From NCBI GenBank assembly GCA_951812525.1, contig OX638316.1, positions 62,001 to 126,000 of the forward strand: 64,000 bases of DNA. The letters are read 5' to 3'. Position 1 is the first letter of the stretch, and each line of letters opens with the position of its first letter. The position numbers and the translations under genes were made by a program. Below the pieces are notes generated by a model that was not told the origin of the DNA, made no database searches, and was given only the letters and a program-made list of their open reading frames with translations. The DNA comes from an uncultured Poribacteria bacterium. Lineage in GTDB: Bacteria; Poribacteria; WGA-4E; WGA-3G. Positions 1 through 64,000 of this stretch are shown here, one piece after another.

Positions 1-876
1 GTATTCGGAAAACCGACAGTTGTACAAAACGTTGAAACGTTGTGTAACCTACCTTTTATTGTTGGTAACGGTGTTGAGTGGTACACCCAAATGGGACCGA
101 CGTATGCTGATACGCGTGCTAATCCGCCGACCCCCGATCCTAACACAGGCACAAAGCTTTACTGCATCAGTGGTGATGTAAACGAACCAGGCGTTTATGA
201 ACTTGATCTCGGTTTGACATGCACGGAACTCATTGAGGTCGCTGGCGGTTTGCGCGGCGAAGAGGTGAAAGCGGTAATCCCTGGTGGTAGTTCTGCCCCG
301 ATTTTAACACACTATGAGTTAGACACGCGGCTTGATTTTACCTCTCTTACACTCGCCAAATCTATGCTGGGTTCCGGTGGTATCATTGTGATGAACGAGA
401 CTCGGAACATCGTCGATTGCTTACTGAATATCATGAAGTTCTATGCGCACGAATCGTGTGGACAGTGCACGCCGTGCCGCTGGGGCACACCATGGGTACG
501 CGATATTGTCCAACGTATTGCCGACGGAGAGGGACGCGACAGCACTATTACACGACCCAAATTCGGTATCGCTGAAAACGGAAGATGGGGCGATACAGGC
601 GAAACAGAAGAGATTTACGAAGATTTGGATCTGCTGGAGAGTGTTGCTAACAACATTGCGAATGTGGATACGATGACATGGAATACTATCTGTGTGTTTG
701 GCATCGCTGTCTCATGGCCAGCTGTGAGTTACATGCGCAAATTCCGTCCTGAGTTTGAAGCCGCTATTCGAGAAGGCAAACTGGTTACGCTGCCGGTTGC
801 CGAAGCCACAGTCCCACCGGAGGAAAATTACGCGTATCAACAGCGGTTTGTTCCCCAAGAGTTCGCTGATCTGTAG
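1..876 (+). CDS. nuoF: NADH-quinone oxidoreductase subunit F, 3' part (NuoF)
   Basis: The reading frame is open from base 1, so the gene starts before the window; 291 residues are present. NuoF is the FMN- and NADH-binding peripheral subunit of complex I and carries the N3 [4Fe-4S] cluster. The fragment opens with the family motif GKPTVVQNVETL, continues through the SLBB region, then gives the cluster motif C153-x2-C156-x2-C159 (SCGQCTPC) with a fourth Cys at 231 (TICVFG). The spacing from third to fourth Cys is about 72 residues, against about 41 in E. coli NuoF as I remember it, so roughly 30 residues (around 175-205) are inserted. It is followed after 43 bp by nuoG. The identification is secure; the insertion is seen directly, and its effect is unknown. 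Confidence 0.95.
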   Translation, partial: VFGKPTVVQNVETLCNLPFIVGNGVEWYTQMGPTYADTRANPPTPDPNTGTKLYCISGDVNEPGVYELDLGLTCTELIEVAGGLRGEEVKAVIPGGSSAPILTHYELDTRLDFTSLTLAKSMLGSGGIIVMNETRNIVDCLLNIMKFYAHESCGQCTPCRWGTPWVRDIVQRIADGEGRDSTITRPKFGIAENGRWGDTGETEEIYEDLDLLESVANNIANVDTMTWNTICVFGIAVSWPAVSYMRKFRPEFEAAIREGKLVTLPVAEATVPPEENYAYQQRFVPQEFADL

Positions 877-919
877 AATCAACCTCGGAACACTGAAGGC
901 TGAACATTGGAGTAAATTT

Positions 920-2569
920 ATGGCATTTATCAAATTAGATGACCTCGAGGTAGAGGTTGAAGATGGAACGAATATAGTTGAGGCGGCAAGGCAACACGGT
1001 ATTGAGGTGCCTCACTACTGTTATCACCCCGGGTTGAGCCGTCCTGCGAATTGCCGAATGTGCCTCGTTGAGCCGCACGTTTTCTTCCCACCTGCTGGTG
1101 CGATTGTGCCTGATCGGCAGCTTGCAACAGCGTGCACAACGGTTGTGCGAACTGCACCACCCGATAGAAAATTGGACGGCAAATACGACTTTATTGTCCG
1201 AACGGATAGCCCGCGCGTTAAAAAAGCACGGGAGGACATCTTGGAATTCCTGCTTGTCCATCACCCACTCGATTGCCCGGTTTGCGATCAAGCAGGTGAA
1301 TGCGACTTGCAAGACTTCTCGCACCGGCATGGTCGCGATAAGAGTCGCTACCTTGAAGTCAAAAATGTTCCGCCGAAGAAGGATCTCGGACCAGACGTTT
1401 TGCTCTATTCAACACGTTGTATTGTTTGCACTCGGTGTATTCGATTCGGTGAAGAGGTTTCTGGCAGTGGCGAATTAGGTTTAGTTCACCGCGGTTCCCA
1501 CGATGAAATTGATATTCCGCGAAGCCACGACGGTACACCTCTGCAGTTGTTAGACAATAAACTTGCAGGAAATGTTGTTGATATCTGTCCAGTTGGTGCG
1601 TTGATTAGCAAAGATTTCTTGTTCAAATCCCGTCCATGGTTCTTGGAACAGGCAGATAGTGTCTGTTCAGGATGCAGCGTCGGTTGTAACATCACAGTAG
1701 AATACAAAGCCGATGGCGTTTATCGGCTGAAACCGCGTTTCCATGGGGATATCAACCAGCATTGGATGTGTGACGATGGTCGCCTCGGTTACCACTACGT
1801 GAACAGCGATGATCGGCTCCAACTCCCACTGAAACGCGTTGACGGAGAACTCACGCCAACCCATTGGGCAGATGCTCTGACGGTAATTATAGAGAAGCTG
1901 TCGGAAGCAGAGGCTGCGGATATTGTTGTTATTGGTTCCGCCCAAGGCACGAACGAAGACAATTACGTTTTACAGCAATTCGCACACGATGTCCTGGAAA
2001 CGACGCAGTTAGGACTTTTTGGGCAGCTACCGGGTGAAGAACATAAATTCCCACAATTCACCATTGAAGCGGATAAGAATCCGAACACTGCGGGTGCGCG
2101 AACAATACTCGGTTCTGCAAACGGTAACGTCGTTTTAGAGGGTGATGCGCTTTGGGAAAAGGTTTCAGGTGCGAAAGTTGTTTACCTCGTTAGTGGTGCA
2201 CCGGAACGTCCTCTTGAAGATGCTGAGAAATCGGCATTAGAAAACGCCGATTTCCTTATCGTGCAAGACGTTTTACCATCAGAAGTCACGCAATTAGCGG
2301 ATGTAGTGCTGCCGGGGACCACTTTTGCAGAGAAAGATGGGACTTTCACTAATTCAACGGGTTGGGTGCAACGGATCCGTAAGACAATCGATCCGCCAGG
2401 TGAAGCGCGTGTGGACTGGGAAATTACGCAGCAGCTTGCCAAGCAGCTCGGAGGCGACCTCAACTATCATTTTGCGGGTGAGATCGCACTCGCGATTGCC
2501 GAGAACGTGCCGGGCTATCAGGATGCGACGCATCAACACATTGGGGATGCAGGCATTAAGTTAGCCTAA
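920..2569 (+). CDS. nuoG: NADH-quinone oxidoreductase subunit G (NuoG), short form
   Basis: 549 residues from ATG 920. The open frame extends further upstream, but homology begins at MAFIKLDDLEVEVEDG. This subunit carries most of the complex I iron-sulfur relay. Visible ligands are a [2Fe-2S] set C34, C45, C48, C72; a His-Cys set H115-x3-C119-x2-C122-x5-C128; a ferredoxin-like set C167-x2-C170-x2-C173 with C223; and an extra C249-x2-C252-x3-C256-x27-C284. The last set matches the N7 cluster pattern known from E. coli and Thermus. The molybdopterin-oxidoreductase-like C-terminal part (about 300-549) is far shorter than in those proteins, which have about 780-910 residues in total. It ends cleanly in TAA, so a compact variant is more likely than a truncation. 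Confidence 0.93.
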   Translation: MAFIKLDDLEVEVEDGTNIVEAARQHGIEVPHYCYHPGLSRPANCRMCLVEPHVFFPPAGAIVPDRQLATACTTVVRTAPPDRKLDGKYDFIVRTDSPRVKKAREDILEFLLVHHPLDCPVCDQAGECDLQDFSHRHGRDKSRYLEVKNVPPKKDLGPDVLLYSTRCIVCTRCIRFGEEVSGSGELGLVHRGSHDEIDIPRSHDGTPLQLLDNKLAGNVVDICPVGALISKDFLFKSRPWFLEQADSVCSGCSVGCNITVEYKADGVYRLKPRFHGDINQHWMCDDGRLGYHYVNSDDRLQLPLKRVDGELTPTHWADALTVIIEKLSEAEAADIVVIGSAQGTNEDNYVLQQFAHDVLETTQLGLFGQLPGEEHKFPQFTIEADKNPNTAGARTILGSANGNVVLEGDALWEKVSGAKVVYLVSGAPERPLEDAEKSALENADFLIVQDVLPSEVTQLADVVLPGTTFAEKDGTFTNSTGWVQRIRKTIDPPGEARVDWEITQQLAKQLGGDLNYHFAGEIALAIAENVPGYQDATHQHIGDAGIKLA

Positions 2570-2614
2570 GCCTGTAAACTCGATAATGAGGGTTTCCACC
2601 AAGAAGGAGAGACT

Positions 2615-3802
2615 ATGGAAAATTTACCGCTTAGCGTTTTTATCCTCAGTTCAATCGGCAAAATTCTCATCATTGTCCATCTGCTGCTTATCGGTGTGAT
2701 GGCAATGATTTGGTCAGAACGCCGAGTGAGTGGATGGATGCAGGATCGGCTTGGACCGAATCGGGTCGGTTTCCAAGGAATTCTGCAGCCGGTTGCAGAT
2801 GGCCTAAAGTTCCTCTTTAAGGAGGATCTCATCCCAAATCACGTAGATAAGCCGCTTTACGTCCTTGCGCCAGCAATGCTGTTAGTTCCAGCACTTGTTA
2901 CAGTTGCAGTTGTGCCGTTTGGGAGTTCCATCACGATACTTGGACACGAAATACCGCTCCAGATTGCGGATATCAATATCGGTATTCTGTATGTCTTAGC
3001 GATAACGTCCCTTGGTGTCTACGGTGTTGTACTTGGTGCGTGGGCATCTAATAACAAGTATGCGCTTTTAGGCGGTTTACGTTCATCGGCACAAATGATT
3101 AGTTACGAATTGACCCTCGGATTGGCGATTATCGGGCTGCTGATGTTGACGAGTTCACTTAGCCTTAGAGAAATAGCGAAGGCACAAGGGGCATATCCGT
3201 GGCATTGGAATTTCCTGATTCACTTTCCGGCATTTTTAGCATTTACCACAGCGATGTTTGCAGAAACAAACCGCTTGCCGTTTGACCTCGCCGAAGCGGA
3301 ACAGGAGCTTGTCGCCGGGTACCACACGGAATACAGTAGTATGAAGTTTGCGATGTTTTTCATGGCGGAATATATGAACATGATTGTAGGCTCTGCTGTA
3401 ACGGTGACCCTCTTCCTTGGGGGATGGCATTTCTTTGGCTTAGAAACTATGGGTGGTCCCGTATGGAGTGGGCTTATCTCGTTTGGTATCTTCTTTGTTA
3501 AAACGGGTATTTTCTTGTTCGTGTTCATTTGGGTACGCTGGACGCTTCCGCGGTTCCGCTACGATCAACTTATGAACCTCGGTTGGAAATTTCTGTTGCC
3601 GATCGCGTTGAGCTCTATTGTTGTAACCGGCACGCTATGGATTACGACTGGCTCTCGCCTTATAGTAGGCATCGGTAATGTGGTTGTTGCGCTTATTGTT
3701 GCATCAATCGTAGCAGGGCTGCTTGCGATGAAAGCACCTAAACCAGCGATGCAGGATAGCGACAGTCGGGTCACCCCGACGGCTCTCGATGCCATAGAAT
3801 AG
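2615..3802 (+). CDS. nuoH: NADH-quinone oxidoreductase subunit H (NuoH)
   Basis: 395 residues. NuoH is the membrane subunit at the interface between the peripheral and membrane arms and helps form the quinone chamber. It has many hydrophobic segments, the early loop motif WSERRVSGWMQDRLGPNRVG, and the acidic loop AETNRLPFDLAEAEQELVAG, both hallmarks of the family. An AAGGAGA ribosome binding site lies 7 bases before the ATG. The stop codon TAG (3800-3802) overlaps the ribosome binding site of nuoJ, so the two are translationally close. In most nuo operons nuoI would lie here; it does not. Confidence 0.96.
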   Translation: MENLPLSVFILSSIGKILIIVHLLLIGVMAMIWSERRVSGWMQDRLGPNRVGFQGILQPVADGLKFLFKEDLIPNHVDKPLYVLAPAMLLVPALVTVAVVPFGSSITILGHEIPLQIADINIGILYVLAITSLGVYGVVLGAWASNNKYALLGGLRSSAQMISYELTLGLAIIGLLMLTSSLSLREIAKAQGAYPWHWNFLIHFPAFLAFTTAMFAETNRLPFDLAEAEQELVAGYHTEYSSMKFAMFFMAEYMNMIVGSAVTVTLFLGGWHFFGLETMGGPVWSGLISFGIFFVKTGIFLFVFIWVRWTLPRFRYDQLMNLGWKFLLPIALSSIVVTGTLWITTGSRLIVGIGNVVVALIVASIVAGLLAMKAPKPAMQDSDSRVTPTALDAIE

Positions 3803-3813
3803 GAGGCGTGTTT

Positions 3814-4341
3814 ATGAATGCAGAACAGATTCTATTTATTCTCTTTGGAGCAGTCTCGCTGATTGGTGCAATTTCTGTAATATCATTTCGGCATCCGATC
3901 TATAGTGCGCTTTCGCTTATTGTGACCTTTTTCGCACAAGCAGGTTTGTTTCTGCTATTAGGTGCACACTTCGTTGCTGCGGTACAAGTGATCGTTTATG
4001 CGGGTGCTATCATGGTGTTGTTCCTCTTTGTGATTATGCTTCTGAACCTTGGGACACTCTCGGCAAAAGGTGCTATGGGAGGTAAACTGAAGGGCTTCGC
4101 GGTAATTTTAGGCATCCTGCTCGCCATCGAAGGCATCTATATTGCGACGAACGTACTCAACAATACTGCGATTGCCTCGGCACAACCGGCTACAGCAACC
4201 CCGAACACGACGACTTATGAGATTGGCGAACTTCTGTTCAGTAAGTATCTCTTACCGTTTGAGGTTACCTCGCTTATTCTATTGGCGGCATTGATTGGAG
4301 TTATCGTCCTCGTAAAACGTGAAAGTGAGAGCGAAAACTAA
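3814..4341 (+). CDS. nuoJ: NADH-quinone oxidoreductase subunit J (NuoJ)
   Basis: 175 residues. A GTG at 3808 is in frame, but AGGAGG at 3801-3806 lies 7 bases before ATG 3814, which fixes the start there. NuoJ is a small proton-channel-associated membrane subunit. It shows five hydrophobic segments and the family signature around FVAAVQVIVYAGAIMVLFLF, including the region of the conserved pi-bulge helix. It follows nuoH by 11 bp with no room for nuoI. Confidence 0.95.
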   Translation: MNAEQILFILFGAVSLIGAISVISFRHPIYSALSLIVTFFAQAGLFLLLGAHFVAAVQVIVYAGAIMVLFLFVIMLLNLGTLSAKGAMGGKLKGFAVILGILLAIEGIYIATNVLNNTAIASAQPATATPNTTTYEIGELLFSKYLLPFEVTSLILLAALIGVIVLVKRESESEN

Positions 4342-4389
4342 AAGCGGTTTTGGAGATAACGCCTACAGATATTAGGAGAAAAAGTTTAG

Positions 4390-4689
4390 ATGGAACTAAA
4401 GTATTACCTCATTTTAAGCGCGCTTCTGTTTACAACAGGGGTAATCGGCGTGCTTGTCCGTAGGAACGCGATCATCATCTTTATGTGTATTGAACTGATG
4501 TTGAACGCAGCGAACCTCGCTTTTGTAGCAATCAGTCGCAGCCTCGGTGAGGCAACTGGACAGGTGTTCGTCTTCTTCGTGATGACTGTCGCTGCCGCAG
4601 AGGTTGCGATTGGACTCGCGATTATTGTTAGCGTCTTCAAACATCGTGAAACGATTAACGTGGATGAAGTTAATTCGTTGAAAGGCTGA
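4390..4689 (+). CDS. nuoK: NADH-quinone oxidoreductase subunit K (NuoK)
   Basis: 99 residues, the normal length for NuoK, an MrpC-like three-helix membrane subunit. The family motif is clear in the second helix ([14 protein letters not shown], with the conserved Glu) and in helix three ([18 protein letters not shown], second conserved Glu). An AGGAG site precedes ATG 4390. It lies 48 bp after nuoJ in the same operon. Confidence 0.96.
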
Positions 4690-4715
4690 AGAAAGGATTA
4701 TAACTGCTGGATTGA

Positions 4716-4759
4716 AAATCTCTGACAGGTTCCGAGATCTTGACCAGCGTCGGAGATTT
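4716..4759 (+). promoter_or_regulatory. Inverted repeat in the nuoK-nuoL gap
   Basis: AAATCTCTGAC (4716-4726) can pair with GTCGGAGATTT (4749-4759) over 11 base pairs, one of them G-U, around a 22-base loop. There is no T-run after it, so it is not a normal terminator. In the transcript it would sit about 40 bases before the nuoL start. It could be an mRNA processing or stability element inside the operon, or a member of the dispersed palindromes seen elsewhere in this window. Confidence 0.5.
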
Positions 4760-4799
4760 AAGCAGGATAATCCACTAACCTAATTAGCAAGGATAAAAA

Positions 4800-6695
4800 A
4801 TGTCACTTGAATTAATCGTTGTCCTGTTAGTTGCCCCGCTTGTTGGATTCCTGATTAACGGGTTGCTTGGAAAATGGCTTAAAGGAAACGAGAAACTGAG
4901 CGGGTGGATCGGTGCTTTAGCAGTACTTATCTCGCTCATCTGTTCGATTATGGCCTTTACCAGCGTTCATAGCGGTGCTACTCCTTTTGATGAAACACTC
5001 TATGAATGGATTACTGGAGAGTCGTTCGCTTTCAATATCGGATTCCGAGTAGACGCGTTAACAACGGTCATGTTGCTGGTAATCACAGGTGTAGGGTTCC
5101 TCATCCACGTGTATTCGATCGGCTATATGCACGGCGATGCAGGGTACACTCGCTACTTTGCCTACTTAAATCTATTCGTGTTCGCGATGCTAATCCTAGT
5201 TCTTGGCAACAACTACTTAATGATGTTTGTCGGGTGGGAAGGTGTCGGACTCTGCTCTTATCTGCTGATTGGGTTCTGGTATGATAAAAAATCGGCGACA
5301 GATGCTGGAAAAAAAGCGTTCATTGTGAACAGGATTGGTGATTTTGGTTTCCTGTTGGGAATTTTCACGCTATTTGCGGCATTTGGAACCCTTGATTTTT
5401 CATCAATATTAGCCCCCGATGCCACTGAGGGCGATAATTTTCAGCAAGTATTTGGAAGTAGTACCCTCGTAATTGCGACATTGCTACTCTTTGTTGGCGC
5501 AATAGGTAAATCGGCACAGATCCCGCTCTACGTATGGTTACCAGATGCGATGGAGGGTCCAACACCGGTCAGCGCGTTGATTCACGCTGCGACCATGGTA
5601 ACGGCAGGTGTGTATATGGTCGCACGCTCTGCTGTGCTTTATGAGATAGCGCACACAGGCGAAATTGTCGCATGGATCGGTGTTCTAACAGCATTCTTCG
5701 CGGCGACGATTGCATTGACACAGAACGATATCAAGCGTATCCTCGCCTATTCCACGGTAAGTCAATTGGGATATATGTTCGTCGGGGTTGGTGTTGGTGC
5801 TTATGCGTCAGGTATATTCCATTTGGTAACACACGCTTTCTTTAAAGGATTGATGTTCCTCACCGCCGGTAGCGTGATGCACGCGATGGCGAATGAGTTA
5901 GACATGCGGAAAATGGGTGGCTTAAAGGCGAAGATGCCGATAACGCATTGGACCTTTTTTATAGGTGCACTCGCTATCGCAGGATTCCCGTTTCTGAGTG
6001 GTTTCTGGAGCAAAGACGAAATCCTACATAGTGCCTGGGGCAGCTCACCAGTAATTTATGTGATCGGATTAGTCACGGCTTTCCTGACAGCATTTTACAT
6101 GTTCCGCCTAATCTTTGTGACGTTTTATGGTGAATCTCGTGCAGAGCCGGAGGTTGCTTCACACGTACACGAATCACCACCCGTGATGTGGGTGCCGTTA
6201 GCAATTTTAGCGATTCCGTCTGCCTTAATCGGCTTGTTGTTAGGTTGGGGTGGACACGACAGTTGGTTCCACCATTTCACGAAGGGCGTGTTTCCAGAAG
6301 CACACCACGAGGCATCGGGTAATGTCATCTTGTTTATGGTAATCTCATCGGTTGTCGGTTTGGCGGGTATTGCGTTCGCATGGTCACGTTATCGCGAACG
6401 GGTGCCATCTGATGAACCTACGAATGCCTTACACAAACTTCTTGCGAACAAGTACTATATTGATGAAGTGTATAATGCCCTCATCGTGCAACCGATAAAA
6501 AACGGTTCCCATTTTCTGCTCTGGCAACTGGTTGATAACGGTATTATCGATGGCATAGTTAATGGTGTGGCTGCCGTTGTCCGATTTATTGGCGGACTAT
6601 TGCGTCGGCTCCAAACAGGAATTGTCCAAGCGTACATTGTTTCAATGGTTCTGGGAATCGTGTTATTCCTTGCATATTATCTGTTTTTTGGTTAA
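4800..6695 (+). CDS. nuoL: NADH-quinone oxidoreductase subunit L (NuoL)
   Basis: 631 residues, typical length. NuoL is the distal antiporter-like proton-pumping subunit. It shows the N-terminal NADH-Ubi-oxidoreductase N domain, the core proton_antipo_M domain with MFVGWEGVGLCSYLLIGFWY, the IGKSAQIPLYVWLPDAMEGPTPVSALIHAATMV region with its conserved Lys and His residues, and a long C-terminal extension with the expected lateral helix and final helix. Start ATG 4800. Confidence 0.97.
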   Translation: MSLELIVVLLVAPLVGFLINGLLGKWLKGNEKLSGWIGALAVLISLICSIMAFTSVHSGATPFDETLYEWITGESFAFNIGFRVDALTTVMLLVITGVGFLIHVYSIGYMHGDAGYTRYFAYLNLFVFAMLILVLGNNYLMMFVGWEGVGLCSYLLIGFWYDKKSATDAGKKAFIVNRIGDFGFLLGIFTLFAAFGTLDFSSILAPDATEGDNFQQVFGSSTLVIATLLLFVGAIGKSAQIPLYVWLPDAMEGPTPVSALIHAATMVTAGVYMVARSAVLYEIAHTGEIVAWIGVLTAFFAATIALTQNDIKRILAYSTVSQLGYMFVGVGVGAYASGIFHLVTHAFFKGLMFLTAGSVMHAMANELDMRKMGGLKAKMPITHWTFFIGALAIAGFPFLSGFWSKDEILHSAWGSSPVIYVIGLVTAFLTAFYMFRLIFVTFYGESRAEPEVASHVHESPPVMWVPLAILAIPSALIGLLLGWGGHDSWFHHFTKGVFPEAHHEASGNVILFMVISSVVGLAGIAFAWSRYRERVPSDEPTNALHKLLANKYYIDEVYNALIVQPIKNGSHFLLWQLVDNGIIDGIVNGVAAVVRFIGGLLRRLQTGIVQAYIVSMVLGIVLFLAYYLFFG

Positions 6696-6719
6696 ATCGT
6701 CAGTATTGTGCCACGGTGC

Positions 6720-6740
6720 GGTGTCCTTGTACCGGACACC
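6720..6740 (+). promoter_or_regulatory. Inverted repeat in the nuoL-nuoM gap
   Basis: GGTGTCC (6720-6726) and GGACACC (6734-6740) form a 7-bp stem with a 7-base loop in the 143-bp gap. The following bases are pyrimidine-rich (CTTCCTCTTTC) rather than a T-run. It could act as a weak attenuator or a processing hairpin that sets the ratio of upstream to downstream subunits. That role is inferred. Confidence 0.45.
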
Positions 6741-6838
6741 CTTCCTCTTTCTGATGGTGATCCACGTCTTTAAGAGAGAATTGCGACGATCATAGGTCGT
6801 TCTATCGATGAGAGTTCGTTATCCTAAAGGAGGTATCT

Positions 6839-8407
6839 TTGTTACTTTCAACAGTCATTTTTTTACCACTGCTCGGCGTGATAGCGATTGCGTTGCTTAG
6901 AGGGTTGGGTGCAGCTGCTATCAAAGGTATAGCACTTGTCATCGGGCTCGTGACGTTTGTTATCTCGTTGGGGCTTTATACGGGATTTGACGCAACGACA
7001 GCAGCGTTCCAACACGTTGTTATCCAAGAAGGGTGGATCCCCGATTCAGGTATAAGTTACCGTATCGGTATTGACGGCATTTCACTGTGGTTAGTGTTAT
7101 TGACGACATTCCTAACACCGGTGTGTATCCTCGCTGCCTGGAATTCAATCGAGAAGGGATTGAGCGGTTTCATGATGTCGCTTCTCGCGCTTGAAACAGG
7201 GATGCTGGGTGTCTTTTGTTCATTGGATCTATTCCTCTTTTTCGTGTTTTGGGAGTCGATGCTGATCCCGATGTACTTCCTTATTGGTATTTGGGGTGGA
7301 GAACGTCGGATTTACGCGACTGTGAAGTTCGTCCTCTATACGATGGCAGGCAGTGCGTTGATGCTCGTCGGCATTTTAGCACTGTATTTCCAAAACGACA
7401 ACAGTTTTGACCTTACAAAACTAAGTGGTCCATTTAGACATTCGGACCTGTTATTCCTTGGGTTCTTCATTGCGTTCGCCATTAAGGTGCCGCTTTTCCC
7501 ATTCCATACCTGGCTCCCAGATGCACACGTTGAAGCACCTACGGTGGGGAGTGTTATCCTTGCTGGTGTCCTACTAAAGATGGGGACCTATGGCATAATC
7601 CGATTTTGCCTACCGCTCTTTCCAGATGCTGCGGCGAAATTTACACCGCTGATAGTTACGCTTGCGGTCATCGGCATTATCTATGGTGCCTTGGTTGCTA
7701 TGGTGCAACCGGACCTCAAGAAACTTGTAGCCTATTCAAGTGTAAGTCACCTCGGTTTTGTAGTTCTGGGGCTTTTTTCCAGAAACCCAGCAGGGATTCA
7801 AGGAAGCGTGTTGCAAATGGTTAATCACGGCTTAAGTACGGGCGCGTTATTCCTCTTAGTCGGGATGATCTATGAGCGGCGACACAGTAGAATGATCGTC
7901 GATTTCGGCGGCTTGTCAAAACAGATGCCTATCTTCGCTACAATTTTTATGGTTGTGACGTTGTCGTCTATCGGACTACCGGGTCTGAACGGGTTTGTCG
8001 GTGAATATATGATACTACTTGGCAGTTTTGTTGAGGGTGCTTTCTCTAAGGTGTACGTCGTTTTCGCAACCGCAGGCGTGATCCTCGCAGCGGTGTATAT
8101 GTTGTGGATGTTCCAACGGGTGATGTTCGGAACATTGGATAAGACAAACGCAGAACTACCGGATTTGAACGCTCGCGAAATCGTTGTGATGCTTCCGATT
8201 CTGCTTTTCATTGTCTGGATCGGCGTTTATCCAAAGCCTTTTCTGAGTAAGATGGAAAAATCAGTAGGCGTCGTTGTAACACAGGTGAGGGCTCAATCTG
8301 CCGCGGGATATATAGAAAAACGGGGGCTGCCAGACAGCCAACTCGCGCTACAGGGAACGGAGCGTGAACAACATGAAAAGAGTGAAAAGGAGGCACAGAC
8401 GAAGTAA
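6839..8407 (+). CDS. nuoM: NADH-quinone oxidoreductase subunit M (NuoM)
   Basis: 522 residues. The start is TTG 6839, supported by a strong AAGGAGGT (6827-6834) five bases upstream. NuoM is an antiporter-like proton-pumping subunit. It shows FFVFWESMLIPMYFLIGIWGG (conserved Glu), the KVPLFPFHTWLPDAHVEAPT motif with the conserved Lys, and DLKKLVAYSSVSHLGFV. The C-terminal 40 residues are hydrophilic. It is followed directly (TAA then GTG) by the antiporter gene. Confidence 0.97.
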   Translation: MLLSTVIFLPLLGVIAIALLRGLGAAAIKGIALVIGLVTFVISLGLYTGFDATTAAFQHVVIQEGWIPDSGISYRIGIDGISLWLVLLTTFLTPVCILAAWNSIEKGLSGFMMSLLALETGMLGVFCSLDLFLFFVFWESMLIPMYFLIGIWGGERRIYATVKFVLYTMAGSALMLVGILALYFQNDNSFDLTKLSGPFRHSDLLFLGFFIAFAIKVPLFPFHTWLPDAHVEAPTVGSVILAGVLLKMGTYGIIRFCLPLFPDAAAKFTPLIVTLAVIGIIYGALVAMVQPDLKKLVAYSSVSHLGFVVLGLFSRNPAGIQGSVLQMVNHGLSTGALFLLVGMIYERRHSRMIVDFGGLSKQMPIFATIFMVVTLSSIGLPGLNGFVGEYMILLGSFVEGAFSKVYVVFATAGVILAAVYMLWMFQRVMFGTLDKTNAELPDLNAREIVVMLPILLFIVWIGVYPKPFLSKMEKSVGVVVTQVRAQSAAGYIEKRGLPDSQLALQGTEREQHEKSEKEAQTK

Positions 8408-9898
8408 GTGAAGTCGAAACTTTCATTTTGTCTTATTCTTTGTGTAATTTTGGGGCTGGCATTATTGGTTTCAATAGAAGCATTCGGTGCAGATGATGCA
8501 CATAATGGTGAGGGTGCCCACCATGGAGGGGTCGATGGTGCGAAATTGCCGCTTTGGAGTATTATTCCATTTGTCGGTATTTTACTTTCAATCGCAATTT
8601 TCCCACTCGTTTTAGACTCACATTTTCTTGTCCATCACGGTGGAAAGATGTCATTGGCATGGGCGTTAATCTTCTCGATTCCGTATCTCATAGCTTTTCG
8701 AGGGGACGCTTTTTATGACATTCTGCATATCTACCTAATAGACTACATCCCGTTCATCATTCTGTTGTGGGGATTGTTCACGGTTGCAGGTGGGATTCTC
8801 GTGCGTGGCACGTTGCGTGGTACACCAATAGTTAACACGCTTCTATTGCTTATCGGCACCGCTATCGCTTCATGGGTCGGTACAACAGGCGCATCAATGC
8901 TCCTCATTCGCCCGTTAATTCGAGCGAACGCGTATCGGAAAAATAAAGTACATCTGATTATTTTTTTCATTTTTCTGGTCAGCAATATCGGAGGTTCTTT
9001 AACGCCATTAGGTGATCCACCGCTCTTTTTAGGGTTCTTGCACGGCGTGCCTTTCTTCTGGACGACAACGGCACTTTTCCCACACATGTTATTCATAAGC
9101 GTTATCCTAATTGCGATCTTCTTTGTGGTAGACACGTTTATGTTTAAACGGGAAGGTGGTGTAGTGCCGGATGATGGAGTGAGTGAACCGCTTCGCGTAG
9201 ACGGACTTTTCAACCTAACCTTCTTACTTGGTATCGTTGCTGCCGTTTTAATGAGTGGTACGTTCAAGTGGGGAGAAGTCAACATTCTTGGTGTTCATGT
9301 ATATTGGCAGAATATTGCTCGTGACGTGTTGATTGTGGTTATGGGATTATTGTCGCTTCGGTTTACACCATTTAGTGGGGAACTGCGGCAAGCAAACGAA
9401 TTTTCATGGGAACCTATTGAAGAGGTAGCCAAGGTATTCGCCGGTATCTTTATAACGATTATTCCGGCGTTAGCGATCCTAAAGTCTGGTGAAAACGGTG
9501 CGTTAAGTGGGTTAATTGTGGCAATAAAAGAACCGCTACATTACTTCTGGGTGACTGGCATTCTATCCAGTTTCCTGGATAATGCGCCGACCTATTTAAC
9601 GTTCTTTAACACAGCTCTTGGAAAATTACATCTCACCGAAGCCTTAGTCCCAGAAATTTTGTCTGGACAATTGACAGATCCGGAGCATTTAGAGTTTGTC
9701 AGATTGCTAACGGCTATTTCTGTGGGTGCTGTTTTTATGGGTGCGAATACCTATATCGGCAATGCCCCGAATTTTATGGTGAAAGCAATAGCGGAACAAA
9801 GCGGTATACGGATGCCCAGCTTTTTCGGATATATGCTCTGGTCTGTCGTAATTTTGGTTCCGCTTTTTGTGATTGTGACGTTCGTGTTCTTACGCTAA
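8408..9898 (+). CDS. NhaD-type sodium:proton antiporter (ArsB/NhaD/CitM superfamily)
   Basis: 496 residues from GTG 8408, abutting the nuoM stop codon; AAGGAGG (8387-8393) lies within the nuoM end, somewhat far upstream. It is a polytopic transporter of the ion-transporter superfamily. It has a leader-like first segment, then a His-rich loop, the motif GGSLTPLGDPPLFLGFLHGV typical of NhaD/CitMHS proteins, a second half with SSFLDNAPTYLTF, and GANTYIGNAPNFMVKAIAE near the end. The two half-repeats each contain an x-N-A-P or G-D-P turn, as expected for this fold. It lies inside the complex I operon between nuoM and nuoN, so it may couple Na+ and H+ gradients to NADH oxidation. The transported ion is inferred, not shown. 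Confidence 0.85.
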   Translation: MKSKLSFCLILCVILGLALLVSIEAFGADDAHNGEGAHHGGVDGAKLPLWSIIPFVGILLSIAIFPLVLDSHFLVHHGGKMSLAWALIFSIPYLIAFRGDAFYDILHIYLIDYIPFIILLWGLFTVAGGILVRGTLRGTPIVNTLLLLIGTAIASWVGTTGASMLLIRPLIRANAYRKNKVHLIIFFIFLVSNIGGSLTPLGDPPLFLGFLHGVPFFWTTTALFPHMLFISVILIAIFFVVDTFMFKREGGVVPDDGVSEPLRVDGLFNLTFLLGIVAAVLMSGTFKWGEVNILGVHVYWQNIARDVLIVVMGLLSLRFTPFSGELRQANEFSWEPIEEVAKVFAGIFITIIPALAILKSGENGALSGLIVAIKEPLHYFWVTGILSSFLDNAPTYLTFFNTALGKLHLTEALVPEILSGQLTDPEHLEFVRLLTAISVGAVFMGANTYIGNAPNFMVKAIAEQSGIRMPSFFGYMLWSVVILVPLFVIVTFVFLR

Positions 9899-9928
9899 GG
9901 CACATGAGACTAGAAAAGGAGATTTTGA

Positions 9929-11359
9929 ATGCCAGTAATTAACTGGGAATTACTGATGCCAGAACTGGTGATCGCTTTGACGTTACTGATTGTCCTCGTC
10001 TTTGACCTTTTTGACTCGATTTCCAAAAAGGTCCTCGGCTGGATGACAATTGTTGGTGCTGCAATCGCCCTATGGGTATCCATCCAGATGCATCAAGCCG
10101 GCACAACCGGTGTCCAATTCAATGGAATGTTCAAGGTAGATAATTTCTCGCTCTTCTTCAATATCATCTTCCTTGTCTCCACAATATTAGTTGCCTTGAT
10201 TTCAATAAGTTACTTGGGGAGTGAAAGCAGAAAGCAGGGACCCTACTATCTACTTATTCTGCTTGCTACGCTCGGTATGATGTTGATGGCTGCGGGCAAT
10301 GAGTTGATTATCGTTTTTCTCGGCTTGGAACTGATGTCATTATCTCTGTATGTGCTTGCAGGCTATTTTCGAGAGAGTCCTGCTTCAAGCGAGGCGGGGA
10401 TGAAGTACCTACTACTGGGTGCGTTTGCGAGTGCGTTCTTTCTCTATGGCATTGCTTTGATTTACGGAGGTGCTGGTACAACAAGCGTGCCTGCGATTGC
10501 TGAAGCAATCGCGTCTCCGAGTAAATCACCACTCCTATTAGGCGGTATGTTCTTGCTTATCGTTGGATTTGGCTTTAAAGTTGCGATCGTCCCTTTCCAC
10601 CAGTGGGCACCGGACGTTTATGAAGGCGCGCCTACAACAATAGCAGCGTTTATCTCTGCTGGACCAAAAGCGGCAGGGTTTGCGGCGTTTCTCAGAATCT
10701 TCATGGAAGCGTTGCCAAACTTGCAAGTCGAATGGAGTGGCGTTCTCATTGTATTAGCGATGCTGACAATGACGGTTGGGAATGTTATTGCGATCGCACA
10801 AACGAACATCAAGCGGATGCTGGCGTATTCTAGTATTGCACACGCTGGCTATGTGCTGATAGGCTTAGCAGCAGCAAACGATGGTGGTATCTCCAGCGCG
10901 ATGCTCTATCTTTTAGTTTACTGTGTGATGAATATTGGAGCGTTCGGTGCGGTTATTTTGGCGAAGACTGCCGATGGCGAGAGTGTCATGATTTCTGATT
11001 ATGCCGGACTCGGACTGCGAAAGCCGCTACTTGCTATGTTTATGACGCTAATGCTCTTGTCGCTTGCAGGTTTTCCACCGACTGCTGGATTTGTCGGAAA
11101 ATTCTACATTTTCAAAGCAGCAGTTCAGTCAGGACATATCTGGTTGGTTACTATCGGTGCCATCAACACGGCGATATCGGCGTTCTATTACCTGCGCGTT
11201 GTTGTAACAATGTATATGCGCGAACCGGAAGAGGAACTGGAGTTTAGCCCATACGCTTCAACGTTGGTCATCGGATTAATCGTCGCGGCGATTGGCGTGT
11301 TGCTTATCGGCATTCTGCCATCGCTTATGCTTGGTCCAGCGCAGAACTCAGTTTTTTAA
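9929..11359 (+). CDS. nuoN: NADH-quinone oxidoreductase subunit N (NuoN)
   Basis: 476 residues. NuoN is the third antiporter-like pump subunit. It shows IVFLGLELMSLSLYVLAGYF, then KVAIVPFHQWAPDVYEGAPT, and NIKRMLAYSSIAHAGYVLIG, the expected conserved channel motifs, with about 14 membrane segments. AAGGAG precedes ATG 9929. It is the last gene of the operon in this window. The following 183 bp contain only degenerate dispersed repeat sequence (AGTTGGCAGTCAGC). Confidence 0.97.
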   Translation: MPVINWELLMPELVIALTLLIVLVFDLFDSISKKVLGWMTIVGAAIALWVSIQMHQAGTTGVQFNGMFKVDNFSLFFNIIFLVSTILVALISISYLGSESRKQGPYYLLILLATLGMMLMAAGNELIIVFLGLELMSLSLYVLAGYFRESPASSEAGMKYLLLGAFASAFFLYGIALIYGGAGTTSVPAIAEAIASPSKSPLLLGGMFLLIVGFGFKVAIVPFHQWAPDVYEGAPTTIAAFISAGPKAAGFAAFLRIFMEALPNLQVEWSGVLIVLAMLTMTVGNVIAIAQTNIKRMLAYSSIAHAGYVLIGLAAANDGGISSAMLYLLVYCVMNIGAFGAVILAKTADGESVMISDYAGLGLRKPLLAMFMTLMLLSLAGFPPTAGFVGKFYIFKAAVQSGHIWLVTIGAINTAISAFYYLRVVVTMYMREPEEELEFSPYASTLVIGLIVAAIGVLLIGILPSLMLGPAQNSVF

Positions 11360-11542
11360 TAGCAGCCAGTAGTTGGCAGTCAGCAAAACGATGACAGTTT
11401 CCACGCTTTTTCTCCATTGACCGATAGCCATTAAAAATTGAAGGGTAGAAGCATAGAGATAAACGCTAGCAGTCTTTCACTCGTCTAATGACAGCACAAG
11501 GAAATTTTGCCCAAGTCGTAAGGAAAGTAAAAAGAGGACGTT

Positions 11543-12511
11543 ATGTCAAATGTAAGATTAGGCTTTATTGGTACTGGTGGTAACATGAACCGCCATTTAC
11601 GCGAATTAACCGAGATCGGTGGTTCACAATTCGTCGCCTTTTGTGATATTGTACTCGAAAAAGCAGAGCAGGCTGTGACGCAATATGGTGGTAAAGCCTA
11701 CGCCGACTATAACCAGATGCTCGCCCGCGAAGAATTGGATGCTGTTTATATTTCAATTCCCCCGTTTGCGCACGGTGCCCCTGAACGCGCTGTTATCGCT
11801 GCTGGACTCCCGATGTTCGTGGAAAAGCCGGTTCACATGGATACCGACGAAGCGAAAGATATCGCAGCAGAAATCGAAGATAAAGGCATTATCACGGCTG
11901 CTGGGTACCAAGAACGCTATCTTGATATTATCGATAAAGCCCAAGAGCTCCTCGCTTCGCGACGTGTCGGATTCTTTATGGGCTACTGGATGGGTGGGAT
12001 GCCCGGCGGATGGTGGCGCGAGAAGGCTAAATCTGGCGGACAGCTTATGGAACAGACGACCCACGAATTTGATATGGCGCGCTATCTCTTCGGTGAAGTC
12101 AAGAGTGTCTATGCTGTTGCACGTTACGATCTGATTCCTGACACCGATTACGATATTGAAGAAGCATCAGCGGTCTCTTTGCAATTCGAGAGTGGCGTCT
12201 TCGGTATTATGTTTTCCGCCTGCTTCACGACAAACGGAATGCGACGTTCGGGGTTAGATATCTTTTGTGAGGACGGTTCGCTCGAATACCACCTCCGTCG
12301 TGCGCTTGTGCTCTCTACTGCTGATGGAACAACCACATGGAATCCGGAAAACAACTGCACCATCGAGATGGATAGCACCTTTATCGAAGCAGTGCGCACA
12401 GGAGATGGCAGCGCTATCCGCTCACCTTATTCAGATGCTGCTAAAACCGCTATTTTATCCATCGCCGCCAACCAATCCTTGGAAACCGGTGAACCTGTCC
12501 ACTTAGGATAA
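11543..12511 (+). CDS. Gfo/Idh/MocA family NAD(P)-dependent oxidoreductase
   Basis: 322 residues. The N-terminal Rossmann domain shows GFIGTGGNMNRHL at residues 6-18, followed by the family motif EKPVHMD near residue 95 with the conserved Lys of the active site. The C-terminal alpha/beta dimer domain includes EQTTHEFDMARYLFGEV, carrying the conserved His. Such enzymes oxidise or reduce sugars, inositols and related polyols; the substrate cannot be read from sequence. GAGGA precedes ATG 11543. It stands alone between the nuo operon and a repeat-rich gap. A second, divergent family member lies at 62107. Confidence 0.88.
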   Translation: MSNVRLGFIGTGGNMNRHLRELTEIGGSQFVAFCDIVLEKAEQAVTQYGGKAYADYNQMLAREELDAVYISIPPFAHGAPERAVIAAGLPMFVEKPVHMDTDEAKDIAAEIEDKGIITAAGYQERYLDIIDKAQELLASRRVGFFMGYWMGGMPGGWWREKAKSGGQLMEQTTHEFDMARYLFGEVKSVYAVARYDLIPDTDYDIEEASAVSLQFESGVFGIMFSACFTTNGMRRSGLDIFCEDGSLEYHLRRALVLSTADGTTTWNPENNCTIEMDSTFIEAVRTGDGSAIRSPYSDAAKTAILSIAANQSLETGEPVHLG

Positions 12512-12635
12512 CGCGAGTTTGACATAAGGACGGTATTTACGCAAATTTAGCGTGGAACGTGGGCTTTTTGACTTTTACACCCCTCAATCCCGTTTATCAG
12601 GGGGATTATTAACCAATCGCGTAAGTCCTAAGCAT

Positions 12636-12654
12636 CGCAAACTAACAGTTTGCG
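12636..12654. repeat. Dispersed palindrome, AAACT/AGTTT family
   Basis: CGCAAACTAACAGTTTGCG forms an 8-bp stem with loop AAC and is followed by GTACAA. A sister copy lies at 40261-40279, also followed by GTACAA, with the second stem pair changed from G-C to A-T on both sides. The compensatory change suggests the hairpin itself is maintained or is copied as a palindrome. Confidence 0.75.
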
Positions 12655-12796
12655 GTACAAGATCTCTTTACCGAACTCACATTAGAATAACTACGGTAGC
12701 ACTCCTTGACTGGGTAGGCGAGGTTTCCTAACCTCACTGGCGCGCTGGAACTCAGTAGTTCTAAAATTTACCATACGTGTGGACGGAGTTAGGACT

Positions 12797-12878
12797 ATTC
12801 AGTTTTCGGGTTTTTAATCTGTTTGCTTAGAAAGCGAAGAGTCGGGATTCGGAGATCCCTCCTACAGGAAAACTGAAT
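12797..12878. repeat. Long-armed inverted repeat
   Basis: ATTCAGTTTT (12797-12806) is the exact reverse complement of AAAACTGAAT (12869-12878). Between them lies a GGGAT/ATCCC hairpin followed by CCTCCTACAG. The same layout (ATTCAGTT, then GGGAAT/ATTCCC, CCTCCTACAG, AACTTAAT) occurs at 22948-23012, so this is a mobile-like module with short terminal inverted repeats. Confidence 0.6.
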
Positions 12879-12970
12879 GACCCTGGGTGAGGTAAGTTTG
12901 CTTAGAAAGCGAAGAGTCGGGATTCGGAGATCCCTCCTACAGGAAAACTGAATGACCCTGGGTGAGGTAA
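12821..12970. repeat. Perfect 75-bp tandem duplication
   Basis: Bases 12821-12895 and 12896-12970 are identical by eye over all 75 positions. Each unit starts GTTTGCTTAG, contains the GGGAT/ATCCC hairpin with CCTCCTACAG, and ends CCCTGGGTGAGGTAA. The absence of any difference implies a recent duplication or assembly artefact just upstream of the copper ATPase gene. Confidence 0.9.
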
Positions 12971-13002
12971 TGCTTAGTTTCGTCTAGGGAGGAACACCTA
13001 CA

Positions 13003-15237
13003 ATGGAACATCAGATTAACTTGCCGATAACCGGAATGCACTGCGAGAACTGTGCAAGCACCATCACACGCCATCTTAAAAAGATGGATGGCATTCATGT
13101 TGCAGAAGTCAGTCTCGCCACCGAATACGCCTCGGTTACCTTTGATGCAGCCACCCTTAGTGAAGATACTATTGTTGATAAGATCCGAGATCTCGGTTTC
13201 GACGTTGTCGATGCAGACGAAGAAGAAGAGGCACGCGCTAAGGAATTCCGGCGGCAAAAGGTGCAATTCATTGTCGGAATAATCTTCACACTCCCACTTT
13301 TTCTCCTTAGCATGGGTAGAGATTTAGATATTATCGGCGGTTGGGCACACGCGCACTGGGTTAACTGGCTCATGTTTGGTTTGGCGTTACCGGTGCAGGG
13401 TTATGTTGCTTGGGACTATTACATCGGCGGATTTAAAGCCTTGCGCAATCGGTCCGCCAACATGGATGTGCTCGTCGCTATGGGTTCATCTGTGGCGTTT
13501 CTCTATAGCCTCGTTGTAACGATTGCATTGGGGACTGGTGCCGGTGATCGCTTTGGGATGCACGTCTATTTTGAGACAGCGGCGGTTATCATTACGTTGA
13601 TTAAATTAGGGAAACTTCTTGAAGCACGTGCCAAAGGTAAGATAAACGCAGCCCTTAAAAAACTCCCCCAACTTTTTCCCCAAACAGCATGCCGCTTAAT
13701 AAACGACGAAGAACAACACATCCCTATTGAACAGGTCGGCGTAGGAGATGTCCTTCTTGTACGTCCCGGAGAAAGTATCCCTGTTGATGGCGTAGTGCGT
13801 AACGGCAAAAGTGCTATTGATGAAAGCGTCTTCACCGGAGAAAGCCTACCCGTAGATAAGGGACCGGGTGATTCCGTGACGGCAGCAACGATGAACCAGA
13901 GCGGTATGCTCACAATAGAAGCCACGCATATCGGGACAGAAACAGCACTTGCCCGCCTTGTCCAATTGGTCCAAACAACGCAACAGAGCAAGCCTCCCAT
14001 CCAACGCGCCGCCGATGCAGTCACAAATGTGTTTGTGCCTATCGTCACTGGAATTGCCGTTGTGACGTTCCTTGTGTGGTGGTTTCTCATCGGAGCAGGT
14101 TTCACCCCGGCAATGCTCCGCTTAGTTGCGATCCTCGTTACAGCCTGTCCTTGCGCCTTGGGACTTGCTACACCAACTGCGGTTATGATGGGAACCGGTA
14201 TCGGTGCGCAGCGCGGCATCCTCTTCCGAAATGGTGAGGCACTTGAACGCGCAGGAAACTTAACCACAATCGTCCTCGATAAAACAGGCACCTTGACAGA
14301 GGGGAAACTCACGCTTACCGATATTCACACGGATAAAGACGCATCGGAACTGCTACAACTATCTGCGGCTGCGGAGCGTGGGAGTGAACATCCTATTGGC
14401 AAAGCAGTTGTCCAAGCGGCTAAAGAACGTGGACTGGACATTACTACGCCGAGTCAGTTTAATGCCGTCACTGGACACGGTATCACCGCACAGGTTGGTG
14501 ATAACGGTGTCGTCATAGGCAATTTACCCTTAATTCAACAGCACGGTATTCCAACAAGGAGATTTGAAGAAGAAGCAGAGCGTCTGCAGACGGAGGCGAA
14601 AACTGTGCTATGGGTTGCTGTTGACGGACGTATTGAAGGACTCCTCGCGGTTGCAGACACGTTGAAATCGGAAGCACAAGCTGCGGTCGCGGAACTTTAC
14701 GAACTTGGATGTACTGTTACAATGATGACAGGGGATAACCGCGTTACGGCTGATGCGATCGCCAAGGTTGCACGGATTGGCGATGTCATGGCAGAGCTCA
14801 AACCCGAAGATAAAGCGGCAGCTGTTAAGAAACTACAGACGGAAAATGGTGGACTTGTGGCAATGGTAGGCGACGGCATTAATGATACCCCTGCCCTAGC
14901 GCAAGCCGATATCGGCATTTCACTCGGCACAGGCACGGATATTGCCAGGGAGACTGCTGACGTGACACTCATGCACAGCGATTTACTTGGACTCCCGGAT
15001 GCAATTCGGCTCAGCCGGGCGACGATGCGTACGATTAAACAGAATCTTTTCTGGGCGTTTTTCTACAATGTGCTGTTGATTCCTGTGGCCGCGGGTGCGC
15101 TGTATCCGTTTTCGTTTTTGCCGTCAATGCTGCGCGAGTTGCATCCGATGCTTGCGGCGTTTGCGATGGCGTTTAGTAGTGTGTCGGTTGTGCTAAATAG
15201 TTTGCGGCTGCAGTGGCGGAAAAATTTTCATTTTTAA
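13003..15237 (+). CDS. copA: Cu+-exporting P-type ATPase (P1B-1)
   Basis: 744 residues. An N-terminal heavy-metal-associated domain has GMHCENC (Cys14, Cys17). The transport-site motif is C382-P-C384 in helix six. The phosphorylation motif is D426-KTGTLT, followed by SEHPIG in the nucleotide-binding domain (the HP motif of P1B ATPases) and [10 protein letters not shown] as hinge motif. Eight membrane segments fit the type. One HMA domain and the CPC motif indicate Cu+ or Ag+ efflux from the cytoplasm. GGGAGG lies 10 bases before ATG 13003. No copper-responsive regulator or chaperone gene lies beside it. The C-terminal helix motif [15 protein letters not shown] (N and SS) agrees with copper specificity. 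Confidence 0.95.
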
Positions 15238-15354
15238 ATAAAGCATGCTACCGGAATATAGAAATATATCATAAAGAACCAAACGACAGGAACTAAACTG
15301 TAGGTACAGTACAACCTTCCCTTTTTTTCATCCCCAAAAGGAACTACAATTTTA

Positions 15355-18300
15355 ATGTTTACGATAAGAAAAAACAAATTGACCCATATACTACTGTTAA
15401 TTTTCATTTTACTTCTACCTATCAGCGTATCGAACGCCCAATCTGCCAACACCGATGGCATGGTGAGGTTAGTTTACTTTCTTCCTAACGACCGACCCGA
15501 ACGACCCGAAAGAGTTGTAGCACTCCGCCAGTTGATTAAAGATGCACAAGAATTTTACGCCAACGAAATGGAACGCCACAGATACGGCAGAAAAACCTTT
15601 ACTATTGAGACCAATAGAAGAGGACAACCAGTGGTTCACCAGATTAAAGGAAATTTCGCAGACGACTATTACCATCAACAGACTATTAACAAAGTCTGGA
15701 AGGAGCTTAATAATACGTTTGATACCATACAGCATATCTATTTCGTTGCGATAGATATAAGCAGTGAAACGCTTGACGGACGGTGTGGAGGAGCTAAAGC
15801 CTATTATGAACAGCGGGCAAAGGGACTTCTTATACCAGCCTCGGGGCATTGCTTTAACCGTCAAATTGCCGTTCACGAGTTAGGGCATACTTTTGCGTTA
15901 GAACACGATTTCCGCGATGATAAGTATATTATGTCTTACGGGGCAAATCCAAATAGTATCTCTAAATGTGCTGCTGAATGGTTGAATGTCCACGGTTTCT
16001 TCAATAATTCTCCGGCGCAAATCAATACAAACGCGAGAATTCGGATGCTTGCACCAACCGCCGCGCCACCAAACGGCATTCGTCTGCGCTTTGAAATCAA
16101 CAATGTAAACCGTCCTCATCATGCCATGTTATATCTCAAGCCAACACTTACTGATCCTTCCAGAGACTTTAAGTTGGATGGGTGTCACTTATTCAATAGA
16201 CAGGGTAACACAATTGAAATTGTCAGCACCGAGTTAGTAGATCCGTCTCAAGACGAAGTAACACTACAGATAATTGATAAACGCGGAGGCATGAAACGAC
16301 AGACATTTCCAATCGAATTCGTCCATCTTTTACCACCTCCAAAAGAGATCTCAATCCCCGATAAGAATTTAGCCGCCGCCGTACGACAGGCATTGGAACT
16401 TGGCAGAAATGATCGTATCCTCCAACGAACGTTAGAAACACTCTCGGAATTGGATGCCAGAAAAAGCAATATCAAAAATCTTGTGGGGTTGGAACACGCC
16501 ACGGGATTGAGGAGGCTTGAGCTTCGAGAAAACCAAATTCAAGACGTCCGACCATTATCGAAACTAAAAAATCTTCAGACGCTGATACTTGATGACAATC
16601 GGGTGAGTAACATCCGTCCGCTCGCAAAATTGACGCAACTTACATGGTTGCTTGTAGGTCGTAACCCCATTTCTGACTTCGCACCACTGTCAAACTTGGA
16701 TCAGTTAGAAGGCTTAGGGCTATGGGGTAATAACATGAAAAAGATTACCTTTCTCACAAATATGACTAAATTAACGTCTTTATGGGTCGGGGATAACAGC
16801 ATTGACAACATCCGTCCGCTCGCAAAATTGACACAACTCAAATTTCTATATCTCCGCCATAATCGAATTAATGATGTTACACCCTTGGCAGAATTAACAA
16901 ATCTTCAGACGCTACACCTACAAGGTAATCAAATTCGCAATGTGTCACCCCTGGCAAAGTTGACGAAGTTAGAGGAGTTACGGCTTGCGGATAATCCGAT
17001 CCAAGATACGTCCGCACTTGCCAGTCTGAAAAAACTTAAGGACGTAGATATCAAAATCACTACTCCAATACCTAAAACCCCTGTGGGGATACCCGATAAG
17101 AATTTAGCTGCCGCGGTACGACAGGCGTTGGGCTTAGGTGCGAAAGCAACTATCACTAAACAGGCTTTGCAGAAATTAACAGAGTTTAGGGCTTCAGACC
17201 ACCAGATCAGTGACCTTACGGGATTGGAACATGCGACCAAACTCACAATTTTGGATTTAGGACAGAACCAAATCACGAGCTTCACAACGCTTGCACAATT
17301 GCCTAAATTGAGGAAGTTATACCTTTGGAACAGTGAAATCAGCGATCTTAGTGTGCTGCCACCAATGCCAAAGTTAGAGTTTTTAGACCTCAATTGGAAC
17401 CAGATTAGTGATGTCAGTCCGCTTGCTGGATTTACCAACCTAAAAGAACTATGGCTGCAAGGCAACAATCTTGAGAACACGTCAACGCTCTTTCAACTTC
17501 GCGGCGGAACGTTCCCACTTGATGAAGAGGTTGAGGTAAAGCGTAAGCAGGATAACCGCGGAAGGGCATATACGCTTCTCATATTCCGTTCATTAGACTT
17601 AAGGGTGCGTATAAAGGCGGACATCACCATATTTCTAAGTGCGAATTCAGTGCCAAAAGAGTTACCGACCAACGCTATAGTGAGTATATCACCGTCCCCA
17701 GTAGCATCGCCTGCTATTGGAGAGCAGTTAACCCTTAACTTGAATATCACAGACGGGGAAAACGTTGCAGGCTATCAGGTCACCGTGCAATTCGACCCGA
17801 CCGCACTCCGCTACGTTGACAGTAGTAATGGGGATTACCTACCCGCCGGTGCGTTCTTTATTTCACCTGTAGTTGATACGGACAATGTGAAACTTGCTGC
17901 CACAGCACTGAACAGCGATAACAATGGGGACGGTAGAATTGCTACAGTTACCTTTGAGGTTGTAGCAGTAAAGGATTCCACCGTAACGTTGACTAATATA
18001 CTACTCGCTGATTCTCAAAGCAATACCTACTTACCACAGGCTGAAGCCGGAGAGATCACCGAACCCCCAAAACTTAAGGGTGACATCAACGCAGACGGAA
18101 TAGTAAACGTCTTGGATTTAGTATTGGTATCGTCAAATTTCGGAAAAACAGGAGAAAATATCGCTGACGTCAACAGAGATAAGATCGTCAATATCGTAGA
18201 CCTCGTTTTAGTCGCCAGTGAGATGAGCGCAACCGCAGCCGCTCCAGCAGCACACCCACAGACCCAGGAACTACTTACTGCTGCAGACGTCCGCCAGTGG

Positions 18301-18684
18301 CTATTACAATCCCAACGATTAGATCCTACAGATACCAGAGCACAACGCGGTATTCTCACGCTTGAGAAACTTCTGACAGTATTGACACCCAAAGAAACCG
18401 TACTGCTTGCTAACTATCCGAATCCGTTCAATCCAGAAACATGGATCCCATATCAGTTGGCAAAATCGGCAGAGGTTACACTTACTATCTATGCGGTGGA
18501 CGGTACAGTCGTGCGCACCTTGACGTTAGAACATCAATCTGTGGGTATCTATCAGGATAGAAGTCGCGCGGCATATTGGGATGGGAAAAATGAAGTTGGT
18601 GAACCTGTTGCGAGTGGGGTCTATTTCTATACACTAACCGCTGGAGATTTTACAGCGACACGGAAAATGTTGATTCGGAAGTAA
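15355..18684 (+). CDS. Secreted metzincin-like protease with LRR, cohesin-like, dockerin and C-terminal FlgD-like domains
   Basis: 1109 residues with a signal peptide (about 1-28). Residues 30-220 resemble a zinc metalloprotease of the metzincin type, with HELGHTFALEHD at 174-185 and a Met-turn MSYG at 193. Two blocks of bacterial leucine-rich repeats follow (about 335-565 and 580-720), each opened by IPDKNLAAAVRQAL. A cohesin-like beta domain lies at about 770-900 (AGYQVTVQFDPTALRYV). A type-I-like dockerin pair lies at about 908-965 (GDINADGIVNVLDLVLV and ADVNRDKIVNIVDLVLV, Ca-loop Asp/Asn present). The end, 1018-1109, is a FlgD-ig/T9SS-like sorting domain (NYPNPFNPETWIPY, WDGKNEVGEPVASGVYFY). 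Cohesin and dockerin in one chain suggest cell-surface complex assembly. Protease activity is inferred from the motif. Confidence 0.85.
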   Translation: MFTIRKNKLTHILLLIFILLLPISVSNAQSANTDGMVRLVYFLPNDRPERPERVVALRQLIKDAQEFYANEMERHRYGRKTFTIETNRRGQPVVHQIKGNFADDYYHQQTINKVWKELNNTFDTIQHIYFVAIDISSETLDGRCGGAKAYYEQRAKGLLIPASGHCFNRQIAVHELGHTFALEHDFRDDKYIMSYGANPNSISKCAAEWLNVHGFFNNSPAQINTNARIRMLAPTAAPPNGIRLRFEINNVNRPHHAMLYLKPTLTDPSRDFKLDGCHLFNRQGNTIEIVSTELVDPSQDEVTLQIIDKRGGMKRQTFPIEFVHLLPPPKEISIPDKNLAAAVRQALELGRNDRILQRTLETLSELDARKSNIKNLVGLEHATGLRRLELRENQIQDVRPLSKLKNLQTLILDDNRVSNIRPLAKLTQLTWLLVGRNPISDFAPLSNLDQLEGLGLWGNNMKKITFLTNMTKLTSLWVGDNSIDNIRPLAKLTQLKFLYLRHNRINDVTPLAELTNLQTLHLQGNQIRNVSPLAKLTKLEELRLADNPIQDTSALASLKKLKDVDIKITTPIPKTPVGIPDKNLAAAVRQALGLGAKATITKQALQKLTEFRASDHQISDLTGLEHATKLTILDLGQNQITSFTTLAQLPKLRKLYLWNSEISDLSVLPPMPKLEFLDLNWNQISDVSPLAGFTNLKELWLQGNNLENTSTLFQLRGGTFPLDEEVEVKRKQDNRGRAYTLLIFRSLDLRVRIKADITIFLSANSVPKELPTNAIVSISPSPVASPAIGEQLTLNLNITDGENVAGYQVTVQFDPTALRYVDSSNGDYLPAGAFFISPVVDTDNVKLAATALNSDNNGDGRIATVTFEVVAVKDSTVTLTNILLADSQSNTYLPQAEAGEITEPPKLKGDINADGIVNVLDLVLVSSNFGKTGENIADVNRDKIVNIVDLVLVASEMSATAAAPAAHPQTQELLTAADVRQWLLQSQRLDPTDTRAQRGILTLEKLLTVLTPKETVLLANYPNPFNPETWIPYQLAKSAEVTLTIYAVDGTVVRTLTLEHQSVGIYQDRSRAAYWDGKNEVGEPVASGVYFYTLTAGDFTATRKMLIRK

Positions 18685-18689
18685 TTTAT

Positions 18690-18772
18690 TCGGTCTGGTG
18701 TCGTTCCGATATAAACATCACATACGGAGATTAATGGGGTGAGTTGTCGAAGATCGTCCGTTTTGACAAGAA
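18690..18772 (-). pseudogene. Relic of a GT9 glycosyltransferase gene
   Basis: These 83 bases align by eye with 19831-19914 inside the intact GT9 gene at roughly four bases in five, with one deleted base that shifts the frame. On the minus strand it reads LVKTDDLRQLTPLISVCDVYIG, against LVKTDNLRQLAALISICDVYIG in the intact gene. No start codon, nucleotide-binding region or remaining domain is present. It lies in the gap between the LRR protein and the Uma2 gene, so a former second copy was mostly lost, possibly when the Uma2 gene arrived. Confidence 0.8.
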
Positions 18773-18790
18773 AAAGATGTTTTAAACGTC

Positions 18791-18819
18791 TTGATATCCA
18801 GTAATTGTTGTGATATAAT
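18791..18819 (+). promoter_or_regulatory. Sigma-70-type promoter of the Uma2 gene
   Basis: TTGATA (18791-18796), a 17-base spacer, then TATAAT (18814-18819). The predicted start would be near 18826, giving a leader of about 36 bases that contains the GGAGGT site before ATG 18862. Confidence 0.75.
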
Positions 18820-18861
18820 TGCTTCATAATTCAATATCATTTCAGAGACGGAGGTAGGACG

Positions 18862-19575
18862 ATGCCGAAAGAAATAAGGGCTGCACCAACAGTTGTCTAT
18901 CCCGAATCGGACGGTAAACCTATGGCAGAAACCGAATACCATCGAGACATCATGATAGATTTCATTCAGATGCTCAAACACTATTTTCGTAATGTTAACG
19001 ATGTACATGTCTCAGGAAATCTGTTGATGTATTATGAGGAAGGCAACCCCAGGAAATCGGTTTCCCCGGATGTATTCGTCGCCTTCGGGGTCAGCAAAAA
19101 ACGGCGACGCACCTATAAAATATGGGAAGAAGGACACGGACCCGACTTTGTATTGGAAGTTGCGAGTCCAAGCACATACAGACACGATCTAACACGGAAA
19201 AAAGACCTATACGCGTCGGTCCTCGGTGTCCGTGAGTATTATATCTACGATCCGTATCACGAGGTAAATCCGTATTTTATGGGATACCGTCTTGTGGAGG
19301 GTGTGTATGAAGAGATAGCTTTTGTGGATGGACGTTTGCCATCGGTTGTCTTGGGCTTGGAGTTGGGTGAGCGTGACGGTGTTTTCGGACTCTATAATCC
19401 TGAGCATTCGGTCTGGTTGCAACCGATGGAAGAACAAGTTAAACAGGAGACACTGGCGCGACAACGAGCAGATGCGCGTGCGGAACAGGAAGCAGCAGCG
19501 CGACAACGCGCTGACGCCGAACTTGCAGAGGCTTTGGCAGAACTGAAACGCCTGCAAGGGGAGACAGATGCCTGA
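18862..19575 (+). CDS. Uma2 family endonuclease (DUF820, PD-(D/E)XK fold)
   Basis: 237 residues. The central part shows the family pattern: VSPDVFVAFGV (Asp), GPDFVLEVASPST (Glu and core strand), then DLTRKKDLYASVLGVREYYIYDP. The C-terminal 45 residues form a charged coiled coil rich in RQRADA and EQEAAA repeats, common in this family. Uma2 proteins are widespread in cyanobacteria and in bacteria with many transposons, usually in many copies; their role is unsettled. It has its own promoter and a GGAGGT site. It ends 16 bp from the convergent GT9 gene. Confidence 0.85.
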   Translation: MPKEIRAAPTVVYPESDGKPMAETEYHRDIMIDFIQMLKHYFRNVNDVHVSGNLLMYYEEGNPRKSVSPDVFVAFGVSKKRRRTYKIWEEGHGPDFVLEVASPSTYRHDLTRKKDLYASVLGVREYYIYDPYHEVNPYFMGYRLVEGVYEEIAFVDGRLPSVVLGLELGERDGVFGLYNPEHSVWLQPMEEQVKQETLARQRADARAEQEAAARQRADAELAEALAELKRLQGETDA

Positions 19576-19591
19576 CATAGAGGCGCACATC

Positions 19592-20566
19592 TTAAACAGA
19601 AGTATAAGGTTCTATTGCTTTCAATACTTGATCAGTCGTAATCCCTGCAATCACTTCACAACTCCCAGCACCGCAGCCTCCTGGACGCCTTCCCGGATGG
19701 CAAGGGTTGCAACCCAAATCTAACCCACTCTGTATAATGCTATGCTTATCACCGTACGGACCGCTCCGATGATGGTTCGTTGAACCGAAAAGCGCAACTA
19801 CAGGCGTACCCACCGCTGCTGCGATATGCATCGGTCCGGTGTCGTTGCCGATATACACATCACATATCGAGATTAACGCAGCGAGTTGTCGAAGGTTATC
19901 TGTCTTGACGAGAATCCGTGGAGACTCCATCAAATTGGCGACCTGCGCTTGGAGTTCACGTTCGTTGGGACCAGCAAAGAGTAAAATCGCTGCGTTTAGT
20001 TTCTCCGCTAAGGCATTCGCTACTTGTGCGTAGTTCTTTGCGTCCCACAACTTGTATTCCCAATTCCCACCTGGATGGATACCAATTAACAACCGTTCTG
20101 ACGTTTGACCTGCCTCAATAAGAAACCGGCGTGCATCGGTATTTTCCGCTTCAGTTAGTTGTAAGTACGGATGTGCGTCTGTTATGTCAACGCTGTGTCT
20201 TTGAAGAGCCTCCAGATAGCGGGTAACGGCGTGGCGGTTGCTATTACCGCGGCGCATACCCCAATGTTCCGCTCCGATACACCGTGCTGTAAGACTGTCT
20301 CGTAGGTTCACAACGAGGTCAAACTTTTCAAGTCGCAAGGTTTTTATGAGGTGCAGTCGTCCCTTCCAACCAGTGTGTTCACCTCGGTTATCATAAACAA
20401 GAGTAACATCAATATTTGGCTCGGTAGCAAAGAGGTCAAACGCACGTGGTCCGACAAGAAAGGTGATATGGGAATCTTGGAAGCGTGCGCGTAGCGGTTG
20501 GATAACGGCTGTAGACAACACTGCATCGCCGATAAAAGAGAAACTGAAGACAAGAATTTTTTTCAT
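19592..20566 (-). CDS. Glycosyltransferase family 9 (ADP-heptose:LPS heptosyltransferase-like)
   Basis: 324 residues. It starts MKKILVFSFSFIGDAVLSTAVI, the usual GT9 N-terminus with the G-D pair. The C-terminal donor-binding part has ISICDVYIGNDTGPMHIAAAVGTPVVALFG, whose D-T-G-P-x-H signature is diagnostic of GT9. A Cys-rich stretch follows at LGCNPCHPGRRPGG. It probably transfers heptose or a similar sugar to lipopolysaccharide core or another surface glycan in the cytoplasm. It is last of a three-gene operon, 2 bp after the GT1 gene. A decayed partial copy lies at 18690. Confidence 0.88.
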   Translation of the reverse strand: MKKILVFSFSFIGDAVLSTAVIQPLRARFQDSHITFLVGPRAFDLFATEPNIDVTLVYDNRGEHTGWKGRLHLIKTLRLEKFDLVVNLRDSLTARCIGAEHWGMRRGNSNRHAVTRYLEALQRHSVDITDAHPYLQLTEAENTDARRFLIEAGQTSERLLIGIHPGGNWEYKLWDAKNYAQVANALAEKLNAAILLFAGPNERELQAQVANLMESPRILVKTDNLRQLAALISICDVYIGNDTGPMHIAAAVGTPVVALFGSTNHHRSGPYGDKHSIIQSGLDLGCNPCHPGRRPGGCGAGSCEVIAGITTDQVLKAIEPYTSV

Positions 20567-20568
20567 TG

Positions 20569-21810
20569 CTAGGACAAAGAGAAGGATTCTATCATCTCAA
20601 CGGCTGTGGTTAATCCATCTTCTGATTCTATCTGTTTTCCCAAAACCTCCACACGTTCTTTCATTGTAGGCGTATCCAGGACCCTATGAATTCGCTTTGC
20701 CAAACGTTCGGGGGTGAGGTTTCGACGGTGCAAGTGCTTGGCGGCAACCCCTAAATCCGAAAGGCGTTTTCCCCAATAGGGCTGATCAGCGTTATGTGCT
20801 ACAACCACAGAGGGAACCTTCGCTCGACACACTGAAGCAGTTGTCCCTGCTCCACCGTGATGCACAACGCAGCAGCCTTGTGGAAACAACCATTGATGGG
20901 GGACATATTCCGTGCAGAAAATATCCGGCAGTGTATCTTGTGTGCCGAGTTGTCCCCATCCGGCTTGGATGATGGCGCGTTGTTTTATCTTTTTGACGGT
21001 GTCAATCAAGATTTCTGTCGTCTCACGTCCATTGGATCCACCCATAGAACCAAACGTAATGATAACAGGCGGCGGACCTTCTGCCAAAAAATCGACGAGT
21101 TCAGGTGACGGATCATAACTGGGGGTAGAGAGATGCCAGACACCCGTGAATTTGTGATTTGGTGGAAAATCAGCTGGTGGGCAGAGCGTTGGAGATGCAG
21201 CAATGAGGTTGAGATACGGTGAATACATTCCCTTTAACATCACCTCAGCCCGTGGTTTTCCACCGACGGAGACGATAAATTGATTAAATAGGACATCTAT
21301 ACTCGACCCAAGACGCAGCTGCGCGACTTTCCAAACGATTGCATTGAACGCCCGTCCCCAATTCGGAAACGGATAAGGAGCAAAATCGAGGCATTTTATA
21401 ATGGCGGGGCAATACGTCACAGTAAGCCACGGAACACCGTTGCGGATGGCTGCCTCTTGTGCTGGGATGTCTACTGAATGGCAGATTACTAAATCTGCCC
21501 CTTTCATCGCAGCTAAGCAGTCCTGATACCACTTTTCACCACGACGGACTATTGCCTCCTCCACAATAAGTCGCATCATCGCGAGTGGATCCCGTTTCGG
21601 AATAATGGTATCCATCGCAGCGTGAAACTCTTCTAAATCAAAAGTGACATCGATTTCATAGAATTCCGCGCCGATCTCAAGGACTTTGTCTCTAAAGAGT
21701 GTGAATGTGCAGACACGTACTTGATGTCCTCTTTCAAGCAGACGTTCCGCCAGTGCCAAGACGGGATAAACATCTCCTGTTGTGCCCCATCCAACCATGA
21801 CAATTTTCAT
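20569..21810 (-). CDS. Glycosyltransferase family 1 (UDP-glucosyltransferase / sterol glucosyltransferase-like)
   Basis: 413 residues from ATG at 21810. The open frame runs upstream, but this ATG overlaps the previous gene's TGA as ATGA, and homology begins MKIVMVGWGTTGDVYPVLAL, the standard GT1 opening with the T-x-G-D-V motif. The C-terminal signature is HHGGAGTTASVCRAKVPSVV followed by DQPYWGKRL, the donor-sugar-binding region of macrolide, flavonoid and sterol glucosyltransferases. The acceptor is unknown. Given flanking GT9 enzymes, a lipid or surface-glycan acceptor is plausible. It is the middle gene of the operon and is translationally coupled. Confidence 0.87.
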   Translation of the reverse strand: MKIVMVGWGTTGDVYPVLALAERLLERGHQVRVCTFTLFRDKVLEIGAEFYEIDVTFDLEEFHAAMDTIIPKRDPLAMMRLIVEEAIVRRGEKWYQDCLAAMKGADLVICHSVDIPAQEAAIRNGVPWLTVTYCPAIIKCLDFAPYPFPNWGRAFNAIVWKVAQLRLGSSIDVLFNQFIVSVGGKPRAEVMLKGMYSPYLNLIAASPTLCPPADFPPNHKFTGVWHLSTPSYDPSPELVDFLAEGPPPVIITFGSMGGSNGRETTEILIDTVKKIKQRAIIQAGWGQLGTQDTLPDIFCTEYVPHQWLFPQGCCVVHHGGAGTTASVCRAKVPSVVVAHNADQPYWGKRLSDLGVAAKHLHRRNLTPERLAKRIHRVLDTPTMKERVEVLGKQIESEDGLTTAVEMIESFSLS

Positions 21811-22871
21811 TTTTCTCTCGCTTCTATGGTCAACCGCGTTGCATCCCAAACCGGTTCAACGGGAAGTTTTTTCGTACATTCCCATCCGATTTTGCACTTA
21901 TGTGCGCTACAGGGCCAGCACGGCATATCACGCCGCACGATAGAGGCTTTTTCGCTCAATGGGTGCCATGCGACATGATCGGTGGGACCGAAGATCGCCA
22001 CCATCGGGAGATCCAATGCTGCGGCGAGATGCATCGGACCAGAATCATTGCAGACTACCAAGTTGCAACAAGATAACAGTGCCCCTAACTCGCGAATTGT
22101 CTCTGGGGCGTGAACGATAGCAGCGGATTGCATCGTTTGCTGGATATTATGCACTAAGGCTGCCTCTCCCGGACCGTGTAAGAGAAGGACTGTCGCGTTA
22201 TACTGTTGCGCCAGTTTGTCAGCGAGTTCAGCATACCGCTTTTCGGGCCAACGCTTATCAAATGAACTTCCACCGGGATGGATCCCGATCAGAAATGTGT
22301 CAGCACCAATTTCCCACGATGCAAGGTGCGCGTGTGCATCGGCAATTTCATCAGGCGACAGACGAAATTTCAGTCTCCGTGTGCTCTCGCCTTCACAGAT
22401 TAATCGTACCAGTTCCAAGTTCCTATCAACCTCGTGGGTTTCACCCTTTGGATATTTGCCGTGCCAGGCGTGTGTAAGGGTAGACCTGAACCGTTTCTGA
22501 TAACGACCTAAGCGGTATGGCGCGCCAGAGAGAAAAGCGACAAGATGGGACCACATTGCCGTCTGCATTGCAACGATGAGTTGAAACCGCTCACGGCGTA
22601 ACCCACGATAGAATTCGAGCCGTGCCTTGAGACTCCGGTGTTCTCCATCACGCGCAAAGGTGAGGATTCTGTCCACATCAGGGTTTCCGATTAGCACAGG
22701 AGCATTGAGTGGACGTGCTAACACTGTGATCTCGGCTGATGGGTAATTCTCCCGTAACAATGAGATCGCCGGTGTCGAATTCAGCAGATCACCGATGCCA
22801 TCAACGCGAATGACGAGCATTTTGTCGATGTTAGGTAGTACTTTACCGTTTTTCAGATCGCGAGATGGCAT
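21807..22871 (-). CDS. Glycosyltransferase family 9 (heptosyltransferase-like)
   Basis: 354 residues from ATG at 22871. Another ATG ten codons upstream is less likely because AAGAGGAGA sits 5-6 bases before 22871 and the promoter at 22907 places transcription start near 22900. The N-terminal part shows MLVIRVDGIGDLLNSTPAI; the C-terminal part shows LLSCCNLVVCNDSGPMHLAAALDLPMVAIFGPTDH, the GT9 D-S-G-P-x-H signature. A Cys-rich stretch MPCWPCSAHKCKIGWEC follows, unusually dense in Cys. First gene of the GT9-GT1-GT9 operon, likely building a surface glycan or LPS core. Confidence 0.88.
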   Translation of the reverse strand: MPSRDLKNGKVLPNIDKMLVIRVDGIGDLLNSTPAISLLRENYPSAEITVLARPLNAPVLIGNPDVDRILTFARDGEHRSLKARLEFYRGLRRERFQLIVAMQTAMWSHLVAFLSGAPYRLGRYQKRFRSTLTHAWHGKYPKGETHEVDRNLELVRLICEGESTRRLKFRLSPDEIADAHAHLASWEIGADTFLIGIHPGGSSFDKRWPEKRYAELADKLAQQYNATVLLLHGPGEAALVHNIQQTMQSAAIVHAPETIRELGALLSCCNLVVCNDSGPMHLAAALDLPMVAIFGPTDHVAWHPLSEKASIVRRDMPCWPCSAHKCKIGWECTKKLPVEPVWDATRLTIEAREK

Positions 22872-22906
22872 AGTCTCTCCTCTTAGTGTGAGATTGATCA
22901 TTTTCT

Positions 22907-22935
22907 ATTATAGCATAAAGTGCGGTGAATGGCAA
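22907..22935 (-). promoter_or_regulatory. Sigma-70-type promoter of the glycosyltransferase operon
   Basis: On the minus strand TTGCCA (22935-22930), a 17-base spacer, then TATAAT (22912-22907). Transcription would begin near 22900 and give a leader of about 29 bases carrying the ribosome binding site of the first GT9 gene. Confidence 0.75.
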
Positions 22936-22947
22936 AGAGGCAAGAAC

Positions 22948-23012
22948 ATTCAGTTACAGGAAGAGTCGGGAATCAGAATTCCCTCCTACAGAAGAACTTA
23001 ATAACCCTGGGA
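22948..23012. repeat. Dispersed palindromic module (GGGAAT/ATTCCC, CCTCCTACAG)
   Basis: A copy of the module seen at 12797-12895. It has ATTCAGTT, then GAGTCGGGAATCAGAATTCCC forming a 6-bp stem, then CTCCTACAG, AACTTAATAACCCTGGG. The inner stem differs from the 12.8-kb copies by paired changes (T-A to A-T), so pairing is kept. It separates two divergent promoters. Confidence 0.75.
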
Positions 23013-23028
23013 AAAGCGCGTATACCGG

Positions 23029-23057
23029 TTGCCCAAAGCTAACTGATATGATATATT
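23029..23057 (+). promoter_or_regulatory. Promoter placing the start codon at or near +1
   Basis: TTGCCC (23029-23034), 17-base spacer, TATATT (23052-23057). The ATG at 23064 lies only 6 bases after the -10 box, and there is no Shine-Dalgarno sequence, so the mRNA may be leaderless. Confidence 0.5.
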
Positions 23058-23063
23058 ATAACT

Positions 23064-24956
23064 ATGAACCACATAGCGTCACGCACCACCGAAGACGTTC
23101 AAAAACCTTCAATACTCCGATTTTTTGTCGGCACCCTTGTCCTGGGTTCGATCCTCATTATTCTCACCTGTTACTGGATTATCTCCGCAGAAAATCGTGT
23201 CGTATGGGAACTAACCGACTTTTCTATCTTTCCGACAGTCCTCTTCACATTTTTCTTGTTAGCACTCATATCCCCGCTTCTGAAAAAGCTTTTCAAGGGC
23301 TTTGCCCCGACTTCGCGTGAACTGGCGTTAAGCTATATAATGGTCTCAGTGGCGACAGCACTTGCGGGTCACGACATCATTCGGCAATTGGTACCGATGA
23401 TTGCTAACGCCGGGTGGTTCGCGACACCTGAAAACGAATGGACAGAGCTTTTCTTCCGATTCATGCCGACATGGCTAACGATTACCGATCGAGGAATTCT
23501 ACAAGGCTATTTTGAGGGCGACGATACGTTTTGGCAGGAGCACTACTTGCGGGCATGGACGTGGCCAATTGTGGCGTGGAGTGGAATGGTGATTGTTATC
23601 CTGTTTATGATGCTATGTGTCAACATTATTATCAGAAGACAGTGGATTGATCATGAAAAGTTGAGTTATCCTTTAACGACACTCCCGATTGAACTGTTGG
23701 GGAATACGTCCGCACTTTTTCGCAACAAGTTGATTTGGCTTGGTTTCGGCATCGCGTTTGGGTTAGAGATTCTGGCGGGACTGAACTATCTCTTTCCAGT
23801 AATCCCTGCTCTCAAAATCAAGTATCAACTCTACTTCTCTGAACGTCCATGGAACGCTGTAGGACGCTTGCCTGTTTACGTCTATCCGTTCGCAATAGGG
23901 TTTGGATATCTCATGCCGCTGGAGTTATCACTATCGTTTTGGTTTTTCTATTTGTATTGGGGTGTACAGCGCGTCTTCTTCAGTGCGACAGGTTGGACAA
24001 CTGCTATTAGCCTACAACAGGAGCAACGCTGTGGTGCTTGGCTCGGAATAGGGACACTTGCACTTGTCACAAGTCGACGAGAGATTTTCAAAGTCCTCAG
24101 TGGTGTATTTTCCTTTAGATTAAAGGACGGCTTATATCGACTTGCTGTCTTTGGACTGGTGATCGGCATGGCGTTTGTGCTGGTGTTCTGGTATTACGCA
24201 GGGTTGTCGCCGTGGGTCGTTCTTGGCTATTTCGGTATCTACTTGGTGTTATGCCTTGCAATGACACGCATGCGTGCGGAACTCGGACCGCCGACACATG
24301 AATTACACAATATGCATCCCGACAGGATTATGTTGCGGTTTGTGGGGAGTCGTCCATTAGGGGCACAAAACCTAACGAACACAACTCTATTGTCATGGTT
24401 AGCATACGGCTATCGATGCCATCCGATGCCGCATCAGCTGGAAGCATTCAAAATCGGCAGACATTTCCGTTTGCATGAGAATAGATTGGTCGTTGCTCTG
24501 ATTGTGGCATCAATTGTGGGAACAATCGTTTCGATTGTTGGACATGTGGCACTTTATTATGAGTACCGGTTTGCGCTATGGGGGGTTGGTGAATTCAACC
24601 TACTGCAAAGCTGGATTATTGCACCGCGGGCACCGGATATACCCGCTATCCAACATATAACCTTCGGTTTCCTCTTCACCGGCATACTGACATTTTTGAA
24701 ACGTCAGTTCTTGTGGTGGCCGTTTTATCCTGTTGGCTACGCTGTTGGGAACGGTTGGGCTATCGGATGGATGTGGTTCTCAATCTTTTTAGGCTGGCTC
24801 TTCAAGCAGGTGCTTTTCACAGCGGGTGGAGTGCGCGCCTATCGCAAGGCGTTACCACTGTTCTTGGGTTTTGTATTCGGTCAGTTCCTCGCAGGCAGCC
24901 TCTGGAGCCTGTTAGGTATCGTGTTGAATATGAATATGTACACCCTCTTCCCTTGA
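23064..24956 (+). CDS. Large OPT-like polytopic membrane protein (DUF6785/DUF6784-type)
   Basis: 630 residues with about 14-16 hydrophobic segments. It is a paralogue of the protein at 36931: both have [KR]-[QK]-W-x-[DE]-[HR]-E-[KR]-[LF]-S-[YF]-P-L near residue 200, the LSLSFWFFYLYWGVQ / VSFSLWFFYLFFKLQ helix, and a C-terminal F-x-W-W-x-x-[HY]-P-[IV]-G-Y segment. I recall this family from planctomycete, lentisphaerete and poribacterial genomes as DUF6785/DUF6784, distantly like oligopeptide transporters; the name should be checked. The substrate is unknown. It has no ribosome binding site and a promoter close to the ATG. It stands divergent from the glycosyltransferase operon. Confidence 0.75.
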   Translation: MNHIASRTTEDVQKPSILRFFVGTLVLGSILIILTCYWIISAENRVVWELTDFSIFPTVLFTFFLLALISPLLKKLFKGFAPTSRELALSYIMVSVATALAGHDIIRQLVPMIANAGWFATPENEWTELFFRFMPTWLTITDRGILQGYFEGDDTFWQEHYLRAWTWPIVAWSGMVIVILFMMLCVNIIIRRQWIDHEKLSYPLTTLPIELLGNTSALFRNKLIWLGFGIAFGLEILAGLNYLFPVIPALKIKYQLYFSERPWNAVGRLPVYVYPFAIGFGYLMPLELSLSFWFFYLYWGVQRVFFSATGWTTAISLQQEQRCGAWLGIGTLALVTSRREIFKVLSGVFSFRLKDGLYRLAVFGLVIGMAFVLVFWYYAGLSPWVVLGYFGIYLVLCLAMTRMRAELGPPTHELHNMHPDRIMLRFVGSRPLGAQNLTNTTLLSWLAYGYRCHPMPHQLEAFKIGRHFRLHENRLVVALIVASIVGTIVSIVGHVALYYEYRFALWGVGEFNLLQSWIIAPRAPDIPAIQHITFGFLFTGILTFLKRQFLWWPFYPVGYAVGNGWAIGWMWFSIFLGWLFKQVLFTAGGVRAYRKALPLFLGFVFGQFLAGSLWSLLGIVLNMNMYTLFP

Positions 24957-24990
24957 TTTCATACAAAATCCTCGAACAAGAAAAAACAAC

Positions 24991-25335
24991 TTAGAAATCT
25001 TCTAATGCCATTTCTTCGGATTCAAAAACACCGATGCTCTGTGTGAGCCCGATGGTGTTGAAAATATTTCGGACTTGGGTAGATGGATGTGCGACGCGTA
25101 AAACTTGCCCTCTTTCCCGCATTTTCCAGAGTAACCTGATAATCTCACCGAACCCACTGCTCGTGATAAAACTGCGCCGTTCAAAATTAAGCAGGACTTT
25201 TTCTGCGTCTTGTACCTCAACATCAGCGTAAGCCTTACTCAACATAGGTTCAGAAGCATCGGTGAGATACCCTGTAATATCAAATATTGCTATTTTTCCT
25301 TGGTGTCGAATAGAAATTTCGGAATTTGCTCTCAC
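24991..25335 (-). CDS. STAS-domain anti-sigma factor antagonist-like protein
   Basis: 114 residues from GTG at 25335, with TAGGAG seven bases upstream. A single STAS domain runs through the protein: an N-terminal strand (KIAIFDITGYLTDASEP), then the core VLLNFERRSFITSSGFGEII with the Ser that is phosphorylated in SpoIIAA-type proteins, then GQVLRVAHPSTQVRNIFNTIGL. Such proteins act in partner-switching with a kinase and a sigma factor or effector; no kinase or phosphatase gene lies nearby. It is downstream of the metallophosphoesterase gene by 50 bp on the same strand. Confidence 0.85.
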   Translation of the reverse strand: MRANSEISIRHQGKIAIFDITGYLTDASEPMLSKAYADVEVQDAEKVLLNFERRSFITSSGFGEIIRLLWKMRERGQVLRVAHPSTQVRNIFNTIGLTQSIGVFESEEMALEDF

Positions 25336-25385
25336 AATTTTCTCCTATAAGATAACACTCAATACGTTAAGTTCCGTATAATCTA

Positions 25386-26330
25386 TTATTCCTCAGTAAC
25401 AGTTCGTTGGAGCGGTATATGCTCAGGTTGTGCGTGAACTTTTGTGCCATCGTCGAGATGGAGCCATGTTTCAAAATGTCGCGCACCTTCCCGTAATACA
25501 ATGACCCGCGCGCCGCGGGGAAATCCCTCCCTGCCGTAGGTATTATAGCCAGTGGCGCGACCGTAACAGAGACGAATCCCATGCAAATCACCCCAAAAAT
25601 CGTTGACATGTTCATGTCCGACGAAGGTCCCCAACACATCACCGGCTTCATGCATTGCAGCGAAAAAACCGGTATTCACTTGAGGTGCACATACATCCTC
25701 GTATTTCACACCATAGCAGGTATGAAAATCCCACACCTCGTGATATTCGGGAATTGGGATATGGAAAAAGGCGAGGGCAGGAAGCGGATGCCCGGCTTCC
25801 GTGGTGAGTCTTGCGGATTCTTGTAGATACCATACGATTTGTTCTCGTTTAATCCAATCGTAGCCACCAATATCTGTTTGGGCGTAACTGCCCGAATCGA
25901 TGAAATACAATACCGCAGCTGCGTCACTCTGTTCAGTACTCTGGATAGGTAAAATGTAATTTCCAACGCCAGGCACCTCTTCAGGTCCGGGTTGTGCGAG
26001 CGACAGTTCGCTTTCTTGCATGACTGCCATGAGTTCATGGCGATCAGCGGTGCCTTCATCATCGTGGTTCCCCAAAACCGCCGCCCACGGAATGTCACCG
26101 TGCTCTACAATTTCAATAACCTGTCGGAGGGAGTCAGCAGCATCATCGCATCCACCGCCCGCTAAAATATCGCCCGTCAGTACAACTAAATCTGGAGATT
26201 CGGCTTTCATTATCTGCGTCATTAACGCCGCTGATTGCTTATCAGGTGCTTCACCATTGTGCCAATGGATATCGGTAAATTGGACGATTTTGAAACGGTG
26301 ATCGCTGCGAAACTTTAATATGTTTTTCAC
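25386..26330 (-). CDS. Calcineurin-like metallophosphoesterase
   Basis: 314 residues from GTG at 26330. The open frame extends to 26507, but a promoter (26356-26383) lies inside that extension, AAGGAG precedes the GTG, and family homology starts right after it at FKIVQFTDIHW. Metal ligands are visible in order: FTDIHW (D-x-H), LTGDILAGG (G-D), LGNHDDE (G-N-H-D), a lone His region AFFHIPIPEY, and VGHEHVNDF (G-H-x-H). The layout resembles the PAP29/Dcr2 purple-acid-phosphatase-like group. It probably hydrolyses a phosphoester; the substrate is unknown. No signal peptide is seen with this start. Confidence 0.85.
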   Translation of the reverse strand: MKNILKFRSDHRFKIVQFTDIHWHNGEAPDKQSAALMTQIMKAESPDLVVLTGDILAGGGCDDAADSLRQVIEIVEHGDIPWAAVLGNHDDEGTADRHELMAVMQESELSLAQPGPEEVPGVGNYILPIQSTEQSDAAAVLYFIDSGSYAQTDIGGYDWIKREQIVWYLQESARLTTEAGHPLPALAFFHIPIPEYHEVWDFHTCYGVKYEDVCAPQVNTGFFAAMHEAGDVLGTFVGHEHVNDFWGDLHGIRLCYGRATGYNTYGREGFPRGARVIVLREGARHFETWLHLDDGTKVHAQPEHIPLQRTVTEE

Positions 26331-26355
26331 TATCCATTTTTCTCCTTGGCGCGTA

Positions 26356-26383
26356 ATTGTAACATAATCCCCAAAAATTGCAA
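26356..26383 (-). promoter_or_regulatory. Promoter of the metallophosphoesterase gene
   Basis: On the minus strand TTGCAA (26383-26378), a 16-base spacer, TACAAT (26361-26356). It lies about 26 bases before the GTG at 26330 and inside the longer open frame, so it decides against the upstream start. Confidence 0.6.
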
Positions 26384-26610
26384 GCAAATTTTTTATTGCT
26401 AAGATTACCTCACGTGGCACTATAAACTTCCGCTGACTAAACTCAATAAACGTGAGAATCGAAACATCAAGGTCTGCTATACAGGTTTGCCCTGTATTTA
26501 TAGACACACTCGTCCGTAAAAAGATAGTACAAAAGTTGTCAGCTATCGGTTAGTGGCAGTTGGCGATTGTCAGTTGGCGATTAGTGGCACAGCATGTTTT
26601 AAGAGAAAAG

Positions 26611-26636
26611 CGGTGAGGTTGGGAAACCTCGCCTAC
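26611..26636. repeat. Dispersed palindrome, GAGGTT/AACCTC family
   Basis: GGTGAGGTT-GGGA-AACCTCGCC followed by TACC, a stem of about 9 bp with one G-T pair. It sits in the 26.5-26.7 kb gap together with degenerate GTCAGTTGGCGATT repeats and no other feature. Sister copies are at 12718, 41850, 56783 and 61991. Confidence 0.8.
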
Positions 26637-26714
26637 CGAGGGAGTAGGATATAGAGTAGGATATTAAGATAATGAGAAGGAAAATAAAACCGAATATCCG
26701 TGTCGAGAATAGCC

Positions 26715-26743
26715 TTGCTACATCCATCTTTTCGTGGTAACAT
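26715..26743 (+). promoter_or_regulatory. Promoter of pyrK with start codon at +1
   Basis: TTGCTA (26715-26720), 17-base spacer, TAACAT (26738-26743). ATG 26751 follows after 7 bases, where transcription should begin. There is no Shine-Dalgarno sequence. A leaderless transcript is likely. Confidence 0.5.
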
Positions 26744-26750
26744 ATATGCT

Positions 26751-27566
26751 ATGCGAAATGAGCGTTTGTCAAACAGCTATGACATTCACACCACCATTCT
26801 CTCAAATGAGGAGGTGGCGGAAGCACACTACCTACTGCGCTGTGAGTGTGCGGAGATTGCGGAGCATGCGCGTCCAGGGCAATTTATCCATGTCATGATC
26901 CAACAAGGTTCCGGGCTTTTACTTCGCCGTCCCTTCACCATCTATACGGTGGAGGGATCCGAGATAACGATGCTGTATCAGATCATCGGTGACGGAACGA
27001 AGCAGTTGTCGGAGATGCCGAAAGATGCACCATTGCAAGTCTTAGGACCGCTTGGCAATACTTTTAATTTTACAACAAAACCTGAACCTGCCATTCTTGT
27101 TGGCGGCGGTGCGGGTATCGCTTCACTCATGTTACTAGCTGTAGCACTACGCAAAAACGGGATAGAGACGATCGGATTAGTAGGTGCCCAGTATCACACC
27201 CGACTCTTGAGTGTGGCGGATTTGGAATCTATCGGTATCACGGTACATATCGCGACAGACGACGGAAGCGTAGGACATCACGGATACATCACCGACATCC
27301 TCGCGGATCTGCTTAAGAAGAGCGATTGGCACCACCCGACGATCTACGCATGTGGTCCGCATGGAATGTTAGGCTCGGTCACAAAGATTGCCGCAGATTT
27401 TGAAGTGCCTGCTCAAATCGCTATGGAAAATCGGATGGGATGTGCGATGGGTGTGTGCCTCGGATGTGTCTGTTCAGTCCGTACTGACCCGAATAGCTTT
27501 GAATATCAACGTGTTTGCACTGAAGGTCCGGTCTTTAACGCTGCCGACATTGTGTGGGATGTTTAA
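26751..27566 (+). CDS. pyrK: Dihydroorotate dehydrogenase electron transfer subunit (PyrK-like)
   Basis: 271 residues. The ATG at 26751 is chosen over an in-frame GTG at 26700 because homology begins near YDIHTTILSNEEVAEAHY. It has a ferredoxin-reductase fold: FAD-binding barrel with PGQFIHVM and LLRRPFTIY (R-x-Y/S-T type motif), NAD-binding domain with LVGGGAGIASLMLLA, then a [2Fe-2S] site C231-x4-C236-x2-C239 and a final Cys at 256 (RVCTEGPVF). PyrK passes electrons from catalytic PyrD1B to NAD+ in pyrimidine synthesis. No pyrD is adjacent; bioB follows after 60 bp. A related electron-transfer role cannot be excluded. Confidence 0.85.
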   Translation: MRNERLSNSYDIHTTILSNEEVAEAHYLLRCECAEIAEHARPGQFIHVMIQQGSGLLLRRPFTIYTVEGSEITMLYQIIGDGTKQLSEMPKDAPLQVLGPLGNTFNFTTKPEPAILVGGGAGIASLMLLAVALRKNGIETIGLVGAQYHTRLLSVADLESIGITVHIATDDGSVGHHGYITDILADLLKKSDWHHPTIYACGPHGMLGSVTKIAADFEVPAQIAMENRMGCAMGVCLGCVCSVRTDPNSFEYQRVCTEGPVFNAADIVWDV

Positions 27567-27626
27567 CGAATACGCCGCGAAATATGTCCAAGACTCTTAA
27601 ATTCCATCAGAACAAAAAATTGAAAG

Positions 27627-28730
27627 ATGAATACAATATTTTATCACGAATTAACGACCAGAAGCCTTCAAGGCGAACTACTGTCTGATGCATGCTGCGA
27701 AAAGATTTTAAGCGCATCGGAAGTAGATTTACTTCCACTTTTGGATGCCGCATATCAGGTGCGTAAAACCTATTTCCAGAACACGGTTCAATTGCATATC
27801 CTGAACAATGCACAGAATGGCTACTGTCCAGAGGACTGCCACTACTGCGCGCAGGCAAGCTCCGCAACAGCAGACATCGAGGCGTACCCTTTAAAACCTG
27901 ATGCTGAAATTTTAGCAGAAGCCGAGCGTGCTTATGAATCCGGGGCATACCGCTATTGTATTGTAATGAGTGGGCGCGGTCCTTCACCAAAACGGGTTGC
28001 TCACCTCGCTGAACTCATCCGTACTGTGAAAGCGCATTATCCGATTGAGGTATGCCTCTCCGCTGGACTGATTGATATAGAAGCTGCCCAAACTTTGAAA
28101 GCCGCGGGACTGGACAGATTGAACCATAATTTGAATACTTCTGAATCCCACTATCCGGAGATATGTAGTACACACAGTTATCAGGATAGAATGGAAACAT
28201 TGCAAGCCGCGCAAAAGGTAGGACTTGCTTGTTGTTCAGGGGTCATCGTTGGAATGGGTGAAGAAATAAGCGATTTAATTGAAGTAGCAAAAGCACTACG
28301 CCGCCTTGAGGTGGCTTCGCTTCCGGTCAATTTTTTCCTTCCGATATCTGGAACACAATTAAAGGAGACCGTTACGGCACAGCGTAGTGTGCCTACTACT
28401 TTAACTCCGGATTATTGTCTGCGTGTGCTCTGTTTGTATCGATTTTTGAATCCGCGAGCAGAGATACGAGTAGCAGCAGGCAGGGAACACCATCTACGGA
28501 GCATGGAAGTGATGGCACTCTATCCGGCAAATTCGATGTTTATAGAGGGTTATCTGAATGCGACAGGTACAGGGACATCCCGCACCCTCCAGATGATTGA
28601 GGATGCGGGATTTACGGTGAAAACAAATTGGGACGGTGCTGAAGAACCCAAAGAGAAAGAGAACGAAAAAGCAGACGTTCTGCTCAAGGAACTGAAAGTC
28701 CTTCGACCACGAATGGAATCAAATACTTAG
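27627..28730 (+). CDS. bioB: Biotin synthase
   Basis: 367 residues. BioB is a radical-SAM enzyme that inserts sulfur into dethiobiotin. The radical-SAM motif is C67-PED-C71-HY-C74 (NGYCPEDCHYCAQ), exactly the BioB form. Later motifs are RLNHNLNTS and YQDRMETLQAAQKVGLACCSGVIVGMGE, with the auxiliary-cluster Cys residues and Arg near the C-terminus (RVAAGREHHLR). Only a weak GAAAG precedes the ATG. The C-terminal 25 residues are charged and outside the usual domain. No other biotin genes lie in the window. Confidence 0.94.
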   Translation: MNTIFYHELTTRSLQGELLSDACCEKILSASEVDLLPLLDAAYQVRKTYFQNTVQLHILNNAQNGYCPEDCHYCAQASSATADIEAYPLKPDAEILAEAERAYESGAYRYCIVMSGRGPSPKRVAHLAELIRTVKAHYPIEVCLSAGLIDIEAAQTLKAAGLDRLNHNLNTSESHYPEICSTHSYQDRMETLQAAQKVGLACCSGVIVGMGEEISDLIEVAKALRRLEVASLPVNFFLPISGTQLKETVTAQRSVPTTLTPDYCLRVLCLYRFLNPRAEIRVAAGREHHLRSMEVMALYPANSMFIEGYLNATGTGTSRTLQMIEDAGFTVKTNWDGAEEPKEKENEKADVLLKELKVLRPRMESNT

Positions 28731-28808
28731 TTTCGATCAGTCGTGACAATCCCAGTATTGGAAAGCGAATAGAGAGAGGACGAAAACCCCACATCCACAC
28801 AATACACC

Positions 28809-30098
28809 TTACCCAATCTGCGTCAAGCCACCCATATAGGGTTGTAGGACAGCAGGTACACGGACGGTGCCGTCAGGGTTCTGATACGTCTCAAGGAACG
28901 CAATGACGACGCGAGGGAGTGCTGTGCCAGACGCATTGAGCGTATGAATAAACTCGGGTTTCGCACCGAGTTCCGGGCGGAATCGGATATTTGCGCGACG
29001 CGCTTGGAATGCCTCAAAGTTACTACAAGAAGATACTTCCAAAAACCGCTGTCCTGCAGGTGACCAGACTTCAATATCGTAGCATTTCGCGGCGGAGAAG
29101 CCGAGTTCCACTGTGCAATGTTGTACGACCCGATACGCCAAGCCGAGTGCCTGTAAAACGCTCTCAGCATTCTCCAATAGTGACTCATGTTCGGCGTAAG
29201 AAGTTTCAGGCGTGGTGAACTTCACCATCTCTACCTTGTCAAATTGATGGATGCGTTGTAAGCCGCGTGTATCTTTACCGTAAGCCCCGGCTTCACGTCT
29301 GAAACACGGCGTATAGGCGGTATAATAGATAGGCAATTCGTCTGCAGAAAGGATCTCATTCGCGAAGAGATTCGTCACAGGGACTTCGGCAGTTGGAATC
29401 AGAAACAGATCACTGTCAGGATTCTCTTCATCCCTATCACACCGATACATATCTGCCTCAAATTTGGGAAGTTGCCCGGTTCCGGTCATTGTCGGTCGGT
29501 TGGCAAGAAACGGCGGAGAGATTTCGGTATAGCCGTGTTCGGTGGTGTGCAAGTCAAGCATGAATTGAATCAATGCGCGCTCCAACCGTGCGCCTAAGCC
29601 CTTAAAGAGCACAAAGTTGCTTCCTGCGACCTTCGCGCCGCGTTGAAAATCGACAATATCCAACCCTTCAGCGATTTCCCAGTGTGGTTTGAGTTCAAAA
29701 CCGAAACTGGGCAATTCACCCCATGTCTTGATTTCGAGGTTATCCTCTTCACCGACACCGACAGGTGTACTCACCTCCGGCATATTTGGAATTGTCAATA
29801 GGATTGCATCTACTTCGGCTTTTGTACTATTAGCTTCCGCTGTGAGTTCCTTGATTTTTTGGGAGAGTTCACGCATCTCGGTGATCGTCTCCGTGGCATC
29901 CAGTTTTTCCCTTTTCAACTGAGCGATTTCTTGGGAGACTTTGTTTTGGTGTGCTTTGAGGGATTGTGTATATGTCAAATTCTCACGCCAGCGAGTATCC
30001 AATTCCACCAACCGATCCAAATCGGCTTCAATGTGGCGATCTGTCAACATTTGGCGGACAGCTTCAATATTTTCGCGAATAAATTTAAGGTCGAGCAC
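28809..30098 (-). CDS. serS: Seryl-tRNA synthetase
   Basis: 429 residues from GTG at 30098, with GGAGGA 11 bases upstream. It has an N-terminal coiled-coil tRNA-binding arm (about 1-105) and a class II catalytic core: motif 2 [15 protein letters not shown][10 protein letters not shown] and motif 3 [14 protein letters not shown], close to the usual G-x-A-x-x-R pattern. TAEVPVTNL is the Ser-binding region. It charges tRNA-Ser (and tRNA-Sec when present). It lies 150 bp after a terminator that ends the tRNA-Val/Asp unit on the same strand, so it appears to be transcribed separately. Confidence 0.97.
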
Positions 30099-30195
30099 AG
30101 CGGTTCTGCTCCTCCATAGTAAGGTTTTGCTTGCAAGCCGACATTCACAAGTGAGACACTTAGACAGGGATTATGTGGAAAACTGCCCTGTACCA

Positions 30196-30231
30196 AAAAA
30201 GCCACAGCATTGTGAGACACAACGTGTGGCT
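30196..30231 (-). terminator. Rho-independent terminator after tRNA-Asp
   Basis: On the minus strand AGCCACA (30231-30225) pairs with TGTGGCT (30206-30200), with an inner TTGTG/CACAA stem, followed by TTTTT. It lies 19 bases beyond the tRNA-Asp end and closes the tRNA unit before serS. Confidence 0.85.
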
Positions 30232-30249
30232 AATTTTGTATAATAGGAA

Positions 30250-30324
30250 CGGGCCCGACGGGACTTGAACCCGCGACCTCCTGCGTGACAGGCAGGCGCG
30301 CTAGACCATCTGCGCCACGAGCCC
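30250..30324 (-). tRNA. tRNA-Asp (GTC)
   Basis: A 75-base cloverleaf on the minus strand. Acceptor arm GGGCTCG pairs with CGGGCCC (one G-T pair), discriminator G73 as expected for Asp. Anticodon stem CCTGC/GCAGG holds loop CTGTCAC with anticodon GTC. The T loop is GTTCAAGT-like in GCGGGTTCAAGTCCCGT. CCA is not encoded. It follows tRNA-Val by 19 bases. Confidence 0.96.
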
Positions 30325-30343
30325 ATAAAAGATACCTAACAGG

Positions 30344-30417
30344 TAGGCGGGACAGGACTTGAACCTGTGACCTACAGCTTGTAAGGCTGTCGCTCTAGCC
30401 ACCTGAGCTACCCGCCC
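30344..30417 (-). tRNA. tRNA-Val (TAC)
   Basis: A 74-base cloverleaf on the minus strand. The acceptor arm GGGCGGG pairs with CCCGCCT, including one terminal G-T pair; the discriminator is A73. D stem GCTC/GAGC, anticodon stem ACAGC/GCTGT with loop CTTACAA, anticodon TAC. T arm ACAGG-TTCAAGT-CCTGT. CCA is not encoded in full. First tRNA of a two-gene unit driven by the promoter at 30497-30525. Confidence 0.95.
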
Positions 30418-30420
30418 AAA

Positions 30421-30480
30421 ATGAGATAATGAAAAAGAAAACAAATCGTGCCTCAATAGGACGATTTGGTATCATCTCAT
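30421..30480 (-). promoter_or_regulatory. Structured leader before tRNA-Val
   Basis: On the minus strand the leader between the promoter and tRNA-Val has an outer stem ATGAGAT (30480-30474) with ATCTCAT (30427-30421), enclosing an AAATCGT/ACGATTT hairpin (30467-30443) followed by GTTTTCTTTTT. The inner hairpin plus T-rich run looks like a terminator or attenuator; the outer stem would hide that run. A processing element for the tRNA precursor is the other possibility. Confidence 0.5.
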
Positions 30481-30496
30481 CTCAAGGACGTTATTA

Positions 30497-30525
30497 AGTA
30501 TACCACATAGTTTGGCGTTTGTCAA
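30497..30525 (-). promoter_or_regulatory. Strong sigma-70-type promoter of the tRNA unit
   Basis: On the minus strand TTGACA (30525-30520, perfect -35), 17-base spacer, TATACT (30502-30497). It is the closest match to consensus seen in this window, as expected for stable RNA genes. Confidence 0.88.
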
Positions 30526-30621
30526 GAAAAAGTGTTATTTTTTTGAAAAAACAAAATAGAATGTTTTTAGACCCTGTTTCCAAACTAACACCAACTACAG
30601 AACAAGCGTAGAACTGTTTAT

Positions 30622-31326
30622 TTATTCTCGTGGCTTGTCGTTTCCTCGATACGGTCGCATGCCACGGACAAGGACTTTTCTTGGATTTTCATCCAATGAG
30701 AGTTCATCCGTGCTATGGTAACCGAGGGTCATACTCATCCGTGTGCCATCTGTACGATTCACTCCAGCGGAATGGACTATCATGCTGTCAATAGCAAGTA
30801 ATCCACCTGCTGGCATTGGTAGCGGAATCGCTTGGTTTGCAGCAATTTGCTGAATTTCTTCATCCTTAAGACTCGCGAAGGCAGGTAGATGGTGGGACCC
30901 GGGGACAACCCGTGTACAGCCATTCTCCAAATTCGTGTCCTCCAGATAGATTAAAACAGTCGCAATCGTTCGGGACCAATGACTGACATCACGATGCAAC
31001 GCAAGTGAATGGCTTGAACCTGCGTCTCGGAGATAAACGTGATTGTGGCGATTCAACACAAATTCTATATTCGGACCCAATATTGATTCCAATGGATTGA
31101 GGATCTCATCACACGTAATCGTCTCTCGGAAGATACCACCGCGTTCCCAAATTGCGGAGATTCGGATAATTCTACCATTTTGTCTCGCTACAGGCTCTAC
31201 AACTTCCGCCATATCCTTTAGTGCAGCCGCTTTTAGTGCCTCTACTCGATCTATAGGAAGTTGTGTCGGCAATCTGACGAAGCCGTTGTGACGAAACAGC
31301 TGAATTTCTTGTGGCGTCAGTTTCAT
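30622..31326 (-). CDS. Phytanoyl-CoA dioxygenase (PhyH) family protein
   Basis: 234 residues. This is an Fe(II)/2-oxoglutarate oxygenase of the PhyH family. The iron-binding His-x-Asp is in LALHRDVSHW, the distal His in MIVHSAGVNRTDGTR, with the 2-oxoglutarate-binding Arg soon after (TRMSMTLGYH). The double-stranded beta-helix core includes VLIYLEDTNLENGCTRVVPGSHH, a typical family segment. Substrates of bacterial members are mostly unknown; the family is strongly expanded in Poribacteria as I recall. GGGAGGG precedes ATG 31326. It is a single gene. Confidence 0.88.
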   Translation of the reverse strand: MKLTPQEIQLFRHNGFVRLPTQLPIDRVEALKAAALKDMAEVVEPVARQNGRIIRISAIWERGGIFRETITCDEILNPLESILGPNIEFVLNRHNHVYLRDAGSSHSLALHRDVSHWSRTIATVLIYLEDTNLENGCTRVVPGSHHLPAFASLKDEEIQQIAANQAIPLPMPAGGLLAIDSMIVHSAGVNRTDGTRMSMTLGYHSTDELSLDENPRKVLVRGMRPYRGNDKPRE

Positions 31327-31545
31327 CGGTTCCCTCCCTCAGTATTAAGAGTAAATTATAAGATGTTAATTTAGCACGAATCGTCCGGACGGTCAACAGT
31401 GAATTGTGGGACGTAGATTTTACATCAAATGGAAACAAACCACGTCATGATGGTACAATTTAGTAACGAAAGATGAAAATATTCCGTTTTATTTTACGGC
31501 ACATAAAGTGAAAAAAGAAAAAATATAACGAGGAGAAGAAAAATC

Positions 31546-33012
31546 ATGAAATTATATTGTTCCTGTCTGCTGATCGTATCCTTGGCAGTATTGTCTGGAT
31601 GTGTAAGTATGTCAGGTTATAAAGAGGCATCACAGCGCCATTATGCGTATGCGAGCGGTGAAGAAGCTGCTACGGCTGCGGAATGGCGGGATCTCGCTTC
31701 AGAGTTCCAAGAAGTTATTGATACAAATACGCAAGGTCGATTCGCTGATAACGCGCAATATGCGATTGCTTCCAGCTGGATGTGGAGTATTAAGACTGGC
31801 GACACCGAAGCACCACAAGAAGCGATTGAAGCCTTCCACAAACTGGTTCGTACGTATCCCAACTCACCGTATGTACCACACGCATACTATTGGTTAGGTC
31901 GTTGCTACGATTATATTGACAAGGACTATCAGGCTATCACACAGTACCAGATTGTGGAAAGTCGTTATGCGGATTCTGAATTGTTGGAGCCTTCTCAATT
32001 AGAGTTGGCGCGCTTATACGCGAGGCGAGGTTACATTACACGTGCGGAGACATTCTATAGCCATCTTATCAATTCCTCAATAAATCAGGAAATCGTTAGT
32101 GCTGCCTCTGTCGAACTGCAGGCACTCAAATCTCAAGAAAAACAGGTAGTCCTGCCTCCTAAGAATAGAGAACAAACACAGGCACCAATACAGACACAAA
32201 CGAAACCAAAATCAGAACCAAAACCGCAACTTTCCGCATCAAAACCGTCTACTAAAGGATTAGATCCGGAATCGCTGACGCGTGAGTTTGGATTGATTGC
32301 GAAGACCATTGTTATAGATCCTGGTCACGGTGGTAAAGATCCGGGAGCATTAGGAAAAAAACTCCCACATGAGAAAGATATTGTCCTCAATATCTCGAAA
32401 AAACTCCGTGATGTCTTAATCGCGAGAGGCTACACCGTGCTGATGACCCGGGATACCAACCGTTTCATTCCACTCAGGGAGCGCACTAAATTCGCAACCT
32501 ACCACAGAGCAGACCTCTTTCTAAGCATCCATGCCAATAGCAGTGAAAGTCCACAACCGAAAGGGATCGAAACTTACTACTTGGATGTCAACAGCACGGA
32601 TAAAGCCTCGGAAAAGATTGCAGCACGTGAGAATGCAAACTCCGGCTATAGCATCCAAGAACTTGAATCCTTGCTGAAGGGACTCATACAAGAAAGCAAA
32701 AGTGAGGACAGCAGACGCTTAGCAGGACACATTCAGCAAAAATTGGTACAAGGGACAGGTGCAGCAGATCGCGGTGTCAAGCATGCTCGCTTTGTAGTCT
32801 TGATCGGAGCAAACGTGCCTTCTATTCTCATTGAGACAGGATTTCTGTCAAATCCAACAGAAGGTAAGAAACTCACAACACCATCATATCAAAATAAAAT
32901 AGCCACTGCGATTGCCGACGGTATTGATAAATTTTTGGAAAAGACAAGTGAAACTCCGTTTGTCGAATCTCAAAGTCCCAAACTTGCCGCTAAAAGTATT
33001 GAAAGGGAGTAG
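31546..33012 (+). CDS. Lipoprotein N-acetylmuramoyl-L-alanine amidase with TPR-like N-terminus
   Basis: 488 residues. The signal ends in a lipobox LSGC (Cys about 19), so the protein is probably a lipoprotein. Residues 30-200 contain TPR/YbgF-like helices (FADNAQYAIASSWMW, YVPHAYYWLGRCYDY), then a Pro/Lys/Gln-rich linker (210-240). Residues about 260-475 form an Amidase_3 domain with zinc ligands in IDPGHGGKDPGA (His), HEKDIVLNISK (Glu) and LSIHANSS (His), and catalytic Glu in ILIETGFLSNP. It cuts the amide bond between MurNAc and the stem peptide, most likely in cell separation. GAGGAG precedes ATG 31546. The next gene starts 2 bp after its stop. Confidence 0.92.
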   Translation: MKLYCSCLLIVSLAVLSGCVSMSGYKEASQRHYAYASGEEAATAAEWRDLASEFQEVIDTNTQGRFADNAQYAIASSWMWSIKTGDTEAPQEAIEAFHKLVRTYPNSPYVPHAYYWLGRCYDYIDKDYQAITQYQIVESRYADSELLEPSQLELARLYARRGYITRAETFYSHLINSSINQEIVSAASVELQALKSQEKQVVLPPKNREQTQAPIQTQTKPKSEPKPQLSASKPSTKGLDPESLTREFGLIAKTIVIDPGHGGKDPGALGKKLPHEKDIVLNISKKLRDVLIARGYTVLMTRDTNRFIPLRERTKFATYHRADLFLSIHANSSESPQPKGIETYYLDVNSTDKASEKIAARENANSGYSIQELESLLKGLIQESKSEDSRRLAGHIQQKLVQGTGAADRGVKHARFVVLIGANVPSILIETGFLSNPTEGKKLTTPSYQNKIATAIADGIDKFLEKTSETPFVESQSPKLAAKSIERE

Positions 33013-33014
33013 CG

Positions 33015-35078
33015 ATGTTTTCGGCTCGGTTTCTCAGTCAAAACCTATCGGACGCAGTAGGCGGCACTTTGCGACCACGGCTGCCTGCAAAGACCAAACG
33101 CCAGAGCGTTATTCTGTTAATCTTTCTCACGGGAATGCTGCTCTGGATCACCAATGGATATAACATCGCGTCCGCACAGCAGGCAAAGATTGCGATCGTC
33201 CTGCCATCAGCCACATCACGAGTATCAGAGAGCGACGTTCAATACAGCCGTTCTGTTAGCAAACGTCTCAATCAGATGCTCAACAGCATCGGATTCATTG
33301 CCGACACATTTGAAGAGGCATCTCTCTCCAAAGCACAGTTGGAATCTCGTCGGTTAATTGTTCTTCCGTTAAACGCCAGCGTAACCGCACGAACAACCAT
33401 GCTCCTGACAGATTTCGTTGCAGATGGCGGCAAATTATTCGTAACTTATAATTTAGCAGATACGGTAGCACCTCTCCTTGGTCTACGCCAAACGGATTGG
33501 CTAAAAGACGATCCGCCCGGACGATTTTCTACCATTCAACTGAATGCCCCTACCATATCGAACATCCCGATATCTGTCAGACAAGCATCGTGGAATATCA
33601 CAGTGGCTGAGCCGACAACACCGCAGACAAAAATCATCGGTTATTGGCACGATGCAACGGGAAAACCGACCGGTTTACCGGCGCTTTTTATGGGTAAAAC
33701 GGGTGTTTTCTTTAGCCACGTTTTTCTTCCAGACGACATCCAAACCAAGACGCGGTTGCTTGCCTCACTCTTAGGACATCTCGTGCCGGAATTCCAAGAA
33801 ATGCTTGCTAAAGAGGCAATAGAGACAATAATTACCATCGGACACACAAAGGATCTCGAAGAACTGGAGCAATTCGTTCAACAGGGAGGCGTGCCAGAAG
33901 CAATCCAGGTTTTAAAAACAGGAAGAGATTTGATGCAACAGGCACGTGCTGCATACAAAGGCAAGACTTACAACACAGCGATAACTACGGCTCGTACGAG
34001 CCGTGCGGCGTTTTCAAAAGCTTATTTTTTGTCGCATACGAGTATTGAAAAGGAAGGGAGAGCGGTGTGGAATCATTCAGGACTCGGTGCGTATCCGGGG
34101 GACTGGAACCGGTCTGCCAAAGAATTAGCGGCGGCGGGGATTAACATGATTTTTCCAAACGTGGCGTGGGCGGGAGTCGCACATTATCCGAGTAAGATCT
34201 TACCGCAGAGCAAAACTTTTTCGCAATATGGGGATCAACTTGCACAATGTGTTACAGCAGCATATAAGCACGGTTTGGAGGTTCATGCGTGGAAGATTAC
34301 GTGGAACTTGGAAGGAGCACCGAAAGAATTCATTACAAAGATGCGGGAAGCGGGACGAACCCAAGTCTCTGCGACTGGAAAACCGCTCAATTGGCTCTGT
34401 CCGTCGCATCCAGAAAACGTCTCATTGGAATTGGAGAGTATGCTCGAAATCGTAGCGAATTACGATGTAGACGGTATTCATCTGGATTACATCCGTTATC
34501 CGGGAAGTCACGCCTGCTACTGTGAAGAGTGCCGTAAAAGATTTACGTTGGCAACACGACTGCAGATTGAGGAATGGCCTGCTGTAGTTTTGCCACAGAC
34601 GGGAACATATAGCGATCAGTACGTCGAGTGGCGGACACAACAGATAACGCGCTTAGTCCGTTTACTGCATAAACGGGTACGCGAGGTGGATCCTGACCTT
34701 AAAATTTCGGCGGCGGTTTTCGGTGGTTATCCTGCGTGTGTCACTTCTATCGGACAGGATTGGATTGCGTGGGCAAATGCTGGCTACATTGACTTCGTGT
34801 GTCCGATGAACTATACGGAAAATACGGATTATTTCACCGAATTGTTAGTCAATCAACTTGCTCTGATGCCTAAAGATGTTGCTATTTATCCGGGTATCGG
34901 TGCGACTGCTTCTAATTCACTACTGAGTCCAGATGCAGTTATTGAACAGATTTATTTGTCCCGTTACTTGGGCAGCTCGGGGTGGGCAATTTTTGACTAT
35001 TCCGTTGACATTTCCGAGACTGTGTTATCGGCACTCGCGATGGGTGTTGGGAAGCAAAAAGCGAAACCGGTGCATTGA
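33015..35078 (+). CDS. GHL10/DUF187-type glycoside-hydrolase-like protein
   Basis: 687 residues with one N-terminal membrane segment (about 34-50, ILLIFLTGMLLWIT), so secreted or membrane-anchored. Residues 55-240 resemble a glutamine-amidotransferase-like fold. Residues about 345-665 form a TIM-barrel domain with ELAAAGINMIFPNVAW, HAWKITWNLEGAP, and the diagnostic GIHLDYIRYP, then CYCEECRKRF and DFVCPMNYTEN. The acidic residues in DYIRYP and neighbouring strands are probable catalytic positions. Members are linked to cell-wall or polysaccharide degradation. The start lies two bases after the amidase stop with GGGAG upstream, so the two likely act together on the envelope. Confidence 0.82.
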   Translation: MFSARFLSQNLSDAVGGTLRPRLPAKTKRQSVILLIFLTGMLLWITNGYNIASAQQAKIAIVLPSATSRVSESDVQYSRSVSKRLNQMLNSIGFIADTFEEASLSKAQLESRRLIVLPLNASVTARTTMLLTDFVADGGKLFVTYNLADTVAPLLGLRQTDWLKDDPPGRFSTIQLNAPTISNIPISVRQASWNITVAEPTTPQTKIIGYWHDATGKPTGLPALFMGKTGVFFSHVFLPDDIQTKTRLLASLLGHLVPEFQEMLAKEAIETIITIGHTKDLEELEQFVQQGGVPEAIQVLKTGRDLMQQARAAYKGKTYNTAITTARTSRAAFSKAYFLSHTSIEKEGRAVWNHSGLGAYPGDWNRSAKELAAAGINMIFPNVAWAGVAHYPSKILPQSKTFSQYGDQLAQCVTAAYKHGLEVHAWKITWNLEGAPKEFITKMREAGRTQVSATGKPLNWLCPSHPENVSLELESMLEIVANYDVDGIHLDYIRYPGSHACYCEECRKRFTLATRLQIEEWPAVVLPQTGTYSDQYVEWRTQQITRLVRLLHKRVREVDPDLKISAAVFGGYPACVTSIGQDWIAWANAGYIDFVCPMNYTENTDYFTELLVNQLALMPKDVAIYPGIGATASNSLLSPDAVIEQIYLSRYLGSSGWAIFDYSVDISETVLSALAMGVGKQKAKPVH

Positions 35079-35448
35079 GACAGATACCTGTGCCACTTTA
35101 GCCCTGATAGTAGCACAACGTTGGGTTTCACTCGATATCTCCGCAATAGACGGTGTAGAAAACGAGGACAGTTTTTGGCACTGTTCAGGATTGGTTGCAG
35201 CAAGTTCAACCTCGCCGAATGCCATACGCGCACCCGACGTTGATTCACTACGGCACTAAATTGACCTCCATGGATATTAGGACAATTCATCGGACATCAG
35301 ACCGGCGCATCCAGTGTGATTCTTTAGACATTCTACCCGAAAAATCCGCTTGAATATCCCAGTAAAATCGTGTAAACTAAATAAGGCAGAAGATAGATAA
35401 TCAGTTAATCGAAATGATACCGAACAGTGAAATGGGGGTTTTCAATCA
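35079..35448. other. Gene-free gap with promoter of the sulfatase operon
   Basis: 370 bp. Open frames here lack ribosome binding sites and recognisable protein features, and I take them as chance. The right end holds a promoter at 35350-35378. Confidence 0.6.
35350..35378 (+). promoter_or_regulatory. Promoter of the sulfatase operon
   Basis: TTGAAT (35350-35355), 17-base spacer, TAAACT (35373-35378), followed by a leader of about 65 bases to ATG 35449, which is preceded by GGGGGT. Confidence 0.55.
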
Positions 35449-36909
35449 ATGGCTCAAAAACCGAATATACTATTTTTGATGAGTGATGAACATAGTCCGC
35501 ACGCTATAGGGTATGAAGGTAATACGATTGTACAAACGCCGAATCTTGACAGCCTTGCAGCATCTGGAACCTATTTCGAGAGTGCTTATTGCCAAGTCCC
35601 GCTCTGTACACCGTCCCGAATGTGTATGCTAACTGGAAAACACGCGCACCGCTGTTCGGCGTGGAACAATGGTTCGATTCTTTTTCCTGAACACCTTACG
35701 ATGCCCGCACATTTTTCAGAACACGGTTACTCGACTGCGCTTGTCGGTAAGATGCACTTCGGTGGAAAAGAACAACTTAACGGCTTCCAGTCCCGACCCT
35801 ACGGTGATCTGCGCGGATATGCTGGGCATCAAACGGATCCGCTGAAAACGCCTTCTGGTACACGACATCGGACACGACTGGCAGGGGTCACTGAAATACC
35901 GAGTAGCATGCTACAGGAACGGGTTATTAATGCTGAGACACTTGAATATTTGAGGTCGCAACCCTCGGAACAGCCGTGGTTTTTGCTTGCCAGTTACAGC
36001 CGTCCACACTTCCCATTGACAGCCCCCAAACGACTTTTTGATAAGTATTTTCCCGATAATGTGGATATGCCGAACGTTCCGCCGGGGCACTTAGAACAGA
36101 CACACCGCTATGCGAAAGGTTTGCGAGATAACTTCAACACAGAAGAAATTCCACCGGAAGAAGCACGGAAATCGCGAGCAGCTTACTACGCCTGCTGCGA
36201 ATTTTTGGACGAAACAGTTGGGGATTTACTTGCGCTTTTGGAACGCGACGGCTTATTGGATAATACAATCATCGTCTACACCACAGACCACGGTGAGATG
36301 GCGGGAGAACATGGGCAGTGGTGGAAGTCGAGTTATTATGAGGCAGCGGCGCGGGTGCCGTTAATTGTGTGCGACAGAAGTTTACAGCAATCACACGGTG
36401 AGCGAGTGACCGCACCGGTCGAGTTAAACGATCTCTTCCCGACGCTGTGTGCTAGAGCAGGTATTCCTATTCCTGAAGGTTTAGACGGTTCAGATCTGAC
36501 GAACCTTATGTCGGGTCATACGGACGGTTGGCGCGACACGGCTATTACAGAGTATTGGTCGAATCAGACGACGGGACCGATGCGTATGCTCCGAACGCCT
36601 CGCTATAAGTATGTTGCCTTTCCTGAAGATGAATCTATTCTCTTTGATTTAGAAACAGACCCGGACGAATTTGAGAACCTGGCGGGACAAACGTCATATA
36701 GCGAGTTAGAGGCATCCCTGCATGAACAACTCATGGAAGGGTTTTCATGGGAATCTGTTGCCGATCAGATAGAAGCGGATAAGGTGCGAAGCCGAGATTT
36801 CAAGGAACCGTGGAGGGCGGGGACTCCAAATCAGTATACATTACCCGATGGTCGTGTCGTTGATGCAGAAACCTGTCTCTACCACCCTTCAGTAAGAGAA
36901 GAAGGCTGA
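35449..36909 (+). CDS. Sulfatase (alkaline-phosphatase superfamily, type I)
   Basis: 486 residues. The formylglycine site is C53-TPSR within QVPLCTPSRMCMLTGKHAHR, which matches C-x-P-S-R and needs activation by a formylglycine-generating enzyme (not in this window). Metal ligands are DEH at the N-terminus (FLMSDEHSPHAIGYEG) and TTDHGEMAGEHGQW. SRPHFPLTAPKRLFDKYF is another family segment. No signal peptide is visible, so it would act in the cytoplasm unless exported otherwise. It hydrolyses sulfate esters, most likely of sugars. First gene of an operon with a membrane protein (21 bp) and a sugar-acid dehydratase. Confidence 0.9.
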   Translation: MAQKPNILFLMSDEHSPHAIGYEGNTIVQTPNLDSLAASGTYFESAYCQVPLCTPSRMCMLTGKHAHRCSAWNNGSILFPEHLTMPAHFSEHGYSTALVGKMHFGGKEQLNGFQSRPYGDLRGYAGHQTDPLKTPSGTRHRTRLAGVTEIPSSMLQERVINAETLEYLRSQPSEQPWFLLASYSRPHFPLTAPKRLFDKYFPDNVDMPNVPPGHLEQTHRYAKGLRDNFNTEEIPPEEARKSRAAYYACCEFLDETVGDLLALLERDGLLDNTIIVYTTDHGEMAGEHGQWWKSSYYEAAARVPLIVCDRSLQQSHGERVTAPVELNDLFPTLCARAGIPIPEGLDGSDLTNLMSGHTDGWRDTAITEYWSNQTTGPMRMLRTPRYKYVAFPEDESILFDLETDPDEFENLAGQTSYSELEASLHEQLMEGFSWESVADQIEADKVRSRDFKEPWRAGTPNQYTLPDGRVVDAETCLYHPSVREEG

Positions 36910-36930
36910 CATTGCACGTAGGAGCAAGCT

Positions 36931-38961
36931 TTGGAGCAACAATCATCGGAACGGAGGGTAGACACGCGCTCGGTTGCTAACGGTTTTAACAGCCAGTTAC
37001 GCCAAAAAATTCGATTTCCTGCTATACTCGTAGGGCTGCTGTTAATAGCCGCGATGTGTGCAGTCACGCCCTACAATAATTACTACCTACAAAACACCAA
37101 GATTGCGGGCAATCACCTCCCTGTCGGTTCAATCTTCGGTATCCTCCTTCTGATATTCCTGGTCAATGTGCCGTTGCGCAAGTTGATGCGGAGCGGACGT
37201 TTCGCCTTCTCTGCGCTCGAATTAACCGTTATCTGGATAATGCTAATCGTTGCGGTGGGGATTCCGTCAATGGGGTTGTTGCAATTCTTGCTCCCATCGC
37301 TCGTTGCTGTGCGATACTTCGCGACCACTGAAAATGATTGGTCAGAAACGCTGCACCAGCACGTCCCAGAATGGCTTGTTGTGTCGGAGCCTCAGGCTGT
37401 AACAGACTTCTATGAAGGCATCGGGTCTTCGGAAAGTGTCCCGTGGATATTCTGGTTGGAGCCGCTGCTCGTCTGGGGGCTTTTTGTTATTGTCTTTTAT
37501 TTCACGACGCTCTGCCTTTCAACAATCCTCCGAAAGCAGTGGGTAGAGCGTGAAAGATTTTCCTTCCCTTTAATTCAGATTCCGATACAACTCGCTGCGG
37601 AACCGGAGCGCGGCAGTCTCCTTAATTCCTTTTTCAAAAATAGGCTCCTTTGGGCAGGGATGGCACTCCCAGTCGTGTTGCACCTCATTAACGGATTGCA
37701 TGCGCATTTTCCGAAAGTGCCAGAGATTCCCCTCATCTACGACATCTACCGCGTCTTTACTGAAAAACCGTGGTATACGCTTGGATGGTGGCCGGCGATG
37801 CGGTTCGTCATCTACTTCTCCGTTATCGGGATTGCCTCTTTACTTACGCTTGAGGTATCATTCAGCCTCTGGTTTTTCTATCTCTTTTTTAAGCTTCAAT
37901 ACATTATTATGAATGCGATGAGCCTCAGCATTGGTCCGTGGATTAGCTGTAGTCGTCAAGTGATGGGTGGTTATCTCGTCTTTGTCCCTGCGGTTTTCTG
38001 GATGGGACGTGAACACATCTCTAGTATCTTCAGAAAGGCGTTCGGTATAAGGGGGCCACGGACAGGAATCACGGCTTCTCATGGACAAGAGATAGATGAT
38101 TCAAACGAACCGCTCTCGTACCGGGTTGCGCTGTTTGGATTTTTCATCGGGTTCATCACCCTGATTGTATTTTTAGTTGTCGCTGGCATAACAACATGGG
38201 TTGCGTTGGTCACGCTGCTCTCTATCTTTATCACGTCTATTGTACTAACTTGGATGGTCGTCAACGGCGGATTGCTGCTCGTGCAGGCACCGTTTTTTCC
38301 TTCAGAATATATTGATATTACTTTGGGCTCCAACGCATTAGGACACAAGAGTCTTGCAATCTTGAGTTTCCAACGTACGTTCTTGCGGGACTGGGGCGAA
38401 TTCATGATGCCGAACTTCCTTCACAGTTTCAAAGCTGCTGATGAGGTGCGACTGGCGCGTCGGCGGCTTGTCCCGATTTTGACCATCGCCATTGTTGTGG
38501 CGGCTCTGGTTTCTGTCTATGCCTCGCTAACCCTGATTTACGATAAAGGCGCGCTGTTCTTACAGAGTTGGGCATTCGTGGTAGCACCTCGCAACTATTT
38601 CCAACGGATGAGCAGCCTTATCCAATTTCCGATTGAGACGAAATGGGATGAAGTTTATAGCATGATTGCTGGTGCGGGGTTTACAGGTTTCATGCTCTGG
38701 ATGCGGCAGCATTTCGTTTGGTGGTCGCTGCATCCGATCGGCTATCTGCTGGGAGCGACGTATCCCCCGTTTCACCTCTGGTCGTCGATTTTAATCGGAT
38801 GGTTCATCAAATACATGGCACTTAAGTTCGGTGGTGCCTCGACGTATCGGAAAATTCGTCCTGTAGCGTTTGGCTTGATTTTCGGCGAATATGTGATGGT
38901 GGGGTTGTGGATGATTGTTGGGTTTTTCTCAGGAATTGGTTATTTTGCACTACCATCATGA
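36931..38961 (+). CDS. Large OPT-like polytopic membrane protein (DUF6785/DUF6784-type)
   Basis: 676 residues from TTG 36931, supported by AGGAG (36920-36924) six bases upstream. About 14-16 membrane segments. It is a paralogue of the protein at 23064, sharing KQWVERERFSFPLIQIPIQL, the VSFSLWFFYLFFKLQ helix and FVWWSLHPIGYLLG near the C-terminus. The family is related in general form to oligopeptide transporters. Placed between a sulfatase and an RhmD-like dehydratase, with gaps of 21 and 17 bp, it is a good candidate for the uptake system of the sulfated or acidic sugar those enzymes handle. That role is inferred from context. Confidence 0.75.
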   Translation: MEQQSSERRVDTRSVANGFNSQLRQKIRFPAILVGLLLIAAMCAVTPYNNYYLQNTKIAGNHLPVGSIFGILLLIFLVNVPLRKLMRSGRFAFSALELTVIWIMLIVAVGIPSMGLLQFLLPSLVAVRYFATTENDWSETLHQHVPEWLVVSEPQAVTDFYEGIGSSESVPWIFWLEPLLVWGLFVIVFYFTTLCLSTILRKQWVERERFSFPLIQIPIQLAAEPERGSLLNSFFKNRLLWAGMALPVVLHLINGLHAHFPKVPEIPLIYDIYRVFTEKPWYTLGWWPAMRFVIYFSVIGIASLLTLEVSFSLWFFYLFFKLQYIIMNAMSLSIGPWISCSRQVMGGYLVFVPAVFWMGREHISSIFRKAFGIRGPRTGITASHGQEIDDSNEPLSYRVALFGFFIGFITLIVFLVVAGITTWVALVTLLSIFITSIVLTWMVVNGGLLLVQAPFFPSEYIDITLGSNALGHKSLAILSFQRTFLRDWGEFMMPNFLHSFKAADEVRLARRRLVPILTIAIVVAALVSVYASLTLIYDKGALFLQSWAFVVAPRNYFQRMSSLIQFPIETKWDEVYSMIAGAGFTGFMLWMRQHFVWWSLHPIGYLLGATYPPFHLWSSILIGWFIKYMALKFGGASTYRKIRPVAFGLIFGEYVMVGLWMIVGFFSGIGYFALPS

Positions 38962-38978
38962 TCTAAAGGAGAGACATC

Positions 38979-40181
38979 ATGCAATCCAAGGAATATAGTC
39001 TTGCATCGGCGTGGAAAGAGCGTGCTAAAACTCGACATACCGTTGCTGGGATTCGGACATGGCACGTTAACCTGAATCCTCGCGCGATGCCGAGTTTAGG
39101 TTTTGCCAAAGGACAACAGGAAATACCGACTTCCCAAACAGGACATGTCGATTGGCGGGGTCCCTTCGCAGCACAAGCGGGTGCGTTAGTCGTTGAAATA
39201 ACGACTGATAAGGGATTAAAAGGATATGGCCTCGGTGGTGGTGGACTTGCTGGTACGCTGATTATTGAGAAACATCTCCAGTACTTCGTCAACGAACGCG
39301 ATCCGCTTGATGTCGAAGAGATCTGGGACCATTTGTATCACATTACCTCGATTTACGGGAGACGTGGCGTCGTTATTTATGCACTGAGCGGTATAGAACT
39401 CGCGCTTGTTGATTTGTGTGGGAAGATTGTGGACGCGCCTGTCTACAGTCTCATTACAGATACACCGCGCCTTAAGATTCCTGCATACGCGACTGGTGGT
39501 GATGTCGGCTACTACGCGGAAAACGGGTTCTCGGCTTGCAAGTTGCCCTTACGGAATGGACTCGCTGAAGGTGAAGATGGGTTTGCGGAAAATGTGGAAA
39601 TGATACATGCTGCTCGCGATGCCGTTGGCGTGGAGACGGCGTTGATGACAGACATCTATCTCCGTTGGGATGTGGATTACACACTTCGTTTCGCTGAGGC
39701 AGCCGCTGATGTGAATCTCAAATGGATCGAGGAGGCTATTCCGCTTGATGATTACGCAGGTATGGCGCAATTGGTTCGCGAGGTTCAGCCTGCATGGATT
39801 GTCTCTGGCGAACACGAATTCACGCGATATGGATTCCGTGAGTTGCTGCGTTGGAAGGCGGCGGATATGATTCAGCCGGATATCAGTTGGGCGGGTGGTT
39901 TTACGGAATGTTTACGCATCGCACGTGAAGCGGCTGCGCAGGATATTCCGACATGGCTTCATCAAGCTGGGATGCCGTGGGGTTTGCATCTCACTGCCTG
40001 TCTTCCGATGCCGTGTATGGCAGAGACTTTCGGTCCGTCTCGCGACGGCGTTGAAAATGAGCTATATCGTCGTTTGCGACCTGTGCCTCAAGATGGATTT
40101 TTCACCCTCAACGATGCTCCGGGCTTCGGTGTGGATCTTGACGAAGCGGTGTTGGAGGCGTATACAGTCGATCGGTTGTAG
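38979..40181 (+). CDS. Enolase-superfamily sugar-acid dehydratase (L-rhamnonate dehydratase-like)
   Basis: 400 residues. Mandelate racemase/muconate lactonising enzyme family. Segments matching the rhamnonate dehydratase subgroup from memory are IPAYATGGDVGYYAENGF with KLPL (catalytic Lys position), MTDIYLRWDVDYTLRF (first metal Asp), LKWIEEAIPLDDYAGM (Glu), and VSGEHEFTRYGFRELL (Glu). Then follow MIQPDISWAGGFTEC (Asp) and WLHQAG (catalytic His region). It probably removes water from a six-carbon aldonate to give a 2-keto-3-deoxy acid. The exact sugar is unknown. GGAGAG precedes the ATG. Last gene of the sulfatase operon. Confidence 0.85.
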   Translation: MQSKEYSLASAWKERAKTRHTVAGIRTWHVNLNPRAMPSLGFAKGQQEIPTSQTGHVDWRGPFAAQAGALVVEITTDKGLKGYGLGGGGLAGTLIIEKHLQYFVNERDPLDVEEIWDHLYHITSIYGRRGVVIYALSGIELALVDLCGKIVDAPVYSLITDTPRLKIPAYATGGDVGYYAENGFSACKLPLRNGLAEGEDGFAENVEMIHAARDAVGVETALMTDIYLRWDVDYTLRFAEAAADVNLKWIEEAIPLDDYAGMAQLVREVQPAWIVSGEHEFTRYGFRELLRWKAADMIQPDISWAGGFTECLRIAREAAAQDIPTWLHQAGMPWGLHLTACLPMPCMAETFGPSRDGVENELYRRLRPVPQDGFFTLNDAPGFGVDLDEAVLEAYTVDRL

Positions 40182-40260
40182 AATGGTTGTCAGCTGTCGG
40201 TGGTTGTGATGGCAAGTGTTTCGGGATCTGTTACAACTCACACGGCTTCCGATAGAAATC

Positions 40261-40279
40261 ACAAACTAACAGTTTGTGG
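40261..40279. repeat. Dispersed palindrome, AAACT/AGTTT family
   Basis: CACAAACTAACAGTTTGTG, an 8-bp stem with loop AAC, followed by GTACAA. It is the sister of 12636-12654 with a paired base change in the stem. It lies between the convergent dehydratase and isomerase genes, with no T-run. Confidence 0.75.
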
Positions 40280-40333
40280 TACAACATAGAATCGCTATGT
40301 ATCAACCGCGTGCGTTTCACGGCTCAACCGAAC

Positions 40334-41230
40334 TCACATTATTGAATTTAGATACTGCAGATTCCGCTCGGCACTGTCATAAGGGCTGCCCATGCCGGGT
40401 AAGACATCCTGCTCGACGACGATCCAACCGTCGTAGTTCCGTTTTCGTAATTCCGCGATGACCGCTGGGAAATCGATCTCTCCGTTGCCTAACTCACAAA
40501 AGACACCGTTGCCTACAGATTCAAAGTAATCCCAACCCTCCTGGCGAGAACGGGCGGCAATATCGGGATGGCAATCCTTGAAATGGACATGCCAGATTCG
40601 ATCGGCGTGACGCTTATATATCTCAATTGGATCAGGAGCACCGCCGAATCGGTAATGCCCGGTATCGAAACATAGTCCGATAAGGTCTGGATCAGTGCGT
40701 TCCATCAATGTGTCAATCTCTTCTGGGGTTTCTATATATCCTGCGCAGTGCGGATGGAAAACGGTGCGGAGTCCTGTTTCGTCTTTTACCGACTGAGCGA
40801 TATGGTGTGCCCCTTCCAGAAAAGTATCCCATTGTGCTGGCGTTAAGCCGTGTTCGGGCTGGATGCGACCGGCATAGCGAGTCCGTACTTCTTCAATGCC
40901 GTTCTCGTCTGAAAGCACGATAAAGGGTGTTTCACCGGCGGCACCTGCCATCAATCGAGCGTGTTGTAATGCTTTGGCTTCGCCGGCTGCGTGTGTTTCT
41001 GGGTCGGCGAGTGCGATTCCTACGAATCCGCCTAACATTTTTAATTGGCGTTTCGCGAGTTCAGCACGGAGATGCTCCGCATCGGTTGGCATGAATTCCC
41101 AATCGCCTAATTCGGTACCGGTGTAACCGATGGTGCTCATCTCGTCTAACACCTGGACGTAGTCTGGTGCGTTACCGTCTAATTCAAATTCAAGTACACC
41201 CCATGAGCATGGGGCATTTGCGATGTTCAT
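40334..41230 (-). CDS. Sugar phosphate isomerase/epimerase (IolE/xylose isomerase-like TIM barrel)
   Basis: 298 residues from ATG at 41230. An upstream in-frame ATG is less likely because the fold begins at MNIANAPCSWGVLEFE, the A-P-C-S-W-G opening typical of IolE-like proteins. Other features are GTELGDWEFMP, VFHPHCAGYIETPEEID, LCFDTGHYRFGGAPD and HVHFKDC, carrying the metal ligands Glu, Asp, His and a final Glu (DGWIVVEQDV). IolE removes water from 2-keto-myo-inositol; related proteins epimerise keto sugars. It converges with the dehydratase gene across a repeat. mmsA, 2 kb away, also belongs to inositol or valine breakdown. Confidence 0.85.
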   Translation of the reverse strand: MNIANAPCSWGVLEFELDGNAPDYVQVLDEMSTIGYTGTELGDWEFMPTDAEHLRAELAKRQLKMLGGFVGIALADPETHAAGEAKALQHARLMAGAAGETPFIVLSDENGIEEVRTRYAGRIQPEHGLTPAQWDTFLEGAHHIAQSVKDETGLRTVFHPHCAGYIETPEEIDTLMERTDPDLIGLCFDTGHYRFGGAPDPIEIYKRHADRIWHVHFKDCHPDIAARSRQEGWDYFESVGNGVFCELGNGEIDFPAVIAELRKRNYDGWIVVEQDVLPGMGSPYDSAERNLQYLNSIM

Positions 41231-41262
41231 TTGGGTTAATTGTTCCTTCCTGCGTTGTGGTT

Positions 41263-41499
41263 TCAATAGATACACAACAATCTAACGTATGTCAAAAGAA
41301 AAAGCGTCAAGCCTGCCGTGTAAAGCTTAATGTTTTCTTCAGCATCTTCCTGATATTCAATTTGATCTCGAGGATGACCACCGTTAAGTTCTTGACATTG
41401 TCGAATAAACCTGATTAATCCAGCAGCACCTAACCTATCAATAAGAACCTGACTTCCTATTTCATAAATTTCACTATCTGTCATCCCAAGGATATTCAC
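41263..41499 (-). CDS. Small protein of unknown function (MTDSEIYEIG-type)
   Basis: 78 residues from GTG at 41499 with GAGGTG seven bases upstream. The N-terminal half (SEIYEIGSQVLIDRLGAAGLIRFIRQCQ) resembles short cyanobacterial and poribacterial proteins of unknown function, sometimes found next to toxin-like genes, with the pattern G-x-x-x-L-x-x-x-L-G-x-x-G-x-x-R-F. The C-terminus is hydrophobic (LYTAGLTLFLLTYVRLL) and may be a membrane segment or a shifted end. It overlaps nothing and lies 32 bp upstream of the isomerase start. No partner gene is visible. Confidence 0.6.
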   Translation of the reverse strand: MNILGMTDSEIYEIGSQVLIDRLGAAGLIRFIRQCQELNGGHPRDQIEYQEDAEENIKLYTAGLTLFLLTYVRLLCIY

Positions 41500-41748
41500 T
41501 GTTTGTCACCTCATGGAACCACTCATAAGGGTTTTCTACTCGAACACGAAGTATGGATCGATGTGTAGTGAAACCAGCACCATGCAACATACCTTATTAG
41601 ATTATCATACCACAACAAGGTAAGAGATACCAAATCAAAACCTCAGCTGCCATATAACTACCTATGGACAATTATAGCATAACACACATTTAGTAACAAC
41701 CCTTTTTGATACATAGATAGGTTATTTCGTTTTCGGTTGCTACACATA

Positions 41749-41815
41749 GCACTCCTCTGGAGTGCAGTGCCTTGAAACAATGGTTTTCTATAGACATAGC
41801 ACTCCTCTGGAGTGC
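41749..41815. repeat. Two copies of a 17-base perfect palindrome
   Basis: GCACTCCTCTGGAGTGC at 41749-41765 and again at 41799-41815, each preceded by CATA. Stem of 7 bp with loop TCT. A broken version (CATAGCACTCC) is at 51251-51261 beside the HicB fragment. Confidence 0.85.
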
Positions 41816-41849
41816 GTGAAACATCTGTTTTATGATTTGATTATAGAAC

Positions 41850-41876
41850 GGCGAGGTTAGGATACCTCGCCTACCG
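41850..41876. repeat. Dispersed palindrome, GAGGTT/AACCTC family
   Basis: GGCGAGGTT-AGG-ATACCTCGCC followed by TACCG. The stem is about 8 bp, with one mismatch next to the loop. Confidence 0.8.
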
Positions 41877-41999
41877 AGGACTGTGGGTTTTCGTGCTTGC
41901 ATATTTAAGAGATGTTAGATCTTCAGGATGGGCACAAGACCTACCCGTACAAAGCATCTGGACACGCGTCTATTATAGGATTTCGTACAATCATGAAGT

Positions 42000-42102
42000 G
42001 TTGGGTTTCGCTGAAATTTGTGGGAGTATCCAAGTATTTTGAAAACGCGAAGTTTTATGCATCACAAGTTTTTGGTCTTCCACGTTTCGCTCAACCCAAC
42101 CT
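42000..42102. repeat. MITE-like element with GTTGGGTT/AACCCAAC ends
   Basis: Left end GTTGGGTTTCGCTG (42000-42013), right end CGCTCAACCCAACCTACG. Terminal inverted repeat of about 8 bp, central core GAAAACGCGAAGTTTT. A second copy of similar length, ends and core is at 50963-51061. Elements ending in this GGTTGGGTTGAGCG sequence are known in cyanobacteria and other bacteria as small non-coding repeats. Confidence 0.7.
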
Positions 42103-42241
42103 ACGGGCTGCAGGCAACTCGAAAAAAATCGCGAACCTTTTTTGAACAGATCCGACTAAAGGAGCAAAAGTAGAATGTAAACGCCCTTGATTAAAAAATA
42201 ATGGGCATTCATAAAACTAAATTTCAATAGGAGATAGAAAA

Positions 42242-42781
42242 ATGAAAAAGCAATGGTTTGTACTCAGCGCAATCGCCGTAATGGCAATGGTCGGAATGTT
42301 TGTTTTTGAAAATATAGCCGCAGCACATGAAATAACTCGGAGCAAAAGGGAATCCCGCAATGTCAGTCGTGGTAGGATAGCAAGGACAGTGAACCCTATG
42401 TCGGCTCTGAATCAGTCTTTGATCGATTTGACGTTCGGCGTGAAAGCCGATCAAGAGACGCTGGCAAAGGTGCTCCCGATCTATCAGGAGACCCGCGAGG
42501 CACTCGAAAAACAGATTAAGGAAGCACGTGAAGCCGCCGATACGAAACGCGAAGCTGCGAAAAAGATAAACGCATCCGTCAAAGAAACATACACAAAGTT
42601 CACAGCAAGCCTCAAGGAGGTTTTAACGGAAGAACAGATGACGAAGCTGACGGAATTGAAGAAGGAACGGCGCACAGAAGCACGGGAACGTGTCAGAGAA
42701 TTCCGTCGCAGCCAGCGAGAGGACCGTAGCGATCGCAGTAGGGACCGTCGTAGCCAGCGAGAGGACCGTAGGCACCGTTAA
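42242..42781 (+). CDS. Spy/CpxP-like periplasmic protein with Arg/Asp-rich tail
   Basis: 179 residues. N-terminal signal peptide (MKKQWFVLSAIAVMAMVGMF...AAAHE). The middle is predicted as long charged helices (EALEKQIKEAREAADTKREA, then FTASLKEVLTEEQMTKLTEL), in the style of LTXXQ/Spy-type periplasmic chaperones, including an L-T-E-E-Q-M-T-K-L motif. The last 35 residues are almost only Arg, Asp, Ser, Glu and Gln, with RSQREDR twice. The DNA for it is a 26-base repeat (42704-42729 and 42746-42771). A role in envelope stress or metal response is possible. AGGAGA precedes the ATG, and a terminator follows. Confidence 0.7.
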   Translation: MKKQWFVLSAIAVMAMVGMFVFENIAAAHEITRSKRESRNVSRGRIARTVNPMSALNQSLIDLTFGVKADQETLAKVLPIYQETREALEKQIKEAREAADTKREAAKKINASVKETYTKFTASLKEVLTEEQMTKLTELKKERRTEARERVREFRRSQREDRSDRSRDRRSQREDRRHR

Positions 42782-42812
42782 GATCCATTTACAATTACAA
42801 TCAAGTCAAGCC

Positions 42813-42842
42813 GAGTCGGGCGAATATGCCCGGCTCTTTTTT
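42813..42842 (+). terminator. Rho-independent terminator of the Spy-like gene
   Basis: GAGTCGGGC (42813-42821), loop GAATAT-like, GCCCGGCTC then TTTTTT. 9-bp stem with one G-T pair, 32 bases after the stop codon. Confidence 0.9.
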
Positions 42843-42866
42843 GTGCATTCTTATGGGATAGATCGG

Positions 42867-43140
42867 GTGCGGTTAGGAAATCGCACCTACCATGCTTGGA
42901 AATGGGATACAGTGCGGTTAGGAAACCGCACCTACCGGGTTGGAAATGGGATACAGTGCGGTTAGGAAATCGCACCTACCGGGTTGGAAATGGGATACAG
43001 TGCGGTTAGAAACCGCACCTACCAGGTTGGAGGTAGGAGAATCCGGTGCGGTTAGGAAACCGCGAGATACAGTGCGGTTGGGAAACCGCACCTACCATAG
43101 ATGAACGTGAGATCCAGTCCTGTTAGAAACCGCACCTACC
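42867..43140. repeat. Tandem array of GTGCGGTT/AACCGCAC palindromes
   Basis: Seven units start near 42867, 42912, 42956, 43000, 43046, 43072 and 43118. Each has a GTGCGGTT arm, short loop (AGGA or less), AACCGCAC or AATCGCAC arm and CTACC tail. The first four are spaced about 44 bases with near-identical connecting sequence (GGTTGGAAATGGGATACA), so this is a tandem repeat, not a CRISPR. Units with AATCGCAC still pair through G-T. The later units are broken. It fills the gap between a terminator and mmsA. Confidence 0.88.
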
Positions 43141-43151
43141 GCTATTCAAAG

Positions 43152-44642
43152 TTATGCCCAGCGTTCAACGACGACTTTCTTTTGGGTGAAGAAATCCACA
43201 GCGTCCCAACTCTGTCCGTGTAGATCGCCGAAGAAACTGTCTTTCCAACCGCTGAAGGGGAAGAATGCCATTGGAGCGGCTACCCCGATGTTAATACCGA
43301 TATTCCCAATCTCGGCTTCATAACGGAACTTGCGGGCAGATGCTCCACTCCCGGTAAAGAGACACGCCATGTTTCCGTAACGTCCGCCATTGACGAGTGC
43401 GATTGCGTCGTCGATGGTCTCAACATGAATAAGCCCTAAAACGGGGCCAAAGATTTCGGTCCCAGCAATCTCGCCTTTCGGATTAAGGTTACCGAGCACG
43501 GTTGGACGGAGGAAGTTCCCGTTTTCACCGCCAGGAACGCTTGGGTGTCTGCCATCAACAAGAATCTGTGCGCCTTCATCAGCACCGGCTTGAATTAGTC
43601 CCTCAATGCGGGTTTTGCTTTCGGATGTGATGACGGGACCCATTTCGACGCCGTCCTCTAATCCGTTCCCAACGACGCGATCGGTGGCGGTATCAGAGAT
43701 GGCTTCTGTGAACCATTGCTGTGCCTCACCAACGGTGAACGCGAGAGATGCAGCAAGACAGCGTTGCCCGGCACATCCGAATGCGCTCTCGGCTGTGGCG
43801 TTAACAGTAAACTGTGGATCGGCATCTGGAAGAATTATGAGTGGGTTTTTCGCACCACCTTGGCACTGGACGCGTTTGCCGTTTGCAGCGGCTTTCGCAT
43901 AGATGGCTTTTGCAGTTGCAGTCGCACCGACAAAACTAATCGCACGGATCTCTGGATGCGTTAAGATGGCATCCACTGTCTCCCTACCGCCATTCACAAG
44001 ATTGACAACACCTTTTGGAAGTCCAGTCTGTTCCAACAACTGGAACACCTTTTGCATTGTGATTGGCACTTTTTCGGAGGGTTTGACGATGTAGGTGTTC
44101 CCACAAGCAATCGCATAAGGTAGAAACCAAAAGGTTATCATCCCCGGAAAGTTGAAAGGTGCGATGGCAGCGCAGACACCAACGGGTTGACGAATCATGA
44201 ATTCATCTATGCCGGTTGCGATGTCCTCAAGGTTTGTGCCTTGCATGAGCGTTGGAATACCACACGCCACCTCAACGTTCTCAATGGCACGTCTCATTTC
44301 ACCCTTTGCCTCATCAAGCGTTTTGCCACACTCCAGTGTAATTGCTCTTGCGATGTCGTCCAAGTTCTCCTCTAAGAGGTATTTTAACTTGAATAGATAT
44401 TGAATACGTTCGACAGGTGGGGTCCGTCGCCATTCCTGAAGTGCGGTGGCAGCGGCAGTGGCGGCTTGATGGACCTCATCAGCTGACGAAAGTGGAACTT
44501 GGGTAAGTACTTCCGCAGTGGCGGGATTTGTAACATCAAGTAATTCATTTGTCTGAGATTTCTGCCATGCGTTGTCAATGTAGTTCAGTAGTGGCGTTTG
44601 TACTCCGTGTACGGCTTGCGAGCCACTTTTAGCATCGGGCAT
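43152..44642 (-). CDS. mmsA: Methylmalonate-semialdehyde dehydrogenase, CoA-acylating (MmsA/IolA)
   Basis: 496 residues. Aldehyde dehydrogenase superfamily, MmsA branch. The catalytic Cys is in [13 protein letters not shown]; the NAD-binding segment is [21 protein letters not shown] with [22 protein letters not shown] is typical of MMSDH. It lacks the usual general-base Glu of hydrolytic ALDHs, in line with the CoA-acylating type (CQGGAKN in place of E-x-G-G-K). It converts (methyl)malonate semialdehyde to propionyl- or acetyl-CoA in valine or inositol breakdown. GGAGTAA precedes ATG 44642. It is 13 bp after ctp on the same strand. Confidence 0.92.
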
Positions 44643-44655
44643 GAGATTTACTCCT

Positions 44656-46092
44656 TTAGTTTCGCTTAGCGAAGAGTTCGAGCACTTTCAACTGCTCAAT
44701 AGCAGCAACGATCTGTGGGTCATGCTCCAGTTCGTCTTGGGAAGTCTTTGTAATCTGTGCGAGTGCGTATTTAATGCCGATATCACTAAGCACGATCTGT
44801 TCCTCACCGAGTGCGTCTGTCAAACGTTGGTAACTCCGTAGCAGTTTCATTGCTTGTCTGTCATCACGAGATGCATGAGATGCAGTGGCAAGTTGATTTA
44901 GGACATCATCTCCATTTTCCTCCACGAAAGTTTTGAGTTTCTCGTGATTTCGGAGTTTTAACTGCATCTGCTGCTCAGAACGGCTAAACGATGGTGATTC
45001 CACATCAGGAATGATGCCTATTTTGTCAATATCAACATCGTTCGGTGTATAGTAGCGTGCGACGGTTAGTTTCACAGCAGCCTTTGAATCCCTGAGCGGG
45101 AACACTCGTTGGACGGATGCTTTTCCGAAGGTTTTGTCTCCCATGACGAGTCCACGTCCGTGGTCTTTGATGGCACCTGCGACAATCTCAGAAGCACTTG
45201 CGCTACCGCCGTTAACGAGAACGATTAGTGGGAAGTCCTCCCTTTTTTCGCCTTTCGCCACAAAATCCTCTCGTGTCTCAATTCCCTGGCTGTAAACAAT
45301 AAGTTGACCGGGTCTGAGAAAATCGCTTGCGATATCAACGGCTGAAGAGAGCAATCCACCGGGGTTCAGACGGAGATCAAGGATGACACCACGGATACCG
45401 TGTTCCTTGAAGTCAACAAAGGCATTATCTACGTCATAAGCCGTTGTCTGAAGGAATTGATTAATTTTGATGTAGCCGATTTTATCTCCGATAATCTCGG
45501 TTTCCACACTGGGAATCCGGATCACTTCCCGCGTAATGGTAACCTCAATCGGTCGACTTTCGTTCTCGCGCATGATTGTGATGGAAACTTGCGTCCCCGG
45601 TTCACCGCGCAATAGCTCCACTGCCTCAGTCACGGTCATGACGGCTGTCGATTCGCCTTCAATGTGGCTGATGATGTCTCCATGCAGCACACCAGCCAAC
45701 GCAGCAGGACGATCCTTAAAGGGAGTAATTACAGTGAGCATATCTTCGCGAATACCGATTGTCATCCCCAGTCCGCCGTACTTACCTTGGTTCTGGGTCT
45801 GAAATTCGGTATAGTCTGGAATGAATTGACTGTATGGGTCTAATTTGCGAAGCATGCCGTTAATAGCACCCTCCATGAGTTCTTTGCTATCAGGTGCGTC
45901 GAGATGGGACTGTTTAACGTAAGCCAAGATCTGTGAGAAGAGGGCGAGGTTCTCGATGATTGTATCATCCGTTTCTTCCGAACTCCAACCGAGGGGTAGA
46001 AGTAGACAGATAAGGCATGCAGATACCAAGACACGCAAACAAGTTTTTGACGCGGCTTGCAGATTTTCAAAACTTGATATTAAATGTTTCAT
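44656..46092 (-). CDS. ctpA: C-terminal processing peptidase (S41 family)
   Basis: 478 residues. N-terminal membrane/signal segment ([19 protein letters not shown]), a PDZ domain at about 100-190 ([35 protein letters not shown]), then the S41 catalytic domain with [18 protein letters not shown]. The likely catalytic dyad is Ser299 in [10 protein letters not shown] and Lys324 in [10 protein letters not shown], 25 residues apart as in Prc and D1 protease. It cleaves C-termini of envelope proteins in the periplasm. GGAGGA precedes the ATG. The gene order ctp-mmsA has no obvious functional link. Confidence 0.93.
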
Positions 46093-46201
46093 TTTTTATT
46101 TCCTCCGGCAGGTACGCTGTAAACACGTTTAAGAAGTGGACATCTTCAAAAGTCGTGTAGATGGCACGGCGCTTGCAAAGAAATGAGATTTGCATAAGTT
46201 C

Positions 46202-46684
46202 TTAGGGATAAAAATAGTTCCGCAGCCTCCTGATACTCGGAATACGAAAAGCGATAAAGGCAGCAGCTGTACAGTAAAGCAGGTCAATACGACTCAATCG
46301 GGACTGCATCAGTTCCCAAACGGAGTGTCCCTTAAATATGGTCGTGGCGATAGGCATCGCTTGTTCTAAGGATATGTTATTTTCTTGACGCAATTGTTCG
46401 GCGATCTGTGAGACAGCGTTCCACTGGACATCCAGATATTTTCCGATAAAGATGCCGAGTAGCGCAAAAAGCGCAGCGGCAGCACTGACGACGCGCCACA
46501 TTGTTCTGTCGTCGTGCGATAGGCTTCGACTGCTGGTGAGGAGTATGCCGACGCCAGTGAGTACACCGATACCGATAGCAATGAAACCGGCAGTGCGTCC
46601 TGTCCACTGGATATACTTTGCCCAAAGTACACCGCCTATCACTGTGCCGAGAAGTCCACCAAAGGGTGCTGTCAAAGCGTTCAT
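46202..46684 (-). CDS. Small membrane protein of unknown function, coupled to gatA
   Basis: 160 residues from ATG at 46684, which overlaps the gatA stop codon by one base (TAATG). The longer open frame upstream is gatA in another frame. Three to four hydrophobic segments are seen: TAPFGGLLGTVIGGVLWAKY, AGFIAIGIGVLTGVGILL, VSAAAALFALLGIFIGKY and a C-terminal IDLLYCTAAAFIAFRIP. Between the third and fourth lies a soluble stretch with many Gln/Glu. I do not recognise the family. The first segments recall small Gly-rich bacterial membrane proteins. Translational coupling to gatA may only reflect compact packing. Confidence 0.7.
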   Translation of the reverse strand: MNALTAPFGGLLGTVIGGVLWAKYIQWTGRTAGFIAIGIGVLTGVGILLTSSRSLSHDDRTMWRVVSAAAALFALLGIFIGKYLDVQWNAVSQIAEQLRQENNISLEQAMPIATTIFKGHSVWELMQSRLSRIDLLYCTAAAFIAFRIPSIRRLRNYFYP

Positions 46685-48165
46685 TATGAAGCCACTCCAT
46701 TCGTTCCAATTTGCGGTTTTTGCAGGTGATGCTCGGTATTCTGCTCGAAAGTATAGGCAACGCGTAGGACTTTCTCCTCTGCCATAGGTGCGCCGAGGAG
46801 TTGCAATCCGACTGGTAATCCACTTTGCACGAAGCCACAAGGAATAGAGATACCGGGTAACCCAGCGTGACTTGCCGGAGTCGTCATCACATCGGACAGA
46901 TACATTTGCAACGGATCCGCAGTCCGCTCACCTATTTTAAATGCGGGTGTAGGTGAGGTAGGCGTTGCGATAACGTCAACTTTTTCAAACGCTGCGTCAA
47001 AGTCAGATTTAATAAGAGTTCGCGCCTTTTGTGCTTTCTTATAATAGGCATCTTGATAACCCGCGCTCAGGGCAAAGGTCCCAATCATAATCCGACGCTT
47101 TACCTCTTCGCCAAAGGCTTGACTGCGGGTTTTTTTATACATCGTGATCAGATCTGCCGGATTCTCGTTTCGGTATCCGTAGCGAACGCCGTCGTATCTG
47201 GCGAGATTCGCACTCGCTTCGGCGGGAGCAATGATGTAGTATGTGGCGATCGCATATTCGGTGTGCGGCAAAGATATTTCTTCGACTGTTGCACCGAGTT
47301 GTTCAAGAACAGCGACAGCGGCATGTATCCTGTCTGCGATTTCCGGGTCTAAGTCAGGCGTGAAATATTCTTTCGGTATACCGATTTTCATGCCTTCTAC
47401 ATCGTTGATGAGATTCTGTGTGAAATCAGGGACAGGCACATCAACGGAGGTGGCATCCATGGCATCGCTTCCACAGATGGCGTTGAGCAGGAGTGCGCAA
47501 TCGGTGACATCCTTGGTAAACGGACCGATCTGATCGAGTGAAGAGGCGAACGCAACCAAACCGTAGCGAGAGACGCGTCCATACGTGGGTTTCATTCCAA
47601 CGACACCACAGAGTGCGGCGGGCTGGCGAATTGAACCGCCAGTGTCTGATCCGAGCGAACAGATAGCCGTATCCGCCGAGACGACTGCGGCAGATCCACC
47701 ACTGGAACCACCAGGGATAGTATCAAGGTCCCATGGGTTGTGCGTAATCTGATATGCGGAGTTCTCGGTAGACGACCCCATAGCGAATTCGTCCATATTC
47801 GTTTTACCGAGCATGACGACACCTTGTTCGTTGAGTTTGGTCATGACAGTCGCATCATAGGGCGGAACGAAGGTTTCGAGGATTTTAGAGGCACAGGTGG
47901 TACGCACACCTTTGGTGCATATTACATCTTTAATAGCGATCGGAATGCCAGCCAAAGGCGGCATATCATCCCCATTTTGAAACCCAGCATCGACAACGTG
48001 TGCCTGTTCTAAGGCGATGTCCTTCGTAAGTGTCAAGTAACCTTTGACGTACGGCTCGACGGCATTAATACGGGCATAGATAGATTCCGCCAGTTCCACA
48101 GCGGTAATCTCTCTGGCTTTGAGTTTTTCGTGTAGTGCGTGTGCTGTTAATTCGTAAAGCGACAT
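46684..48165 (-). CDS. gatA: Asp-tRNA(Asn)/Glu-tRNA(Gln) amidotransferase subunit A
   Basis: 493 residues. Amidase-signature enzyme that frees ammonia from glutamine for GatB. The Ser-Ser-Lys triad regions are [20 protein letters not shown] (Lys), [15 protein letters not shown] and [30 protein letters not shown] (cis-Ser and nucleophile Ser). The C-terminal [22 protein letters not shown] is typical of GatA. It lies 32 bp after gatC. gatB is not in the window, so the complex is encoded from at least two places. Confidence 0.96.
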
Positions 48166-48197
48166 TCCGTTATTCTCTTTCTTGGCGAAGTTTTGTG

Positions 48198-48530
48198 TTA
48201 GTGGCTGCGGTCAACCACTCTGGGTACACCGAAGTAGCCCTCTTCAGCTTCGGGTGCGTTCGCGAGGACATCTTCGCGCGGATAGGAGGGTTTGACGACA
48301 TCCGGCTTTGCGACATGACGGGCACCATCTTGAGAACCCATAATAACGACTTGGTGCGGATGGATGTGCGATGTGGGCGGCACATCATCTGTCTCGAGTT
48401 CATTCAGCTTACCGATATAGTCCAGAATTCGGGCAAGCTGCTCGGTGAAGTGCTGTGTTTCTTCGTCATTAAATTCAAGGCGTGCCAGATTTGCGACATG
48501 TTGGACGCCTTCTGTGGTAATCGTTGCCAT
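48198..48530 (-). CDS. gatC: Asp-tRNA(Asn)/Glu-tRNA(Gln) amidotransferase subunit C
   Basis: 110 residues. GatC wraps around GatA and GatB. The N-terminus [37 protein letters not shown] matches the family well, and the C-terminal part has the usual [34 protein letters not shown] segment. GGAGAC precedes the ATG. It follows the helicase gene by 21 bp on the same strand. Confidence 0.95.
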
Positions 48531-48551
48531 TTGTTGTATTTTGTCTCCTTA

Positions 48552-50789
48552 TTAATCGGACACCGGTAGTAGAGGTGTCATCGAAGCGGCAAGTTGCTTT
48601 GTGCCAGCACGAGCGAAACGAACCGTAACGTAAACATCTTGCCCTACCCCTTTAACCTTCGTTATCTTGCCTCTGCCGAATTTTGGGTGAAGAACAATCT
48701 GATCAACTGCGTAATCCAGCGATTCTTCTTCGGAAACGATCTCATACGTACCCGGTGTGTCTCGGAATGGGGATCGGTAGCGGTCAACGTGCCTGATGAG
48801 ATGCTCCGGGATTTCGGAGATAAAACGAGATGGGGTGCGATATTCTCTCTCTCGAAATGTTCTCCGCGAACTTGCATGCGAGAGATATAGCTGCTCCATT
48901 GTGCGCGTGATCCCGACGTAACAGAGCCGACGTTCCTCTTCTAACTCTGCTTGGGTATCAAGAGAACGTTGATGCGGTAGATAGCCCTCTTCCATACCGA
49001 CGATGAAAACAAAGGGGAATTCCAATCCCTTCGCACTGTGCAAGGTCATCAATGTCACCATATCGGTGCTGTCGGTCTCCATAGTATCTATATCTGCGGT
49101 GAGTGCCACGTTCTCCAAATAATCCGATAGGCTCGGCTCGACTTCGTTGTGTTCATATTCGATAACGGCGTTAATGAGTTCCTCAATGTTTTCGACGCGA
49201 TTCTGCGCTTCAATGCTATTTTCCGCCTCCAAATTCTTGAGATAGCCGGTCACCTTTAAAACATAGTCGAGTGCATCGGCAGGCATAGCGGTGGCATCGA
49301 AGTCATCAAAGATTTTGACGAAACGCCGGACTTTCGCCTGAAGGCCGCGGTTAATTGTAGAAATTTCATCAACGCGTTGAACAGCATCAAAAAGTGTTAT
49401 GTTCTCGCTAACCGAAAAATCAATGAGTCGTTGAAGTGTTGTACTTCCGATGCCGCGACTCGGTACGTTTATGATACGTCGAAGGCTCATGGAATCGCTT
49501 GGATTGCACATTACACGGAGATAGGCAAGGAGATCTTTAATTTCCATCCGATCGTAGAAGCCGACCCCACCGACAATCTGATACGGGATGTTTGCGGTTC
49601 GGAATGCTTCCTCAAATATCCGGGATTGGGCATTGGTTCGATAAAAGACGGCAAAGTCTTTGTAATCCACGCCCTCGGCATGCCAATCCTCAATTTGTGT
49701 CCCGACGTAACCCGCCTCGTCGTTTTCGTCCATTGCCTCATAGCAGGTGACAAGTTCACCGAGATCATTTTCTGTCCAAAGTTTTTTCGCTTTCCGCGCT
49801 CTATTGTTGTGGACAACACCCCATGCGGCATCCAAAATGTTTTGTGTGGAACGATAGTTCTGCTCCAGACGGAGGACACGGGTGTTGGGATAATCCTTCT
49901 CAAAATCGAGGATATTCTTGATGTCGGCACCGCGAAAAGCATAGATAGATTGGTCATCATCGCCGACGACACAGATATTTTGTTTTTCTCCAGTTAACAA
50001 ATGTACTAATTCATACTGACATCGATTGGTATCCTGATACTCATCAACGAGGATATACTCGAACTTGTCCTGATAGTATTGGCGTATATTTGGGTCTTGA
50101 TTCAAGAGATCGACCGTGAAGAGGAGCAAGTCGTCAAAATCAAGAGCATTGTTCAGGCGTAGCCCGTCCTGATAAAGTGCGTAAACCTCGGCGACGATTC
50201 TTTCAAAATAGCCCTCCGCCATTCTCTGGTATGTCTGCGGCGGGATAGACTCATTTTTGGCGCGGCTGATGTGGCTGAGGATCGCGCGTGGATTGTACTG
50301 CTTGTCACTATAGTTGAGCTGTCGAAGAACATCCTTGACCAACGTGGCTTGTTCACCTGTATCGAAGATGGTAAAGTCGCGTGTATAGACGTGATCCGTG
50401 GATCGGGACACGTTTCCAGACCCAGCAGGCGTGCCCAATTTTTCAATATCTCGGCGAAGTATACGCGCACAGGTCGAATGGAAGGTTGCTACCCAGAGTT
50501 CATGGCTAACGCTGTCTTCCACGAGTGTATCCAACCGCTGCTTCATCTCTTTTGCTGCCTTGTTCGTAAAGGTCACAGCGAGGATACGGAAAGGGGAAAC
50601 ACGGTGGTGTTTAATGAGGTAAGCGATGCGGTGTGTGATGACGCGCGTTTTGCCGCTGCCTGCGCCGGACAAGATGAGGAGGGGTCCGTCGGTATGCTGG
50701 ACTGCTTGGCGTTGGACATCATTTAATGATCTTAACAGGTTATCGGTCAAAGCTTGCCTCTTGTCGTGTAGTTTCAAAGTAGTAGGCAC
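48552..50789 (-). CDS. pcrA: UvrD/PcrA-type DNA helicase (superfamily 1)
   Basis: 745 residues if GTG 50789 is the start. A TTG at 50750 with AAGAGG six bases upstream is a good alternative and loses only 13 residues before the conserved LRSLNDVQRQAV. Motif I is LSGAGSGKTRVITHR, motif II VDEYQDTNRCQYELV, motif III VVGDDDQSIYAFRGADI, motif V TLHSAKGLEFPFVFIVG, motif VI EERRLCYVGITR. The C-terminus is a Tudor-like domain (VLHPKFGRGKITKVKG) as in PcrA. It unwinds DNA in repair and replication restart. uvrA lies 500 bp upstream on the same strand. Confidence 0.94.
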   Translation of the reverse strand: MPTTLKLHDKRQALTDNLLRSLNDVQRQAVQHTDGPLLILSGAGSGKTRVITHRIAYLIKHHRVSPFRILAVTFTNKAAKEMKQRLDTLVEDSVSHELWVATFHSTCARILRRDIEKLGTPAGSGNVSRSTDHVYTRDFTIFDTGEQATLVKDVLRQLNYSDKQYNPRAILSHISRAKNESIPPQTYQRMAEGYFERIVAEVYALYQDGLRLNNALDFDDLLLFTVDLLNQDPNIRQYYQDKFEYILVDEYQDTNRCQYELVHLLTGEKQNICVVGDDDQSIYAFRGADIKNILDFEKDYPNTRVLRLEQNYRSTQNILDAAWGVVHNNRARKAKKLWTENDLGELVTCYEAMDENDEAGYVGTQIEDWHAEGVDYKDFAVFYRTNAQSRIFEEAFRTANIPYQIVGGVGFYDRMEIKDLLAYLRVMCNPSDSMSLRRIINVPSRGIGSTTLQRLIDFSVSENITLFDAVQRVDEISTINRGLQAKVRRFVKIFDDFDATAMPADALDYVLKVTGYLKNLEAENSIEAQNRVENIEELINAVIEYEHNEVEPSLSDYLENVALTADIDTMETDSTDMVTLMTLHSAKGLEFPFVFIVGMEEGYLPHQRSLDTQAELEEERRLCYVGITRTMEQLYLSHASSRRTFREREYRTPSRFISEIPEHLIRHVDRYRSPFRDTPGTYEIVSEEESLDYAVDQIVLHPKFGRGKITKVKGVGQDVYVTVRFARAGTKQLAASMTPLLPVSD

Positions 50790-51047
50790 ACGCCGGTGTG
50801 CCGTAACAGACTTGCAAGCAGCCGGTAGAGTGCCCTAACTTTATGCTATAAAGTATACACGATTTGGGATTATTTTTGCAAGATGAATAATTTAATGGCT
50901 ATTAGCAGTCAGCAGTCGGCAGTCAGTTGTCTGAATCAGGATTCGCAGGATTATTGTATCTTGTTGGTTTCGCAGCTACTTAGGAAATTCAAGTGCCGTG
51001 AAAACGCGAAGTTTTCGGTGTCAAATATGGATGGTTTTCATGTCCGC
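50790..51047. other. Repeat-filled gap upstream of the helicase gene
   Basis: 258 bp. It contains AGCAGTCAGCAGTCGGCAGTC-like direct repeats, a CTGAATCAGGATTCGCAGGATT-like repeat, and most of a MITE-like element. No gene is supported. Confidence 0.6.
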
Positions 51048-51061
51048 TCAACCCAACCTGC
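50963..51061. repeat. MITE-like element, second copy
   Basis: Left end GTTGGTTTCGCAG, core GTGAAAACGCGAAGTTTT, right end CGCTCAACCCAACCTGCG. It matches the element at 42000-42102. Its right end forms the last codons and stop of the HicB fragment at 51048. Confidence 0.7.
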
Positions 51062-51215
51062 GCAATGGTCCTTTAGATGCGAGTTCTCTCAATGCCCCAT
51101 CCGGTGTATCTGAAAATGCCGATATATTGGGCATCTCGACGAAATGGGCTAAGTAATCACCCTCCTCGTCAAGGAATACGTTCACATTGAATCCATCGAA
51201 TATATCTTTGTTCAT
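51048..51215 (-). CDS. HicB-like antitoxin, shortened by a repeat element
   Basis: 55 residues from ATG at 51215, with AGAGGA upstream. The protein reads as the N-terminal HicB fold: FNVNVFLDEEGDYLAHFVEM (strand, turn, D-E-E-G-D-Y), then PNISAFSDTPDGALRELAS, the usual S-x-G-D-T-x-x-E-A-L position. The helix then breaks off, and the last four residues and stop codon come from the end of the MITE-like element. Full HicB proteins usually have 70 or more residues and often a C-terminal DNA-binding part. No hicA toxin is near, and a broken GCACTCC repeat flanks the other side. Most likely an orphan remnant. Confidence 0.7.
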   Translation of the reverse strand: MNKDIFDGFNVNVFLDEEGDYLAHFVEMPNISAFSDTPDGALRELASKGPLRRLG

Positions 51216-51295
51216 TCCGTGTCCTCTTGTCGCAACCTATCTCTGCGCTGCATAGCACTCCGATCTCTGCAAAGAATAGGAGCTTGAAACGCGCA

Positions 51296-54166
51296 TCAGG
51301 TAAGGTATTCCTTTAAGAATTGCCCGGTGTAAGAGGATTTGACTTTGGCTATTTCTTCTGGGGTGCCTTGTGCTAAAACCTCTCCACCTTTATGTCCACC
51401 CTCTGGACCGAGGTCGATGACATAGTCGGCGGTTTTGATGACATCGAGATGATGTTCAATCACAAGGACAGTGTGTCCACTGTCGACAAGGCGGTTGAGG
51501 CTGTCTAGGAGCTTCTGAACATCTGCTATGTGCAGCCCTGTCGTAGGCTCATCTAAGATATAGAGATTGTGCTTGCCTCGCTTGATTTTACCCAGCTCGC
51601 TTGCCAACTTTATCCGTTGTGCTTCACCACCAGAGAGGATAGTGGCAGGATGCCCAATTTGGAGATACCCCATACCCAGCTGATTGAGGACGTTTAGTTT
51701 GTGATGGATTAACCGTTGATCGGCAAAGAACTCAACGCCTTCCTCAATTGACATCTTAAGGATTTCGGAGATATTTCTACCGTTGTAGGTAACATCGAGT
51801 GTGTCCTCATTGTAGCGTGCGCCTTTACAGGTCGGACAGACGACCTCAACATCCGGCATAAAATGGAGCTGGGTGGTAATAGTGCCTTCACCGTGGCATT
51901 CTTCACACCGTCCGCCTTTGACATTGAAACTAAATCGGGAAGCGGTGTATCCCCTCGCCTCCGATAGCGGTGTGCTGGCGAAGAGTTTGCGGATGTTGTC
52001 GTAAAATCCGATATAAGTCGCAGGATTAGAACGTGGCGAACGCCCTATAGGGGACTGATCTATGCTGATAACATTACTTATGTGTTCGTGTCCCTCCAAT
52101 TCATCATGTGCTCCATAAAGGATTCGACTGTCGTGATAGAGGGCATAAAGCTTCTTGTAGAGGATCTCGTTGACGAGGGTGCTTTTGCCAGAACCAGAAG
52201 CTCCGGTAATACAGATAAATACACCGAGCGGAATATCAACGTCGATACTTCTGAGATTGTTTGCTTTGGCACCGGTGATGCTTAGGAATTTTCCGTTCAA
52301 GTCGCGACGCTGCTCAGGTAGCAAAATCTCTCGTTTTCCGCTCATATAGAGGCCTGTCCAAGATTCGGTGCAGTCAAGAATCGTTTTAAGATCACCTTGG
52401 ACGACGATATGTCCACCGTGGATACCGGGTCCGGGTCCGAGTTCGATAATGTGATCAGCAGCGCGAATTGTGCTTTCATCGTGCTCAATAACGATGACAG
52501 TGTTGCCGATGTCCCGCAATTTTCGCATGGTCTCTATCATCTTAACATTGTCCTTTGGATGCAAACCGATGCTGGGTTCATCAAGGACGTAGAGCATGCC
52601 CATTAATCCGGAACCGATCTGTGTAGAGAGACGGATGCGTTGGGATTCGCCTCCAGAGAGTGTGGCGGAGCGGCGATTAAGGTTCAGATAGTCGAGTCCG
52701 ATACCGAGGAGGAGGTTAATCCGAACGACGAGTTCATTGATGACCCGTTCGCCAGCCTCTCGCTGCTTTTCTGGAATACCTGTGATACTCAGCAAGAAAT
52801 CCCGCAATTCTTCAAAGTGTAACTCACCTACATCGTGGATCGTCTGGTCTTTAATAGTTACGAGGAGGCGTTGTCGTTTGAGCTTCGCCCCATCACAATC
52901 AGGACAGGTATGCTCGACCATTACTTTTCGGAGATACTCTTCCATCCCGGAATGCGCTTCTCCGCGTTTTCGGTAGTGTCGATAGTGTCTGTCAATACGA
53001 GTGGCGATTCCGTCAAAACGGATTTTTCTACCGAGATGGCGTTTCTCGACGGGTCGTGCGCCTTCGGGTTGTCGGATAGGAAATTCTTCGCCGCGTGTGC
53101 CGTGATAGAGAATATCAACAATTTCCTCCGGTAAGTCAGCAAAAGGCATGTCGAGGTCAAAATCATAGTGTGCGGCGAGACTGTACATCGTCCGACCGTC
53201 CCATCTGTCGGGATCATAGTTGAACGCTTGATGGACAAATGCGCCCTCAGCAATGCTGCGGCTCTTGTCAGGGACAAGCAAGTTTGGATGTACCTGTAAG
53301 TAAGTACCGAGTCCAGAACAGGTTACACATGCTCCGGTCGGTTCGTTAAAGGTAAAGTGGTGCGCTCCCAGTTCAGCCATGAGTACGCCGTGTTTCGGGC
53401 ATCCGAAACCTTCCAAGAGTTCTATGGCGTCTGCCCCGGCATCCTCTGGGAACTTGACATCAAAACGCATGAAGCCTTCGCCTACCAGCATTGTGTGTTC
53501 AAGTGAAGCGAGTACTTGTTTGTCAATATCTTTTTTGATAAATAATTTGTCAACGATGACTTGGATGTCGTACTCCAGATCTGGATCAAGCTCGATTTCT
53601 TCGCTGATGTCGTGTTCAATGCCGTCAATTCTGACATGTCTGCACCCTTTTGTACGAATATCGTCGAAGAGGTAGTCATAATCTTCACCGTAGATTTTAA
53701 AGACGGGGGCGTGAATCTCAACCTCGGAGCCTTCTGGCAAAGCGAGGAGTCGCTCCAGTATCTGATGGTGAGATCGAATCGGAATCACGGTTTCACAGTA
53801 AGGACAGTGGGCGACTCCGATGGTTGAAAAGAGCATACGGAGGTAGTCTTGCAGATCGGTCATTGTGCCGACGGTGGAGCGCGGGTTCATGGTGACGGTT
53901 TTTTGTTCAATAGAAACAACAGGCGACAACCCATCAATGAAATCGACATCTGGCTTTTTGAGTTGGGTGATAAAGCGTTTGGCGTACGTGGACATCGATT
54001 CAAGGAATCGGCGCTGCCCCTCGGCGTAGACGGTATCAAATGCTAATGAAGATTTACCGGAACCGCTGATTCCCGTGACGACGACGAGTTGGTTCCGTGG
54101 AATCTCCACTTCAACGTTTTGTAGATTATTTTCTCGTGCGCCTTTAACAGCGACAGTCTGTCTCAT
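51296..54166 (-). CDS. uvrA: Excinuclease ABC subunit A
   Basis: 956 residues, normal length. UvrA is the damage-sensing ATPase of nucleotide excision repair. First ABC half: [22 protein letters not shown]. Signature [18 protein letters not shown] and [16 protein letters not shown]. Second half: [32 protein letters not shown] and [12 protein letters not shown]. Zinc modules CPYC-x-HH region, CPDC and CEECHGEG-x-CPTCKG are present. [18 protein letters not shown] separates the halves. It lies upstream of the HicB remnant and the helicase. Confidence 0.98.
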
Positions 54167-54208
54167 TTATGTCTCCTACAATTGGGTGGTCAGCTATCAG
54201 CAGTCAGC

Positions 54209-54236
54209 AGTCGGGAATCGGAGTTCCCTCCTACAG
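54209..54236. repeat. Dispersed palindrome, GGGAA/TTCCC with CCTCCTACAG
   Basis: AGTCGGGAATCGGAGTTCCC then TCCTACAG. It sits in the gap between uvrA and the nucleotidyltransferase-like gene, after CAGCAGTCAGCAG direct repeats. The stem pairs differ from the 12.8-kb copies in a compensating way. Confidence 0.8.
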
Positions 54237-54285
54237 ATGGAAATCGTCATTTGATTTGAAGTATTGTTATAGTAATTTAACGTTA

Positions 54286-56223
54286 TTACATATCAAATAG
54301 GAACGGATTGTTTGCATCGTAATAATATGAAGGTTCCTCTACAGAAACTTGGCTATCCATTGTTAAGCGGACAGGTGCGGAGAACTGTTCAATGATGCCT
54401 TTTTGCGTCAGCCACTCGCACGCCGATGCAAGGGCAAGCTCACGTTTGCCGAAATGTGTATAGAGGTCGGTTATTGTGCGCTCGTCGCCTGATTCCTCTA
54501 AAAAGTCGAGCAACGGTTTGAAGAAAAGTTGTAGATCGTCCTCCAAATACTGGTCGATCTGTTCAAGTGCTTCGCGAAGCATCGCCTCATCTTTGGGTTT
54601 GTCTATCAGATCCGTGAAAACGGCGTTAAAAAAAGACGGGTTGTACTTGAGTGCCTGATAGATGGCTTTGCGTCTGGGAGTTTCGCCGCGTTTGAGGATT
54701 TCAATACGTGCTAACTCCGTGATAGCGTACTTTAGGTAGAGAAAGGTGTAATCAATATCGTGTTTAAGGTGTAACCATTTCTCGGCTTTGGCAAGTATGG
54801 CTGTCACATTAGCTGCAGCGTTGAAAAGTTGGGACTGCTTATCCCTTTCACCAACTTGCAAACAAGAAGGATCTCCGACGGAGAAATTAGCCTCGCCTCC
54901 TAGAGAAAAAAGGCTGTCCTTGGAAAAGAGGACGCGGCTTTCAGCGAGGATTGAATGAAGTCGGCTGCCTTGTAACGTGCTGTCCAACAATTTTCTATAC
55001 TCACTGCGGGTGTAGAGTTGAACCCGGAATGGCACGCCATCTTCAATCAACTGATACTCTTTCTGCTTGAACCTTGTGCCGTCTCGGAGAATTAAGGATA
55101 TGTGAACAGCGGTTTTCTCCCAGACGTTGTCCTCGGCAAGGTTATTGGTAAGAATCGCGGCGAGAACGTATCGGTCCTGTTCGAGTGTGTCTGCTAAACT
55201 GTCAAGTGCGGCGTGAATATGGGCGTGAATGTCCTCCTTTGGACGCGTTTGCACGCGTTGAGATTTAGTGCTGTCATAATAGTAGGCAGGCTCTTCAACA
55301 GCGATTTGGCTTTTCACCGTGAGTTTCAGGGGCATTGCGACCTGCCTAATGATCCCATTCCACGTTAGCCATTGACACACCAAGTCGAGCGATTCTTCAT
55401 CGAATTCTGGTTCCTCTTCACTTTTACCATGCGGACTGTGTCCTAAGTCGACGTTTAATTCGGTTCCTGTGCGCGGTGTCTCCTGCTCAAGAAGATAATC
55501 GAGAATTGGTTGAAAGATAAACTGTCGTTCATCGAGGTAGGCATTAATTGCATCGATTGCGTCCTGAATGACAGTCTCGTTCTTTTCGCAGTTGATTAGA
55601 TTCGCATAGACATGGTTAAAGAAATCGGGATTGTACTGGAGTGCGGGTTGGATCACTTCCCGCGCAGGAATTTTATTGTTCAAAAGCACCTCTATCCGCG
55701 CCAATCCTTGGACTGTATCCAGTAGGGACAGAAAAGCGGTGAGATAATCCTTATTGACGTAAAACTGCTTTTCAGCGTATAGCAGGCTTGGCAACGTGCT
55801 GGCGACGACGTTAAGGACTCGGAATTGTTTATCGCGTCCACCGATGCTGTCGAGACTCGCATTTTTATCGTACCACTCCTCAATGGAGGCATCGCGTGAA
55901 AAGAGGAGCGTGCTGTGTGAGAAATAGGAGTGCATGAAAGACCCCTGTTGCGCGCTCTCTACTGTCTGCTTAAAAGCGTTACGCGGTGTTATATTGGCGT
56001 GGATGTTTACACCGTTTTCGACGAGCGAAAAGAAGGATTGTGTTGGACGAATCGCGTCTCTGCCGACGAGTTCGACATCAAGATCCGATTTTTCCCATAC
56101 TTGGGCGTAGGAAAAACTACCAGCGACGATTGCAGCGAGGATATACGGATCCTTCTGAACCTTTTCGACGAGCGCGTCCACGGCTTCGTGATATTGTTCT
56201 TCAATGGCATCTTGGGATCGCAT
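54286..56223 (-). CDS. Two-copy nucleotidyltransferase-like protein with one degenerate half
   Basis: 645 residues built from two similar halves (about 1-318 and 332-638). The N-terminal half has a pol-beta nucleotidyltransferase core: VAGSFSYAQVWEKSDLDVEL, with G35-S36 and D47-L-D49 as the metal site. The second half aligns (YVLAAILTNNLAEDNVWEKTAVHISL) but has lost both the G-S and the D-x-D. Each half then has a helical part: LPSLLYAEKQFYVNKDYLTA / ILAKAEKWLHLKHDIDYTFL, then EVLLNNKIPAREVIQPALQYNPDFF / EILKRGETPRRKAIYQALKYNPSFF. Each closes with a winged-helix-like CQWLTWNGIIRQ / CEWLTQKGIIEQ and a YYYD end. No signal peptide. The function is unknown; it could modify or sense a small molecule or RNA. 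Confidence 0.7.
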   Translation of the reverse strand: MRSQDAIEEQYHEAVDALVEKVQKDPYILAAIVAGSFSYAQVWEKSDLDVELVGRDAIRPTQSFFSLVENGVNIHANITPRNAFKQTVESAQQGSFMHSYFSHSTLLFSRDASIEEWYDKNASLDSIGGRDKQFRVLNVVASTLPSLLYAEKQFYVNKDYLTAFLSLLDTVQGLARIEVLLNNKIPAREVIQPALQYNPDFFNHVYANLINCEKNETVIQDAIDAINAYLDERQFIFQPILDYLLEQETPRTGTELNVDLGHSPHGKSEEEPEFDEESLDLVCQWLTWNGIIRQVAMPLKLTVKSQIAVEEPAYYYDSTKSQRVQTRPKEDIHAHIHAALDSLADTLEQDRYVLAAILTNNLAEDNVWEKTAVHISLILRDGTRFKQKEYQLIEDGVPFRVQLYTRSEYRKLLDSTLQGSRLHSILAESRVLFSKDSLFSLGGEANFSVGDPSCLQVGERDKQSQLFNAAANVTAILAKAEKWLHLKHDIDYTFLYLKYAITELARIEILKRGETPRRKAIYQALKYNPSFFNAVFTDLIDKPKDEAMLREALEQIDQYLEDDLQLFFKPLLDFLEESGDERTITDLYTHFGKRELALASACEWLTQKGIIEQFSAPVRLTMDSQVSVEEPSYYYDANNPFLFDM

Positions 56224-56843
56224 CGGCTGCTCCTATTTTGGTGCAGTTGGAAGCCAAATTGTGTTCTAAAAAATTAGGGATTCTTTATTATTAATTATAC
56301 TATAATTCTACTATTCGCGTGCAAATAAATTTGACAAAATAGTGTATGTTCAATACCTACGTACCTGACCGCGAATTTCTTGTGTTTCCCCTAATTTTAC
56401 GAAAATTATTCTTAAAAATGTTCCACCAGTGTAACATTTTGTTTGTGGAAGCATCGTCAGAAAACCCAGTGAATGTAAGGGTTTATGGATGTTCTTCTCC
56501 CTATTCTCCATAATGAAAAAAATAATTTTGTGGAAAATGTAACATTTCCGAATGGGTGATAAAAGGCTTTCAACACATCCGGGTTTTCGTAGACTGGTAC
56601 AGCGTTCCGCCCTTCTGAAAAAACTCATAATATATTATACTACTTTTATTAACAAATATCAAGTAAAAAATATAGAATAAAGTCAAAATTGGGATGTGGA
56701 GATCCATCTTACAGATAGCAATTGGTGGTTGGCGATTAGCGGTTGGTAGTTAGTTAGTTGCAAAGGTCAGTTAGAGAAGAGAGGCGAGGTTAGAAACCTC
56801 GCCTACCATTTTTAAGAGAAACTTCGTCAGCGATCAATATTAA
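56224..56843. other. AT-rich gap without a supported gene
   Basis: 620 bp. One minus-strand frame of 92 codons (56350-56628) has no ribosome binding site or protein-like pattern. Two TGTAACATTT sequences lie at about 56430 and 56540 in opposite context and could be operator-like, but this is weak. One GAGGTT/AACCTC palindrome lies near the right end. Confidence 0.6.
56783..56808. repeat. Dispersed palindrome, GAGGTT/AACCTC family
   Basis: GGCGAGGTT-AGA-AACCTCGCC followed by TACC. Perfect 9-bp stem. Confidence 0.85.
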
Positions 56844-59663
56844 CTAGTCCTGTGTCTTTAAACTGCTCCACCTTGTGGTGAGTTTGTCGGATGCTGAGAT
56901 GTCTCCTTTTAAACGAACCGTGGCTAAGGTCTGACGGATACCATCGAAAGAGACATCCTCAATCCGGTAATAGTAGACGACATTCGGTGCAGCTGTTGTA
57001 TCTGTCCACTGATAGTCGTGACGTTCACTGATGGTCCCGTGTCCCGGAATGATACCTTTGAGATTAATAACAGTGAAGCCTTTCTCACGGCTTTCACTCC
57101 TTAGGATATTGAAGCCTGCGTTGTTCAACTCAGATTCTGTTGACCATCTGATAAGCACTTCGCCTGTTTCCATTCGCACTGGACGGAAACTCGATAATTC
57201 TACAGGTAGCGGACCACCCAAACGATAGCCGGGGCTTGCCAAATCATCGCGAACACCATAGAATCTCATACTCAGTCCCTTGGTAGAGAATCGCCGCCAT
57301 CCGTCCGCACTCAGTCCATCGTCGGGCGGATTGGGTCTAGTGTGTACGCTGCTTTGATTTGTTGGTTCAAAAACGCCTCCATATAGCCTCACCACTGACT
57401 GACGTCGTTCGGGATTTATCTTAGGCAAATCCCATATTTTACCTCGTGTGTTCCCTACCACTCCGAGGTTCCCTACCTCATCTATGACTGTCTCATCACC
57501 AATCAGATTTGGATCCCCCTCATCCGTGAGTTTTATATAGAAGGCAGTCGGACTGAGTAAGAGATGAGACCGGCGCGTCAAACCTAACTCACGACGGTGG
57601 GTTCGGTAGAGGTCATATACACGGTTGCTTGGTACATCGGTTGTAGCATTCCCAGAGACAATCAATAGTGTCTGGTTCGGAAGGATGATCGCATCACCAA
57701 ACTCGAAACGCCCGCGTACATACGTTCCTGCCTCGTCGCCAAGGTTGCGAATCTCCAGCTCCCAGCCTTTCAAATTGATGGCTTGCATCATTGAACTGTT
57801 ATAAAGTTCAATCCACTGGACCTTGTTTCGATTGGGACCGGGATCGTACATAATTTCACTGATGCTAATCTCGCCATCAGTCAACTCAAACTCACTGGTT
57901 GGCGTTCTGACGTTTCCATCATCAAATCTTGTCTTAAGGGCGTCATTCTCATATCCGGGCGTGCCGGGTGAAGTCGAAAGATTTGCACCTGGGTTGTAGC
58001 CAAGACCACCTTGAGCCCCGATTTCCTGCCAAGCATCTTTGTGGTGGCCATCATCCGCTTGGTATCGAATGCGTGCCCAAGCGTTAGGTCGAGAGGCAAA
58101 TGTGTTTTCTCCGAAATTAGCAACGTTAAAGGGTATCTGCTGCCCCGCACGGGGCCAGAATCCGGTGCTAAAACCAGAAGAGGTATCAATGAAGAACCCG
58201 TTGCCAGCGTAATCTTGAATTGCTCTATCTTGTCCATTCCGATTCGCTTCGCTTCTGAGGAGGAGGAGGAATCTTCCCGTATTTGGAAGATTAAGCCGCG
58301 TATCGACAAAGTAACTGCGCGATGGTCCTGGTCGGTAGTGGACTTCCTTGCTGATATTGATACCACCCACAATCGGAGTTAACCAAGGGTCTTTGTTAAG
58401 CAGGAGCAAAATCTCGCCAGGGTTCAGTTCATATTTGGGTAGATTAACCAGATCCTTGTCTTTCCCTACACCGGTTACAATGCTCAATTCCCAGTCTTCA
58501 ATTTGAACTGCCCTTGGACTAACGTTTTTCAATTCCACCCAATCAATGTTGTCTCTTGACGTATCGTTGCGGACTTCGTTGATAACAATCACGTCAGAGC
58601 GGACAGGTAATCGGTCCAATCTGCCAATGAAGCCTCCCGTGACATGCTTTGTTCCTGGGGTAGCGATACAAGGGAGTTCTACCGCCTCGGATCCAGAAAC
58701 AATAATCCTTAATTCCGTGTTTCTTCTGCCGTTATCGGGTGTTTCCTCCCAACTGTCAGGATTTGAACCGAATGGAATTCCAGACAATTGTGCATGCCGC
58801 TCTAAGTTTGTGTCTTCAACTATTTTGTAGTTGATGTTTCGATACGCGGAAACGAAGGCAGTGTGAGGTCTTCGTCCACTCGTTCCTGGCAATCTCCATA
58901 AACCGGTAAAAAGCGTGTCGACTGCGTCAAGTACTCGGTAAGTAGCTCCGTTGACTATTGCTATATCGTTCTCTCTCACCGGATAGCTTGCAAAAGGTGT
59001 AAAAAGAAAATAGAGTTCTGCTGTTATTTCTCTGTCTGTGGTATTGTAGAGTTCAATCCACTGTGTCTCTTGGTTCCGGATGTGTGGGATTGTTAGTGTT
59101 ACAGTTGCTGGGTTATTGTGATCCGACGGGCGACTTGGATCGTACCCCCGGTTTGGAACCGTAATTGTACCTTCTGTGTCTTTAAGTGCCCTATCAACGC
59201 CCCACATCATCTCGCTTATGACGAGATCATATCTTTCGAGGTCAGCGTCTTTAGTCGTGAGGAGCTCAAGCGTCCCTCCGAACTCGAAGAACTTTTCTAA
59301 GTCGGGCATCCGGTTTAGACTTCGTAGGATATCGCTTTGTGAGTTTGGTATATGTCGATAGAATACACGTGGGAGAATGCCAGCGTCGTAGGCACCGTTT
59401 CCTTCAAAGTCATCGCATCGAACAAGCTCCCGATTGGGGAGAGGTATAGGAGGGTGTCCCTTACATGCCCGTCCATAGATGACAAAGTTTTGTGAAGGGT
59501 GGTGTCTTTCCTCTATGACTGATTCGTCTGGAAAGAGCGGTATTAATCGCTGGTCTGGAAATTGTGCTATCGCTGTCCAAGGGAAATAGAGAGTAATTAA
59601 AAAAAATAATATTAGGATTTCTAAGAAAAATATAAATTCACGCGATGATTTACGCGTTAACAT
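56844..59663 (-). CDS. Secreted multi-lamin-tail-domain protein with W-tail
   Basis: 939 residues with a signal peptide (about 15-35, EILILFFLITLYFPWTAIA). Three lamin-tail-like domains are visible, each opened by an S-E-[IMV]-M or N-E-V strand: near 130-215 (LVISEMMWG, TQWIELYNTTDREI), near 355-460 (VIVINEVRNDTS, IDWVELKNVSPRAVQIEDWEL) and near 598-690 (ISISEIMYDPG, VQWIELYNSSMMQAINLKGW). Residues 822-920 form a fibronectin-like module (VELSSFRPVRMETGEVLIRW, NAGFNILRSESREKGF) common before sorting signals. The last residues are DKLTTRWSSLKTQD. AAAGGAGA precedes the ATG. Probably an exported surface or adhesion protein. The C-terminal half is nearly repeated in the next gene. Confidence 0.8.
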   Translation of the reverse strand: MLTRKSSREFIFFLEILILFFLITLYFPWTAIAQFPDQRLIPLFPDESVIEERHHPSQNFVIYGRACKGHPPIPLPNRELVRCDDFEGNGAYDAGILPRVFYRHIPNSQSDILRSLNRMPDLEKFFEFGGTLELLTTKDADLERYDLVISEMMWGVDRALKDTEGTITVPNRGYDPSRPSDHNNPATVTLTIPHIRNQETQWIELYNTTDREITAELYFLFTPFASYPVRENDIAIVNGATYRVLDAVDTLFTGLWRLPGTSGRRPHTAFVSAYRNINYKIVEDTNLERHAQLSGIPFGSNPDSWEETPDNGRRNTELRIIVSGSEAVELPCIATPGTKHVTGGFIGRLDRLPVRSDVIVINEVRNDTSRDNIDWVELKNVSPRAVQIEDWELSIVTGVGKDKDLVNLPKYELNPGEILLLLNKDPWLTPIVGGINISKEVHYRPGPSRSYFVDTRLNLPNTGRFLLLLRSEANRNGQDRAIQDYAGNGFFIDTSSGFSTGFWPRAGQQIPFNVANFGENTFASRPNAWARIRYQADDGHHKDAWQEIGAQGGLGYNPGANLSTSPGTPGYENDALKTRFDDGNVRTPTSEFELTDGEISISEIMYDPGPNRNKVQWIELYNSSMMQAINLKGWELEIRNLGDEAGTYVRGRFEFGDAIILPNQTLLIVSGNATTDVPSNRVYDLYRTHRRELGLTRRSHLLLSPTAFYIKLTDEGDPNLIGDETVIDEVGNLGVVGNTRGKIWDLPKINPERRQSVVRLYGGVFEPTNQSSVHTRPNPPDDGLSADGWRRFSTKGLSMRFYGVRDDLASPGYRLGGPLPVELSSFRPVRMETGEVLIRWSTESELNNAGFNILRSESREKGFTVINLKGIIPGHGTISERHDYQWTDTTAAPNVVYYYRIEDVSFDGIRQTLATVRLKGDISASDKLTTRWSSLKTQD

Positions 59664-60004
59664 ATAAAGGATTCTCCTTTCTTATCCTTCAGGAATGTGG
59701 ATTAATGATTGCAGTTGTTATTCAAGCAAAACAATGCGGATTAAGCGTCAAAAATCCAATTAATCAATCATACTTATAATTCAATTTGTCATAATAAATT
59801 ATCATTAATAATGTCTCAATATGATAATAATAGCATAGTGAAAGAAACGAATTCAAGATAAAGGGAAGTTGTTTTAGAGATATTCAGTTTTGGGTTGTCA
59901 GTTATCGGTTTTGTGCCTTCCCAGCATCTGGAGGGAGACCGGTAAGGGACAACCTTGAGAGGGGTGGAAAGAGGAGCGGGAAACCTATTTTGTGGGAGAT
60001 TTTA
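59664..60004. other. AT-rich gap between the two lamin-tail genes
   Basis: 341 bp, about 60-70% AT in its left half, no open frame with support. It includes the ribosome binding site of the 939-residue protein on its left side and a degenerate CAGTTTTGGGTTGTCAGTT repeat near 59885. Confidence 0.6.
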
Positions 60005-61075
60005 TTAGTCGCGCGATTTTAAACCGCTCCATGTTGTGGTGAATTTGCCAGATGTTGAGATGTCTCCTTTTAAACGAACCATGGCTAAGGTCTGACGGAT
60101 ACCCTCGAAAGAGACATCCTCAATCCGATAATAGTATACGACATTCGGAGCGGCTGTTGTATCCACCCACTGATAGTCGTGGCGTTCGCTGCTGGTTCCC
60201 TGTCCCGGAATGATGCCTGTGAGATTGATAACCGTAAAGCCTTCTTCACGGTTTTCACTCCGTAGGATATTGAAGCCTGCGTTGTCCAACTCAGATTCGG
60301 TTGCCCATCTGATAAGCACCTCGCCTGTTTCCATGCGAATCGGACGGAAACTTGAGAGTTGCACAGGCAATGGACCGCCTAAACGATAGCCGGGTGTACC
60401 GAGATCTTTGCCATCTCCGTAGTATGTCCATCCGACATAGTTTCCGCGGGCTTCCCGCCAACCTTCTTCGTTGGTGCCTTCCAATGGGAAATCCGGCTCT
60501 CCATCAAATTCATCGTAATTCGGTCTGAAGATGTCATCATATTGACGTACCAGTGATCGGCACTGCTCAGGATCTGGTTTTGGTAAGTCCCACAGTTTCT
60601 CTGGATTACTGGGACTTCCAGTGATGTTCCCGACTTCATCCACTATAACGGGATCCTGAAACCGGAGCTGGGGATCCGTCCTGAGTTTAAGATAAAAGCC
60701 GTCTGGATTGAGGAGCAAAGGTCTTCTACCTGTTAGATTTAATGCATTTCCATGTTGTCTGGAAAGATCGTATATGCGGTTAGACGGGACATTATTTGAT
60801 GCTTTCTTAGCAACGAGAAGCAGCGTCTGATTCGGCAAAATTATTGCGTCACCGAATTTTAAATCTCCATCAGCATAGGATCCTCTATCATCCTGAATAT
60901 TGTGGATTTCCAGGACCCAATCTTTAATATTGACCGCTTGGTTTAGCGAACTGTTATAGAGCTCTATCCACTGCGCCTGATTCGCGTCAGCTCCTGGATC
61001 GGACATGATTTCGCTGATGCTAATCTCGCCATCAGTTAACTCGAGATCAGTTGTTCGCGTTCTGAAGCTTCTATC
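60005..61075 (-). pseudogene. 5'-truncated paralogue of the lamin-tail protein
   Basis: The frame from ATG 61006 gives 333 residues, starting inside a lamin-tail domain (MSDPGADANQAQWIELYNSS). The same frame continues upstream without a start codon and still matches the paralogue (RTRTTDLELTDGEISISEI against PTSEFELTDGEISISEI) as far as about 61075, then meets TAG near 61155. The signal peptide and two of three lamin-tail domains are missing. The last 120 residues are almost identical to those of the 939-residue protein, including GGPLPVQLSSFRPIRMETGE and the tail GKFTTTWSGLKSRD. The strong C-terminal identity suggests a recent duplication or gene conversion. Without a signal peptide it is unlikely to be exported. 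Confidence 0.75.
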
Positions 61076-61227
61076 GAATGTCCGAAAAAATGGAAAACTG
61101 AATAGCTCTGGACCAGATAACGGTTTTCTTGAAATAATTCCGTCTGCGTGCTAATATGTATGGCACGTACTACCTCTGGATTGGGAAATGTAATCACTTC
61201 TACAGCAGATAAATGGAGGATTGTGCA

Positions 61228-61944
61228 ATGGGATGGATAAAATATTGGCGGATTGTGATGGTGGTAATGCTAATATGCACGCCTGCTATCTTCGCAATTC
61301 ATGAAGAAGCTCAGGGACCTGAGAAATTTGGACGTTACGAATTCAAGGAGCAGGACATCAAAGCAGCAACAGATGAGTGCGATGCTGGTGGTAAACCTGG
61401 ACCAGAATTCGTGCCAACTGTGCGGGATAAAAAAGAACCTAACTTGGCACTGCTCAAAGATGCAACACCGGAAGCTTCCTCACAGTTGGAGGGGTGGTGT
61501 CCTCGCAGACACTGTATCGAATATCTTAACGACGGTTTCTATAACAACTGTCGGAGCTGGATCATTGGTACACTACCGGGTTGGGCACAGATTGATATAG
61601 GCGGTGTCGCCAATGTCAATCGCATCTATTTTGGTAGCGATCACTCACAAGGTTTTGTTGACCGAACAACGGCTGACTTTGATATTCTCGTGGCGACTAC
61701 CAAAGCGGATCCAAACTCGGATGCCGCAACATGGGAAAAGGTCTATACCCACAAGGGCGATCCAATTAGTGAAACGACCGAGTTTACCTTCAAAGACGTA
61801 GAAGCTCGCTGGCTTCGCGTCCATATACGAGCCAATGGTGGTGCCCGTATTGATGAAATTGAGATTTATGGCGGTAAAGACCCGATGGCTGTTGAAGCCG
61901 ACGAGAAGTTGACGACAACATGGGGAGAGATTAAAACAGAGTAA
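61228..61944 (+). CDS. Secreted F5/8 type C (discoidin-like) protein with W-tail
   Basis: 238 residues. ATG 61228 is chosen over an earlier ATG at 61213 because GGAGGA lies seven bases before it. Signal peptide about 1-25 (WRIVMVVMLICTPAIFA). Residues 85-225 form a discoidin-type beta-sandwich: LLKDATPEASSQ, AQIDIGGVANVNRIYFGSD, DFDILVATTKADPN, EARWLRVHIRANGGARIDEIEIYG. Such domains bind sugars or surfaces. The protein ends in DEKLTTTWGEIKTE, the tail shared with the lamin-tail proteins. Cys pairs around CPRRHCIEY and NCRSW may form disulfides. It is probably exported to the cell surface. Confidence 0.82.
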   Translation: MGWIKYWRIVMVVMLICTPAIFAIHEEAQGPEKFGRYEFKEQDIKAATDECDAGGKPGPEFVPTVRDKKEPNLALLKDATPEASSQLEGWCPRRHCIEYLNDGFYNNCRSWIIGTLPGWAQIDIGGVANVNRIYFGSDHSQGFVDRTTADFDILVATTKADPNSDAATWEKVYTHKGDPISETTEFTFKDVEARWLRVHIRANGGARIDEIEIYGGKDPMAVEADEKLTTTWGEIKTE

Positions 61945-61990
61945 CCCTTTGTTGGACACCCGTTTTAAAAACGATATTGTAATCTGAAAG

Positions 61991-62016
61991 GGCGAGGTAG
62001 GGAAACCTCGCCTACC
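61991..62016. repeat. Dispersed palindrome, GAGGTT/AACCTC family
   Basis: GGCGAGGTAGGGAAACCTCGCC followed by TACC. The stem has one unpaired base next to the loop. It places a TAG in the frame of the orphan tail that follows. Confidence 0.85.
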
Positions 62017-62057
62017 AATGCGAAAATATCGTGGTGACTACCCGAAATTTCTACGCT

Positions 62058-62108
62058 GTTGATCCGAACGAAAAACTATCCGCAACATGGGGTGAATTGA
62101 AGAAAAAT
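62058..62108 (+). pseudogene. Orphan C-terminal W-tail fragment
   Basis: In one frame this reads VDPNEKLSATWGELKKN, close to VEADEKLTTTWGEIKTE at the end of the discoidin protein 110 bases upstream. There is no stop directly after it, and the frame is closed upstream by the palindrome. The tail runs across the start of the next gene in a different frame. It looks like the remaining 3' end of a lost gene of the same class. Confidence 0.65.
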
Positions 62109-63114
62109 GACGCATCAGAAACCGTTAGCAATAGGCATTATCGGTGCAGGTAATATGGGGCGACACCACCACAGAGCAGTAGCCGACTACGGTGCCGAGG
62201 TTGTCGCAGTGCATGACATGCGGCTTGAGGCGGCGCGCGAGCTTGCCTCACATGCGGATGCGCAACTTGCCACCACGGCACTGGATGCTTTTTTTGATGT
62301 AGATATGGATGGGGTGGTTATCACAACACCACCTCCTATCCGCCTTGAACCTATCGAGATGGCGTGCGATAGCGGCATTCCTGTGATGGTTGAGAAACCA
62401 CCGGCTTTGAACATGGTTGAAGGTAGAAAGTGCCTTGCCTGTATTGAGAAGGCAGATGTCATCGCTGCCGTTGGGTTTCAACTCCGCTATCATCCGCTTT
62501 ATGAACGGTTGAAGGCGTTAATTGCATCGGAGACGGTGCATTTGGTGCGGACGGCCTGCACTGTTGATTATTACCTCAGTTTTCGGATGTCTCCGTGGTT
62601 TCTTCAGTATGAGATAAGTGGCGGTCCGCTGCCTGAACAGGCGGTGCATGTGTTAGATTGTGCGCGGTTTGTTATGGGGAACCCGAAACCGGTGCAGGCG
62701 CATGCACTGGCGATAAAGAATATGGCTTTGGAACGCACCGAATTCGACGCTGAAAATGCTATCCAGATGACCTATCAATTGGACAACGGGGTTTTCGGAA
62801 CACACATGAACCACTGTGGCACAGAAAAATTTAGCTTCGAGGTCGAAGTTGTTGGACCACATCTACGATTACAAGCGAATATGGTAGAAAACGCTATACG
62901 TGGTTATTTGAACGGCGAACCTATTAGTGAAACGGTGGTCCTCGAAAACGGTTCAAGTTTAGATAAAACTGGAGCATGGCTACGTGCAATTGAAACAGAG
63001 GATAGGACCCTGATCCGCTCGCCTTTTGCCGATGCTCTTCAGACGCTTGCCCTCATTGACGCGGCAGTCCAGAGCCGCGACACTGGTAGGTTTATCCAAG
63101 TGGAGGAATTGTGA
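62107..63114 (+). CDS. Gfo/Idh/MocA family NAD(P)-dependent oxidoreductase
   Basis: 335 residues. Rossmann part with GIIGAGNMGRHHHRAVADYG, then VITTPPPIRLEPIEMACDSG and the family motif MVEKPPALN with its conserved Lys. The C-terminal domain has GGPLPEQAVHVLDCARFVMG (conserved His) and closes with RSPFADALQTLALIDAAVQS. The N-terminal His cluster RHHHR is unusual. Sugar or polyol oxidation is likely; substrate unknown. Its stop overlaps the start of the next gene (TGATG), and GGAGGA within its last codons serves that gene. Confidence 0.88.
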   Translation: MTHQKPLAIGIIGAGNMGRHHHRAVADYGAEVVAVHDMRLEAARELASHADAQLATTALDAFFDVDMDGVVITTPPPIRLEPIEMACDSGIPVMVEKPPALNMVEGRKCLACIEKADVIAAVGFQLRYHPLYERLKALIASETVHLVRTACTVDYYLSFRMSPWFLQYEISGGPLPEQAVHVLDCARFVMGNPKPVQAHALAIKNMALERTEFDAENAIQMTYQLDNGVFGTHMNHCGTEKFSFEVEVVGPHLRLQANMVENAIRGYLNGEPISETVVLENGSSLDKTGAWLRAIETEDRTLIRSPFADALQTLALIDAAVQSRDTGRFIQVEEL

Positions 63115-63455
63115 TGATAGATTGGATGTATTTTCGGAATAGCTGAACGTCGTGTAAAAAAGTGCAAGAGTTTCTTGACACACACAACTTACAAGCAGAA
63201 AATCGCACAGATGCCCGAAAAGAGAAATTGGAGGCAGGGGCGGTATGGGAATTAATGAGCAGTGCAGAACGGATTGTTGTTGCAAAAGGGAGGCGCGTCG
63301 AAACCTTTGTGCCAACCGAAGACGCACAGGAATCCATTCTAAAAGTGGTACTAGGGCGGAGTGGTAGTTTGCGCGCGCCGACAGTGCGAAGCGGCGATGT
63401 CTTCTTTGTTGGCTATAATAACACGCTCTACGAATCAGCAGCACCTTTCGTTTAA
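63114..63455 (+). CDS. ArsC/Spx-family selenoprotein candidate (in-frame TGA at residue 11)
   Basis: 113 residues if TGA 63144-63146 is read as selenocysteine. From ATG 63114: MIDWMYFRNS-U11-TS-C14-KKVQEFLD, a U-x-x-C redox motif exactly where Spx/ArsC proteins have CTSC. The fold continues after the TGA to a C-terminal LRAPTVRSGDVFFVGYN, which matches the L-R-x-P-x-x-x-x-x-x-x-x-x-G-Y-N end of Spx/ArsC proteins. Total length fits the family (about 115). GGAGGA (63102-63107) lies 6 bases before the ATG and the ATG overlaps the upstream stop, so translation must meet the TGA. A hairpin follows at the distance expected for a bacterial SECIS. Family members annotated as (seleno)proteins are known. 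A pseudogene by Cys-to-stop mutation is the alternative. Confidence 0.8.
63152..63185 (+). promoter_or_regulatory. SECIS-like hairpin downstream of the TGA
   Basis: GTG (63162-63164) and CAAG (63165-63168) pair with CTTG (63174-63177) and CAC (63179-63181), leaving a bulged A and apical loop AGTTT with G as second base. An outer GTGT/ACAC pair (63152-63155, 63182-63185) extends it across an A6 internal loop. The loop begins 22 bases after the TGA, inside the 16-37 range I recall for bacterial SECIS models. Confidence 0.55.
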
Positions 63456-63475
63456 ATCTGTAAGGACAGAAATTG

Positions 63476-64000
63476 ATGCCAATCGAAAAGATTCTAATTA
63501 CGGGGGCAAACGGATATTTAGCACAATTCATTATTGACCGGTTGCACAGCACGTATCAACTGACGCTAACAGACATTACTGAACCGGATCGTGCTGTTCC
63601 AAACACAACTTTTATCAAGGCGGATGTGACAAATCCTGCCGAAATTGAGGCAGCGTGTGCGGGACAGGATGCTGTTGTGCACCTGGTTGCTTTGGTCCGG
63701 GGACGGTCTGGTAAACCTGCTTCGTTATTTGCGGATGTTATGGTGAAAGGCACATGGAACGTTGCGGAAGCCTGTGTGCAGCAAGGCGTGCAAAAATTGG
63801 TGAACATTTCGAGTATTTCGGCATGCCATCCTGCTCCGGGTGCAAAATTACCGTATCAGGTGGGCGGTGATTTCGTGTTTGGTCCCGGAGATCTCTACTA
63901 TTCGCTGGCGAAGTACCTCGGTGAGCAGATTGGTGCGGCGTATCATCAGGCGCACGGGTTGGACGTGATTCATGTTCGTCCTGGTGTTATTGCCGGAGAT
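63476..64000 (+). CDS. NAD-dependent epimerase/dehydratase (extended SDR), 5' part
   Basis: 175 residues from ATG 63476, running off the window. The dinucleotide motif is ILITGANGYLAQFI (G-x-x-G-x-x-x). D-V-T-N-P and VVHLVALVRG follow, then NISSISACHP (active-site Ser) and the Y-x-x-x-K pair in YYSLAKYLGEQ. HVRPGVIAGD is the usual substrate-side motif. It belongs to nucleotide-sugar epimerases and related reductases. AAGGAC precedes the ATG. It follows the selenoprotein candidate by 20 bp in the same direction as the Gfo/Idh/MocA gene, so the three may form an operon. Confidence 0.9.
   Translation, partial: MPIEKILITGANGYLAQFIIDRLHSTYQLTLTDITEPDRAVPNTTFIKADVTNPAEIEAACAGQDAVVHLVALVRGRSGKPASLFADVMVKGTWNVAEACVQQGVQKLVNISSISACHPAPGAKLPYQVGGDFVFGPGDLYYSLAKYLGEQIGAAYHQAHGLDVIHVRPGVIAGD

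Follow-up and report, generated by a model that had tools for sequence, protein, structure and literature searches.

The gene at positions 63114-63455 of the window, the 64,000-nucleotide stretch from an uncultured Poribacteria bacterium analysed here, is in our assessment a working selenoprotein gene, in which the UGA at 63144-63146 is read as selenocysteine (Sec) and the product is a small thioredoxin-fold protein, most likely a thiol/disulfide-type oxidoreductase (estimated probability about 0.93). The assessment is built on computational observation of the reading frame, the conserved UGA, the downstream hairpin, the Sec machinery, the protein family and the fold class. An earlier sequence-only reading had proposed a probable selenoprotein, a proposal supported by the family match, the conserved TGA, the SECIS hairpin and the Sec machinery described below. 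The features of the locus are as follows.

62107..63114, plus strand: Gfo/Idh/MocA-family oxidoreductase, the upstream neighbour (Pfam PF01408, PF02894)
63102..63107, plus strand: Shine-Dalgarno-like GGAGGA, 6 nt before the ATG (read directly)
63114..63455, plus strand: ArsC/Spx-family selenoprotein coding sequence (NF041106), complete, 113 residues plus TAA (NF041106 match, pN/pS)
63144..63146, plus strand: in-frame TGA at codon 11, the U of U-T-S-C (conservation and alignment with the redox Cys of Spx)
63153..63155, plus strand: Cys at codon 14, putative resolving thiol of UxxC (Cys in 53/54 aligned members)
63162..63181, plus strand: bacterial SECIS hairpin, GUGCAAG, loop AGUUU, CUUG-A-CAC (folding and comparative support)
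63473..64000, plus strand: NAD-dependent epimerase/dehydratase (SDR), the downstream neighbour, running off the window (Pfam PF01370, E 5.2e-22)

The start codon, read directly, is the ATG at 63114-63116, the A of which is also the final base of the TGA stop (63112-63114) of the upstream gene, giving a 1-base overlap. GGAGG- or AAGGA-type sites before the ATG are also found in relatives with different upstream DNA. The TGA at codon 11 is followed by T-S-C, and the frame stays open onward to the TAA at 63453-63455, with G100-Y101-N102 near the C-terminal end of the read-through protein. These coordinates agree with the sequence-only reading, which had placed an ATG 6 bases downstream of GGAGGA and overlapping the previous stop, a TGA at codon 11 before T-S-C, and a frame continuing to a G-Y-N end. 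That plain annotation would cut or drop the gene is borne out as well, as standard ORF calling yields only a 97-residue ORF from the GTG at 63162. A search for other read-through genes in the 64-kb window gave three mechanical candidates, none of them convincing, and a search for a viral or plasmid origin of the region returned no matches. Elsewhere in the window, two adjacent large ORFs on the minus strand (56844-59663 and 60005-61006) share a near-identical C-terminal part (around LSSFRP...RMETGEVLIRW) and appear to be tandem duplicates.

The TGA is kept in all 59 sequences of the comparison set and lies at codon 11 in every one of 28 related loci (27 from Poribacteria and one from a Desulfobulbaceae genome). 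Matches occur in 71 of 85 Poribacteria genomes, with exactly one internal TGA in 71/71. Of the 395 genomes searched from Desulfobacterota, to which the Desulfobulbaceae genome belongs, 28 score over the cut-off, again with one TGA in each (28/28) and, in the loci read individually, at codon 11. Random stops and frameshifts in relatives had been put forward as the pattern that would speak against the gene; what the relatives carry is a single TGA at the same codon in a gene free of other internal stops. Calculated over 47 distinct Poribacteria sequences, pN/pS rises from 0.14 in codons 2-10 to 0.21 in codons 12-24 and 0.25 in codons 25-69, so the residues ahead of the TGA are themselves under protein constraint, at least as strong as that on the remainder. 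The locus combines a conserved in-frame UGA with coding constraint on both sides, as expected of a bacterial selenoprotein gene. In a profile search of PDB sequences the redox Cys of Bacillus subtilis Spx aligns at residue 11, in keeping with the earlier suggestion that the TGA stands in place of a catalytic Cys.

After a 15-nt gap from the UGA, the transcript can form the hairpin GUGCAAG-AGUUU-CUUG(A)CAC, which has one bulged A and carries a G in its loop. The earlier placement of a hairpin 22 bases after the TGA holds for the apical loop (63169 or 63170), which lies 22-23 nt after the UGA, but not for the stem, which starts 15-16 nt after it (63162). The published model of bacterial SECIS elements specifies an apical loop of 3-9 nt, a stem of 4-16 bp, a G as the first or second loop nucleotide, a distance of 16-37 nt between UGA and loop, and a minimum free energy (MFE) of <= -7.5 (PMC13188914). 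The hairpin here falls within the constraints on loop size, stem, G, spacing and MFE: its loop is GUU or AGUUU with the G first or second, its stem has 7-8 bp with one bulge, its spacing is 22-23 nt, and its MFE is -9.5 kcal/mol for 47 nt (only -7.0 for a short 30-nt piece alone).

Strong support for the SECIS element comes from comparative evidence and not from the stability of the single hairpin, which is no greater than expected by chance (z -0.99; 39 of 200 shuffled sequences fold at least as stably). A hairpin with the apical-loop G at the same position occurs in 50/50 distinct sequences, and in divergent members the stem is re-formed from different base pairs, such as GCUCAAG/CUUGAGU (locus L052) and GCGUCCA/UGGACGC (L100 and L103). 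Synonymous differences amount to 0.12 in codons 15-24 compared with 0.42 elsewhere (Mann-Whitney p 4e-5). When sliding windows are compared with synonymous shuffles, a clear folding excess is confined to those that begin 1-16 nt past the UGA, and it is seen in both phyla. An alternative hairpin, overlapping and excluding the SECIS hairpin, can be drawn at 63145-63174 and in relatives (e.g. AAACUC.UGCA / UGCA.GAGUUU around an AAAAAA run); in many Poribacteria it is the structure of lowest energy predicted when the sequence is folded from the UGA onward.

The host genome (G000), a single contig of 5.06 Mb, encodes tRNA-Sec (78 bits, UCA anticodon, confirmed by ARAGORN) directly adjoined by selB, together with selA (594 bits) and selD (358 bits), all four over curated cut-offs. 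The absence of this machinery, which the sequence-only reading had named as an outcome that would overturn it, is therefore not seen. The host selD likewise encodes a selenoprotein, its own in-frame TGA lying in CAGUASK (L049:1429-2526; G000:C1 about 3914052-3914975). Among the 71 Poribacteria genomes carrying the ArsC/Spx-family gene, 62 have selA over the cut-off. Six of the other nine have selB (G062, G078, G027, G035 and G015) or tRNA-Sec (G049) over the cut-off, in G061 selA is present only in fragments spread over separate contigs, and no selA, selB or tRNA-Sec was found in G030 and G033 (81% and 73% complete, respectively). Two further genomes, G003 (76% complete) and G004, have neither this gene nor over-cut-off selA, selB or tRNA-Sec, and possibly represent a lineage without selenocysteine.

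The read-through protein matches the NCBIfam model NF041106, 'ArsC family (seleno)protein', with 123.7 bits (E 4.6e-36; curated cut-off 85 bits) over profile positions 1-107 of 107, which places the earlier ArsC/Spx-type assignment within a defined family. The same model is matched by 54/54 diverse aligned members, among which W4, Y6, R8, residue 11, A34, G81, G84, L86, R87, P89 and G100 are invariant. Codon 14 encodes Cys in 53/54 and Ser in 1/54 of these; the exception (L105:1477-1818) has the motif UASS, the resolving Cys being replaced by Ser and the TGA retained. Models of Spx, arsC_related and glutaredoxin score far under their own cut-offs, with 20-23 bits for the Spx/MgsR models against cut-offs of 75-152 (23 bits versus 75.05 for TIGR01617 and 152 for NF009885), and Pfam ArsC (PF03960) and Glutaredoxin are likewise sub-threshold. 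One Desulfobacterota genome also contains a second ArsC/Spx-like frame (L111:1486-2037), with TGA in CWQKU-TTC and a score below the NF041106 cut-off, which is probably another UxxC selenoprotein family.

The AlphaFold2 model of the protein has a pLDDT of 92, and Foldseek against the PDB retrieves Spx structures first, followed by ArsC-like and glutaredoxin-type structures, at a TM of about 0.5, a modest similarity. The PDB sequence profile search pairs Sec11 and Cys14 with both Cys residues of CxxC in Spx, and LRAP with the Spx LRRP. Sec insertion itself, the catalytic cycle and the kind of substrate are inferred. The SECIS hairpin just after the UGA would hold SelB carrying Sec-tRNA(Sec) at the ribosome, so that the UGA would be read as selenocysteine. 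The predicted product is Spx/ArsC-like, one small domain of the thioredoxin fold whose active site reads U-x-S-C; in it, Sec11 would serve as the attacking selenolate and Cys14 as the putative resolving thiol. Two invariant residues of the LRAP motif, Arg87 and Pro89, may complete the active site, Pro89 presumably being a cis-Pro like its counterpart in the thioredoxin fold. Most likely the protein reduces a small molecule or another protein by way of a selenenylsulfide, in the manner of glutaredoxin or ArsC.

The closeness to Spx raises the question of whether the selenoprotein is a redox-sensing, RNA-polymerase-binding regulator rather than an enzyme. Spx is the best neighbour in the PDB by both sequence and structure, with its CxxC aligned to the UxxC; against this, its models score far below their cut-offs, and the HMMER alignment has a gap where Spx carries its 'tedg' loop. 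That loop holds the glycine that contacts the C-terminal domain of the RNA polymerase alpha subunit. Because the loop is missing from the alignment, a Spx-like regulator is less likely than a thiol/disulfide oxidoreductase, and we regard it as unlikely. That the protein is a genuine arsenate reductase whose reactivity is raised by selenium is less likely still and would surprise us: the sub-threshold PF03960 match places the protein in the same broad family by Pfam, and such proteins are named arsenate reductase-like in the literature (PMC13188914), but hhalign with E. coli ArsC covers 25 columns only, at a probability of 0.5% and without significance, the motif is UxxC where E. coli ArsC has C-G-T-S, and no ars genes adjoin the gene, whose neighbours are the Gfo/Idh and SDR genes.

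The 97-residue ORF found by standard calling could be taken to mean that the locus is a pseudogene or that the true protein starts after the TGA, at the GTG at 63162. Residues 1-10, with W4, Y6 and R8 invariant, are however constrained at least as strongly as the rest, and the TGA is kept in all relatives without further lesions; we consider this reading very improbable and reject it on the protein constraint at codons 2-10. General reassignment of TGA to a sense codon such as Trp or Gly, for which no supporting evidence was found, is the most far-fetched of these explanations. Of the 41 long ORFs in the window, 9 end in TGA, among them that of the preceding gene, so TGA also serves as an ordinary stop here, which rules general reassignment out; moreover, Spx has Cys rather than Trp or Gly at the aligned position.

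As for its surroundings, the selenoprotein gene is in Poribacteria usually flanked by a Gfo/Idh/MocA oxidoreductase gene (52 loci) on one side and an NAD-dependent epimerase gene (51 loci) on the other, and this Gfo/Idh, selenoprotein and SDR neighbourhood occurs at none of the Desulfobacterota loci. Two genomes from a different Poribacteria family (G025 and G026; L113:1711-2232 and G026:C268:30043-30357) have the selenoprotein gene about 45-47 bp downstream of selA. In the two phyla searched, the 98 members scoring over the cut-off include no Cys form of the NF041106 protein. This count and the position directly after selA in two Poribacteria genomes hint that NF041106 might be a branch of the Spx/ArsC fold that is Sec-obligate, with selenium not replaceable by sulfur, and that it might sense or handle selenium or the redox state, an idea that we offer tentatively and at low probability.

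ArsC-like selenoproteins have been on record since 2005-2008 (PMC1088965, PMC1794560, PMC2398784), comprising an ArsC-like selenoprotein with UxxS in the Sargasso Sea set (PMC1088965), an 'ArsC-like' selenoprotein in Desulfotalea psychrophila (PMC1794560) and 'Arsenate reductase 2', UxxC, cd03032, in the GOS set (PMC2398784). A 2026 review lists NF041106 (ArsC_rel_Se_1) as the known family 'Arsenate reductase-like protein, UxxC' (PMC13188914) and credits it to the 2008 GOS study (PMC2398784). Since the ArsC-like UxxC family is already catalogued, the gene described here belongs to a known kind. SelA and SelB co-occur in sponge symbiont bins (PMC5649159), and our search for literature on Poribacteria selenoproteins found no paper. 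We did not find reported the near-universal occurrence of the gene in one order of Poribacteria, its conserved neighbourhood or the lack of Cys forms in two phyla. Gene calling under the standard code truncates or drops a gene present in nearly every genome of that order; correct annotation would give Poribacteria, a phylum with many sponge symbionts, a conserved protein predicted to be a selenium-dependent redox protein. As a family that apparently does not use Cys in the two searched phyla, it also offers a clear place to test the need for selenium.

Compared with known systems, the protein differs in no kind from NF041106, with which it shares the full-length match, the UxxC motif and the in-frame UGA with a downstream SECIS. 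Spx/MgsR (TIGR01617; PDB 1z3e, 3gfk) has the same fold class, place of the redox motif, LRxP motif and VG(Y/F)N end; by contrast, the protein here has Sec for the first Cys, is shorter, appears to lack the 'tedg' loop and scores far below the Spx cut-offs. The glutaredoxin-coupled ArsC (E. coli arsC) has in common with it a short N-terminal strand, the catalytic Cys/Sec and a helix, and is set apart by a single Cys in place of UxxC, by the absence of a significant alignment and by its ars operon. The YruB/NrdH glutaredoxin-like and Uxx-star (seleno)proteins share the thioredoxin-fold N-terminal segment with its Cys/Sec and a resolving residue three places on, but span only about 75-90 residues, whereas the protein here adds an ArsC/Spx-type helical insert and the C-terminal LRAP...VGYN.
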